The translations under genes and the position numbers were made by a program. A DNA stretch of 44,571 bases from Opitutaceae bacterium (GTDB taxonomy: Bacteria; Verrucomicrobiota; Verrucomicrobiia; Opitutales; Opitutaceae): contig JACMRG010000123.1 in NCBI GenBank assembly GCA_014376585.1, positions 1 to 44,571 of the forward strand. The letters are read 5' to 3'. The notes under the pieces were generated by a model. The model worked only from the letters and a program-made list of their open reading frames with translations. It was not told the DNA's origin and made no database searches. This document shows, piece by piece, positions 1 through 44,571 of this stretch (the first letter of the stretch is position 1; each line of letters starts with the position of its first letter).

Positions 1-104
1 ACGAATATTTTCACGGCGATACGGGGCAGGGGCTCGGGGCGAGTCACCAGACGGGGTGGACGGCGCTGGTGACGCGGCTCATCGAGCACTTGCCTCAGAA
101 ATAG
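1..104 (+). CDS. C-terminal end of a GH63/MGH1-like glycoside hydrolase (partial)
   Basis: Only the last 33 codons are present, read in the frame that begins at base 3 and ends with TAG at 102-104. The peptide contains [20 protein letters not shown], which matches from memory the conserved C-terminal end of the (alpha/alpha)6-barrel domain in GH63-type and related glucosidases (GASHQTGWT followed by a short helix with LIE). These enzymes cleave alpha-glucosidic or similar linkages. The rest of the gene lies outside the window, so substrate, start and localisation cannot be judged. The next gene starts 109 bases downstream, so co-transcription is possible but not shown. Confidence 0.6.
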
Positions 105-213
105 GACCGACCGCGCGTCTTGCATTTTGCACGACGCATTAGTTCCGGGCCCATCTTTCAAAAAGCGAAGATTTTACGCGAACCCAGTCCAATCGGGATA
201 GGTCGATGGTGAC

Positions 214-693
214 GTGAAAACTTACTGTCACTCTGCAAAATCATTGCGCGGCGCACTCATCGTGTGGGCGTTATTTATTTCGCTGAGCGTTTTAATGCCC
301 GGCAGCCGGGCCGCCTCGCGGTGGGTCACCCTTGAGGCGATTCACCAGATTGAAAATCCCCGCAATCTTACTCGACCCGGACTATTTGGGGAGCTCGGGC
401 CCTATCAATTCCGAGCGGTAACGTGGGCGCGGCACACGCACCGCCCGTTTGCCGATGCTCTGGACCGCCGGTGGGCCGACATGGTGGCCGTGCTACACTA
501 CGATTGGCTGTGCGAGCGGCTGGCTGAAAACGGGCTGGAGCCATCCGTTTATAATGTGGCGCTCGCGTGGAACGCGGGGCTGAGCGCCGCGGTGCGAGGC
601 CGCGCACCGCAGTGCAGTCACGAATATGCGGCCCGCGTGGGGAACATCGCGGCGCTCTTACACGAGCGGACCGCGAGGCTGGCGAGACAGTGA
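214..693 (+). CDS. Small secreted lytic-transglycosylase-like protein
   Basis: A 159-residue protein starting at GTG. An in-frame ATG just upstream is not available because the nearby ATG runs into a stop. Residues 12-33 form a hydrophobic signal peptide with a probable cleavage after SRA. The mature part has a lysozyme-like pattern: a Glu in AIHQIENP (about residue 47), then GELGPYQFRAVTW (resembling the G-x-x-Q segment after the catalytic Glu in SLT domains), and near the end YNVALAWNAG, like the A-x-x-Y-N-x-G segment of transglycosylases. It would act on peptidoglycan in the periplasm. It is much shorter than soluble lytic transglycosylases and has no other domain. The family is an inference from motif order; activity is not shown. 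Confidence 0.5.
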   Translation: MKTYCHSAKSLRGALIVWALFISLSVLMPGSRAASRWVTLEAIHQIENPRNLTRPGLFGELGPYQFRAVTWARHTHRPFADALDRRWADMVAVLHYDWLCERLAENGLEPSVYNVALAWNAGLSAAVRGRAPQCSHEYAARVGNIAALLHERTARLARQ

Positions 694-733
694 ACTTGAG
701 CAATTGAAAACGTGCTTCTTGAATCGGCACTGG

Positions 734-751
734 TTTCCTGGACACAAGACA
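734..751. repeat. Left terminal inverted repeat of the IS3-type element
   Basis: Reads TTTCCTGGACACAAGACA. It pairs with the right end except for one inserted T and a two-base difference (AA versus GG) before the GACA core. It lies 9 bases outside the orfB stop codon. Confidence 0.65.
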
Positions 752-759
752 AAGGTTAA

Positions 760-1656
760 TTAGGCGGCTAAAAGAGTGGAGGGTTGATAATCGCGGCGGG
801 CTTCGAGGGGACTCTTGTAACGGAGTTTCTCGAGGCGCCATTCGCGGTTGTAGGTGGCGACGAAGGTGGCGACGGCGGCGGCGAGTTCGGTGCGGTTGCG
901 ATAGGTGTGGCCGTGGATGATTTGCTCCTTGAGCGTGCGGTTGAAACGTTCGACGACGCCGTTGGTCTCGGGCTCGCCGACGAACGCGAAGCTGGGCGTG
1001 AAGCCGTGGAAGCGACTCTGGCCCTGGAAGTAGTCGGTGAGGTATTGGCTGCCGTGATCGTGGCGCAATTCGACGCCGCGAGCGGCGCCAGCGGCACTGG
1101 TGCCGAAGACGTGCGCGAGCGCCTGGGCGACGGGCTCGTAGGCGGCGAAACGGTCCCCGCGTTTGCAGACGTGGTGGCCGAGGCACTCCGCGTTCCAGTG
1201 CTCGATGGTGGTGAACAACCACAGCCAGCCATCGTCGGCCGTCCACACTTTCGCGCCATCGGTGGCCCAGCGCACATTGGGTGCGGCGGTGACGATGCGC
1301 CCGTCGTGGGCTTTGGCCGGCGCTGGGGCCGTGCGGTGCGGCGAGAGCAGGTGGTGCGCGCGCATCAGCCGCAGGATGCGGTTGCGGCCCACGCGGTGGC
1401 CGCCGACGTAACGCCGGCGGCCGAAGACCTTGCGGTGGCCTTCGCCGCGGAAGGGCGATTGCGCCAGATCCGCGCGGATCAACGCGAGCATGGCCGCGTC
1501 GTCGAGCGTGGTCTTGGGGCCGCGTTTGCCGGGGGCGGCGGGCGCGGGCGCCGCGGGATTGGTCGCGTAGTAGCTCGCGCGCGGGAAGCCCCACGCGGCG
1601 CACACGCGTTGCACGCCATAGACGCGGCCTGCGGCCGGGGAGGTGGCGGCGCTCAT
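760..1656 (-). CDS. IS3-type transposase OrfB (DDE integrase domain)
   Basis: 298 residues when started at the ATG at 1656, which overlaps the orfA stop as ATGA. The frame stays open further upstream within orfA. The N-terminal part carries a helical HTH_21-like segment (GVQRVCAAWGFPRASYY), followed by the rve integrase core. DDE candidates are the Asp in WATDGAKVW, the Asp in HDHGSQY and the Glu in ETNGVVERFNRTLKEQ. The C-terminal YNREWRLEKLRYKSPLEAR is typical of this transposase class. The frame shows no interruption and the catalytic triad is present, so the enzyme may be functional. It catalyses strand cleavage and transfer at the inverted repeats. Confidence 0.85.
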   Translation of the reverse strand: MSAATSPAAGRVYGVQRVCAAWGFPRASYYATNPAAPAPAAPGKRGPKTTLDDAAMLALIRADLAQSPFRGEGHRKVFGRRRYVGGHRVGRNRILRLMRAHHLLSPHRTAPAPAKAHDGRIVTAAPNVRWATDGAKVWTADDGWLWLFTTIEHWNAECLGHHVCKRGDRFAAYEPVAQALAHVFGTSAAGAARGVELRHDHGSQYLTDYFQGQSRFHGFTPSFAFVGEPETNGVVERFNRTLKEQIIHGHTYRNRTELAAAVATFVATYNREWRLEKLRYKSPLEARRDYQPSTLLAA

Positions 1657-2075
1657 GTGCGCGACCTCCGCCCGGCAAAAGGGCCCTGCTTTTCGCACCG
1701 GGCGCGCAGCAGTTCGACCTCCATGCTCAGTTCGCCGATCCGCCGGTTGGCCTCGTCGAGCCGCAGTTGCGCCGGATCGCCGGCCTCGCGGGTCTGCAAC
1801 GCCTGCTCCAGACCGTGCAGCCCGCGCTCCCGCCATTCCTCCAGTCGTGGCACGGGCACGGCGGTGTGGCGGCTAAGCGCAGCGAGCGCTTCGCCGCGCA
1901 GCGAGCGCAGGACCACTTCGGCTTTGCGTTTCGCGCCCCAGCGCTGCGGGGGATTTTCCAAGCCCGCGCCCCCGGAGGCACCGCCGGCGGCAACGCCGGG
2001 CTCCCCCTCGGGGGGCTTGGGCTTGGCGGGTTGGGCTGGGCGCTTCATTTCAATCGGTTCAGACATCGGATTCAT
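1653..2075 (-). CDS. IS3-type transposase OrfA (helix-turn-helix and coiled coil)
   Basis: 140 residues, starting 17 bases inside the right inverted repeat. The first 40 residues are Pro/Gly/Ala-rich and of low complexity; starts at residues 4 or 10 are also possible. The core WGAKRKAEVVLRSLRGEALAAL...VPRLEEWRERGLHGLE is a transposase helix-turn-helix. It is followed by a leucine-heptad helix (LRLDEANRRIGELSMEVELLRARCEK) of the kind that mediates OrfA/OrfAB dimerisation. The gene ends in ATGA overlap with orfB, so OrfB can be made by stop-start reinitiation. A slippery heptamer for the -1 frameshift used by many IS3 elements was not noticed. Confidence 0.8.
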   Translation of the reverse strand: MNPMSEPIEMKRPAQPAKPKPPEGEPGVAAGGASGGAGLENPPQRWGAKRKAEVVLRSLRGEALAALSRHTAVPVPRLEEWRERGLHGLEQALQTREAGDPAQLRLDEANRRIGELSMEVELLRARCEKQGPFAGRRSRT

Positions 2076-2091
2076 TGGCTTTCGGGTTTAC

Positions 2092-2111
2092 TGTCCCGTG
2101 TCCAAGGAAAT
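2092..2111. repeat. Right terminal inverted repeat of the IS3-type element
   Basis: Plus-strand sequence TGTCCCGTGTCCAAGGAAAT is the imperfect reverse complement of the left end at 734-751. It contains one extra base in the CCA/AGG segment. Confidence 0.6.
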
Positions 2112-2421
2112 TGGTGGCGATATACTCGACCGGTTCGACGCCATCGCCATCGACGATCTCGGCGACACCCAGCAATCCCGCGAGGAGATGGAGGTCCTCC
2201 TCACCCTCCTCGCCGACCGCTACGAAAAAGAAGAGCGTTCTCACTACCTCCAACTTGGCCTTCAGCCAGCGGACCAGATCTTCAAAGACCCCATGATGAC
2301 TATGGCCGCCGTCGACCGCCTCGTGCACCACGCCGTTATCTTTGAGTTCAACGGCGACAGTTACCGCGCCGCCGCCAACGCCAAACCCAACGGCGTAATC
2401 AGGGACAACCCTTCGGTGTAG
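2112..2421 (+). pseudogene. istB: istB remnant (IS21-family helper ATPase), truncated and frameshifted
   Basis: From 2128 the translation gives DRFDAIAIDDLGDTQQSREE followed by a helix ending in DRYEK, which matches the Walker-B region of IstB-like AAA+ transposition proteins. The next family block, KKSVLTTSNLAFSQ, is readable only in another frame (about 2222-2275). The first frame then resumes with IFKDPMMTMAAVDRLVHHAV and a C-terminal end stopping at 2421. Two compensating shifts and the loss of everything upstream of the Walker-B region make this a dead fragment. The N-terminal half, including the P-loop, and istA are not present next to it. The fragment directly abuts the IS3-type element. 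Confidence 0.75.
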
Positions 2422-2447
2422 GGCGGGGCTGGAGCGATGCTCCGCTC
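2416..2447. repeat. GTAGGGCGGGG palindromic repeat-like element
   Basis: GTGTAGGGCGGGG begins at the istB-remnant stop codon and is followed by the small inverted repeat GGAGC-GAT-GCTCC. The same TAGGGCGGGG start is seen at the stop codon of the autotransporter gene (40857-40866, minus strand), and a variant TAGGGCAGGG occurs at 9908. Three partial matches suggest a dispersed intergenic element, but the sample is small. Confidence 0.35.
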
Positions 2448-2629
2448 CCTTAATCTTACTCTGCGTTTCAGACCAAACTCATGGGGAGAATAACCGTCGC
2501 CCACGTGGCGCTGGTAATTGTCGTTGCGCGGGGCTTCACCTCCACACCGCGACAAGTGAAGGAAGTGGGCTTGCCCGACAGCGAGGAAGCGTTGCAGGTG
2601 GCCGCGCCTGCGGCAGGAAAATCGTCTTG

Positions 2630-3030
2630 ATTGCCGAGGTGCATTCGCATCGCGGGAGATCTATGGCTGGCCGCGGATCACGCAGGGACTGTGGACGCAC
2701 GGCGAGGCTGGTTGGCCGGCATCGGGCCTCCCGCCTGATGAGGCAGGACGGGCTGCGGGGCACGCAACGGCGGCGGATCGGTTGCGCACGACGGCTAGCA
2801 GGCACCTGCATCCGGATGCATCCAATCGGTTGGCCACGCCGCCTGTCCCAACCGGGCCGGATCAAATTTGGGTGAGCGATCTGACTTAGGTCGCAACCGG
2901 ACGAGGGCTGGCTCCATATCGCCGGTGAGCTAGACCGTTGTAGTCGCTACCGTAAGTCGGCTGGGCCATGGGCACCAGCTCGACACGGTGGTGCCGCTGG
3001 CCGCTTTTAATGGTCGCACCCTGCGGCACC
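2630..3030 (+). pseudogene. IS3/IS150-like transposase OrfB remnant, multiply disrupted
   Basis: Family blocks appear in order but in shifting frames: IAEVHSH (from 2630), EIYGWPRITQGL (from 2656), TASRHLHPDASNRLATPPV and PTGPDQIWVSDLT. A TAG at 2887-2889 replaces the expected Tyr. EGWLHIAGELDRCSR follows in a new frame, and GHGHQLDTVVPLAA in yet another. This order (YGxPRI, TTxSxHxxPxAxNxL, PNQxWVxDITYV, GWLYLAxVLDLxSR) is that of IS150-type OrfB transposases. The catalytic C-terminal Glu block is absent. At least three frameshifts and one nonsense codon show it is non-functional. Confidence 0.65.
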
Positions 3031-3220
3031 GCAGATCAGCCATTTATAAGGATATGAATTTGTGCCAATTTCTGCCGAAAATTCGGAGTTTCCTTCGTAA
3101 ATCGTAGACCCGTAGGCGGGGCACGCTGTTTCTTGAATTTTATCCAGAAAGTTCTTGCCGCGGATTTCGTTGATGGTATCGTCTCCCTCTTTTCTCAAAT
3201 TTCCACTCTCAAACTTTCGT
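3031..3220 (+). promoter_or_regulatory. Upstream region of the ribosomal-protein operon
   Basis: About 190 bases with no gene, noticeably richer in A/T than the flanking IS material. The whole rpsL-rplQ block should have a strong promoter here unless it is read through from the IS region. Weak sigma-70-like candidates are TTGCCG (3155-3160) with TATCGT (3177-3182) at 16-base spacing, and TATAAG at 3045-3050 without a good -35. Neither is convincing. No Shine-Dalgarno is obvious before rpsL (CAAACTTTCGTATG). Confidence 0.25.
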
Positions 3221-3604
3221 ATGCCGACCATCAATCAACTCGTGCGCAAAGGCCGCCGCGCGGTGCGAATTAAGTCAAAGTCTCCGGCTTTGGACGGTAA
3301 TCCGTTTCGCCGCGGTGTTTGTGTGCAGGTCATGACCCGCACGCCAAAGAAGCCGAATTCCGCCATCCGGAAAGTCGCGAAAGTTCGTCTTACGAACGGC
3401 AACGAAGTCATTTCCTACATTCCTGACGAAGGTCATAACCTCCAAGAGCATTCAATTGTGCTCGTGCGTGGCGGCCGCGTTAAGGACTTGCCTGGTGTCC
3501 GTTATCACATCGTGCGTGGCACCCTTGACGCCACGGGCGTAGAGAAACGCCGCCGCAGTCGTTCCAAATACGGCGTGAAGCGTCCGAAGGTTGCCAAGAA
3601 ATAA
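3221..3604 (+). CDS. rpsL: 30S ribosomal protein S12
   Basis: 127 residues from the ATG giving [13 protein letters not shown], the universal S12 N-terminus; an in-frame ATG 66 bases upstream would add an unrelated leader. S12 lines the decoding centre. The [14 protein letters not shown] loop, equivalent to the E. coli Lys43 region, and [10 protein letters not shown], containing the Lys88 and methylthio-Asp89 equivalents, are both wild type, so no streptomycin-resistance substitution is present. It is the first gene of the cluster and lies directly after decayed transposon sequence; the rpoBC genes often found upstream of rpsL are not here. Confidence 0.97.
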
Positions 3605-3625
3605 TCATCCGAGGAGAATTGCACC

Positions 3626-4099
3626 ATGTCACGTCGTCACAGAGCAGAGAAACGTCACGTTGAGCCCGATGCGCGCTATAATAGCCCGCTCGTCGCGCAC
3701 CTCGTCAATGTCATCATGAAAAGCGGCAAGAAAAATATTGCCCAGCGTATCGTCTATGGGGCCTTTGAGAAGGTTTCTGAGAAGCTCGAAAAGGGCGACC
3801 CAGTTGATTTGATGCTTGGCGCACTCGAGAATGCGCGCCCTCGTCTTGAAGTAAAGAGTCGTCGCGTCGGCGGTGCGACCTATCAAGTTCCAATCGAAAT
3901 TTCTTTTGAGCGCCAAGAGAGCCTTGCTCTCCGTTGGATCGTTGATGCGGCTAGCGCGCGTAAAGGCCTTCCGATGAGGGATGCTTTGGCTGCCGAAATC
4001 ATCGACGCTTATAACAACACCGGCTCGGTGGTTAAGAAGAAGGAAGACACGCATAAGATGGCGCAGGCCAACCGTGCGTTTGCTCACCTTCGCTGGTAA
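3626..4099 (+). CDS. rpsG: 30S ribosomal protein S7
   Basis: 157 residues, preceded by a good Shine-Dalgarno (GAGGAGA) and 21 bases after rpsL. S7 binds the 3' major domain of 16S rRNA and nucleates head assembly. The family blocks [31 protein letters not shown] and [17 protein letters not shown] are intact. The protein ends right after the RW motif, without the C-terminal extension seen in some E. coli strains. Confidence 0.97.
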
Positions 4100-4123
4100 T
4101 CTATTTCTCTTAAGATTCTGCTC

Positions 4124-6313
4124 ATGTCTGCTGCTCCCGTCATTACGATCGTTACCGACAAGGCCAAAGTGTCCCCGGTTAACGCCAAAGAGCGTCCGTT
4201 CCCCCTTGAATGGACGCGTAACATCGGCATTGCCGCGCATATTGACGCGGGCAAAACTACGACGACGGAACGCATCCTTTTTTACTCTGGCGCGGTTCAC
4301 AAAATGGGCGAGGTGCACGAGGGCACGACGGTTACTGACTGGATGGAGCAAGAGCGCGAACGCGGTATTACGATCACTGCGGCTGCTATTTCATGCGCGT
4401 GGAATGCATCTTGGGGCCCATGGAAGGGCATCAAGCAACGCATCAATATTATCGACACTCCCGGCCACGTAGATTTCACCGCCGAGGTTGAGCGTTCCCT
4501 TCGCGTCCTCGACGGTGCCGTTGCCGTGTTCGACGCCGTTTCCGGTGTTCAGCCTCAATCGGAGACCGTTTGGCGCCAAGCCAACAAATACAAGGTTCCG
4601 CGCATCGCGTTTATCAACAAGATGGATCGGGTTGGGGCTAATTTCTTCCGTTGTATAGACGATATCCGCACGAAGCTGAAGGCCAACGCCCACGCTCTCT
4701 ATCTGCCGATCGGCGCTGAGGAAAATTTCACCGGCCTCGTCGATCTCGTCCAGAACGTGGCTTATTCATTCGAAGAAAGCGCTGCGGATCCACTCGGTAT
4801 GAAACCGACAACGATGCCCATTCCTGAAGCTATGAAGGCTCAGGCGAAAGAGTATCGCGATAAACTTATCGAAGCGGTGTCTGATTTCGACGACGTTCTC
4901 GCCGAGAAATATCTCAACGGCGAAGAAATCAGCGTCGAAGAATTGCTGCTTTGCGTCCGTAAGGCGACCATTTCGCTTCAGTTCACGGGTGTATTCCCCG
5001 GCTCTGCTTTTAAGAAAAAAGGCGTGCAGCGCCTTTTGGATTGCGTCGTCAACTACCTCCCCAGCCCGATCGACGTTCCGCCCATGCAAGGGCAGGATAG
5101 TGACGGAAATCCGGTTGAGGCAGTCGTCAACGACAAGGCCAAGCTTGCCGGTCTTGCTTTCAAACTTTGGAACGACCCCTTCGTGGGTCGTCTCGTTTTC
5201 TTTCGCGTTTACACCGGCCAGTTGCCGCGCGGTATGTCTCTTTATAATCCGCGCACCCGCCGCAGTGAACGCGTTTCGCGTCTTGTTCTAATGCGTGCTA
5301 TTGAGCGCGAGGAAATCGATGTTGCCTACGCTGGTGATATTTGCGCGGTCGTCGGGGTTAAGGAAGTGATCACGGGTGACACGCTGTGCGACGAAAATTT
5401 CGACATTCGCTTGGAGCCGCCATCTTTCCCTGAGCCCGTTATCTCGATGTCGATCGAGCCTAATTCTAAGGCCGACCAAGAGAAGCTGGGCGTTGCTCTT
5501 CAGCGTCTCGTCGCGGAAGACCCAACGCTTCGGGTCAAGACCGACACGGACACTGGTCAGACCATTCTCGCCGGCATGGGTGAGCTTCACCTTGAGATCA
5601 TTATTGATCGTATGAAGCGCGAGTTTAAAGTCGAAGCCACCTCTGGTAAGCCACAAATCGCTTACCGTGAGACCATCGCGAAGGCGGCCGATGGCGAAGG
5701 TAAATTTATCCGTCAATCTGGCGGTAAGGGCCAATATGGTCATGTCGTCATTAAGCTTGAGCCCAACGTGAAGGGTAAGGGGGTTGAGATCCTCAACGAG
5801 ACCGTCGGTGGTTCTATCCCGAAGGAATTTATCAAGCCCGCCACCGAAGGTATCCGCGAAGGCACTAATAACGGTGTAGTTGCGGGCTTCCCTGTGGTCG
5901 ATGTCATCATCCGTATCATCGATGGTTCCTTCCACGAAGTGGATTCGTCCGAGCTCGCGTTCAAGATGGCCGGTATCTTTGCGTTCAAGGACGCGATGAA
6001 GAAGGCCAACCCGATTCTGCTTGAGCCCATCATGGGGGTCGAAGTCACCACTCCCGAAGAATACCAAGGCGACCTCATGGGTGATATCAACCGCCGTCGT
6101 GGCCAGATCCAAGGCATGGAAAACAAGGCCGGTGCTTGTGTGATTACCGCGCATGTCCCGCTTGAATTACTCTTCGGCTATGTGACCGATATTCGCTCGC
6201 TCTCCAAGGGCCGCGCCAGTGCTGGCATCACGCCTTCGCACTTCGAACAGGTGCCAAATTCTCTCCTCGCCAAGATTGTCGAAACCAACGCCAAGGGCCC
6301 GGCCCGCAGCTAA
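4124..6313 (+). CDS. fusA: Translation elongation factor G
   Basis: 729 residues. EF-G hydrolyses GTP to translocate tRNA-mRNA and, with RRF, to recycle ribosomes. The G domain shows AHIDAGKT (residues 38-45), RGITI in switch II, DTPGH (111-115) and NKMDR; the C-terminal domains III-V end with a [15 protein letters not shown] block. About 20 residues precede the point where most EF-Gs begin (here [14 protein letters not shown]-like), and the switch region after RGITITAAA carries a short insert ([10 protein letters not shown]). It sits 24 bases after rpsG with no clear Shine-Dalgarno. tuf, the usual next gene of the str operon, is absent; rpsJ follows instead. Confidence 0.96.
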
Positions 6314-6333
6314 ACCTCCGTTTTTTTTACGCC

Positions 6334-6642
6334 ATGAAAGGCCAACGCATTCGCATCAAACTCCAAGGCTTCGACTATCGTGTTATCGATCAGTCTGCTC
6401 AGGACATCGTCGAGACCGCCAAGCGCTCAGGCGCCCGTGTCTCCGGTCCAATTCCGTTGCCTACGCGCATCGAGAAACTTTCCGTCAATCGTTCTCCTCA
6501 CGTGGATAAGAAGTCGATGGAGCAGTTCGAGACCCGCACGCACAAGCGCCTCATTGATATCATCGAGCCCACGGCCCAGACGGTCGATGAACTCAAGAAG
6601 CTCAATCTGCCTTCTGGCGTCGACATCACCATCAACGTCTAA
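6334..6642 (+). CDS. rpsJ: 30S ribosomal protein S10
   Basis: 102 residues, standard length, 20 bases after fus[21 protein letters not shown] and the [11 protein letters not shown] loop are canonical. S10 sits in the 30S head; in E. coli (as NusE) it also joins the antitermination complex. Here it is joined to the str genes and separated from rplC by 118 non-coding bases, so the classical S10 operon start may be shifted into that gap. Confidence 0.96.
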
Positions 6643-6716
6643 AACCTAGACTTAATCACTCTACAGTCAGCAGTTGCCTGTGTGCCCTTAGTGGCACCTC
6701 CAGGTCCCTCGCTTAA

Positions 6717-6750
6717 GTAGGTCCGTTTAAACGGAAACTTTTCCACCTAC
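6717..6750 (+). promoter_or_regulatory. Structured rpsJ-rplC leader with nested palindromes
   Basis: The 118-base gap before rplC holds a perfect 14-base palindrome TCCGTTTAAACGGA (6722-6735) inside a wider inverted repeat GTAGGT (6717-6722) / ACCTAC (6745-6750). A shorter stem GTGCC/GGCAC lies upstream around 6680-6696. This is the longest non-coding gap in the whole ribosomal block, and it sits where a leader-type control site could act on rplC-rplD and the downstream genes. The role is inference; no homology to the E. coli S10 leader is claimed. Confidence 0.35.
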
Positions 6751-6760
6751 CGCTTAGCCC

Positions 6761-7411
6761 ATGATCTCCTCACTCCTTGGCAAAAAACTCGGGATGACTC
6801 AGGTTTACGACGCTCAAAACGTCCTAGTCCCCGTCACAGTCCTCGAGGCCGGACCCTGCCCAGTGGTCCAAGTCAAAACCGTCGAAAAAGACGGTTATAA
6901 CGCTGTTCAAATCGGTTTCTCGTTTAAGAAGCCCAAAAACACCGCCGCTGGCGAACAAGGCCACGCCAAGAGCGCCGGTCTTGATATCGCTCCGCGCATT
7001 CTCAGCGAAGTTCGCTCTTCCGCTGCTCCCACCCTGAAGGTTGGCGATGTCGTCACCGTGGCAACCTTCACCGAAGGTCAGCTCGTTGATGTCAGCGGCA
7101 TCACCAAGGGCAAAGGCTTCCAAGGTGTGGTTAAACGTTTTCGTGTTGCAGGCGGTCCCGCCACGCACGGCTCCATGTTCCATCGCCGCATTGGCTCGGT
7201 CGGTATGCGCCAGACCCCTGGTCGCGTCTGGAAGAATCAAGCCATGCCTGGTCACATGGGCAGCGAGGCTCGCACCGTGCAGAATCTGCGCGTGGTGAAA
7301 ATCATCGCCGAGCAAAACCTCATCCTTGTTAAGGGTGCAATCCCCGGTGCCAATGGTGACGACGTCATTGTTCGCTCCGCCATCAAGGGCCAACCTAAAG
7401 CCGCCAAGTAA
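6761..7411 (+). CDS. rplC: 50S ribosomal protein L3
   Basis: 216 residues. It begins with LLGKKLGMTQVYD, the family signature, and carries the long internal loop KGKGFQGVVKRF...HGSMFHRRIGSVG...MPGHMGS that reaches toward the peptidyl-transferase centre. The Gln in the PGHMG-adjacent loop methylated in E. coli is not assigned here. L3 is an early 23S assembly initiator. It is followed 15 bases later by rplD. Confidence 0.96.
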   Translation: MISSLLGKKLGMTQVYDAQNVLVPVTVLEAGPCPVVQVKTVEKDGYNAVQIGFSFKKPKNTAAGEQGHAKSAGLDIAPRILSEVRSSAAPTLKVGDVVTVATFTEGQLVDVSGITKGKGFQGVVKRFRVAGGPATHGSMFHRRIGSVGMRQTPGRVWKNQAMPGHMGSEARTVQNLRVVKIIAEQNLILVKGAIPGANGDDVIVRSAIKGQPKAAK

Positions 7412-7426
7412 CCCGGAGCCACCGTC

Positions 7427-8062
7427 ATGAAACTTACTGTTTTCAGTCCAGACGGCACGACCAGCCGCGAGCAAGAGTTCGCCGGTCTGCCTACCTTCGA
7501 AGGTGACAAGGGCATCCAAGCCCTGAAGGAAGTCATCGTCGCGATCAACGCCAACAACCGCCAAGGCACGCACTCCACGAAGACTCGTGGTGAAGTCCGC
7601 GGCGGTGGCAAAAAGCCATGGCGCCAGAAGGGCACCGGTCGCGCCCGCGCCGGTTCCATCCGCTCCCCCTTGTGGGTAGGTGGCGGTGTCGTGTTCGGTC
7701 CCAAGCCACGCGACTACTCCAAGAAAATCAACGCCAAGGTGAAGGCTCTCGCTTTCAGCCGCGCCCTTTTCGACCGCGCTTTGGCCGGCGAAATCGCAGT
7801 CATCGAGCAATTCGTTGCCGATACCACCAAGACCAAGGCGGTTAATCTCGTTCTCGGCCGCATCGCGCCCGCCGGCAAGGTTCTCCTCGTCGATGCTCCG
7901 TTCGCTACCGGCACCGCTCGTGCGGCCCGTAATATCGAGCGCGTTTATCTCCAAGAGGCCGCCAAACTCAACCCGGTCGATCTCGCCAAATACAAGAAGA
8001 TCATCGTCAGCACCAAGGCGCTTGAAACCATCATTGCTCGCATCAACGGAGGTAAAAACTGA
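7427..8062 (+). CDS. rplD: 50S ribosomal protein L4
   Basis: 211 residues, preceded by GGAG. The extended exit-tunnel loop is visible as STKTRGEVRGGGKKPWRQKG...ARAGSIRSPLWVGGG, where macrolide-resistance changes map in other bacteria (KPWRQKGTGRAR is wild type). In enterobacteria L4 also represses its own operon by acting on the leader; whether the structured gap upstream of rplC serves this here is unknown. The stop TGA overlaps the rplW start by one base (TGATG). Confidence 0.96.
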   Translation: MKLTVFSPDGTTSREQEFAGLPTFEGDKGIQALKEVIVAINANNRQGTHSTKTRGEVRGGGKKPWRQKGTGRARAGSIRSPLWVGGGVVFGPKPRDYSKKINAKVKALAFSRALFDRALAGEIAVIEQFVADTTKTKAVNLVLGRIAPAGKVLLVDAPFATGTARAARNIERVYLQEAAKLNPVDLAKYKKIIVSTKALETIIARINGGKN

Positions 8063-8343
8063 TGAACGCTCACAACGTCCTTAAAACTGTTTTGCTCACG
8101 GAAAAAGCCAACAAGCAATCCGCTGAACTCGGTCAATACACGTTCGAGGTTTACCCGAGCGCCAACAAGCACGCCATCGCGCTCGCCGTCGAAGAGACTT
8201 TTAAGGTCACTGTCCGTCGCGTGAACGTCCAAAACTACCGCGGCAAAAACAAAAAGAGCCGCCAAGGACAGCCCAGCGTCACCTCCGACTTCAAGAAGGC
8301 GATCGTGACGCTTAAGGCTGGCGATAAGATTGAGCTCGTCTAA
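8062..8343 (+). CDS. rplW: 50S ribosomal protein L23
   Basis: 93 residues, translationally coupled to rplD by the TGATG junction with GGAGG upstream inside rplD. L23 surrounds the exit tunnel and provides the docking site for trigger factor and SRP. The core VLLTEKANKQ...YTFEVYPSANKHAIALAVE...VNVQNYRGKNKK matches the family. Confidence 0.95.
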   Translation: MNAHNVLKTVLLTEKANKQSAELGQYTFEVYPSANKHAIALAVEETFKVTVRRVNVQNYRGKNKKSRQGQPSVTSDFKKAIVTLKAGDKIELV

Positions 8344-8373
8344 TCCACGGCCTTCTCAAACGGAACCACCACC

Positions 8374-9240
8374 ATGGCTATTCACTCATTTCGCCCGCTC
8401 ACGCCCTCCGGCCGTTTCACTTCGCTCAACAAGCGCGAGGGTCTCTCCAAAGAACGTCCTCAGCGCGCCCTCACCGAGCCCTGTCACAAGACCGGCGGCC
8501 GTAACGTTTACGGTCGCGTGACCTCCCGTCATCGCGGCGGTGGCCATAAGCAGCTCTACCGCATCATCGACTTCAAGCGCGACATCCTCGACATGCCCGC
8601 CCGCGTGCAGGCCCTTGAGTATGATCCCAATCGCACCTCGAATATCGCCCTCGTAGCCTACTCGAACGGCGAGAAGCGCTACATCCTTGCCCCTAACGGC
8701 CTCAAGGTTGGCGACACGATCTTCGCTGCGAACAAAGCTACGACCAACGATTTTAACGTTGGTAATAACTTCCCCCTCGAACTTATCCCGCCCTCTACGC
8801 TCCTCCACTGTGTCGAACTCGTGCCCACACGTGGCGCGAAGATCGCTCGCTCTGCCGGCACCGCGCTCGAGCTCGTTGCCGTCGAAGACGGCGTCGCTCA
8901 GCTAAAAATGCCTTCCGGCGAACTCCGTGTCGTGAACGCCAAGTGCCGCGCCACGATCGGCGAAGTTGGCAACGGTGACCATAACAAGCAATCTCTCGGC
9001 AAAGCCGGTCGCAGCCGTTGGCTTGGTCGCCGTCCTCACGTTCGCGGTATGGCCATGAACCCCGTAGACCACCCCAACGGTGGTGGTCAGGGTAAATCCA
9101 AGGGTGGTGGTGGTCGCCAACAGCTCGTCTCCCCATGGGGTCAGCTGGCGAAGGGCTTCCCAACGCGCCGCCGCTCCAAGCAGTCGAACAGCATGATCAT
9201 TGTCCACCACAACGGCCGCAAGCCACGTGGTCGGAAGTAA
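8374..9240 (+). CDS. rplB: 50S ribosomal protein L2
   Basis: 288 residues. L2 is needed for subunit joining and peptidyl-transferase integrity. The C-terminal segment RGMAMNPVDHPNGGGQGKSK contains the conserved His (in VDHPNGGG) important for activity. The N-terminal block SHFRPLTPSGRFTS-like and the central RHRGGGHKQLYR and DPNRTSNIALV blocks are intact. Its glycine-rich insert before the C-terminus (GGGGRQQLVSPWG) is slightly longer than in E. coli. It is 30 bases after rplW. Confidence 0.96.
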   Translation: MAIHSFRPLTPSGRFTSLNKREGLSKERPQRALTEPCHKTGGRNVYGRVTSRHRGGGHKQLYRIIDFKRDILDMPARVQALEYDPNRTSNIALVAYSNGEKRYILAPNGLKVGDTIFAANKATTNDFNVGNNFPLELIPPSTLLHCVELVPTRGAKIARSAGTALELVAVEDGVAQLKMPSGELRVVNAKCRATIGEVGNGDHNKQSLGKAGRSRWLGRRPHVRGMAMNPVDHPNGGGQGKSKGGGGRQQLVSPWGQLAKGFPTRRRSKQSNSMIIVHHNGRKPRGRK

Positions 9241-9262
9241 GTAACCCTACCTCTTTCGCACC

Positions 9263-9538
9263 ATGGCACGTTCCATCAAAAAAGGTTTCTTCGTCGATTA
9301 CCACCTGCTCGAGAAAATCGAGAAGGCCGTTAAAACTGGCGCAAAGAAGCCCATCCAGACTTGGTCCCGCCGCTCGACGATTACGCCCGACTTCATCGGC
9401 CATACGTTCAGCGTTCATAACGGTAAGATCTTTACCGCAGTTTACGTAACCGAAAATATGGTCGGCCACAAGCTCGGTGAATTTGCGCTCACGCGTATCT
9501 TCAAGGGCCACGGCGGTATGACCCGCAAGGAAATCTAA
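9263..9538 (+). CDS. rpsS: 30S ribosomal protein S19
   Basis: 91 residues, [20 protein letters not shown] at the start. S19 forms a head complex with S13 and contacts the A site. [20 protein letters not shown] and the [14 protein letters not shown]-terminal signature are clear. In nearly all bacteria rplV follows directly; here a 333-base secreted-protein gene intervenes after 14 bases. Confidence 0.96.
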
Positions 9539-9552
9539 GCCTATTTCCGTCG

Positions 9553-9885
9553 ATGCGTCTTCGCCTTCTCAGCTCCCTCTTCATCGTGCTTGCCGCGCTC
9601 GTGTCTTCCGCGACACGCGCCATGGTCGTGCAGAGTTTTGGCCGAGCTGCGGTGGTCGCAACGCAAGCGGCGCGCACCACGGACCTTGTTCTTTTGGATG
9701 CTGGCTACGATGTTGGTCTGCGTGCCGGAATGGTCTGTAGCGTCAATCGTGGCGGTTTGTCCGTCGGAGATATTTTGCTGGTTGAGCTCCGCCCGAGCGC
9801 AGCGGTCGCGCTCATCCTTAGTCTCACGCCCAATCAGGCGATCCTCAGCGGCGACCAAATCGCCGTTAAAATCCTTAAATCTTAA
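9553..9885 (+). CDS. Small secreted protein of unknown function inserted between rpsS and rplV
   Basis: 110 residues. Residues 5-22 form a clear signal peptide (LLSSLFIVLAALVSSATRA, then MVV). The mature domain of about 87 residues is predicted all-beta, with the pattern GLRAGMVCSVNRGGLSVGDI, then LVELRPSAAVA and a terminal SGDQIAVKIL. This resembles small beta-barrel modules such as the C-terminal part of FlgT-like proteins (G-x-x-x-G-M-x-x-x-V-x-R, then V-G-x-I, then G-D-x-V); that likeness is from memory and weak. It has one Cys and no lipobox. It starts 14 bases after rpsS, is in the same orientation and will be co-transcribed with ribosomal genes. No function is assigned. Confidence 0.7.
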   Translation: MRLRLLSSLFIVLAALVSSATRAMVVQSFGRAAVVATQAARTTDLVLLDAGYDVGLRAGMVCSVNRGGLSVGDILLVELRPSAAVALILSLTPNQAILSGDQIAVKILKS

Positions 9886-9970
9886 TTCAGTAAACTAACC
9901 AAAAGGGTAGGGCAGGGCACCTCGCTCCGCTACTATCGCCGGTCTTCAAAATCGGAATCCCCCCACCACC

Positions 9971-10312
9971 ATGGAAGTCCAAGCCCTCACCCGCTACGCG
10001 CGCATGTCACCTAAAAAGGTGCGCGAAGTGGCCCGCACCATTCAAGGCCGCAAAGCGGTTGAAGCTGTCGAGTATCTGACGCTCATCCCGCGCAAGTCCG
10101 CGGCTTTGATTGTCAAGACCCTCAAGAGCGCGATCGCGAACGCCGAGAACAACAACAACCTCTCCGCTGATTCCCTTACCGTTAAGAGCGCCATCATCGA
10201 GAACGGCCCCGTTCTCAAGCGCTTCAAGGCCGGAGCCCGCGGCACTGCGATGCCCCGCCGCAAGAAGATGTCGCACATCCGCATCGTCCTCTCCGACGGT
10301 AATTCCAACTAA
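9971..10312 (+). CDS. rplV: 50S ribosomal protein L22
   Basis: 113 residues. RYARMSPKKVREVARTIQGR at the start and SADSLTVKSAIIENGP...MPRRKKMSHIRIVLSD, with the tunnel-lining hairpin, are typical. L22 touches all six 23S domains and narrows the exit tunnel near L4. It stands 85 bases after the inserted secreted-protein gene and 9 bases before rpsC. Confidence 0.95.
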   Translation: MEVQALTRYARMSPKKVREVARTIQGRKAVEAVEYLTLIPRKSAALIVKTLKSAIANAENNNNLSADSLTVKSAIIENGPVLKRFKAGARGTAMPRRKKMSHIRIVLSDGNSN

Positions 10313-10321
10313 CTTACTACC

Positions 10322-10954
10322 ATGGGCCAAAAGACAAATCCTATCGGCTTCCGTCTCGCCGTTCGCCGCAACTGGCAGTCCCGCTGGTTTGCCACCAAGA
10401 AGGAATTCCCGAAGCTTCTTCTAGAAGATCAGCTCATCCGTGACTCCCTCATGGCCAAGCTCAAGCAGGCCTCCGTGCCTCGCATTTTCATCGAGCGCGC
10501 TTCCAACCGTGTTCGCGTCAAGATCTATACCGCCCGTCCAGGCATCGTCATCGGTCGCAAGGGTGCCGAGGTCGAGAACATCAAGGCCGAGCTCGCGAAA
10601 CTCACCGGGAAGGAAATTCTCCTCGACATCCAAGAGGTCAAGAAGCCCGAGATCGAGGCTCAGCTCGTTGCCGAGAATGTTGCACTACAGCTCGAGCGCC
10701 GTATCGCGTTCCGCCGCGCCATGAAGAAGGCCGTTGAAATGGCTATGGCCCTTGGTGCTGAAGGTATCCGCATCCAGTGCTCCGGCCGCCTTGGTGGCAC
10801 AGACATCGCCCGCCGCGAGTGGCAGCGCAAAGGCCGCGTGCCATTGCATACCCTCCGCGAGAACATCGACTACGGTTTCTCCGAAGCCCTCACCCTTTAC
10901 GGCAAGATCGGCGTCAAATGCTGGATCTGCAAAAAAGAAGAACCCGCTACCTAA
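10322..10954 (+). CDS. rpsC: 30S ribosomal protein S3
   Basis: 210 residues. [12 protein letters not shown] opens the protein. A KH domain with [13 protein letters not shown] (the GxxG loop) lies around residues 75-85, and the C-terminal half has [18 protein letters not shown] and [12 protein letters not shown]3 lies at the mRNA entry tunnel and contributes to the helicase activity of the ribosome. Near the end the protein has WICKKEE rather than the long basic tail of many S3 proteins. Confidence 0.96.
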
Positions 10955-10994
10955 GCGTCTCTTCTCCCACGAAACAATTTAGGAGAAAACTCCC

Positions 10995-11417
10995 ATGGCT
11001 CTAGCTCCCGCACGCACAAAATATCGCAAAGTGATGAAAGGTTCTCGCGCCGGCAATGCCAAGCGCGGCAACACTCTCGCATTCGGTGAATTCGGTCTCC
11101 AATCGCTCACTCGCGGCCCGATGACCGGTCAACAAATTGAAGCCGCCCGCGTCACCATTTCGCGCCACTTGAAGCGCAAGGGTAAACTCTGGATCCGCGT
11201 GTTCCCACACAAGCCCGTCACCAAGAAGCCGCAGGAAGTGCGTATGGGTCAGGGTAAAGGTCCGGTCGAGTATTACGTCGCCGTGATCAAGCCCGGTGCC
11301 GTCCTCTTCGAACTCGCTGGTGTTTCCGTCACCGTGGCCAAGGAGGCGTTCCGCCTCGCCGACGCCAAACTGCCCTTCCACTGCCGCTTCATCGCTCGCG
11401 ATGGCACCGGCGTTTAA
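10995..11417 (+). CDS. rplP: 50S ribosomal protein L16
   Basis: 140 residues with a good AGGAG site. [20 protein letters not shown], the [20 protein letters not shown] block and [18 protein letters not shown] are canonical. L16 positions the A-site tRNA acceptor and helps form the central protuberance side of the 50S. It is 40 bases after rpsC. Confidence 0.96.
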
Positions 11418-11446
11418 GGCATAACATTTAATCAATAGACGCAGCC

Positions 11447-11653
11447 ATGACCGCCAAAGAAATTAGCGCCCTCTCGCCCGCCGAGATCACCACCAAGCTC
11501 AGCGAGACCCGCCAGCAGCTCCTCCAACTCCGCCTGCGCAAGCAGACCGGCCAGGTTGAAAAGCCGCATTTGCTCCGCAGCTACCGCAAGGACATCGCGC
11601 GCCTCGAAACAGTTCTCAACGCAAAGAAGAAATCCGCCCCGGTTGCCGCTTAA
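11447..11653 (+). CDS. rpmC: 50S ribosomal protein L29
   Basis: 68 residues, a two-helix protein located near the exit tunnel with L23. The motif [30 protein letters not shown] matches L29 (QLRxxxxTGQLENxxxxRxVRRxIARxxT) in order. A short Ala/Lys tail ([10 protein letters not shown]) follows the usual end. Confidence 0.93.
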
Positions 11654-11683
11654 CGCGCCCTAGGCACCAATCGCATCCACGCC

Positions 11684-12046
11684 ATGTCCTCCGTCACTCC
11701 CGGTTCGCGCAACACGCGCAAGACCCTCATCGGTTTCGTCACCAGCCGCTCTGGCGACAAGTCCATCAAGGTCACCATTCCTTACAAGACCCCGCATCCG
11801 CTCTACCACAAGGTCATTAATCGTAAGACTGTCGTGCACGTTCACGACGAGAAGAACGAGACCAAGGTCGGCGACAAGGTCGAGATCATGGAGACGCGCC
11901 CTCTCAGCCGTCTCAAGCGCTGGCGCATTGTCAATGTCATCGAGCGTGCTGTCACCACCGACGCCGTTGCGATCAGCGAGAACGACGTCGCCGCTCAAGT
12001 CCCCACCAAGACCGTCGCTGCCAATCCGGCCGCGGCCAAGGCTTGA
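11684..12046 (+). CDS. rpsQ: 30S ribosomal protein S17 with C-terminal extension
   Basis: 120 residues. The OB-fold core reads [20 protein letters not shown], then [19 protein letters not shown], then [21 protein letters not shown], and ends near residue 88. About 30 extra residues follow ([20 protein letters not shown]..., Ala-rich). Typical bacterial S17 is about 80-90 residues. S17 organises 16S helices in the 5' domain. The tail is in frame up to a normal stop and its role is unknown. Confidence 0.94.
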
Positions 12047-12080
12047 TTTTAATCAACCGCTCCAACCACCGGAGATCCCA

Positions 12081-12446
12081 ATGATCCAACTGCGTTCCAT
12101 TCTCGAAGTCGCCGATAACACCGGCGCCCGCAAAGCGGCGATGATTAGCAAAAAAGGCCAGATCACCGCTACCGCCGGTGTGGGTGACGTCATCACTGTT
12201 CACATCAAGTCCAGCGCGACCGAAGCCACCGTCAAAAAGGGTGAGGTCGTCAAGGCCGTTGTCGTTCGCACCCGGGCACCCGTCCGCCGCGCAGATGGCA
12301 GCTACCTGCGTTTCGACAGCAACGCCGTCGTCATCATAGACGCCAGCAATAATCCCAAGGGCACCCGCATCTTCGGCCCTGTCGCTCGCGAACTGCGTGC
12401 GAAAAACTTCATGAAGATCATTTCCCTCGCTCCGGAGGTTCTCTGA
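12081..12446 (+). CDS. rplN: 50S ribosomal protein L14
   Basis: 121 residues from the ATG giving [19 protein letters not shown], with GGAG nine bases upstream; the frame is open further upstream but inside rpsQ. L14 forms bridge B8 with the 30S and is the target of the silencing factor Rsf[21 protein letters not shown] and the [10 protein letters not shown] terminus are typical. rplX follows after 2 bases. Confidence 0.96.
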
Positions 12447-12448
12447 CC

Positions 12449-12724
12449 ATGGCCCAGAAATTTCACGTCAAACGCAACGATCAGGTCGTTGTCATCGCCG
12501 GTTCTCACAAAGGCAAGGAGGGCAAGATCCTTGAGGTCGTCGCCACCAGCCAGCGCGCCCGCGTCGAAGGTGTCGCCATGATGAAGCGCCACATGAAGAA
12601 ATCTTCGGAGCATCCCCAGGGCGCGATCATCGAGCGCGAAGGCACTGTCCACATTTCGAACCTGATGCTCAAGTCTGTGTTCGACGCCAGCAAGCGGAAG
12701 AAAGCCGCTCCTGTCGCCGCTTGA
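12449..12724 (+). CDS. rplX: 50S ribosomal protein L24
   Basis: 91 residues. The KOW motif is visible in DQVVVIAGSHKGKEGKILEV. The remainder is shorter than in E. coli L24 and ends with KRKKAAPVAA. L24 is an assembly initiator at the 5' end of 23S rRNA. Its Shine-Dalgarno (GGAGG) lies inside the end of rplN, so the two are probably coupled. Confidence 0.93.
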   Translation: MAQKFHVKRNDQVVVIAGSHKGKEGKILEVVATSQRARVEGVAMMKRHMKKSSEHPQGAIIEREGTVHISNLMLKSVFDASKRKKAAPVAA

Positions 12725-12799
12725 TCCATTGTGCGCTTGCCAAACGGCCGGCGCCTCTGCCTCACTGATCGTTTTTCCACTAAATACTCACTTCTACGC

Positions 12800-12820
12800 C
12801 ACCGGGTCGGTAATCCGGTG
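12800..12820 (+). promoter_or_regulatory. Hairpin in the rplX-rplE gap
   Basis: CACCGG (12800-12805) and CCGGTG (12815-12820) enclose a 9-base loop and end 9 bases before the rplE start, where a ribosome would bind. The gap is 105 bases, much longer than neighbouring junctions, and contains no gene. In E. coli the spc operon is regulated by S8 binding near the rplE start; an equivalent role here is only an inference from position. Confidence 0.35.
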
Positions 12821-12829
12821 ACTTCTACC

Positions 12830-13402
12830 ATGAGCTACGTTCCCACTCTCAAAAAAGTCTACGCCGAGCAGGTTTTCCCCGCGCTCATGAAGAGCCGCGG
12901 CTATAAGAATAAGCACCAAGTGCCAAAGATTCTTAAGGTCAGCCTCAATACCGGTATCGATGCTGAGGCCGATAAAAACCAGATCGCTGACATCCAGCGC
13001 GATCTCGGCTCTATCGCCGGCCAGAAGCCCGTGCTGACGAAATCCCGCAAGGCGATTTCGAACTTCAAACTCCGCGAAAATCAAGTCGTTGGCTGCCGCG
13101 TCACTCTTCGTGGTAATTCCATGTGGGAATTTCTCTACCGCCTCCTCGCGGTTGCGTTGCCCACCATTCGCGACTTCCGCGGCGTCCCGCCAAAGCTTGA
13201 TGGTCAGGGTAACTATAATCTCGGCGTCACCGATTTCTCCATTTTCCCCGAGATCACCATTGAGAACGTGAAGAAGACCATGGGTCTCGACATCACGATC
13301 GTCACCACCGCCACTAACGACGAGGAAGGCCGTGAGCTGCTTAAGCTCCTCGGCATGCCTTTCCGCCGCGTCGAGGGTGCCAAGCCCGCGACCGCAGTCT
13401 AA
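12830..13402 (+). CDS. rplE: 50S ribosomal protein L5
   Basis: 190 residues from the ATG giving MSYVPTLKKVYAEQVFPAL; the frame is open upstream, but that would skip the hairpin leader and add non-family sequence. L5 binds 5S rRNA and forms bridge B1b. The TKSRKAISNFKLRENQVVGCRVTLRG, LPTIRDFRGV and LGVTDFSIFPEI blocks are present. It is slightly longer at the C-terminus than the E. coli protein. Confidence 0.95.
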   Translation: MSYVPTLKKVYAEQVFPALMKSRGYKNKHQVPKILKVSLNTGIDAEADKNQIADIQRDLGSIAGQKPVLTKSRKAISNFKLRENQVVGCRVTLRGNSMWEFLYRLLAVALPTIRDFRGVPPKLDGQGNYNLGVTDFSIFPEITIENVKKTMGLDITIVTTATNDEEGRELLKLLGMPFRRVEGAKPATAV

Positions 13403-13414
13403 TTATTTACCGCC

Positions 13415-13720
13415 ATGCCCAAGACATCCGCCATCGAGCGTAATAAAAAGCGCATCGTCCTCGTTGCCAAGCACGCCGTCCAACGCGCGGCGCTCAAGGC
13501 TGCCCTCACGAATCCAGCCACCACCGACGAGGAATTCTTCGCCGCTTCGAAGAAGCTGCAGAAACTTCCGCGCAACTCCTCGCCTGTTCGCGTGAAGAAC
13601 CGCTGCTCGATGAGCGGCCGTCCACGCGCTTACATCCGTAAGTTCGGTGTATCCCGTATCCAATTCCGTGAGCTTGCCTTGGCCGGAAAGATCCCGGGCG
13701 TCACGAAGTCCTCTTGGTAA
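13415..13720 (+). CDS. rpsN: 30S ribosomal protein S14 (zinc-free long form)
   Basis: 101 residues, the long form. The C-terminal [23 protein letters not shown] lacks the CxxC pairs of the zinc-binding form (only one Cys here). [21 protein letters not shown] matches the C-minus type found in E. coli. S14 is a late-assembling head protein. It is 12 bases after rplE. Confidence 0.94.
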
Positions 13721-13743
13721 AATTTAATTGTCAGCGGGAGTTT

Positions 13744-13761
13744 ACGCGCCCCTCGGCGCGT
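13744..13761 (+). promoter_or_regulatory. GC hairpin in the rpsN-rpsH gap
   Basis: ACGCGCC (13744-13750), loop CCTC, GGCGCGT (13755-13761): a perfect 7-bp stem without a following T run. It lies in a 78-base gap 37 bases before rpsH. It is too weakly featured to call a terminator and could be a processing or regulatory structure. Confidence 0.3.
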
Positions 13762-13798
13762 CGGATATGACCCGCGGACCCTCAACCAACATCCAAAC

Positions 13799-14191
13799 AT
13801 GACCGACCCGATCAGCGACTTCACGACCCGCTTGCGCAACGCCAGCCAAGCGCGTCTCGACGAGTGCGTTTCCCCGCACTCCACCCTTAAGGCCGCCATC
13901 GCAGCCATCCTCAAATCCGAGGGCTATATTTCCGATTTCCGTGACAGCACGGATGTGCAGGGCCACAAGACCCTCATCGTGAAAATGAAGTATGTGGACG
14001 GTGCTCCCGCCATCACTGCTATCAACCGCACCTCCACCCCTGGCCGTCGTATCTACGCCGCCTACAGCGAAGTTCCCCGGGTCCTTAACGGCCTCGGTAT
14101 CGCCATCGTTTCCACGTCGAAGGGCCTAATGAAGGACGCCGACTGCCGCCGCAACAAAGCCGGCGGTGAACTGATCTGCAACGTTTGGTAA
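13799..14191 (+). CDS. rpsH: 30S ribosomal protein S8
   Basis: 130 residues. MTDPISDFTTRLRNASQARL opens the protein, and the C-terminal RVLNGLGIAIVSTSKGLMKD is the family signature. S8 binds 16S helix 21 and, in E. coli, represses the spc operon. Cys at position 124 (in GGELICNVW) follows the usual GGE-x-x-x-x-VW ending. A TTG or GTG start upstream is not needed. Confidence 0.95.
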   Translation: MTDPISDFTTRLRNASQARLDECVSPHSTLKAAIAAILKSEGYISDFRDSTDVQGHKTLIVKMKYVDGAPAITAINRTSTPGRRIYAAYSEVPRVLNGLGIAIVSTSKGLMKDADCRRNKAGGELICNVW

Positions 14192-14203
14192 CCCGCCTTC
14201 ACC

Positions 14204-14740
14204 ATGAGCCGCATCGGCAAACAACCTGTTATCATTCCCGACAAAGTTAAGGTCGGCATCACCAATTCGACGGTCCTCATCGAGGGCCCCAAGGGCAAAG
14301 TCTCAAAAGTCTTCGCACCCGTCGTCAAAATTACCGTCGCTGACAATAAAGTCACCTTCGCCCCCACCGAGGATTCCCGCTTCGCGAATGCCATGTATGG
14401 CACCGTGCGCTCGATCGTCGCCGGCATGGTGAAAGGCGTCACCGAAGGTTACAGTAAGGACCTCGAGATCCAAGGCGTCGGATTTAAGGCCAATCTCAAG
14501 GGAAAGCAGCTCGATCTCGCGCTCGGCTACTCGCACCCGATCCTCATGGACATTCCTGAGGGCATCAAAATCACCGTTGTCGAAGGCACCAAGGTCAAAG
14601 TCGAGGGTTGCGATAAGCAGCTCGTCGGCGCCGTCACTGCCGAGATTCGCAGCTATTACCCACCAGAGCCCTACAAGGGCAAGGGTGTGCGTATCGTTGG
14701 CGAGCGCGTCCGCCGCAAAGAAGGCAAGACGGTCGCCTAA
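14204..14740 (+). CDS. rplF: 50S ribosomal protein L6
   Basis: 178 residues. MSRIGKQPVIIPDKVKV opens the protein, and the second domain ends with EPYKGKGVRIVGERVRRKEGKT, very close to the family consensus. L6 lies near the sarcin-ricin loop and is needed for late 50S assembly. It begins 12 bases after rpsH. Confidence 0.96.
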   Translation: MSRIGKQPVIIPDKVKVGITNSTVLIEGPKGKVSKVFAPVVKITVADNKVTFAPTEDSRFANAMYGTVRSIVAGMVKGVTEGYSKDLEIQGVGFKANLKGKQLDLALGYSHPILMDIPEGIKITVVEGTKVKVEGCDKQLVGAVTAEIRSYYPPEPYKGKGVRIVGERVRRKEGKTVA

Positions 14741-14775
14741 TCCTCTTTCTAATCCTTCATTCAGGGACCATACCC

Positions 14776-15138
14776 ATGAACACTATCTACAAAGCCCAGC
14801 TCCTCCAGAAACGTCGCTGGCGCATTCGCAAAAAGGTCGTCGGCACCGCCGCCCGCCCACGTCTCAGCGTCAAGTTCACCGGCCAGAACATCTACGCGCA
14901 GGCCATCAACGACGAACTCGGCTCCACGCTCGTGTTCCTAGGCACGCTCGATCCTGAGCTGCGCAAGCAGAAGCTTGGTGCCAATCTCGCCGGTGCCAAG
15001 GCGCTCGCCACCGCGTTCGCCATCAAGGCCAAGGCTGCTGGTATCACGTCGGTCGTTTTCGACCGCAACGGTGCGCTCTATCATGGCAAGGTCAAAGCCT
15101 TCGCCGACACCGCCCGCGAGGGTGGCCTTGTATTCTAA
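14776..15138 (+). CDS. rplR: 50S ribosomal protein L18
   Basis: 120 residues. [25 protein letters not shown] is the N-terminal 5S-rRNA-binding region, and [28 protein letters not shown] is the typical end. L18 with L5 delivers 5S rRNA to the 50S. It is 35 bases after rplF and 10 bases before rpsE. Confidence 0.95.
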
Positions 15139-15148
15139 TCCCTCGCCC

Positions 15149-15793
15149 ATGAGCACTGAAACTGTTTCTCCCGTTCCCGCCCCCGATTCTTCCGCACCTG
15201 TTGCCGCTCCCGCTCCCGCCCGAGCTGGTGAGCGCGGTCAAGGCCCAGGGCAGCGTGGCCCACGCCGCGATGGCAATGGCCCCCGTGGTCCCCGTCGTGA
15301 CGATCGCAACAAGCCGACTCTGTCGGCCGACGGCACGACGATGATCGAGAAGGTCGTCTTCATCAACCGCTGTGCCAAGGTCGTCAAAGGTGGTCGTCGC
15401 TTCAGCTTTGCCGCTCTCGCCGTTGTCGGCGACGGCAAGGGCAGGATCGGCATCGGCTACGGCAAAGCTAATGAGGTTCCCGACGCTATCAAAAAGGGCA
15501 CCGCAAACGCCCATAAGCATATGGTTAAAGTGAAGCTCAAAGGCGACACGATCTCCCATGATGTTTTTGGCGAATACGACGGCGGCAAAGTTCTTCTCAA
15601 GCCAGCTTCGCCCGGCACCGGCCTGATCGCCGGCGGCGGCGTGCGCGCGGTCCTTGAGGCGGCGGGCGTCAAGAACGTCCTCACCAAGTCGATGGGTTCA
15701 AATAACCACATCGCGGTGGTCAATGCGACCCTCGCTGCTCTCCAGCAGCTCCGCACTTCGGAAGATATTTCGAACGTCCGCAAGGCTGTTTGA
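15149..15793 (+). CDS. rpsE: 30S ribosomal protein S5 with long N-terminal extension
   Basis: 214 residues from the ATG giving [12 protein letters not shown]. The S5 core starts around residue 65 with [22 protein letters not shown], then [13 protein letters not shown] and [22 protein letters not shown]. The preceding 64 residues are first Pro/Ala-rich and then Arg/Gly/Asp-rich ([18 protein letters not shown]). Typical S5 proteins have a short N-terminal tail. An internal ATG at the core boundary (TTMIEKV) could in principle be a start, but no Shine-Dalgarno is obvious there. S5 takes part in proofreading and lines the mRNA entrance. Confidence 0.93.
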
Positions 15794-15862
15794 TTCTCAC
15801 TCAATTAATCCGAGTCCCGCTTTGCCGAAGAGCAGAGTGGGGCGCCCTAACTAGGAACTCAT

Positions 15863-16309
15863 ATGAAACTTCACGAACTTAAGAACGTTAAAGGTGCGAT
15901 TCACCGCAAGAAGCGCGTCGGCTGCGGCGAAGGCGGCGGCCACGGCAAAACCTCCGGTCGCGGTGGCAAAGGCCAGTCTGCCCGCTCCGGCAGCAGCATT
16001 CGTCCCGGTTTTGAAGGCGGCCAGATGCCGCTTTATCGTAAGCTCCCCCATCGCGGTTTCAACCAAGCGGCCTTCCGTGTCGAGCCGATCATCGTCAATG
16101 TAGGAGATCTATCCCGCCTCGACGCTTCGGTTAGCGAAGTGAATGTCACTGTGCTGGCCAATGCCGGCCTCGTGCGTCACGACGAGAAATATCTTAAGGT
16201 CCTCGGAGACGGTGAAATCACCCGCGCATTCAAAGTGACTGCGGCTAAGTTCTCCGAATCCGCTAAAGCCAAGATCGAAAAGGCCGGTGGCCAAGCCATC
16301 GTCGCCTGA
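15863..16309 (+). CDS. rplO: 50S ribosomal protein L15
   Basis: 148 residues. MKLHELKNVKGAIHRKKRVG...GGGHGKTSGRGGKGQSARSG and GFEGGQMPLYRKLPHRGF are diagnostic. L15 is a late-assembly scaffold protein. rpmD (L30), which commonly sits between rpsE and rplO, is absent: the 69-base gap has no open frame for it. A hairpin follows the stop codon. Confidence 0.96.
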   Translation: MKLHELKNVKGAIHRKKRVGCGEGGGHGKTSGRGGKGQSARSGSSIRPGFEGGQMPLYRKLPHRGFNQAAFRVEPIIVNVGDLSRLDASVSEVNVTVLANAGLVRHDEKYLKVLGDGEITRAFKVTAAKFSESAKAKIEKAGGQAIVA

Positions 16310-16320
16310 ACCAAGTAACA

Positions 16321-16347
16321 AGCGCGCCCTCGGGCGCGTTCTTCTTG
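16321..16347 (+). terminator. Intrinsic terminator-like hairpin between rplO and secY
   Basis: AGCGCGCCC-TC-GGGCGCGTT followed by CTTCTTGTGT. The 7-bp GC stem is extended by a G-T and an A-T pair with a very short loop. The tail is T-rich but interrupted. If it works it would be partial, reducing secY and downstream expression relative to ribosomal proteins. Confidence 0.45.
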
Positions 16348-16384
16348 TGTCCTCGCCCCGCCCATAGTCCTTCGCCACTTTGCA

Positions 16385-17887
<1,503 letters not shown>

Positions 17888-17906
17888 GTTCTTTACTCTG
17901 GTCGCG

Positions 17907-18338
17907 ATGGCAGCCATCACCGACCCCTTCGCTATCGGCGGACTACCCGCCAAGGCGAAAATCATTCTCCTCGGTTCACCCGATTTTCACTCTGAAAACC
18001 TGATGAACTTAGTTTGTTCTTTGCACATTGAGCACGTCTCTCCCGCTGGCCTGTCGCGCCGGGAGATTTCGCGCCGCCCCGGCTCCGCTGAGGCGACTGA
18101 AGCCGCCACCATCGCCTCGTTGCGAAAGTGGTTCTTTGCGCGCAAACCTGATGCGGGATTTATCCTCACGGATTTCCCGGCTACGCTGCTCCAAGCCTTA
18201 GTGTTCGCTGAGTGGATGGACGCCCGTGACGAAACTTTCGCCGCGGCGCTCGCCGCTCCCGGTGCTTCCGCATCGGTGGTCGAATACTATCGCACCTTGG
18301 GCCTCCTCGTTGAAGACGGGGCCCCACTCGCCGCATGA
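17907..18338 (+). CDS. Adenylate-kinase-like protein lacking the P-loop (probable pseudo-enzyme)
   Basis: 143 residues. Gene order secY-X-map places it exactly where adk sits in many bacteria, and the sequence still shows the fold: KIILLGSP (residues 18-25) where Adk has IILLGAPGAGKGT, then GFILTDFPATLLQALVF (84-100) where Adk has GFILDGFPRTxxQA. But the glycine/lysine P-loop is replaced by SPDFHSEN, the DGFPRT Arg is Ala (FPAT), and the LID domain and the last third are missing, leaving YYRTLGLLVEDG near the C-terminus. It therefore cannot bind and transfer phosphate like Adk. It has an intact frame and is coupled to map by an ATGA overlap, arguing for a retained role. A functional adk must lie elsewhere. 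Chance similarity is the alternative; the synteny makes it less likely. Confidence 0.7.
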   Translation: MAAITDPFAIGGLPAKAKIILLGSPDFHSENLMNLVCSLHIEHVSPAGLSRREISRRPGSAEATEAATIASLRKWFFARKPDAGFILTDFPATLLQALVFAEWMDARDETFAAALAAPGASASVVEYYRTLGLLVEDGAPLAA

Positions 18339-19105
18339 TTCCGATCAAAGACAAAGTCGGTATCGCGAAAATGCGCGAGGCCTGTGCCATCGCAGCCACG
18401 GTGCTTGATCAACTCAAGCACCTCGTCCGGCCCGGTGTCACTACGCAGGATTTGGAGGAAGCGGGCCGCGATTTGATCACCCGTCTAGGCGCTCGAAGCG
18501 CCTGTTTTGGTTACCAAAACGGTTCACGCCGCTACCCCGCGCACACTTGCATCTCCGTCAACGAGGAAGTCGTTCATGGCATTCCTTCCTTCCGAAAAGT
18601 GTTACGCGAAGGGGATGTCGTTTCGCTCGACATCGTGGTTTGGCACGACGGCTACGTGGGCGATAACGCCTTCACTGTTCCCGTCGGCCCGATCTCGCCC
18701 GGTGTTGAAAAATTGCTCCGCGTTTCTCGCGAAGCTCTCGATCTCGGCATCAAGCAGGCGCAAATCGGCAATCGAATCGGCGACATCTCGCACGCGATTC
18801 AGACGCACTGCGAAAGCAACGGTTTCAGCGTCGTCCGCGACATGGTTGGCCACGGGGTCGGCCTCGCGATGCACGAGCCACCGGAGATCGCCAACTTCGG
18901 TCGACGCGGCACCGGCGAAAAGATCAAGGCCGGCATGACGCTCGCGATCGAGCCCATGGTTAATCTTGGCGGCTTTAAGACGAAAACGCTCTCCGACGGC
19001 TGGACTCACGTCACCGCCGACGGACTGCCCTCTGTTCACTTCGAACATACTGTGCTCACGACTGACCGCGGCCCCGATATCCTCACGATCCCGCGCCCGC
19101 TTTGA
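18335..19105 (+). CDS. map: Methionine aminopeptidase type I
   Basis: 256 residues, starting inside the stop of the previous gene. It removes the initiator Met from nascent proteins with small second residues. The metal ligands are visible: Asp in VVWHDGYVGDNAFTV (two Asp), His in MVGHGVGLAMHEPPEIANFG, Glu in LAIEPMVN and Glu in SVHFEHTVLTT. The His in AHTCISVNEEVVHGIP (substrate-side His79 equivalent) is also present. No N-terminal SH3 or zinc-finger extension exists. infA and rpmJ, which often follow map, are absent before rpsM. Confidence 0.96.
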   Translation: MIPIKDKVGIAKMREACAIAATVLDQLKHLVRPGVTTQDLEEAGRDLITRLGARSACFGYQNGSRRYPAHTCISVNEEVVHGIPSFRKVLREGDVVSLDIVVWHDGYVGDNAFTVPVGPISPGVEKLLRVSREALDLGIKQAQIGNRIGDISHAIQTHCESNGFSVVRDMVGHGVGLAMHEPPEIANFGRRGTGEKIKAGMTLAIEPMVNLGGFKTKTLSDGWTHVTADGLPSVHFEHTVLTTDRGPDILTIPRPL

Positions 19106-19158
19106 TAAATCCATTTTTCTGTTTTTAACTCACAACTCTCAAACTAACCCACCATACC

Positions 19159-19539
19159 ATGCCACGTCTCCTCGGCGTCGAAATCCCCGCGAAGAAGAAA
19201 ATCGCGTTCTCCCTCCGTTACATCTACGGCATCGGTCCGCAGCGTGCTGACCTGATCGTTAAAGAAGTCGGCATCGATCCCGACATGCGCGCTCAGGATC
19301 TCACGGAAGAGCAGCTCAACAAAATCCTTCATGTGATCAACGATCACAAGTGGGTCGTTGAAGGCGATCTTCGTCGCGATCACACCGCCAATTTGAAACG
19401 CCTCCAGGCGATCAATTGCTACCGTGGCGTCCGCCACCGCCGCAGTCTCCCGGTTCGCGGTCAGCGCACCAGCACCAATGCCCGCACCCGCAAGGGCCCG
19501 CGCAAGACCGTTGGTGTCACTAAAGCTAAGGAAGTTTAA
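19159..19539 (+). CDS. rpsM: 30S ribosomal protein S13
   Basis: 126 residues. [26 protein letters not shown] and the helix-two-turn-helix are followed by [29 protein letters not shown], the canonical P-site-contacting tail. S13 pairs with S19 in the head. It is the first gene of the alpha part of the cluster, 53 bases after map and 12 before rpsK. Confidence 0.96.
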
Positions 19540-19551
19540 TCTCTCACTCAC

Positions 19552-20175
19552 ATGGCCGAAGAAAAGTCCGCTCCCAAGAAGGAAAAACCCGTCAAGGCTC
19601 CTGCAGCCGCTGGCGAAGCTAAGCCCGCCAAGGCTCCGAAAGCCCCCAAGGCCGCCGCTGCTGAAGGTGCCACTCCCGCCGCCGAAGGCGCCGCTGCCGC
19701 TCCCGCTGCTCCGGCTGCTGAAAAGCACGTCGAACTCATCGGTGGTGTTGCCCGTCAACCCACGGCCGAAGAACTGCTCAAGGAAGAAATCGGCACGATC
19801 AAGGTTCGCAAGGCTAAGGGTTCGAAAAACGTCACCTCCGGTGTCGCCAACGTTCTCGCCTCCTTTAACAACACGATCGTCTCGATTACTGACCACAAGG
19901 GCGCAGTCATTGCTTGGTCTAGCGCCGGCAAGTGCAACTTCCGCGGCTCGCGCAAGTCCACCGCTTACGCTGCCCAGATCGTTGCCCAAGATGCGGCCCG
20001 CAATGCGATGTCGCACGGCCTCAAGGACATCGTCATCCGCATCTCTGGTCCTGGTCTCGGTCGCGATAGCGCAGTTCGCGCTCTCCAAGCGATCGGACTC
20101 GAGATTACCTCGATTATCGACGTCACGCCCATCCCACATAACGGTTGCCGCCCGCGCAAGCGTCGCCGCGTCTGA
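19552..20175 (+). CDS. rpsK: 30S ribosomal protein S11 with an 80-residue N-terminal extension
   Basis: 207 residues, against about 130 in most bacteria. The S11 core begins near residue 85 ([20 protein letters not shown]) and ends with [18 protein letters not shown], both diagnostic. The first 60 residues are almost entirely Ala, Pro, Lys and Glu ([19 protein letters not shown]), followed by an acidic linker [19 protein letters not shown]. The codons are in frame and there is no internal start at the core. S11 lies on the platform near the E site. The extension would project to the solvent side. Confidence 0.94.
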
Positions 20176-20216
20176 GCCCTCCGCCCAACTTACTTTAACA
20201 ATCAATATTTCCGACC

Positions 20217-20828
20217 ATGGCTCGTTACACAGGTCCCACCACTCGCATCAGCCGCCGTTTCGGCGTGCATCTGCTCGGCTCAGCCAAGGCGCTTGAGCGC
20301 CGCAACTATCCTCCGGGGCAGCACGGCCCGAAATCCCGTCGTAAGGTCTCCGAATATTCGGTCGGCCTCGGCGAGAAACAGAAGCTCCGCTACGTTTACG
20401 GCCTCCTTGAGCGCCAATTTCGTCGCACGTTCGAGATCGCGAAACGCGAGCGCGGCGTCACCGGCGAGCGCTTCATGCAGCTCCTTGAGACTCGTCTCGA
20501 CAGCGTCGTTTACCTCCTTGGTATCGCGAAGAGCCGAGCGGCCGCCCGCCAGTTCGTCAATCACGGTCATATCCGCGTCAACGGCCGCAAGCTCGACATC
20601 GCGAGCTATAGCGTGAAGCCCGGCGACGAGATCGAAGTTAAGAACGCCCCGGCCTCCCGCCAGTTTGCCACGCGCAATCTCGAGGAGAACCGCATCCGCA
20701 ACGTTCCCGGCTGGCTCACGCTCAACGCCGAAGCCTTCAAGGCCAACGTCGTCCGTCTGCCCAAGCGCGACGAGATGGCCCAAAATATCAACGAACAGCT
20801 CATCGTCGAGTTCTACTCGCGCTTCTGA
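20217..20828 (+). CDS. rpsD: 30S ribosomal protein S4 (zinc-free form)
   Basis: 203 residues. MARYTGPTTRISRRFGVHL opens the protein without the Cys residues of the zinc-binding form. The S4 RNA-binding domain is in RLDSVVYLLGIAKSRAAARQFVNHGHIRVNG, and the protein ends IVEFYSRF as expected. S4 starts 16S 5'-domain assembly and, in enterobacteria, represses the alpha operon. It precedes rpoA by 57 bases. Confidence 0.95.
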   Translation: MARYTGPTTRISRRFGVHLLGSAKALERRNYPPGQHGPKSRRKVSEYSVGLGEKQKLRYVYGLLERQFRRTFEIAKRERGVTGERFMQLLETRLDSVVYLLGIAKSRAAARQFVNHGHIRVNGRKLDIASYSVKPGDEIEVKNAPASRQFATRNLEENRIRNVPGWLTLNAEAFKANVVRLPKRDEMAQNINEQLIVEFYSRF

Positions 20829-20885
20829 GTTCTTTTCCTTCAGCCCTTCTTCACTTTTTTTCACAACCCGTCAGAGTTCATCACC

Positions 20886-21887
20886 ATGCCCAAACGCCTC
20901 GGAAAGTTCGAACTCCCCAGCAAGCTCACCAAAATCGAGGAAGGCTCCACGCCGACCTACTCTAAGTTCATCGCTGAACCCTTTGAGGCTGGTTACGGCC
21001 ACACGGTCGGCAATTCCCTCCGCCGCGTTCTCCTGAGTTCCATTGAGGGCGCCGCCATCTCCTCCATCAAAATCGACGGCGTGAACCACGAGTTCCAGTC
21101 CATCGATGGCGTGGTGGAAGACGTCACCGACATCGTGCTCAACCTCAAGAAGGTCCTGATCGTCTCGCACAAGCGCGACACCATCACCCTCACGGTCAAG
21201 GCCAACAAGGTCGGCCCCGTCACCGCCGCCGACACCCAGGCCGACGCGAATATCACCATCGTCAATCCCGACCAAGTCATCTGCACTCTCGACACGAAGC
21301 GCAATTTCGAGGCCGAGGTCGAAATCAAGACCGGCCGTGGTTACTATCCCGGCGAGCAGAATAAGAAGGAAGAGCAGTCCATCGGCGTCATTCCGATTGA
21401 TTCCCTTTTCTCTCCCGTTCGTCTCGTTAAATATTCGGTCGAAGCCACCCGCGTGGGCCAGATCACCGATTACGACAAACTCATCCTTGAGATTTGGACC
21501 GACGGCCGCATCACGCCCGACGATTCCCTGAAGCAGTCCGCTTCGATCCTGAAACATCACCTCGATGTGTTTGATCGCGTTAGCGAAGAGACCTACGAGT
21601 TCGAAAACCAGCAGTCCGAGGTCAGCGAGGAGCAGAACAAGCTCCGCAAGCTCCTCAACATGTCGGTTAACGAAATCGAACTCTCCGTCCGCGCCGCGAA
21701 CTGTCTCAATAACGCGAACATCACCACCGTGGGTGAACTCGCGATGAAGACCGAGCAGGAGATGCTTAAATACCGCAATTTCGGCAAGAAGTCGCTCAAC
21801 GAAATCAAGGACAAGCTTGAGGCCCTCGGTCTCTCGCTTGGCATGAAGTTCGACGAGCGCCTACTTGAGGCGAAGAAGGAAGCGTAA
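20886..21887 (+). CDS. rpoA: RNA polymerase alpha subunit
   Basis: 333 residues. The N-terminal assembly domain contains AEPFEAGYGHTVGNSLRRVL, the beta/beta-prime contact motif. After a linker around residues 235-255, the C-terminal DNA-binding domain reads LNMSVNEIELSVRAANCL...NITTVGELAMKTEQEMLKYRNFGKKSLNEIK, with the Arg equivalent to E. coli R265 in SVRAAN. It dimerises to nucleate core assembly and reads UP elements. The usual alpha-cluster position (rpsD-rpoA-rplQ) is kept. Confidence 0.97.
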   Translation: MPKRLGKFELPSKLTKIEEGSTPTYSKFIAEPFEAGYGHTVGNSLRRVLLSSIEGAAISSIKIDGVNHEFQSIDGVVEDVTDIVLNLKKVLIVSHKRDTITLTVKANKVGPVTAADTQADANITIVNPDQVICTLDTKRNFEAEVEIKTGRGYYPGEQNKKEEQSIGVIPIDSLFSPVRLVKYSVEATRVGQITDYDKLILEIWTDGRITPDDSLKQSASILKHHLDVFDRVSEETYEFENQQSEVSEEQNKLRKLLNMSVNEIELSVRAANCLNNANITTVGELAMKTEQEMLKYRNFGKKSLNEIKDKLEALGLSLGMKFDERLLEAKKEA

Positions 21888-21896
21888 AAAACATTT

Positions 21897-21957
21897 TTGG
21901 CACTCGCGCCGTCTGCTGCCGCCCTACGCTGCGACCGGATTGCCGATCGGGTGCCAA
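21897..21957 (+). promoter_or_regulatory. Inverted repeat spanning the rpoA-rplQ gap
   Basis: TTGGCAC (21897-21903) and GTGCCAA (21951-21957) can pair across a 47-base loop that occupies most of the 87-base gap. It is followed by an A-rich run (AAAAAAAACC) just before the rplQ start. A long-range stem that covers the gap could modulate rplQ translation or protect mRNA; nothing shows which. Confidence 0.25.
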
Positions 21958-21974
21958 TTTAAAAAAAACCGACC

Positions 21975-22481
21975 ATGCGTCACAATAAACACCACGCCTC
22001 TCTAGGCGTAACCGCTCCGCACCGTAAAGCGATGATGGCCAACATGGCCGCATCGTTGATCACCCACGGGCGGATCAAGACTACCTTCACGAAGGCCAAG
22101 GCCTTGCGTCCGTTCATCGAGAAAGTCATAACCAAGGCCAAAAAGGCCGCGTTGAAGACCGAGAAAAAAGACGCCATCCATCTTCGCCGTCTGGCCATGG
22201 CCGACGTGCGCGACAAGGACGCCGTGACCCTGCTCTTCAACGAAAAATATAAGGAGTTCGCCAACCGTTCTGGTGGCTACACCCGTATTTACAAGCTCGG
22301 GCCCCGCGCCCAAGGCGATGCCGCCGAGATGGCGCTCATCGAGTTCGTGAAGGCCGACGACCCAGGCTACAAGCAGGCCAAGAAGCCCGCCAAAGCCAAG
22401 AAGTCCAAGGTTAAGAAGATCGACGCTGTCGCTCCTGCCGCTGAATCCGCTCCCGCCGCCGAAGGCGACACCAAGGCCTAA
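21975..22481 (+). CDS. rplQ: 50S ribosomal protein L17 with C-terminal extension
   Basis: 168 residues. The core reads MRHNKHHASLGVTAPHRKAM, a spacing close to the family's RHRKxxxKLGRxxxHRxAML, then ITTHGRIKTTFTKAKALRP-like sequence and GGYTRIYKLGPRAQGDAAEMALIEFV, and ends at about residue 118. A 50-residue Lys/Ala/Pro tail (KPAKAKKSKVKKIDAVAPAA) follows. L17 lies next to the exit tunnel. It is the last gene before the strong terminator at 22524. Confidence 0.93.
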   Translation: MRHNKHHASLGVTAPHRKAMMANMAASLITHGRIKTTFTKAKALRPFIEKVITKAKKAALKTEKKDAIHLRRLAMADVRDKDAVTLLFNEKYKEFANRSGGYTRIYKLGPRAQGDAAEMALIEFVKADDPGYKQAKKPAKAKKSKVKKIDAVAPAAESAPAAEGDTKA

Positions 22482-22523
22482 AGCCACGAAGAAACTGCCT
22501 CGCGCAGATCCTTCCTAGAATTC

Positions 22524-22560
22524 AACGCGCCGACTATACCGTCGGCGCGTTTTTATTTTC
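22524..22560 (+). terminator. Strong intrinsic terminator closing the ribosomal operon
   Basis: AACGCGCCGAC (22524-22534), loop TATACC, GTCGGCGCGTT (22541-22551), then TTTATTTTC. The 11-bp perfect stem and T-rich tail lie 42 bases after the rplQ stop, on the coding strand. Confidence 0.92.
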
Positions 22561-22642
22561 TGCCGTCAGAACTGCACAGAGGAATTCTCGCCCCCGCCGA
22601 AATCCTTGCACCCCCTTGCCGCACGCGCCCAAAGTCGCCCGC

Positions 22643-22870
22643 ATGTTCGATCTCACCACCGGCGCCGTTTTCTACTGCGTGCTCGTGGCCGCCGGATTTC
22701 TAGGGCTATGGTGTTACTATGATCGCCGCGACCATTTGCGATTCGAGCGCGAACGTCGCAAGACCACTTTCCATTGCATCCGCTGCGATCAACTCTACAC
22801 GGCGCCCATCGACACCGAGCTCTGTAAATGCCCCCGCTGCGGTTACGAAAATAGCCGGTTAAAATTCTGA
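22643..22870 (+). CDS. Small single-pass membrane protein with a zinc-ribbon tail
   Basis: 75 residues from the ATG giving [14 protein letters not shown]; an in-frame ATG 27 bases upstream would add nine unrelated residues. Residues 5-24 form one membrane helix, followed by a very basic stretch ([13 protein letters not shown]). Two Cys pairs, CIRC (about 44-47) and CKCPRC with a following GYENSR, form a rubredoxin-like or zinc-ribbon knuckle in the cytoplasm. No enzyme motif is seen. It stands between the ribosomal terminator and guaA, 71 bases upstream of the latter. The function is unknown. Confidence 0.75.
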
Positions 22871-22941
22871 TCGCGCATTTGACGCCGGCCCGGGCGGTCG
22901 TGTTTTCTGAACCTCTCATCAACGCGTCTTTCGTTCTCTCC

Positions 22942-24483
22942 ATGCCACAGACCATTGCTGTTCTCGACTTCGGTTCCCAGCTTACGCAGGTCATAGCCCG
23001 CCGTATCCGCGAGTGCCAAGTTTACTCGAAGATCTACCACTTTTCCACACGCGCAGCCCAGCTTCGCGCGGATGGCGTCGTCGGTATCATTCTCTCCGGT
23101 GGACCGCAGAGTGTTTACGCGAAAACCGCACCGCATCCCGACCCCGAGATTTTTAAACTTGGCGTGCCCGTCCTCGGTATTTGCTACGGTGTGCAGCTCA
23201 TGGGTCATTTCCTCGGTGGCAAAGTCGCGTTGAGCAAGGCCCGCGAATACGGCCTCGGCCAGCTCACGATCAAGAAGCCAGGCAAGCTCTTCGCGGGCCT
23301 GCCTCGCACGCTGCGCATCTGGAATTCCCACGGAGACAAACTCACCGAACTCCCTCCCGGTTTCGTCGCCACCGCTGTTTCCGACAACTCGCCGTTCTCC
23401 GGCATCGAGGACAAGAAACGCGGATTCTACGGCATCCAGTTTCACCCCGAGGTTTTCCACACCGAACGCGGCGTGGACATGATCCGCAACTTTCTCGTCG
23501 GCATCTGCGGTGCCGCGCAGGACTGGACGACGAAAGATTTTATCGCGCACTCGGTGGCAGACATCCGCTCTAAAGTTGGGAAAGGTCGCGTGCTGCTCGG
23601 CCTCTCCGGCGGCGTCGATTCCTCCGTCGCCGCGGCGCTACTCCACAAGGCCATCGGCAAGCAGCTCACCTGCGTGTTTGTGGACAACGGCCTGCTCCGC
23701 AAAGGCGAGCGGGACTACGTCGAGGCGCTCTACAAGCGGAACTTCAAGATCGATCTGCGGGTCGTTGATGCCTCGGCGCTTTTCCTGCGTCGGCTCAAGG
23801 GCATTTCTGAGCCCGAACAGAAGCGCAAAATCATCGGTCGCACCTTTGTCGAAGTTTTTGAAAAAACCCTCAAGTCAATCGAAGGCCGCGCCGAGTTTCT
23901 CGGCCAGGGCACGCTGTATCCCGACGTGATCGAAAGCGTTTCCATCGCCGGTAACCCCGCCTCGCTCATCAAGACTCACCACAACGTCGGTGGCCTGCCC
24001 GAACGCATGAAGCTCAAACTCATCGAGCCGCTCCGCGAACTTTTCAAAGACGAGGTCCGCCAGGTCGGTGCCGCCCTCGGCTTGCCCAAGGAAGTCGTCT
24101 GGCGCCAACCGTTCCCCGGTCCCGGCCTTGGCGTCCGCGTGATGGGCGACATCACCCCCGACAAATTGGAAATCCTCCGCAATGCCGATGCCGTTCTGCA
24201 GGACGAGATGATCGCTTCCGGTTACTACTGGAAAGTTTGGCAATCCTTCGCGGTGTTTCTCCCCGTGAAAACCGTGGGTGTGTTCGGTGACGAGCGCACC
24301 TACGACTACGTCATCGCGCTCCGCATTGTTGAAAGTATCGACGCGATGACGGCCGACTGGGCGAAGCTGCCGCACGATCTGCTCGGGAAAATCTCCAGCC
24401 GCATCACCAACGAAGTGCGTGGCGTCAGCCGCGTCGTTCTCGACATCAGTTCTAAGCCACCCGCCACCATCGAGTGGGAGTAA
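22942..24483 (+). CDS. guaA: GMP synthase (glutamine-hydrolysing)
   Basis: 513 residues from the ATG giving [13 protein letters not shown]. It converts XMP, ATP and glutamine to GMP. The class-I amidotransferase domain carries the nucleophile Cys81 in GICYGVQ and the His168/Glu170 pair in QFHPE. The ATP-pyrophosphatase domain has the PP-loop SGGVDS (222-227), and the dimerisation domain ends in [13 protein letters not shown], the family terminus. The frame is open for 21 codons upstream, but those residues are not family-like. Confidence 0.97.
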
Positions 24484-24538
24484 TCCCTGTATTTGCCGAC
24501 CCGCCGCGACCGCGCCAATCTCCATCACCCATCCGCCC

Positions 24539-25297
24539 ATGATCTCGAACCCAGTCCGCCGCCTTATGCTCTGCGTTGTTCCGCTGGCTCTCGCCGTTGC
24601 GGCGCATGCCGAACCTGCCGTCATCGCCAAGGCCCGTGCCTTTCTCGGGGCCGAGGCGGCACTCGATGCCGTGAAATCCGTGCACTACATCGGCACCCTC
24701 GTCACCGCTGACCCCGCCGATGCGAACAAGCAGACCCGCGCCACCGTCGAGATCGTGTTCCAGAAGCCCGGCCAGCAGCGCATCAATATCACTTACGAGA
24801 AAGCCATCGAGCAGACCGCCTTGGACAGCTACGATGCCTGGCAACGCCAGCAGGACGCGAGCGATGCGAACAAGTGGCGCCAGACATTGCTATCCGCCGA
24901 TCAGATCAAACGCCTTCGCGCCAACACGCTGGAAAATCTCACCTTCTTTCGCGGCCTTGAGCGGCAGGGTGGCCGGGTCGAAGATCAAGGCGCAGCGACG
25001 ATCGATGGTATTGCCTGCCAGAAGATCGCGTTCATCTACGCGCCGAATATCATCTTTACCCGCTACTTCGACGTCGCCACGGGCCGCTTGGTCCTCACCG
25101 AGACTGAAGCCGGTGGCGCCATCCGTGAGCAGGGCGAGACTACCGTTGCCGGAGTGCGCTTCCCCAAAACCATCGTCACCGTTACAAAGACCCCGGCTGG
25201 CAAGGCTCAGACCGTGACCATCAGTTTCGACAAGATCACCGTCAACGAGACGTTCCGCCCGTCGTTCTTCGCCGTTCCGGCCCTTTCTGCTCACTGA
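24539..25297 (+). CDS. Periplasmic LolA/LolB-fold-like protein of unknown function
   Basis: 252 residues from the ATG giving MISNPVRRLMLC. A signal peptide covers residues 1-24, cleaved after AHA; no lipobox Cys follows. The mature part, with ALDAVKSVHYIGTLV, then an alternating series of strands (VEIVFQKPGQQRINITY, ACQKIAFIYAPN, RYFDVATGRLVLTETE, FPKTIVTVTK), reads as the open beta-barrel seen in outer-membrane lipoprotein carriers and their relatives. It is 55 bases after guaA and 80 before hisD. It could bind a lipid or a lipoprotein; the fold assignment is an inference from strand pattern, not a motif match. Confidence 0.55.
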   Translation: MISNPVRRLMLCVVPLALAVAAHAEPAVIAKARAFLGAEAALDAVKSVHYIGTLVTADPADANKQTRATVEIVFQKPGQQRINITYEKAIEQTALDSYDAWQRQQDASDANKWRQTLLSADQIKRLRANTLENLTFFRGLERQGGRVEDQGAATIDGIACQKIAFIYAPNIIFTRYFDVATGRLVLTETEAGGAIREQGETTVAGVRFPKTIVTVTKTPAGKAQTVTISFDKITVNETFRPSFFAVPALSAH

Positions 25298-25377
25298 GTC
25301 AAAAGCGGGCTTTCCTGAGCCCCTCTTTTGCTCGGTTGGAGCCAAGCCTCGGTCACCTTCTCGACACCTTTCGTTTC

Positions 25378-26679
25378 ATGCGCACTCTCGCCACCGCCGA
25401 CAAAAATTTCACCGACGATCTCGCGGCTTTCTGCCGTGGATCGAGCGTGCCGCGCGAAATTTCCGACGCGGTTTCGGCCATCCTCGCCGATGTGCGGCAC
25501 CGCGGCGATGAGGCCGTGGCCCACTACGCCGCCAAGTTCGACGGAGCTAAACTCCGCGCCCGCGAGTTTCGCGTGAAGCCCGCGGATATCGCCACCGCAG
25601 CCAAACGGCTCCCGCCGGCTGAGCGTCGCGCGCTCGCCGCCGCGCACGCCAGCATCGTCGCTTTCAACAGCCGCGGCCTCGCAAAAAATTGGACCGCTAA
25701 AAATCCGCAGGGCGCGCTTGTCGGCGAGAAATTCGACCCTATTCGGCGCGTCGGCCTCTATGTGCCCGGCGGGCAAGTGCCCCTCGTCTCGACGGTGCTA
25801 ATGACCGCGACGCTCGCGAAAATCGCCGGCTGCCCCGAGATCGCGGTTTTTACGCCCTCCAATTCCTCTGGCAAGATTGCCGATGGTCTTCTTGCCGCGC
25901 TTCACTTCATCGGCATCGACGAAGTTTACCGCATCGGTGGCGTGCAGGCGATCGGCGCGATGGCTTACGGCACCTCCACGATCGTCGCCGTCGATAAAGT
26001 TTATGGCCCGGGCAACGCCTACGTCTGCGAAGCGAAGCGCCAAGTCTTCGGCACGGTCGGCGTCGATTCGCTGCCCGGCCCGTGCGAGATCATGATCATT
26101 GCCGCCGCCACCGCGCGCGCCGACTTCGCCGCCGCCGATCTCCTCGCCCAAGCCGAGCACGGTTCCGGTCGGGAAAAAATTTATCTTGTCGGCACCTCCG
26201 CCAAAATCATCGCCGCCATCGCCGCCGAGGTGCAGGTGCAGTTACCCACGCTCACACGCTCGGAAAAAACCGCCCGCGTCCTCGGCGACGGTTGGTTATC
26301 GGTCCAAGTCGATACCCTCGCGCAAGCCGCCGAGGTCGCCAACTACGTCGCGCCCGAGCATCTCGAGTTACTCGTCAAGGAGTCGTCGGCGAAAACACTC
26401 ACCAAGGCGATCACCACCGCCGGTGCGATCATGCTCGGTAATTTTACGCCCACCGCGCTCGGTGATTTTACCGCGGGTCCGAGCCACGTCCTGCCCACCG
26501 GCCGTGCCGGGCGTTTTTTCAGCGGATTGCGCGTCGCCGATTTCCAGCGTCGCACGAGCCTCATTCGATATGACCGCGCCGCCGTGAAGCGCGGTGCGCC
26601 CGTTGTTGCCGCGTTCGCCGCCATGGAGCGCCTCGACGCTCACGGTCGCTCCGTGTGCATCCGCACTGCTTCCCGCTAG
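25378..26679 (+). CDS. hisD: Histidinol dehydrogenase
   Basis: 433 residues from the ATG giving MRTLATADKN; the open frame reaches 14 codons further upstream. It oxidises histidinol to histidine in two NAD-dependent steps. The family features RRVGLYVPGG, DKVYGPGNAYV and LPGPCEIMII are present, as are the catalytic pair in NYVAPEHLELL (Glu and His) and the zinc-ligand region QAEHGSG. GPSHVLPTGRAGRFFSGL near the C-terminus is another signature. It is the first gene of hisD-hisC-hisB. Confidence 0.96.
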   Translation: MRTLATADKNFTDDLAAFCRGSSVPREISDAVSAILADVRHRGDEAVAHYAAKFDGAKLRAREFRVKPADIATAAKRLPPAERRALAAAHASIVAFNSRGLAKNWTAKNPQGALVGEKFDPIRRVGLYVPGGQVPLVSTVLMTATLAKIAGCPEIAVFTPSNSSGKIADGLLAALHFIGIDEVYRIGGVQAIGAMAYGTSTIVAVDKVYGPGNAYVCEAKRQVFGTVGVDSLPGPCEIMIIAAATARADFAAADLLAQAEHGSGREKIYLVGTSAKIIAAIAAEVQVQLPTLTRSEKTARVLGDGWLSVQVDTLAQAAEVANYVAPEHLELLVKESSAKTLTKAITTAGAIMLGNFTPTALGDFTAGPSHVLPTGRAGRFFSGLRVADFQRRTSLIRYDRAAVKRGAPVVAAFAAMERLDAHGRSVCIRTASR

Positions 26680-26698
26680 GCTATCGCGCCTGATAGCT

Positions 26699-27811
26699 AT
26701 GTCCGTTCTCTCCTCGCTCGCTCTCCCGCACGTCGCGAAACTCCACGCCTACACGCCCGGCCTTCAGCCGACCGAGCCCGGCTGGGTGAAGCTCAACACC
26801 AACGAATGCCCCTACGGCCCAAGCCCGCGGGTGGCCGAAGCGCTGCGCCGCGAGACCGGTGAGGACGGCGCCTCACTGCGGCTCTACCCGAATCCCAAGA
26901 GCTCTCCGCTCCGCGCCGCCATCGCGCAGCATCACGGCCACGGTCTCTCCGCCGAAAACGTCATCGTGGGCAATGGTTCCGACGACATCCTCAATCTCCT
27001 CGTGCGCGCTTTTTGCACCCGTGAGGCCGCCGCCGGTTTCACGTTCCCGAGCTACTCGCTTTATCCGGTGCTCGTGGAAATTCAGGATGGTCAGAGCCAA
27101 GTCATCGAGTTCGACCGGGCGATGAAGTTGCCGCTCGACCGCATTGCCGAGTCGAAAGCCCGCGCCTTTTTCCTCACTTCGCCCAACGCGCCGACCGGTG
27201 TCTCCTTCACCAACGACGAACTTGAGCGTGTGCTCGCCTCTTTCCCAGGCCTCCTCGTCGTGGACGAAGCCTATGCGCCGTTCGCCCGGGAAAATGCCAT
27301 TTCTTTGCTCGCCGCTCACCCGCGGCTCGTTGTCGTCCGCACGTTGTCGAAAGCCTATGCGCTCGCCGGCATCCGCGTCGGCTACGCGCTCGCGCACCCC
27401 GAGATCATCGACCTGCTCGACCGCGTGCGCGACAGCTACAACGTCAACCGGCTCTCCCAAGCCGCCGCGCTGGCTGCGCTCGGCGACACCGATTACTACA
27501 CGACCGTAACCGCCAGGATCAAAGCCACGCGTGACCGCGCCATCGCCGAGTTCAAGCAGCGTCGCGGCTGGTTCACCTACGACTCCTCGGCCAATTTCAT
27601 TTTCACCGAGCCGAAAAACGCCACCGGGGAATCCGGCCCTGCCGTCTCCAAGGCTGCCTACGATTTTCTCTGCGCGCACAAGATCCTCGTGCGCCACTTC
27701 CCCAGCCACGCCTTGACCGCGTCTTTTCTCCGAATCAGCGTCGGCACCGATGACGAGATGCTCGTCCTCGCCGACACCCTGGACACATGGCTAAAAACTC
27801 AAAACGCGTAG
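26699..27811 (+). CDS. hisC: Histidinol-phosphate aminotransferase
   Basis: 370 residues from the ATG giving [15 protein letters not shown]. It converts imidazole-acetol phosphate to histidinol phosphate using [15 protein letters not shown] is the N-terminal family signature. The PLP Lys is in [18 protein letters not shown], preceded by the Asp/Tyr of VVDEAYAPF, and the C-terminal Arg is in LRISVGTD. It is 19 bases after hisD and overlaps hisB by 25 bases. Confidence 0.95.
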
Positions 27812-28389
27812 CGACCGTCGCCCGCAAGACGGCCGAAACCGACATCGTGCTCACGCTCGGCGTCGATGGCGCCGGCGTTTCCAAGATCGAGACAGGCGTG
27901 CCCTTCTTCGATCACATGCTCACGCTATTTGCGAAGCACGGGCTCTTCGATCTCACGGTGAAGGCCAAGGGCGACGTGGATGTTGATTATCACCACACCG
28001 TCGAAGACGTCGGTCTCGTCCTTGGGCAGGCCTTCAAAGAAGCGCTCGGCGACAAGGTCGGCATCAAGCGCTACGGCTTTTTCCTGCTCCCGATGGACGA
28101 GTCGCTCGCGCGCATTGTGGTCGATGTGGGCGGCCGGCCGCACCTCGTTTACGAGGCGAATGCGCCGACGATGTTCGTGCGCGATTTCAACATCATCCTC
28201 GTGAAGGAATTTTGCCGGGCATTCAGCAATGCGCTCGGGGCCAACCTGCACGTGTCTCTCGTCTACGGCGAGGAACCGCATCACGTGGCCGAGGCTATTT
28301 TCAAGGGCCTCGCCCGCGCGCTCGATGCCGCCACGCAGATCGAGCCACGCGCCGCTGATCAGCTGCCCAGCACCAAGGGTAAGATCTGA
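27787..28389 (+). CDS. hisB: Imidazoleglycerol-phosphate dehydratase (monofunctional)
   Basis: 200 residues. It has the two manganese-binding His clusters: [16 protein letters not shown] with YHHTVEDVG, and [18 protein letters not shown]. No N-terminal histidinol-phosphatase domain is present, so that reaction needs another gene. Its start lies 25 bases inside hisC, implying coupled translation. A strong terminator follows 48 bases after the stop. Confidence 0.95.
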
Positions 28390-28436
28390 ACCGAGCCCGC
28401 CAAAGTTCCGCCACGCCGAGGCCAACGGCTCTGCGC

Positions 28437-28467
28437 AAAAAGCCGGCCCGTGAATGGGCCGGCTTTC
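28437..28467. terminator. Intrinsic terminator after hisB, possibly bidirectional
   Basis: AAAAGCCGGCCC, loop GTGAAT, GGGCCGGCTTTCTT. The stem is perfect over 10-11 pairs with A's before and T's after, so it can work in both directions. It separates hisDCB from hisH and also faces the decayed minus-strand fragment to its right. Confidence 0.9.
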
Positions 28468-28473
28468 TTCCGT

Positions 28474-28620
28474 GAACTTGGTGTCCTCTTGCGCCGCGAT
28501 GGCCGCAAGGAAGCTGGGAGCGTCCTGGTAGTATTTCTTCAGCTTTTCTGGCCACTCGGATTACGCGACGCCGTAGCCGGCGCGGATGCGGTTGACGAGA
28601 CGGGTTCCTGATTAGCACCC
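28474..28620 (-). pseudogene. Decayed gene fragment in the hisB-hisH gap
   Basis: The 318-base gap contains no complete gene, but on the minus strand one frame reads LVNRIRAGYGVA, stop, SEWPEKLKKYYQDAPSFLAA then IAAQEDTKF, up to the hisB terminator. The sequence looks protein-like (amphipathic, no low complexity) and is broken by TAA at about 28567. I do not recognise the family. It may be the tail of a displaced gene that once shared the bidirectional terminator. Confidence 0.35.
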
Positions 28621-28707
28621 GATATGCCCCGGGACCGTGTGCGGGTTTCCGTCGGGAAATAGTTTTCGGAATGGCGCCGGGCGATGCGACCACTACGGTG
28701 ACGCGCC

Positions 28708-29346
28708 ATGTCTGCTCCCGTCATTGCCGTCATCGACAACGGAATCTGCAATCTTCGCAGCGTCACCAAGGCCCTCGAAGCCGTGGGCTCCGCGCCGTAT
28801 GTGGTGCATACGCCGGCGGAAGTCGCGGCAAGCAACGCCGTGGGGCTGGTGCTGCCCGGGGTGGGAGCCCTGCGCGACTGCGTGGCGTCGCTGCGTGCCA
28901 GCGGGCTCGCCGAGACGGTGCGCGCTTGGATCACGGCTGACCGCGCGTTCCTCGGCGTGTGTCTCGGCATGCAGGCGCTCTTCGAGCATTCTGAAGAAGG
29001 CGACATCACCGGCCTCGGTATTCTGCCCGGCAAGGTCGTGCGCTTCCGCCGTCCGCCCGAGTTTAAGATCCCTCACATGGGCTGGAACACCGTGCGCTTC
29101 ACCCAACCCGGCTCCGCGCTGGCGACCGGCCTGGCGCCCGACGGCGAGAATTTCTATTTCGTGCACAGTTTCCACTGCGTGCCGGCCGATCCGGCGCTGG
29201 TGCTGGGCGAATGTGACTATGGCGGGGCGTTTTGCGCGGCGGTGGGTCGCGGGCGGATGTTCGCCACACAGTTCCATCCTGAGAAAAGTCAGGCCAAGGG
29301 CCTCGAGATCTATCGCAATTTCGCCACGCTCGCCGCGCGCGGGTGA
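28708..29346 (+). CDS. hisH: Imidazole glycerol phosphate synthase, glutaminase subunit
   Basis: 212 residues. Class-I glutaminase with Cys85 in [11 protein letters not shown] and the His190/Glu192 pair in [26 protein letters not shown] and IPHMGWNTV are HisH hallmarks. It channels ammonia to HisF to form IGP and AICAR. hisF and hisA, its usual neighbours, are not in the window, so the pathway is split. It starts after the hisB terminator and needs its own promoter. Confidence 0.93.
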
Positions 29347-29467
29347 GGGCGACTGCGTTACGTTTGCTAACGCGTGCGCGGCCGCGCGCTTATTTTCGGC
29401 CATGGATTCACGTTCGTGCCCATCTTTGCTTTGCCAGAGGCGTGGTTTTGGCTTCGCTCACCGGACC

Positions 29468-30766
29468 ATGGCCAACACCGCTTCGCTGAAGATCGACGAT
29501 AAAGAATACCCCTTACCGATCATGGTTGGCTCCGAAGGCGAGAAAGCGGTCGATACGCGCGCTCTTCGCACCGCTTCTGGCTATATCGCCTACGACCAAG
29601 GCTACGGTAACACCGGCTCCTGCGAGAGCCAGATCACTTACCTCGACGGCGACAACGGCGTCCTGCGCCACCGCGGTTATCCCATCGATCAACTCGCCGC
29701 CCACAGCGACTACGTCGAGACCGCCTACCTCGTTATCTACGGCGAGCTGCCCAACGCCCTTCAACGCAAAGAATTTGGCCTGCGCCTCCGTCAAAACGCC
29801 GCCGTCGAGACGCAGATGCAGAAGATCTTCGAAGGTTTCCCGAAAGACGCGCCGCCCATGGCGATGTTGTCGTCCATCGTCGCTTCCCTCGCTGCGCACT
29901 ACCCGCACCTCGCCACGAATAATTTCGAAAAAGACCTCGCAAACTTCGACCTCGCGGCGGCGATGGCCATTTCGAAGATCCGCACCATCGGCGCGATGAT
30001 CTATCGCTACCAAAAAGGCCTACCCTACATCTTCCCGAAGCAGGAGCTGCCTTTCTGTGAGAACTTCCTGCACATGACGTTCTCCGAGCCCTACAAGGAT
30101 TACGTCGCCGAGCCCGAGGTCGCCAAGGCGCTGAACCTCCTCCTCCTCCTTCACGCCGATCACGAGCAAAACTGTTCCACTTCCACGACGCGCATGGTCG
30201 GCTCGAGCGCCGCCAATCTCTTCACCTCGCTCTCCGCCGGTATCTGCGCGCTCTCCGGCCCGCTTCACGGTGGTGCCAATGCGGCCGTCATGCAGATGCT
30301 CCAATCGATCCACGACGAGGGTGACGACGGCACGCGCTTCATCGCCGCCGCGAAATCCGGCAGCAAGACGAACCGCCTGATGGGCTTCGGCCACGCCGTT
30401 TACAAGAACTTCGACCCACGCGCGAAAATCATCGGCCAAGCCTGTGATGACGTCCTCGCCAAGCTCGGCATCAACGACCCGCTGCTCGCGATCGCCAAGA
30501 ATCTAGAGCAGGCTGCGCTCAGGGACGACTACTTCGTCTCGCGCAGGCTCTACCCCAACGTCGATTTCTACAGCGGTATTATTATGCGCGCCCTCGGCAT
30601 TCCGGTGAACATGTTCACCGTGATCTTCGCCATCGGCCGCGCCCCCGGTTGGATCGCCAACTGGCGCGAAGTCGCCGCCAATCCCAAGGGCCGCATTTAT
30701 CGTCCGCGCCAGATCTACGTCGGTCCGGTCAAACGCGACTTCGTCCCGATGGCGCAGCGCGGTTAA
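29468..30766 (+). CDS. gltA: Citrate synthase (type II)
   Basis: 432 residues from the ATG giving [16 protein letters not shown]; the frame is open well upstream through hisH, but those residues are unrelated. It condenses acetyl-CoA and oxaloacetate. The catalytic residues are His267 in [11 protein letters not shown], His309 in [15 protein letters not shown] and Asp366 in YPNVDFYSG. The length and the N-terminal [18 protein letters not shown] strand match the NADH-sensitive hexameric type of Gram-negatives. It lies 121 bases after hisH, a gap containing the palindrome GCGCGGCCGCGC (29376-29387). Confidence 0.96.
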
Positions 30767-30782
30767 GGGGGATTTTGCCCGT

Positions 30783-30816
30783 GCCGGGTAGGCTCAGGCG
30801 CTATCCGGCTTTTTTT
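30783..30816 (+). terminator. Terminator of gltA, overlapping the convergent gene's 3' end
   Basis: GCCGGGTA (30783-30790) pairs with TATCCGGC (30802-30809) with one G-T pair, followed by seven T's. It lies 17 bases after the gltA stop. The right arm runs into the last codons of the minus-strand membrane protein. Confidence 0.7.
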
Positions 30817-31528
30817 CGGGCTCCCCGCGAAAGATTTCGTCCATCGTCAGCCCCGTTAGTTTTTTCAGGCCGCGGACGAGTTTCCAGAAGGCGAGCGCCA
30901 TCACGGCCATGCTCGGCACTACGATTACGGGCCAGCTCAGCACGTGCATCCGGCCGAGTTCCGCGTTGAACTCTGGGGTGCCGGGCGGGCTGATCAGCAG
31001 ATGGCGGGCGAGCCCGTAGTTGAGCACCGAGCTTAGAAGAAAGGCGCCCACGAGCCACAGGCTCGACCGCACGATCAGCCGCTCAAATTCGCTCTGTTTG
31101 CCGTGCGCGACGAGCGCCGTTTCCACGCGCTGCACATCCACGATCTGCTCGTTGAAAAACATCTCCTTCAGCAGCGGCGACTTGGTTTTCATTGAAATCA
31201 GCACACTCAGCCCGATCAATCCCGGCACAGCGGCGTCCTTTACCGCGAACCAAAAGCCGCCGACCTTCATCAGTCCCAGTCCGCCGGTGAGCAGCACGCT
31301 TACGATGCCCAGAATCGAGATGAAATTGGCCTTCCGGCGCCGGGCGAAATCATAGACGCCGTAGCCCAACGGAAACATCAGCGCCACCAAGAGCCCCCAG
31401 AGCGGCCCGAGCCGGTTGTCGCCGCTCAGCTTCGTCAGCACCAAGGTAGGCACGACGATGTTGCAGACGATGTTGATGAGGAGGTTTTCGCGTTTGGGCG
31501 CGGTGGCTGCCGAGGCTGAAGCGGTCAT
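30794..31528 (-). CDS. VC0807-like multi-pass inner-membrane protein
   Basis: 244 residues with about six hydrophobic segments: [88 protein letters not shown] and [21 protein letters not shown]. The order and the motif NEQ-x-V-x-V near the middle fit the VC0807 / septation-protein-A-like group of unknown role. A cytoplasmic charged tail closes the protein. It is convergent with gltA and divergent from pdxJ. The family is from memory and the biochemical function is unknown. Confidence 0.6.
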
Positions 31529-31584
31529 TTCGTTTTGCGTTTCAGAATCACGGCCCGCTTATTCGGGTCAAACCTTCCGCTCCC

Positions 31585-32334
31585 ATGCTGCTCTTAGGCG
31601 TTAACATCGATCATTGCGCAACCGTCCGTCAGGCGCGCTACCGGCAGGCTCCCGCCACAGTGGGAGGGGTGGTCGAGCCCGATCCCGTGGCGCTGGCTGT
31701 GCTCGCCGAGCGGGCGGGTGCCGACGGCATCACCATCCATCTGCGCGAAGATCGCCGCCATATCCAAGAGCGCGACGTCTGGCGCAACCGCGAAACGATC
31801 ACTACACGGCTCAATCTCGAGATGGGCTGCACGCCGTGGATGATCGACTTCGCCCTCAAGCTTAAACCCGACTCCGTGTGCCTCGTGCCCGAGAGCCGCG
31901 AGGAAGTGACGACGGAGGGCGGCCTCGATGTTGTTGGCCAAAGCGACCGCGTCCGCGCCTGTGTCGAGGCGATGACCGCCGCCGGCATCATCACGAGTCT
32001 CTTTATCGATCCCGACGAGGCCGCCATCGAAGCCTCCGCTGCGGTGAAAGCGCCTTGGGTCGAATTGCACACGGGCGCCTACGCCAACGCTTACTACGGC
32101 GCGCGTCGTGCCGCCGAGTTTCAACGTCTCCATATCGGCGCGGTCCGCGCTCACGACCGCGGGCTGACGGTCAACGCGGGCCACGGCATCAACTACGTGA
32201 ACATAGCCGAAGTCCGCACGCTCCCGCACCTGCACGAACTCAACATCGGCCACAGCATCATCAGCCGCGCACTTTTCACCGGTATCGGGGAAGCCGTGCG
32301 CGAAATGAAGACGCGGATGAATCCCCGAGGTTGA
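31585..32334 (+). CDS. pdxJ: Pyridoxine 5'-phosphate synthase
   Basis: 249 residues. It condenses 1-deoxy-xylulose 5-phosphate with 3-amino-2-oxopropyl phosphate to give PNP, the DXP-dependent B6 route. [39 protein letters not shown] and [12 protein letters not shown] are diagnostic, with catalytic His and Glu residues in the HLREDRRH and LNLEM regions. It precedes acpS by 102 bases, a neighbourhood shared by many bacteria (pdxJ-acpS). Confidence 0.95.
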
Positions 32335-32430
32335 AGTAGCGGATGGCCCGCACGGGGTAGCCAGCATTGCGGAGGCGTGTTCGGACTGCATTTCACTCGC
32401 TCCCCGCTGCCCGCTACCCGCTACTTCAAC
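32330..32430. repeat. 13-bp inverted repeat flanking the pdxJ-acpS gap
   Basis: GTTGAAGTAGCGG (32330-32342, overlapping the pdxJ stop TGA) and CCGCTACTTCAAC (32418-32430, six bases before acpS) are perfect reverse complements around 75 bases. The right arm continues outward as a triplet-like CCCGCTGCCCGCTACCCGCT run. It could form a long stem or be the ends of a miniature element. Confidence 0.5.
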
Positions 32431-32436
32431 TCAGCG

Positions 32437-32844
32437 ATGAATCTCTCTCTTCCGCCCGGTGGCGTTCTTGTCGGCCTTGGTTGTGATCTGATCGATGTGC
32501 AGCGCATCCGGGATGTGCTCGACCGCCATGGTGACCGTTTCCTCGACCGCGTGTTCACCCCCGAGGAACGTGCCTATTGTATGGGCATGGCGCACCCGCA
32601 CAAACACCTCGCGGCGCGCTGGGCGGCTAAGGAAGCGATTTCCAAAACCTTCACGACCGGCATCGGTGCCGAGTTGGGTTGGAAATCCATGTCCGTCTAT
32701 CATGGCGAACGTTCCGAGCCGCTTGTGCGCCTTGATGAAAAAGGCGCGGCCCTGCTCGCACAAGTGGGCGCCACCCATGTCTTGATCAGCCTCTCGCACA
32801 CGGAGACCGCCGCGATGGCGGTCGCCGCTATCGTGCGCGCATAA
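32437..32844 (+). CDS. acpS: Holo-[acyl-carrier-protein] synthase
   Basis: 135 residues from the ATG giving MNLSLPPGGVLVG. It transfers phosphopantetheine from CoA to apo-ACP. The magnesium-binding Asp is in VGLGCDLIDVQRI and the Glu is in RWAAKEAISKTF; FTPEERAYC and VLISLSHTETAAMAVAAI complete the family pattern. An upstream in-frame ATG would place residues in the inverted repeat and is less likely. Confidence 0.93.
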   Translation: MNLSLPPGGVLVGLGCDLIDVQRIRDVLDRHGDRFLDRVFTPEERAYCMGMAHPHKHLAARWAAKEAISKTFTTGIGAELGWKSMSVYHGERSEPLVRLDEKGAALLAQVGATHVLISLSHTETAAMAVAAIVRA

Positions 32845-32853
32845 AATTTATTC

Positions 32854-33405
32854 ATGTATCCGGACGAATCCGAAGAAGCCGGCGACTTGGAAGGGGCGTC
32901 GCCCGTGGTGAAGGCCAAGCCGTCGTTGGTGCCCTCTTGGATCATGCTCGGCTTTCTGATCGGCGCACTGTTTGTGTGGGCGTTGCCTGCGCGCAAACCC
33001 GCTCCGCCGCGGTTGGAGAAGAGCGAGCCACGCACCGTCATCATGAAAACCGTGCCGCAGTTCACGACGGTCGAAGCCGTCTTTACGGAGTGGGGGAAAT
33101 ATGCGGTCTGGGATAATGAACTCACCGAGATCGCGCTCTGGAGCAGCGAGACGAAGGACTACACCGATTGCTTCGAGGTGCTGCGGTCGGGCAGTTCTTA
33201 TTTCTTCCGCTCTATTCCTCGGCTCACCCGCCCCGTGCTCACCCATGGCACGCGGGAGAATTCTCCGCTGCAATTCACCGAGACCGAAGCCCAGCGCGCC
33301 GAATGGCTAGGTGAGAAACGGCAGGAGACGTGGCGCTCGTTGAGTGACGCGGCGCGGTCGAAGGCAATCACGTCCCCGCCCACCAAAGCCCCGGAGACAC
33401 CGTGA
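32854..33405 (+). CDS. Membrane-anchored protein of unknown function
   Basis: 183 residues. One membrane helix (about 29-46, IMLGFLIGALFVWALPA) follows a cytoplasmic acidic N-terminus. The C-terminal part, probably periplasmic, is mixed alpha/beta, with EAVFTEWGKYAVWDNELTEI and YTDCFEVLRSGSSYFFRSIP as the best ordered region. No Cys pair or catalytic pattern is seen. It is 9 bases after acpS and overlaps nnr by GTGA, so it is very likely translated with both. I do not recognise the family. Confidence 0.75.
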   Translation: MYPDESEEAGDLEGASPVVKAKPSLVPSWIMLGFLIGALFVWALPARKPAPPRLEKSEPRTVIMKTVPQFTTVEAVFTEWGKYAVWDNELTEIALWSSETKDYTDCFEVLRSGSSYFFRSIPRLTRPVLTHGTRENSPLQFTETEAQRAEWLGEKRQETWRSLSDAARSKAITSPPTKAPETP

Positions 33406-34871
33406 ACCCGGCGAGCCATCCCATTCTCACGTGTGACGAAACGCGTGAATTCGAGGCGAGTTTTTTTGCCGGCGATGAAACGAAGGAATGGGCCGCGATG
33501 CAGCGGGCGGGGCGCGCGGTGGCCGCGGGAGTGTTGCAGGATTTTCAGGAGATCGGCGGCTTCCCGATAGATGCCCGCGTCCTCGTCCTCGCGGGCAAGG
33601 GGCACAACGCCGGTGACGCGTTGATCGCGGCGCAGGCGCTGGTCGCGCAATTTCCCGGCGCCTCGGCGGAAGTGCTTTTCGCTTTCGGCGAACGTCCGCT
33701 GCGACCGCTCGCGCGTCGCGCGTGGATGGAGCTGGCGCACTTCGGGCGCGACCGCGTGAGCATCGGCCGCGGCGAAGGCGTGCGCTACGATCTCTGTCTC
33801 GACGGGCTTTTCGGTTTTCAATTCCGCCCGCCGGCCGACGAGGCCACGAGCGCGCTCATCAAGCGGATCAACGCGCGGCCGATCGGCCTGCGCGCTGCGG
33901 TCGATCTGCCGAGCGCCGATCTCTTCCACGCGGATTTCACCTACGCGACCGGCATCGTCAAAAAACCGGTGCTCGATTCCGAGTGCGCCGGGCGCGTGCG
34001 CTACCTTGATCTCGGATTTTTTGATGCAGCCGCTGCTGGAAAATGCCGCGTGCTGACGCCGGCACTGCTGGCGCCCCTGGCCGCGCTCCGGCCCGCGCGG
34101 TCGGACAAACGCACTTACGGGCACGTGGGCATCGTCGGTGGATCGCGGGGTTATCCCGGCGCGGTGTTGATGGCGGCGTTGGCGGCACTGCGGAGCGGGG
34201 CAGGGCTCGTGACCGCGTTCGTGCCGGAATCGCTGGCCGCAGCCTACGCGGCGCGCGCGCCTGAGGTGATGTGGGTGGGTTGGCCGGAGACGCCCAACGG
34301 CGGACTCGCGTTGGAGGGGCAGCATTTGTTAAAAGCCCGGATTGATCGACTCACCGCCCTCGTCCTCGGTCCGGGCCTCGGGCGCGAATCTGAGACGCTG
34401 GCTTTGGTGCGGGATGTCGTGGCTACCTCGCCCATTCCGCTCGTGCTCGACGCCGATGCGTTGCAGCCCGACATCGTCACATTGGGCGAAGCCCCGCACG
34501 TGCTCACGCCCCATGAGGGTGAGTTTAAGCGCATCTCGGGCGGCGCAGAATTGGCGGCGTTTGCGAAGCAGGTGAAGGGCGCCGTGGTGCGCAAGGGCCC
34601 GATCACGCAAATTTCCTCAGGCGAAGACGTTTACCGCTGTCTCGCCGGTGGCCCGGTGCTGGCGCGCGGTGGCAGTGGCGACCTGTTGGCGGGCCTGATT
34701 GGCGGATTGCTCGCGGCGACGCCCGATGAGCCGTTGCTCGCGGCATGCCGCGGCACGCTGTGGCACGGACTCGCGGCGGATGCACTGGCGCGGGCGCACG
34801 GGCAGACGGCGGTGGCGACGACGCAGGTGCTCGACTTTCTGCCGACGGCGTTAAGAGAGTGCAGGTTATGA
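33402..34871 (+). CDS. nnr: Bifunctional NAD(P)H-hydrate epimerase / dehydratase
   Basis: 489 residues starting at GTG in the GTGA overlap. It repairs NAD(P)HX. The N-terminal YjeF epimerase domain (residues 1-215) has VLAGKGHNAGDALIAAQAL in place of the usual G-x-G-N-N-G-G-D-G loop, a noticeable variation. The C-terminal ribokinase-like dehydratase shows GHVGIVGGSRGYPGAVLMA, LVLGPGLG, LVLDADAL, LTPHEGEF and ARGGSGDLLAGLIGG. The stop overlaps dprA (ATGA). Confidence 0.92.
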   Translation: MNPASHPILTCDETREFEASFFAGDETKEWAAMQRAGRAVAAGVLQDFQEIGGFPIDARVLVLAGKGHNAGDALIAAQALVAQFPGASAEVLFAFGERPLRPLARRAWMELAHFGRDRVSIGRGEGVRYDLCLDGLFGFQFRPPADEATSALIKRINARPIGLRAAVDLPSADLFHADFTYATGIVKKPVLDSECAGRVRYLDLGFFDAAAAGKCRVLTPALLAPLAALRPARSDKRTYGHVGIVGGSRGYPGAVLMAALAALRSGAGLVTAFVPESLAAAYAARAPEVMWVGWPETPNGGLALEGQHLLKARIDRLTALVLGPGLGRESETLALVRDVVATSPIPLVLDADALQPDIVTLGEAPHVLTPHEGEFKRISGGAELAAFAKQVKGAVVRKGPITQISSGEDVYRCLAGGPVLARGGSGDLLAGLIGGLLAATPDEPLLAACRGTLWHGLAADALARAHGQTAVATTQVLDFLPTALRECRL

Positions 34872-35992
34872 GCAGCGATTTGACCGAGCGGCAGGCATTC
34901 TTGGTTTTAAACGCGTTGCCCAATATCGGACCGATCACGCTGAATCGTCTCTTGGAAGAACTCGGCGGCGATCCGCGCGCGATCTTCGCGACGGATCGGC
35001 GTCGGCTTGAATCCGTGCGCGGGGTGGGGCCGGTGATCAGCGCGACGTTGGGTGCGTGGCGGGAAAAATTTGATGTCGCGAAAGAAGAGGAGCGGATGGC
35101 GCAGAGCCGTGCGGATTTCATCATCGGTGCGGACGCGGATTATCCCAAATTGCTAAAGGAGATCTCCGATCCGCCCATCGCGCTCTATCGCAAAGGCCGC
35201 TACGATTTCAGCCGGCCCAATATCGCCATCGTCGGCTCGCGGCGCACCACGCTCTACGGTCAGGCCACGGCGAAGAAGATCGGCGCACAGCTGGCGCAGC
35301 TCGGTTTCTGCATCGTGAGCGGGCTGGCGCGCGGGATCGACACGGCGGCGCACGAAGGCGCGCTCTCCGTGGGCGGGAAGACGGCGGCGGTGCTCGGCAC
35401 GGGGCTCGATATTGTTTACCCGCCGGAGAACTTGGGGCTCTACCGGCAGATCGAGGAACACGGCGCAGTGCTGTCGGAATTTCCCTTTGGCCGTCGCGCG
35501 GACCGGCAGTCGTTCGCGATGCGTAATCGGATCGTCGCGGGCATGTGCGAGGCGACCATTGTGGTAGAAAGCGACGTCGATGGCGGGGCGATGATCACGG
35601 CGCGCTTCGCGGGCGAGCAGGGCCGGTTGCTCTTCGCGGTGCCGGGCCGGATCGACCAGCCGACCAGCGCGGGCTGTCACCAGCTCATCCGCGACGGCGC
35701 GACGTTGCTGACGAGCGTGGATGATCTGCTCTCGGAGCTGAACTATCTCGACGGGCTGCGGCCGTCGCCGATTCCCGAAAAGCCCGGCACGCCTGCAGGC
35801 ACGCCGGCGAATCTCACGGCGGACGAGGCGCGCGTCTTTGCATGCTTCGCGGGCGGGGCGCAGTTGACGCCGGATGCGCTCGCGGAGCTGACGGGGCTGG
35901 GCGCGGCGCAGCTTTCGGCGGTGCTGATGATGCTCGAACTCAAGCGGGCCGTGGCGAAGCGCGCGGATGGTTCATTCGAGGCGCGCGGGTGA
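34868..35992 (+). CDS. dprA: DNA-processing protein DprA
   Basis: 374 residues from the ATG in the nnr overlap. An N-terminal SAM/HhH-like region (LNALPNIGPITLNRLLEELG, ESVRGVGPVISA) is followed by the Rossmann-fold DprA core: IAIVGSRRTTLYGQATA, IVSGLARGIDTAAHEGAL, TAAVLGTGLDIVYPPEN, FPFGRRADRQSFAMRNRIVAG and GALITARFA-like sequence (here GGAMITARFAGEQGR). A C-terminal winged-helix-like region (LTADEARVFACFAGGAQLTPDALAEL) closes it. DprA loads RecA on incoming ssDNA during transformation. Confidence 0.94.
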   Translation: MSSDLTERQAFLVLNALPNIGPITLNRLLEELGGDPRAIFATDRRRLESVRGVGPVISATLGAWREKFDVAKEEERMAQSRADFIIGADADYPKLLKEISDPPIALYRKGRYDFSRPNIAIVGSRRTTLYGQATAKKIGAQLAQLGFCIVSGLARGIDTAAHEGALSVGGKTAAVLGTGLDIVYPPENLGLYRQIEEHGAVLSEFPFGRRADRQSFAMRNRIVAGMCEATIVVESDVDGGAMITARFAGEQGRLLFAVPGRIDQPTSAGCHQLIRDGATLLTSVDDLLSELNYLDGLRPSPIPEKPGTPAGTPANLTADEARVFACFAGGAQLTPDALAELTGLGAAQLSAVLMMLELKRAVAKRADGSFEARG

Positions 35993-35996
35993 TTTT

Positions 35997-38087
35997 ATGA
36001 TCAAGAAAATCGTTGTTCTGATGCTCGTGGTCGCCGCGTGGATGCGGGCGGCCGAAACACCGGCAGTCACGAAAACCCTCACGCACGAAGACGTGTGGCT
36101 CATGAAACGGTTGGGCGCGCCGGTGCCGAGTCCCGACGGCAAGTGGGCGGTGTTTTCCGTGACGTTGCCGGCCTACGATGCGAAGGACCAATCGAGCGAT
36201 CTTTGGCTGAAGGCCCTCGGCGACGATACGCCGGCGCGCCAGCTCACGCACACGAAGGGTGGCGAGAGCGGCGTGAATTGGTCGCCCGACAGCGCGAAGA
36301 TCGTCTTCGCCACCAAGCGCGACGGGGACGATGTGCCGCAGCTCTACGTGCTCGATCTCGCGCGCGGCGGCGAGGCGGAGCGGGTGACGAACCTTACGCT
36401 CGGCGCGCGTCAGCCGAAGTGGAGTCCCGATGGCGGACGGCTGCTATTTGTGAGCGATGTGTTTCCCGGGGCCGATGACGAGGCGGCGAACAAGAAGGCC
36501 GCGAAGGAGCGCAAGGACCGCAAGACCAACGCGCGCGCCTACGAGCAGTTTCCGCCGCGCTATTGGATGCAGTGGCTCGACGACAAGAAAGCGCACCTCT
36601 TCGTGCAGGCCGCGACCGCCGACGCGCCCGCGCGCGATCTCCTCGCCGGCAGCAAGCTCGCGGCGTCGCCGGGGTTTGGCGGCGCGTTTGGCGACGACGG
36701 GCAAAACCTGGAATCCGAATGGACGCCCGACAGCGCCGCGGTGGTGTTCACGGCGACGCTCAATCGCGACGAGGGCGCGCGGGCGAACGTGACGACGCAG
36801 ATCCTGCTCGTGCCGGCCACGGGCGGCGAACCGCAGCGCCTCACCCACGATGCGAAGAGTTATGGCCAACTGGCGTTCTCGCCCGGCGGGAAAGCGCTCT
36901 TGTGCACGGTGTCGGCGGAGACGCCGGGGAAAGTTTACGACCTGAACCGGCTCGCGAGTTTTCCCTGGCCATGGCAGAACGAGCCTACGGTGCTCACGGC
37001 GGCGCTGGACCGCACGATCTCGCGCTTCGCCACGCCGAAGGATTCGGACCGGATTTTCTTCACCTACGAACACGCGGGCCTGGAGCAGCTCCATTCGGTG
37101 GGCTACGCGGGCGGCGCGGTGAGCGATGAGGCCTCGCCGGCGGCGGGCACCATCGCGGGTCTCAGTGCGGGCGGGAAGGCGCTCGTGGGGCTGTGGGATT
37201 CGGCGGTGAGCCCGGCGGAGGTCTATGCTTTTAACGGCGGGCCGAAACGGCTGACGAATTTCAGCGTGGAGAAAGCGACGGCGCTGGCCCTCCCGCCGGT
37301 GGAGCATTTTGATTTCAAGGCGCCGGACGGGCGCGTCATCCACAACATGATCGTGCGGCCGCCGGGTTTTGATCCGGCGAAAAAATATCCGCTCTTCGTG
37401 GTGATCCACGGCGGCGCGGCCAACATGTGGCACGATACGTTTGTGCTGCGTTGGAACTACCACCTGCTCGCGCAGCCGGGCTACGTCCTGCTGCTCACGG
37501 ATTACAAAGGCTCAACCGGCTACGGCGAGGAGTTCGCCCGCGCGATCCAGTTTGATCCGCTCAAAGGACCGGCGGAGGAAATCAACGCGGCGGCGGACGA
37601 GGCGATCCGGCGGTTTTCGTTTATCGACGCGACGCGGCAGGCGGCGGGCGGCGCGAGCTACGGCGGGCATCTGGCCAACTGGCTGCAGGCGACGACCACG
37701 CGCTACAAATGCATCATCTCTCACGCCGGCGAGATGGACCTCGTGATGCAGTGGGGCACGAGCGACAGCATCTTCGGGCGCGAGGTGAACAGCGGCAGCC
37801 CGGTCTGGGGTGACAGCAAAATCTGGCGCGAGCAGAGTCCGGTGATGCAGGGCGGGAACCACGCGAAGGGCACGGGCTTCGTATCGCCGATTCTGATCAC
37901 GGTGGGCGAACTGGATTTCCGTGTGCCGATGAACAACGCGCTGATGAACTTCGCCGTGCAGCAACGGCTCGACGTGCCGAGCAAGCTGCTGGTATTTCCC
38001 GATGCGGGGCACTGGATTTTGAAGGGCGAGGACAGCCGCTACTGGTATGGCGAAGTCCACGCGTGGCTGACGAAGTGGCTGAAGTAG
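35997..38087 (+). CDS. Secreted S9-family prolyl oligopeptidase
   Basis: 696 residues. A signal peptide (IKKIVVLMLVVAAWMRAAE) is followed by a WD40-like/beta-propeller half with PSPDGKWAVF, VNWSPDSAKIVFATKR and PKWSPDGGRLLFVSD repeats. The alpha/beta-hydrolase half holds the triad Ser554 in GGASYGGHLANW, Asp640 in VGELDFRVP and His672 in PDAGHWIL. The architecture fits dipeptidyl-peptidase-IV / acylaminoacyl-peptidase-like S9 enzymes that degrade peptides in the periplasm. It starts 4 bases after dprA. A WD-type region KNKKAAKERKDRKTN-like basic stretch (about residues 165-178) is an insertion in the propeller. Confidence 0.92.
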   Translation: MIKKIVVLMLVVAAWMRAAETPAVTKTLTHEDVWLMKRLGAPVPSPDGKWAVFSVTLPAYDAKDQSSDLWLKALGDDTPARQLTHTKGGESGVNWSPDSAKIVFATKRDGDDVPQLYVLDLARGGEAERVTNLTLGARQPKWSPDGGRLLFVSDVFPGADDEAANKKAAKERKDRKTNARAYEQFPPRYWMQWLDDKKAHLFVQAATADAPARDLLAGSKLAASPGFGGAFGDDGQNLESEWTPDSAAVVFTATLNRDEGARANVTTQILLVPATGGEPQRLTHDAKSYGQLAFSPGGKALLCTVSAETPGKVYDLNRLASFPWPWQNEPTVLTAALDRTISRFATPKDSDRIFFTYEHAGLEQLHSVGYAGGAVSDEASPAAGTIAGLSAGGKALVGLWDSAVSPAEVYAFNGGPKRLTNFSVEKATALALPPVEHFDFKAPDGRVIHNMIVRPPGFDPAKKYPLFVVIHGGAANMWHDTFVLRWNYHLLAQPGYVLLLTDYKGSTGYGEEFARAIQFDPLKGPAEEINAAADEAIRRFSFIDATRQAAGGASYGGHLANWLQATTTRYKCIISHAGEMDLVMQWGTSDSIFGREVNSGSPVWGDSKIWREQSPVMQGGNHAKGTGFVSPILITVGELDFRVPMNNALMNFAVQQRLDVPSKLLVFPDAGHWILKGEDSRYWYGEVHAWLTKWLK

Positions 38088-38093
38088 GCGGGT

Positions 38094-38339
38094 TCAGGGC
38101 GATGGGTATAACTGGGACCCGGCCGCGCGCTCCAGCCCGGCGCGATAGATGACCCGGGCTTCTTTTGTTTCATCATAGGCGAGGGCAAGGACGAGCAGAC
38201 GGCGCGCATCATCGGGCTGCTCCGCGCCGGCGAGGGCTTCGATGCGGTCGCTGAGCCACCGCACTCGGTGATTATGGATTTCTCGCAGGCCCGCAGGTGA
38301 AAAGGCTGAAGAATCACGGCGAGATTCGGCGAGCTGCAT
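38094..38339 (-). CDS. In-frame continuation of the sigma-factor fusion after a TGA, or a separate 81-residue ORF
   Basis: 81 residues, starting with ATG 6 bases after the TGA that ends the sigma-fusion gene. The two frames are the same: TGA, two codons (Ser-Val), then this ATG. The content (LVLALAYDETKEARVIYRAG, DRIEALAGAEQPDDARRLL) is helical and reads like a further repeat of the upstream gene's C-terminal helical region. It has no Shine-Dalgarno and no motif of its own. It is probably a former C-terminus cut off by a nonsense mutation, or else a readthrough product. Confidence 0.45.
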   Translation of the reverse strand: MQLAESRRDSSAFSPAGLREIHNHRVRWLSDRIEALAGAEQPDDARRLLVLALAYDETKEARVIYRAGLERAAGSQLYPSP

Positions 38340-38345
38340 GACGGA

Positions 38346-40658
38346 TCATTGGAGAAAAATGGCTTTGCTGGGTTCGGCTTGGATCACGTCGTGATAGCGT
38401 TTGGCCCGCAGCAATTGCGGGAAGATTTGCCGGCCCAAGGCTGGGCGGAGTTCGTAGGTCGGCGCCAGTTGATCGTAGAGGGCGAGGGATTGGTCTGCTT
38501 CCCCGAGGGCTTGATTCAGGGCGACGAGGTCGGCGATGGCGCCGTTTGTCGCTTGGCCAGTGAGCACGGCGGCTTGGGTGCGCTCACGGCGTTTCAGCAG
38601 TGCGGCTTGGGCGGGCGCGTAGATTTCGCCCAGCCTCTTGATATCGTTGAGAAGGCTGATCCTGCGAATGCCGGCGACGCCCGGCGCCTGCATCACGCCC
38701 TCATCGAAGCACCCGAGAAACTCGTCGAGGGCTTCGGGCGTTCGGTCGGCGTGAACAAGGGCTTTACCAAGGTCGTAGCGGGCCTGAGAGCGGGTCGCGT
38801 CGTTCGTCGCAATGGCCACGGCGGTGCGGGCGATTTTGAGGGTGACGTCGGATGCTTCGATGAACGTGCGCGCCTCCCGCGCTGCGGCGCCCGCGAGCAA
38901 GCATGCGACGAGACCGAACGAAAGCGTGAGCAAACCGACGAACGCCGGCTGCACCCTGAACATGCTGAGCCCATTCGGGCGAAGTGGGCTCGACGGGTTT
39001 TCCAAGGCGGAACTTTGGGGAAAACGGACGAGGAAGTTGGAAACGATGAACGACACGACGGGGATTAAAATGCCCGTGGAAAGCGTCCGCAGGTATTGGG
39101 TGGCATCAAGCCATCGCATGATTGGGTTGATCTCGATACCATGGCGGGCGGCGAAATCGTTGGCATGACCGCCGGCGGCGAAAACGGGACCTTGGGCAAA
39201 GTGGACGGCGATAGCGATGCCGCCCCTGGCGGTTTCGAATCCCATTGCGAGCAGGCTGCTCGTTACATAGCCGAAGCCGGCCAGGCCGCTCGTGATGCCT
39301 CCGACCGCGAGCCCTCCGAAGGCGGCGAGACCGAAGGTCAAGGCGCCGAGAGAAAGTCCACCGATCGCGCAGCCGCCGATGGCGATACCGCCGATCGCCA
39401 CACCGCCGACGGCAAGAATTACGCCGTGCGCGGTATCGCCGAGGGCGATCCAGCCGCGCGCGGTGCCGCGGACGAAGGGCTCTTGGGGCGAATGTCCGAA
39501 GCGGATGTCGAGTAACGGCAGACCCAAAAGGGTGAGGCGCGAACGGTAGACGCGGGCGCGATCCGGGCCCATCCAGAAGCGTTTGCGCCAAGGGGACGCG
39601 TTGTCCGGCAGGCGAATCGTGCGGTTCCAGGCGACGAGGGGACGATACGCCCAGAGGGCGATGATGAGGAGGCTGGCTAGCACGAGAAAAAGCACGACGT
39701 TCAGCACTGCCCGGGCAACGCCCCGCCATTCGCTGAGCGGATCAGGATGTGTCTTCATCAACATAATGAAGGCTGCACCGCTCAGAGTGCTGAGCATACC
39801 CACTGCGCCGAGTGCGACCCACAGGCGTTTGATGAAGCGGCGGTCGTCGGGGGAACTCGTGAAACGCAGCGCCTCGCGTCGGCCGATGAAAATGGTGACG
39901 AACTGAATCAGGGGTGCGCCCAGCCAGATGAAAGTAGACAGTGATAGGGCGGCCTTCGCCGCTGCGCCCGATTTGGCCGTGACGGAGGCGGCGCCGGCGA
40001 CGAGGAGCGGTGTGGCGAGGGCGGGCAGCGCGCCGAGCACGGCGGTCGTGAAGAGCGCACCGGGCGTGGTGAAACCGAGCGAGCGCTCGACGAGATGCTC
40101 CATCTGCGCGCGCAGCATCCCACGGCCGCGGGAGAGACGTTGTTTCACCGTCTCTTCGCTGAGATCGAGCGCGGCGGCGACGCGCTCGACGGACTGGTGC
40201 TCGCGATAAAAAAGGACCAGCGGTTCGCGGTAGTTTTCGGGCAGTTGCTCGAGCGCCCGCCAGACAATGATGGCTTCTTCGCGCGTGACGGCTTGCTCGT
40301 GCGGCCCTGGTGTTTCGCTGGCGGATTCGAGCGTGGTTTCGGGCGATGCGTGGGTCTGCTCAGAGCGGCGTGTTTGCTGGCGGATGAAATTGTGGCCGAG
40401 GTTGCGGGTGATGCCGCAGAGCCAGCTTTTGAATTTCGAAGGATCATTGAGCGTGCCGAGTTGGCGCCACGCGGCGATGAACGCCTCCTGCGCGATGTCC
40501 TGGCTGCGCGCGAAGTCACCGCAGATGCTGTAGGCGAGTGAAGCGACGAGCGTCTGATAACGAGAGACAAGCCGGCCGTAAGCGGCTTGATCGCCTTCAC
40601 GGGCGAGGGAGAGCAATTCGAGTTCATTGAACTCCGGCAGAGCGGGCATCGTTTCCAT
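38346..40658 (-). CDS. ECF-type sigma factor fused to a membrane domain and helical C-terminal domain
   Basis: 770 residues from the ATG at 40658 (40700 and 40649 are alternatives). Residues 23-93 are sigma-2 (RYQTLVASLAYSICGD, QDIAQEAFIAAW), and 125-180 are sigma-4 with LPENYREPLVLF and DLSEETVKQRLSRGRGMLR. After it come membrane segments (about 205-260, 278-301, 318-340), then a Gly-rich hydrophobic periodic stretch (416-463, AIGGIAIGGCAIGGLSLG style), another TM pair (528-545, 571-590), and a helical tail with TPR-like spacing (600-770). It would be a membrane-bound transcription factor with its regulation built into the same chain. The nearest relatives known to me are ECF sigmas fused to TM domains in Verrucomicrobiota, Planctomycetota and Acidobacteriota; no anti-sigma gene is adjacent. 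Confidence 0.75.
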   Translation of the reverse strand: METMPALPEFNELELLSLAREGDQAAYGRLVSRYQTLVASLAYSICGDFARSQDIAQEAFIAAWRQLGTLNDPSKFKSWLCGITRNLGHNFIRQQTRRSEQTHASPETTLESASETPGPHEQAVTREEAIIVWRALEQLPENYREPLVLFYREHQSVERVAAALDLSEETVKQRLSRGRGMLRAQMEHLVERSLGFTTPGALFTTAVLGALPALATPLLVAGAASVTAKSGAAAKAALSLSTFIWLGAPLIQFVTIFIGRREALRFTSSPDDRRFIKRLWVALGAVGMLSTLSGAAFIMLMKTHPDPLSEWRGVARAVLNVVLFLVLASLLIIALWAYRPLVAWNRTIRLPDNASPWRKRFWMGPDRARVYRSRLTLLGLPLLDIRFGHSPQEPFVRGTARGWIALGDTAHGVILAVGGVAIGGIAIGGCAIGGLSLGALTFGLAAFGGLAVGGITSGLAGFGYVTSSLLAMGFETARGGIAIAVHFAQGPVFAAGGHANDFAARHGIEINPIMRWLDATQYLRTLSTGILIPVVSFIVSNFLVRFPQSSALENPSSPLRPNGLSMFRVQPAFVGLLTLSFGLVACLLAGAAAREARTFIEASDVTLKIARTAVAIATNDATRSQARYDLGKALVHADRTPEALDEFLGCFDEGVMQAPGVAGIRRISLLNDIKRLGEIYAPAQAALLKRRERTQAAVLTGQATNGAIADLVALNQALGEADQSLALYDQLAPTYELRPALGRQIFPQLLRAKRYHDVIQAEPSKAIFLQ

Positions 40659-40841
40659 ATGCCTACGGGTGGTCACAGACGGAGGCGAGGTGACAAACAA
40701 ACGCGCTCAGACGGGGGGCAGTATGTTTTTCTGAATATAAATCCGGCGCTCTTCGATATGGAAGGTAGGTTTCGCCAGCTCTCCCTGGTTTCTGGATTGA
40801 AGGCGGATTTCCGGTGAAGCCGGGGCGGCGAAGTCGGGGGC

Positions 40842-40866
40842 GGCGGGGTTCGGCGACCCCGCCCTA
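40842..40866. repeat. Hairpin with the GTAGGGCGGGG motif after the autotransporter gene
   Basis: GGCGGGGT, loop TCGGCG, ACCCCGCC: a perfect 8-bp stem abutting the stop codon of the minus-strand autotransporter gene; the stop TAG (40864-40866) is part of the shared TAGGGCGGGG. No T run follows on the minus strand, so a terminator role is uncertain. It resembles the element at 2416-2447. Confidence 0.45.
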
Positions 40867-43599
40867 CAATTTCTGCCGGCGGCGGTAGGCGGCGAGGGCG
40901 AGGGCGAGCGTGCCGAAGATCGCGGCGTAGGTGCTGGGCTTGGGGATGGCGCTGGCGGTAAAGGTGAGATTGAGATCTTGGCCGGAGTTGGCGGTCCCGA
41001 TGGACCACGAGCCGCCGTTGAGAGCGTTGGAGAAGCTGGAGGTGTTGAGCGTGAAGGCGGAGGAGGAGAAGCCGGTGATGCCGCTGCTCGCGGTGGCGAT
41101 GGTGTAACTGGAATTTACGGACGAGTTGAAATTGATGACGTTGCCGGGGGAGTTGTCCGCAAGGAGCGAGGCGAGGTTGATCGCGAAGGGGCTGCCGCTG
41201 GTGGCGGTGATGGTGAGGCTGCCGCTGATACTGAGGAGGTCGTAGCGCGTGCCGGAGGACGTGGCCGGTGAGGCGGCGTCGTTGATTTCCCAGATGTAGC
41301 TGCCGCCGGGGCCGAAGGTGGTGGTGCCGGCGCTGAGGAGACCGGGGGAATTGCCGGGGGAAATCGTGCCGCCGCTGGACGCCGAGAGCGTGCCGGTGCC
41401 GCCGCTGCCGGAGAGAGTGCCGCCATTGGTGACGGAGACGGTGTTGGTGAGGAGCGTGCCGTTGAGGGCGAGGATGGCGCCGGCGGCGGAGACCGCGACG
41501 GGGCCCGTGCCGAGGGCGGTGGTGGAGCCGGTGGCGACGATGCCGAAGGAGATCGTGGTGCCGCCGGCGTAGGTGTTGGCGGCGGTGAGCACGAGGGTGC
41601 CGGCGCCGGTTTTGGTGAGGCTGTTCCCGCTGGCGCCGGTGATGGCGCCGTTCCACGTGAGCGTCGTGGCACTGGCGACGTTGAGGGTGCCGCCGCCGGC
41701 GTTGAGCGCGATCGGGTGCTCGGAGGTGAAGTTCGCGGTGGTGGCGAGGGTGCCGCCGCCGAAGCCGACGCTCGAAGTAAACTCTCCGGAGGTCGCGCCG
41801 AGATTGGCGGAGGTCGAGACCGAGACGGTGCCGGCGTTGATCGCGAGCTGGCCGAGGAAGTTGGTGGAGCTGCCGGTGAGCGTGAGCGTGCCGGCGCCGA
41901 TTTTGTTCAGCGTATCGGCGGCGCTGGACGATCCGCCCGAGAGCGCGCCGGAGAGCGTGACGTTGTTACTGCCGAGATCGATCATGCCGCCGCCGGTTTG
42001 ACTGGCGATGCCGCCGGTGTGGGTCATGGCGGTGTCGTAGCGCAGGCCGCCGCCCTGGAGTTGAATACCGGTGCCGGCGCTGGTGTTGGATAGGGCCACG
42101 TAGCCGACTTGGACGATGGGGGCGAAGTTCGGCGTGGAGAGGAGCGTCCAGGTGCCGGTGCCGATTTTTCGGATATAGAATCCGAAGGTGGCGCCGGTGA
42201 AGGTGAGCGTGCCGCCGAAGGCGGAGCTGAGGTTGTTGGCGCCGATCGTGAGGTTGGGCATGAACCAAGTGCCGGTGGGCGTGATCGTGATTGCACCGCC
42301 GCCGAAATTATCGAGCCCGCCCAGCACCAGTCCTTCGCCGGGGAGGCTGAGGCTCGCGCCGCTTGAGACGGCGAGTTTCGTGTTCGAGAGGGCCGTGGTC
42401 TTGTAGGTCTCTTCCAGTGTGAACGCGCCGCCGGAGTTGACCGTGATCTCGGTGGTGCCGAGGGGCGTGCTGTTGGGCAGCGCGATGGTGGCTGAGCCGC
42501 CGCTGTAAACCGTGACGTGCCGGATAAAACGGGAGGGATCAGGGGGCGCGATGATCGCGGTGCCACCGGACTGCACGAGGACCGACGCCGTGAAGTTGGC
42601 CGCGGCAGACGGGGCGAAGAGGAGAGTTCCCCCGCTCACGGCGAGTTGGCTGCCGGCAGGGGCTGAGCCGTTGAAGGTCAGGGTGCCGGTGCCGGTCTTC
42701 ACGAGGGTGCCGCTGCCGGCGATGCTGCCGGAGAAGGTCGTGCTGGCGTTGTTCCCGCCGGCATTGAGGGTGCCGGAGGAAAAGGACACGGCGCCGGCGC
42801 CGGCGATGCTGCCGATGGTATAGGAGCCGAAATTGCCGGCGAACACCGTGGCGCCGGAGTTCACGGTGACGGCGCTGCTGGCCAGGCCGCCGGAGCCGGT
42901 GAACGACAGGGTGCCGGCGGAGACAGTGGTGGTGCCGGTGTAAGTGTTCGCACCGGAGAGCGTGAGGGTGCCGGCGCCGGTTTTGTTGAAGGAGCCCGTG
43001 CCGGAAATTACGCCGGCGTAGGTGAGGGCGTCGGAGCGGTTGAACGTGAGCGCGGCGCTGTTGGCGATGTTGCCTGTGACCGAGCCGGCGGTGCTCCCGT
43101 TGCCGATTTGGAGCGTGCCGGCGGAGATCGTGGTGGCGCCGGTATAGGTGTTGTTGCCGGTCAGCGTGGTGGTGCCAGTGCCGAGGGTGGTGAGCGAGCC
43201 GGTGCCCGAGATGACGCCGGCGTAGGTGAGCGCGTCGGAGCGGTTGAAGGAAAGTGCGGCGTTGTTGAGGATATTGCCGATGATCGAGCCGGTGGTGCCG
43301 CCCGCACCGATTTGCAGGGTGCCGCCGGAGACGGTGGTCGTGCCGGTGAAGGTGTTATTGGCTGAAAGGGTCCAGGTGCCGTTGCCGCTTTTGGTGAGCG
43401 AGCCGGAGCCGCTGATCACGCCGGACGCGGTGCCGGTGGCGGTGCCGCTGAGGGTGAGGTTGTTGCCGGTGGTGTCGAACGCGCCGAGCGTGGGTGTGAC
43501 GGCGTTGTCCACCGTGGTCTGGGCGTGAATAAGGGAAACGGAGGTGAGCCACGCACCCAAGAGGGCGCAGGCCGGGACGAGAAAGCGGGTAGGGATCAT
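40864..43599 (-). CDS. Autotransporter-associated beta-strand repeat protein with PEP-CTERM-like tail
   Basis: 911 residues from the ATG giving [15 protein letters not shown] (a GTG 12 bases upstream is also open). A signal peptide ends at HAQ. The body is a right-handed beta-helix of repeats such as [36 protein letters not shown] and GAGTLTLTG. The C-terminus, [20 protein letters not shown] then YRRRQKL, is a PEP-CTERM-type sorting signal with PKP in place of PEP. It is probably exported and sorted to the cell surface or into exopolysaccharide. No Shine-Dalgarno is obvious. About 85% of the chain is Gly, Ser, Thr, Ala, Asn, Leu or Val. Confidence 0.9.
43000..43277 (-). repeat. 68-residue (204-bp) tandem duplication in the autotransporter gene
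   Basis: ACGCCGGCGTAGGTGAG followed by GCGTCGGAGCGGTTGAA occurs at about 43010 and again at 43214, exactly 204 bases apart, with diverged surroundings. In protein, [17 protein letters not shown] is repeated verbatim. It indicates an in-frame duplication of two beta-helix turns. Confidence 0.8.
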
Positions 43600-44096
43600 G
43601 AGGGAGGACACAGAGCTGAACGCCGGTCATCCCGGGTGGCCCGGCCTCGCAGGGCAATCGGGCGGGGGCAGGCGTGCCTTGGAATGTGGCGAGCGTGGCC
43701 GGGTCGGTCCGGCGTTTCGCAACTCACGGGTCGGCGCGCGATGGTTACGGCAGAGCTAGGGGCGAGTGGTCGTATCTTATAAATAAACACGCGCCCGCCG
43801 GCCGAAGCCAGTGGGCGCGGGGTCGGACCGGGACCCGGACATCACTCCTTGGCCGCCGCCGGCGTCAATTTCGCGCGCAGCGCCTCGTGGTCGGCGCGCA
43901 GGGCGTCGTTTTGCTGCTTCAGTTCCTTGATGGCTTCGATGAGGAGCGAGCGACGGGGCGTTAGATGCCCTGCCAAACATCAGTTGATCCTTTGACTCAA
44001 ACCCACGAGCGGGGACGCCCGGGCGACGACGAGCCCCACGGGGAAAATGCCGTGCTGGGGCCGAGAATCGGGGACGCGCCCAACGAGGGCGTCAGG
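43600..44096. other. Gene-poor gap with one decayed coiled-coil tail
   Basis: About 500 bases between the autotransporter start and the LytTR gene. The right part contains the fragment listed at 43842-43977. In the left part (43600-43841) I see no convincing gene; an AT-rich island (TATCTTATAAATAAACACG, 43770-43789) could hold the promoter of the autotransporter gene on the minus strand (TATAAG as -10), but no matching -35 is clear. Confidence 0.5.
43842..43977 (-). pseudogene. C-terminal coiled-coil fragment, possibly of an S74-type tail-fibre/chaperone protein
   Basis: The frame LTPRRSLLIEAIKELKQQND followed by ALRADHEALRAKLTPAAAKE and a stop is preceded by an in-frame TGA and no start. 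LLIEAIKELKxQN at the C-terminus of a protein is common in intramolecular-chaperone (peptidase S74) proteins and other trimeric coiled coils. Only about 45 residues remain. Confidence 0.4.
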
Positions 44097-44571
44097 TCAC
44101 GGCTGGCGCAGTCGGCCGAGGAGGCGCCGGCGCAGTTCCGGCGATAGGCGGTGACTGCAGGCGATGGGTTGCTTCATGCCGCGCAGGGTGAGTGCAGGAG
44201 CGTCACCGTCGGGGTCGGCGATGCCCTCGATCTGGGCGAGGTTGACGAGCGCCTGGCGATGCACGCGTGCGAACAGTTCGGCGGGCAGGGCGGCTTCCCA
44301 GGCTTTCAGCGAGCGGCGCACGAGAAAGTGCGAGCCGTCGGCGACGAAGACATCGGTGTAGTTGTCGCAGGAGACGACCGCGGCGAATTCAGCGAGGGGC
44401 ACGAAGCGGGCGGCGTGAGTGTTCTTGAGAAATACGTGGTCGTCAGCGTCGAGGCTGCCCAGCGCGGCGTCGGCGGGCTCGGCGGCGGCGGTGGGCGCGG
44501 ATTTTACGGCGGGGGTGACGAAGCGCAGTGCCCCGGCGCCCACTCTGACCGAGAGGAGATGATCGGGCGGG
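44097..44571 (-). CDS. LytTR-type DNA-binding regulator (partial, N-terminus outside window)
   Basis: At least 157 residues, open to the window edge. The LytTR domain covers the last 100 or so: VFLKNTHAARFVPLAEFAAV, VSCDNYTDVFVADGSHFLVR, RSLKAWEAALPAELFARVHR and QALVNLAQIEGI, which matches the LytTR order (I-x-Y-IES-x-D-x-Y, L-x-x-L, F-x-R-v-H-R-S-x-i-V-N). A Pro/Ala-rich linker precedes it. It is likely a response regulator whose receiver domain lies outside. A GTG at 44543 is a weaker possibility for a stand-alone start. Confidence 0.85.
   Translation of the reverse strand, partial: PPDHLLSVRVGAGALRFVTPAVKSAPTAAAEPADAALGSLDADDHVFLKNTHAARFVPLAEFAAVVSCDNYTDVFVADGSHFLVRRSLKAWEAALPAELFARVHRQALVNLAQIEGIADPDGDAPALTLRGMKQPIACSHRLSPELRRRLLGRLRQP

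Follow-up and report, generated by a model that had tools for sequence, protein, structure and literature searches.

A conserved structured RNA inside a catalytically degenerate adenylate kinase gene of the Opitutaceae ribosomal-protein operon: a candidate boxA-linked cis-acting element

The ribosomal-protein operon of most Opitutaceae carries, between secY and map, a reading frame (hereafter ORF X) that descends from adenylate kinase (Adk), and the middle of this frame contains a conserved structured RNA, which is well supported by nucleotide constraint and covariation. We analyzed it starting from a single window, the whole 44,571-nucleotide stretch of Opitutaceae contig JACMRG010000123.1. 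The best explanation of the combined observations is a new cis-acting RNA of the ribosomal-protein operon that evolved inside a dying adk. The RNA is conserved even in a relative with a broken frame, and thus the dead enzyme gene seems to have been kept largely for its RNA.

An adk-derived reading frame between secY and map

The features framing the locus are:

16385..17887, + strand: secY, the upstream gene (ORF; synteny among relatives)
17907..18338, + strand: ORF X, Adk-derived, with neither P-loop nor LID (homologue alignment, AlphaFold, Foldseek)
18335..19105, + strand: map, the downstream gene, its start overlapping the stop of X (ORF)

ORF X begins with ATG 19 nt past secY, runs uninterrupted for 143 aa and overlaps map by ATGA. 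An earlier note on this DNA, made from the sequence alone, had recognized the adk slot between secY and map and an intact frame overlapping map by four bases, and both observations hold, X being descended from the syntenic adk of related families. Its reading of an Adk-like core with a replaced P-loop and an Ala for the Arg of DGFPRT was likewise accurate. The P-loop region is KIILLGSPDFHSEN, without the Lys of the GxPGxGK signature of the enzyme; SPDFHSEN occupies the P-loop site, and this region is variable over 74 homologues. The core reads GFILTDFPAT, and the Ala that stands for the Arg of DGFPRT (position 92) is shared by 68 of the 74. X itself has no Pfam match and only weak matches to NCBIfam adk models (E 0.035 and 0.15), and some of its homologues in the family pass the PF00406 cut-off. 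The AlphaFold model (pLDDT 80.6, from an alignment of 63 of the 74 homologue sequences) retrieved 48 PDB chains with Foldseek at E<=0.001, all of them adenylate or related NMP kinases, and this structure prediction, which the note had proposed as a check, supports an Adk CORE fold for X. Thus, X resembles the adenylate kinases of PF00406 in predicted fold, synteny and descent and differs from them in the absence of the P-loop, the DGFPRT Arg and the LID. The LID is indeed lost, as previously noted, but the C-terminal part, also reported as gone, is not: the Adk C-terminal motif Y-R-x-x-G-L-L is still present, so the loss in X was internal rather than terminal. The other family ORFs that we read also lack the LID and mostly retain Y-R-x-x-G-L-L; LID remnants with Cys pairs were seen only in two early-branching genomes (G029 and G036, loci L102 and L101).

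The view that X is no fresh pseudogene finds support in its phyletic pattern, in that an Adk-derived, P-loop-less ORF is kept across the Opitutaceae: 126 of 150 family genomes have a match at E<=0.1, 114 of them at E<=3.8e-10, and the other 12 matches are weak or partial. When 20 of the 24 family genomes without a match and 10 weak ones were rechecked, secY was present in the assembly for only 13 of the 30. Ten of these 13 family genomes (genera g9, g13, g19 and g48) have secY and neither X nor the RNA beside it, rpsM lying 162-190 nt after secY. In these loci (L112-L121) map does not follow secY either, and given the position of rpsM it must be elsewhere or missing. In a weakly supported SecY tree (65 taxa, 111 columns), these ten RNA-less genomes fall outside, seven of the early ORF loci lie near the base and an eighth, L098, lies within the main group.

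Elsewhere in the class, a full-length ADK match is flanked by secY and map in 10 of the 13 loci that we read (the remaining three are without both neighbors); the P-loop letters were checked one by one in L141, L142, L144 and L146. In all 14 genomes examined from the other families of the order (f2-f6), secY is followed directly by map with no adk. The search for another adk-type gene in the window's own genome, likewise suggested by the earlier note, gave a single PF00406 match in this 91.5% complete assembly, a protein of 426 aa with intact GGAPGAGKGT and DGFPRT motifs:

L001 1270-2550: long Adk-like kinase of the window's genome (PF00406 match)

Kinases of this type (~400-426 aa; L001, L233) were found in the order members sampled. 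A long kinase occurs in 47 of 177 class genomes, including all 18 family genomes and 13 order-mates of that survey, and in 16 others (one a weak partial match). Among the 14 genomes outside the order that have both a long kinase and a secY locus, 12 show secY directly followed by map. In the other two, G307 (L247) and G295 (L248), a canonical adk next to secY coexists with the long kinase, which may represent an intermediate state. In our reading the X locus is the old ribosomal-operon adk, whose enzymatic job was probably taken over by the long Adk-like kinase; with the job so passed on, the P-loop, LID and catalytic residues of X were lost. The long protein presumably performs the adenylate kinase reaction. 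Further ADK proteins are encoded elsewhere in many family genomes. Several Opitutaceae (L032-L044, L051 and others) have frames of ~480-580 codons with two complete ADK matches ~740 bp apart, and in other Opitutaceae two matches ~580 bp apart occur in frames of ~390-480 codons.

A structured RNA in the middle of ORF X

Synonymous divergence is lower in X than in its neighbors. Over 14 hand-chosen close pairs, on which all these divergence counts are based, fourfold sites of identical residues differ at 119 of 1100 positions in X, 408 of 1765 in map and 1073 of 3319 in secY. The constraint is concentrated in the element described below, where dS is 0.107 (dN/dS 0.40), ~3x below map (dS 0.314, dN/dS 0.11) and ~4x below secY (dS 0.470, dN/dS 0.06); after the element dS in X is 0.247. 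Individual codons are essentially fixed over 113 distinct copies: Ser38 TCT (113/113), Leu39 TTG (110/112), Glu42 GAG (109/109), Ile54 ATT (105/106), Ala83 GCG (105/105) and Leu95 CTC (105/106). Across codons 37-56 third positions are as conserved as first positions (0.81 vs 0.82), as against 0.55 vs 0.74 in map. RNA constraint is thus dominant in the middle of X, with moderate protein constraint also present. As a separate observation, the stretch 5' of the element (codons 1-36, 17907-18014) also has a low dS, 0.160 vs 0.314 for map.

The conserved region is organized as a boxA-type motif followed by a four-way junction in which P1 closes P2, P3 (with P3a) and P4, usually over 185-220 nt:

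18015..18199, + strand: conserved structured RNA, covariance model R1, 185 nt, X codons 37-98 (constraint, covariation, covariance model)
18015..18023, + strand: boxA-type motif TGTTCTTTG, family form YGTTCTTTG (family alignment; boxA-like sequences of the rrn leader in L293)
18030..18037, + strand: P1 5' strand GAGCACGU (8/8 pairs in 108/108 distinct copies)
18183..18191, + strand: P1 3' strand ACG-C-UGCUC, one bulged base, mostly C, sometimes U (family alignment, pairing counts)
18039..18047, + strand: P2 5' strand UCUCC... (base 4/4 pairs in 108/108; covariation)
18058..18066, + strand: P2 3' strand ...GGAGA (covariation, hairpin stability, pairing counts)
18067..18073, + strand: P3 5' strand UUUcGCG, register uncertain (6/6 pairs in 100/108)
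18141..18146, + strand: P3 3' strand CGCAAA, register uncertain (covariation test, pairing counts)
18074..18083, + strand: P3a hairpin 5' strand (10/10 pairs with two-sided changes)
18087..18096, + strand: P3a hairpin 3' strand (covariation test)
18154..18165, + strand: P4 5' side, CGGG and inner AUCC (basal 4/4 pairs in 108/108; inner 1/4 two-sided)
18170..18179, + strand: P4 3' side, inner GGAU and CCCG (covariation, window fold, pairing counts)

This anchored pattern fits 148 of 157 copies (108 distinct); the nine that depart from it comprise eight loci of the early branches plus L105, which duplicates L110; under the latter handle the copy fits. In an alignment of 56 of the 59 equal-length copies, 88.7% of the 2520 cells of 45 predicted pairs are paired, against 34.8-52.1% with the partners slid, and two-sided changes occur at 18 pairs (67 cells) vs 11.5 pairs (31 cells) in shuffles, none of 500 shuffles being as high. 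The 45 pairs include a tentative 4-pair helix (100-103/108-111) that is absent from R1. The other 49 of the 108 distinct copies entered only the comparisons of spacer motif and P2 hairpin, of pairing counts, and of P3 register and the G062 and G076 copies. The compensatory changes are located in P2, P3a, the inner stem of P4 and the tentative helix; in P3a, where 71.8% of cells are paired, all ten pairs are compensated. No variation occurs in P1, in basal P4 or in five of the six P3 pairs, so covariation cannot test them, and their support is the nested plan and the energy. P2 is more stable than its loop-shuffled versions in 88 of 92 distinct hairpins. Unconstrained RNAalifold recovers P1, P2 and basal P4, with a P3-like pairing in another register, at an energy of -21.6, as against -6.5 (sd 2.4) when columns were shuffled 50 times; the covariation term by itself lies close to zero (+0.30), as invariant stems would lead one to expect. 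For P3, the register UUUcGCG:CGCAAA makes 6/6 pairs in 100 of 108 copies and fits a two-sided swap in L079; the alternative CGCGC:GCGCG, with 5/5 pairs in 77 of 108, is favored both by RNAalifold and in the minimum-energy fold of the window sequence. The window sequence alone otherwise folds to plan, with an unremarkable energy (z -1.40; 17 of 200 shuffles equally stable). The antisense strand folds at least as well (-26.7 with RNAalifold); the excess of G-U over A-C (89 vs 40 cells) supports the + strand. Between P3 and P4, the segment CCUGAUG is unpaired and nearly invariant.

The covarying fold accounts for the frozen nucleotides, which could alternatively be ascribed to a protein gene overlapping in another frame. 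An antisense frame is stop-free across the element in 85 of 106 copies, and another in 59, but none of the alternative frames is free of stops in every one of the 106, the two remaining + strand frames average >2 stops, and an overlapping frame does not predict compensatory pairing; this already disfavored reading we regard as a very remote prospect.

The most telling result is the retention of the RNA in G062, a member of the same genus in which the X frame is broken inside the element. Against five congener copies, 65-66 of its 69 core bases (boxA, P1, P2 base, E2, E3 and E4) are unchanged, with an R1 score of 98.6 bits, whereas its flanks are 53-57% identical before and 43-50% after the element; over these flanks the intact congeners are mutually 73-81% identical. 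The copy has an energy z of -3.21 with P1 and P2 in place and P3 and P4 rearranged in the minimum-energy fold. SecY and Map of G062 are 95% and 83% identical to those of the window, so the decay does not extend to the whole locus. This is the only clearly broken frame and comes from one assembly, where an assembly error is possible; divergence over the whole protein argues against such an error. In G076, a frame of 114 aa is in register but lacks the residues Trp75, Phe85, DEWL and HYRxxGLL, while 66-68 of the 69 core bases are kept relative to five copies (R1 68.3 bits).

These two genomes bear on the earlier proposal of a retained non-enzymatic Adk fold with a regulatory or structural role, the nucleotide conservation being its by-product. 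The predicted fold and the retention of the frame stand: at least 120 codons are open in 154 of 155 X loci (collected through protein similarity, a search that favors intact frames), and Arg107, Glu109 and Gly132 are conserved with free synonymous codons. As the main feature of the locus, the protein does not stand, since the strongest conservation is that of nucleotides in a covarying RNA fold, with synonymous sites frozen, and the RNA bases persist in G062, with its broken frame, and in G076, with its Adk core residues gone. The test of purifying selection proposed in the note gave a divided answer: dN/dS in X outside the RNA is ~0.38, moderate next to map and secY, and tight at codons 99-111 (0.14). 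We therefore consider a protein retained for its own sake improbable; a protein role is possible in most lineages and is not needed in all.

Searches with R1 (Infernal with stricter filters, by which weak matches are lost) detect the element in 111 of 150 family genomes at E<=0.01, 107 of them at E<=8.4e-16, with four weak or truncated matches (G010, G027, G033 and G143). The class scan returned 19 of 188 genomes, 17 in the family and two marginal, and the phylum scan 32 of 387, 31 in the family and one a marginal partial match. Early-branch ORFs (L098-L104, L106) score 10.7-43.5 bits. Wherever compared, the match coordinates lie within X matches and adjoin secY. No known family was recognized: in Rfam 15 there is no match in the window at the gathering score, and below threshold only CRISPR-DR9 at E 6.8, outside the element. 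A literature search, over titles and abstract openings, found no description of a secY-X-map RNA element.

Candidate boxA motifs and a possible cis-acting mechanism

The motif at the 5' end of the element reads GTTCTTTGC in the window and GTTCTTTGA in most family copies. The strict pattern GYTCTTTRA has no match in the window, and YGTTCTTTG alone is not rare there (2 occurrences vs 0.68 expected). The likeness to boxA therein comes from one genome of the same clade, G051, the source of the single family 16S locus (L293) obtained on searching eight genomes: its rrn leader contains GCTCTTTGA, in GCTCTTTGAAATTTACT, ~143 nt upstream of the approximate 16S start, and GTTCTTTGA, in GTTCTTTGAGAGTCC, ~282 nt upstream of it. 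The boxA of Bacillus subtilis rrn is UGUUCUUUGAAAACU. The form GTTCTTTG is kept in all 8 ORFs of the early branches, none of which gives a strong R1 match. Further, TGTTCTTTGA is present in the secY-map spacer, where there is no adk, of the six f2 genomes sampled (L255-L258, L260 and L261); of the eight other order loci (of 14), the spacer has TGTTCTTTC in one and no motif of this kind in seven. The f2 spacers suggest that a boxA at the secY-map site may be older than the RNA junction.

Baniulyte et al. (2017, PMC5725501) describe putative boxA sequences upstream of suhB and of translation genes, including rpsJ in three genera, and Nus-dependent repression of suhB. The YGTTCTTTGaA of our element resembles boxA, the NusB-NusE/S10 site, of rRNA and of the suhB and rpsJ leaders as presented there, but differs in its setting, since it lies in the middle of the operon, within a reading frame, and a conserved RNA with a four-way junction comes after it. 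Among processive antitermination RNAs are HK022 put and the Bacillus EAR, which are nascent structured RNAs thought to act on RNA polymerase. The present element, predicted to act similarly, has another fold, lies in another operon and has a boxA. The ribosomal-protein leader RNAs are likewise structured RNAs in ribosomal-protein operons, from which the element differs in not being at the operon start and in matching no Rfam family.

On these grounds our leading interpretation, held at somewhat short of even confidence, is that a boxA-linked RNA may control in cis how the distal ribosomal genes are transcribed. In most Opitutaceae, the central part of the decaying X would have become a cis-acting RNA, or already carried one that was then elaborated. 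The element would probably recruit NusB/S10, which would bind boxA as the S10-spc-alpha transcript emerges. The junction might position or stabilize this complex, or a further factor, on RNA polymerase, such that transcription of map, rpsM, rpsK, rpsD, rpoA and rplQ is spared premature termination or adjusted to free S10. Nus binding, antitermination and whatever the RNA senses are thus predictions of this model. A difficulty for it is the location of the motif in a translated ORF: passing ribosomes might strip off Nus factors and melt the RNA. X is open in most genomes and probably allows translation through to the overlapping map start, perhaps with a small role for the protein, and ribosome traffic on X might decide whether the RNA folds. 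The more specific idea of a new class of boxA-linked antitermination RNA, in which boxA came first, the junction was built within the former adk frame, and the frame later broke in one lineage and the protein core eroded in another with the RNA remaining, is possible but on the doubtful side.

Next in rank, though somewhat unlikely, is a binding site for a ribosomal protein, through which S4, S13, S11, S10 or another operon product would exert translational or transcriptional feedback, boxA then being either incidental or a component of that switch. The position in a ribosomal-protein operon, the four-way junction and the nearly invariant unpaired bases, such as CCUGAUG, are what such a site would show. 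Against it stands the lack of convincing 16S likeness: sense-strand blastn of the E3 region against the L293 16S locus gave just 17 nt at 82% (E 13). By the same match we rejected 16S rRNA mimicry by the GCGCAAACCUGAUGC segment, a possibility raised by the E. coli 16S sequence.

More doubtful still than a retained protein is that the element is excised from the operon transcript as a small RNA acting in trans. A compact closed fold with P1 as closing stem, deep conservation and one match per genome (save G126, with two contigs) would suit such an RNA; a cis role is favored by boxA and by the position beside secY wherever compared. An independent transcription unit was also rejected: between 16300 and 19200 the + strand showed nothing resembling a promoter, and the end of the element nothing resembling a terminator.

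If the idea of a new antitermination class is right, a gene has been caught turning from enzyme to RNA. The locus shows an RNA function taking over, in place, from an enzyme gene, and present-day relatives display the successive stages: a canonical adk, a kinase-dead ORF in which a LID remnant survives, an ORF with boxA and no LID, an ORF with the RNA, and the RNA with a broken frame. It also points to transcription control in the middle of a large ribosomal-protein operon in a little-studied phylum, and it cautions that conservation of a pseudoenzyme ORF can be due to RNA.

Finally, a second boxA-like motif directly follows the secY stop:

17888..17898, + strand: second boxA-like motif GTTCTTTACTC (family motif count)

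In 74 of 108 distinct family sequences the pattern [CT]TTTAC[TC] lies <=48 nt from the secY stop, and 8 of the 10 family loci that have no X echo the motif as TCTTTACTTT.
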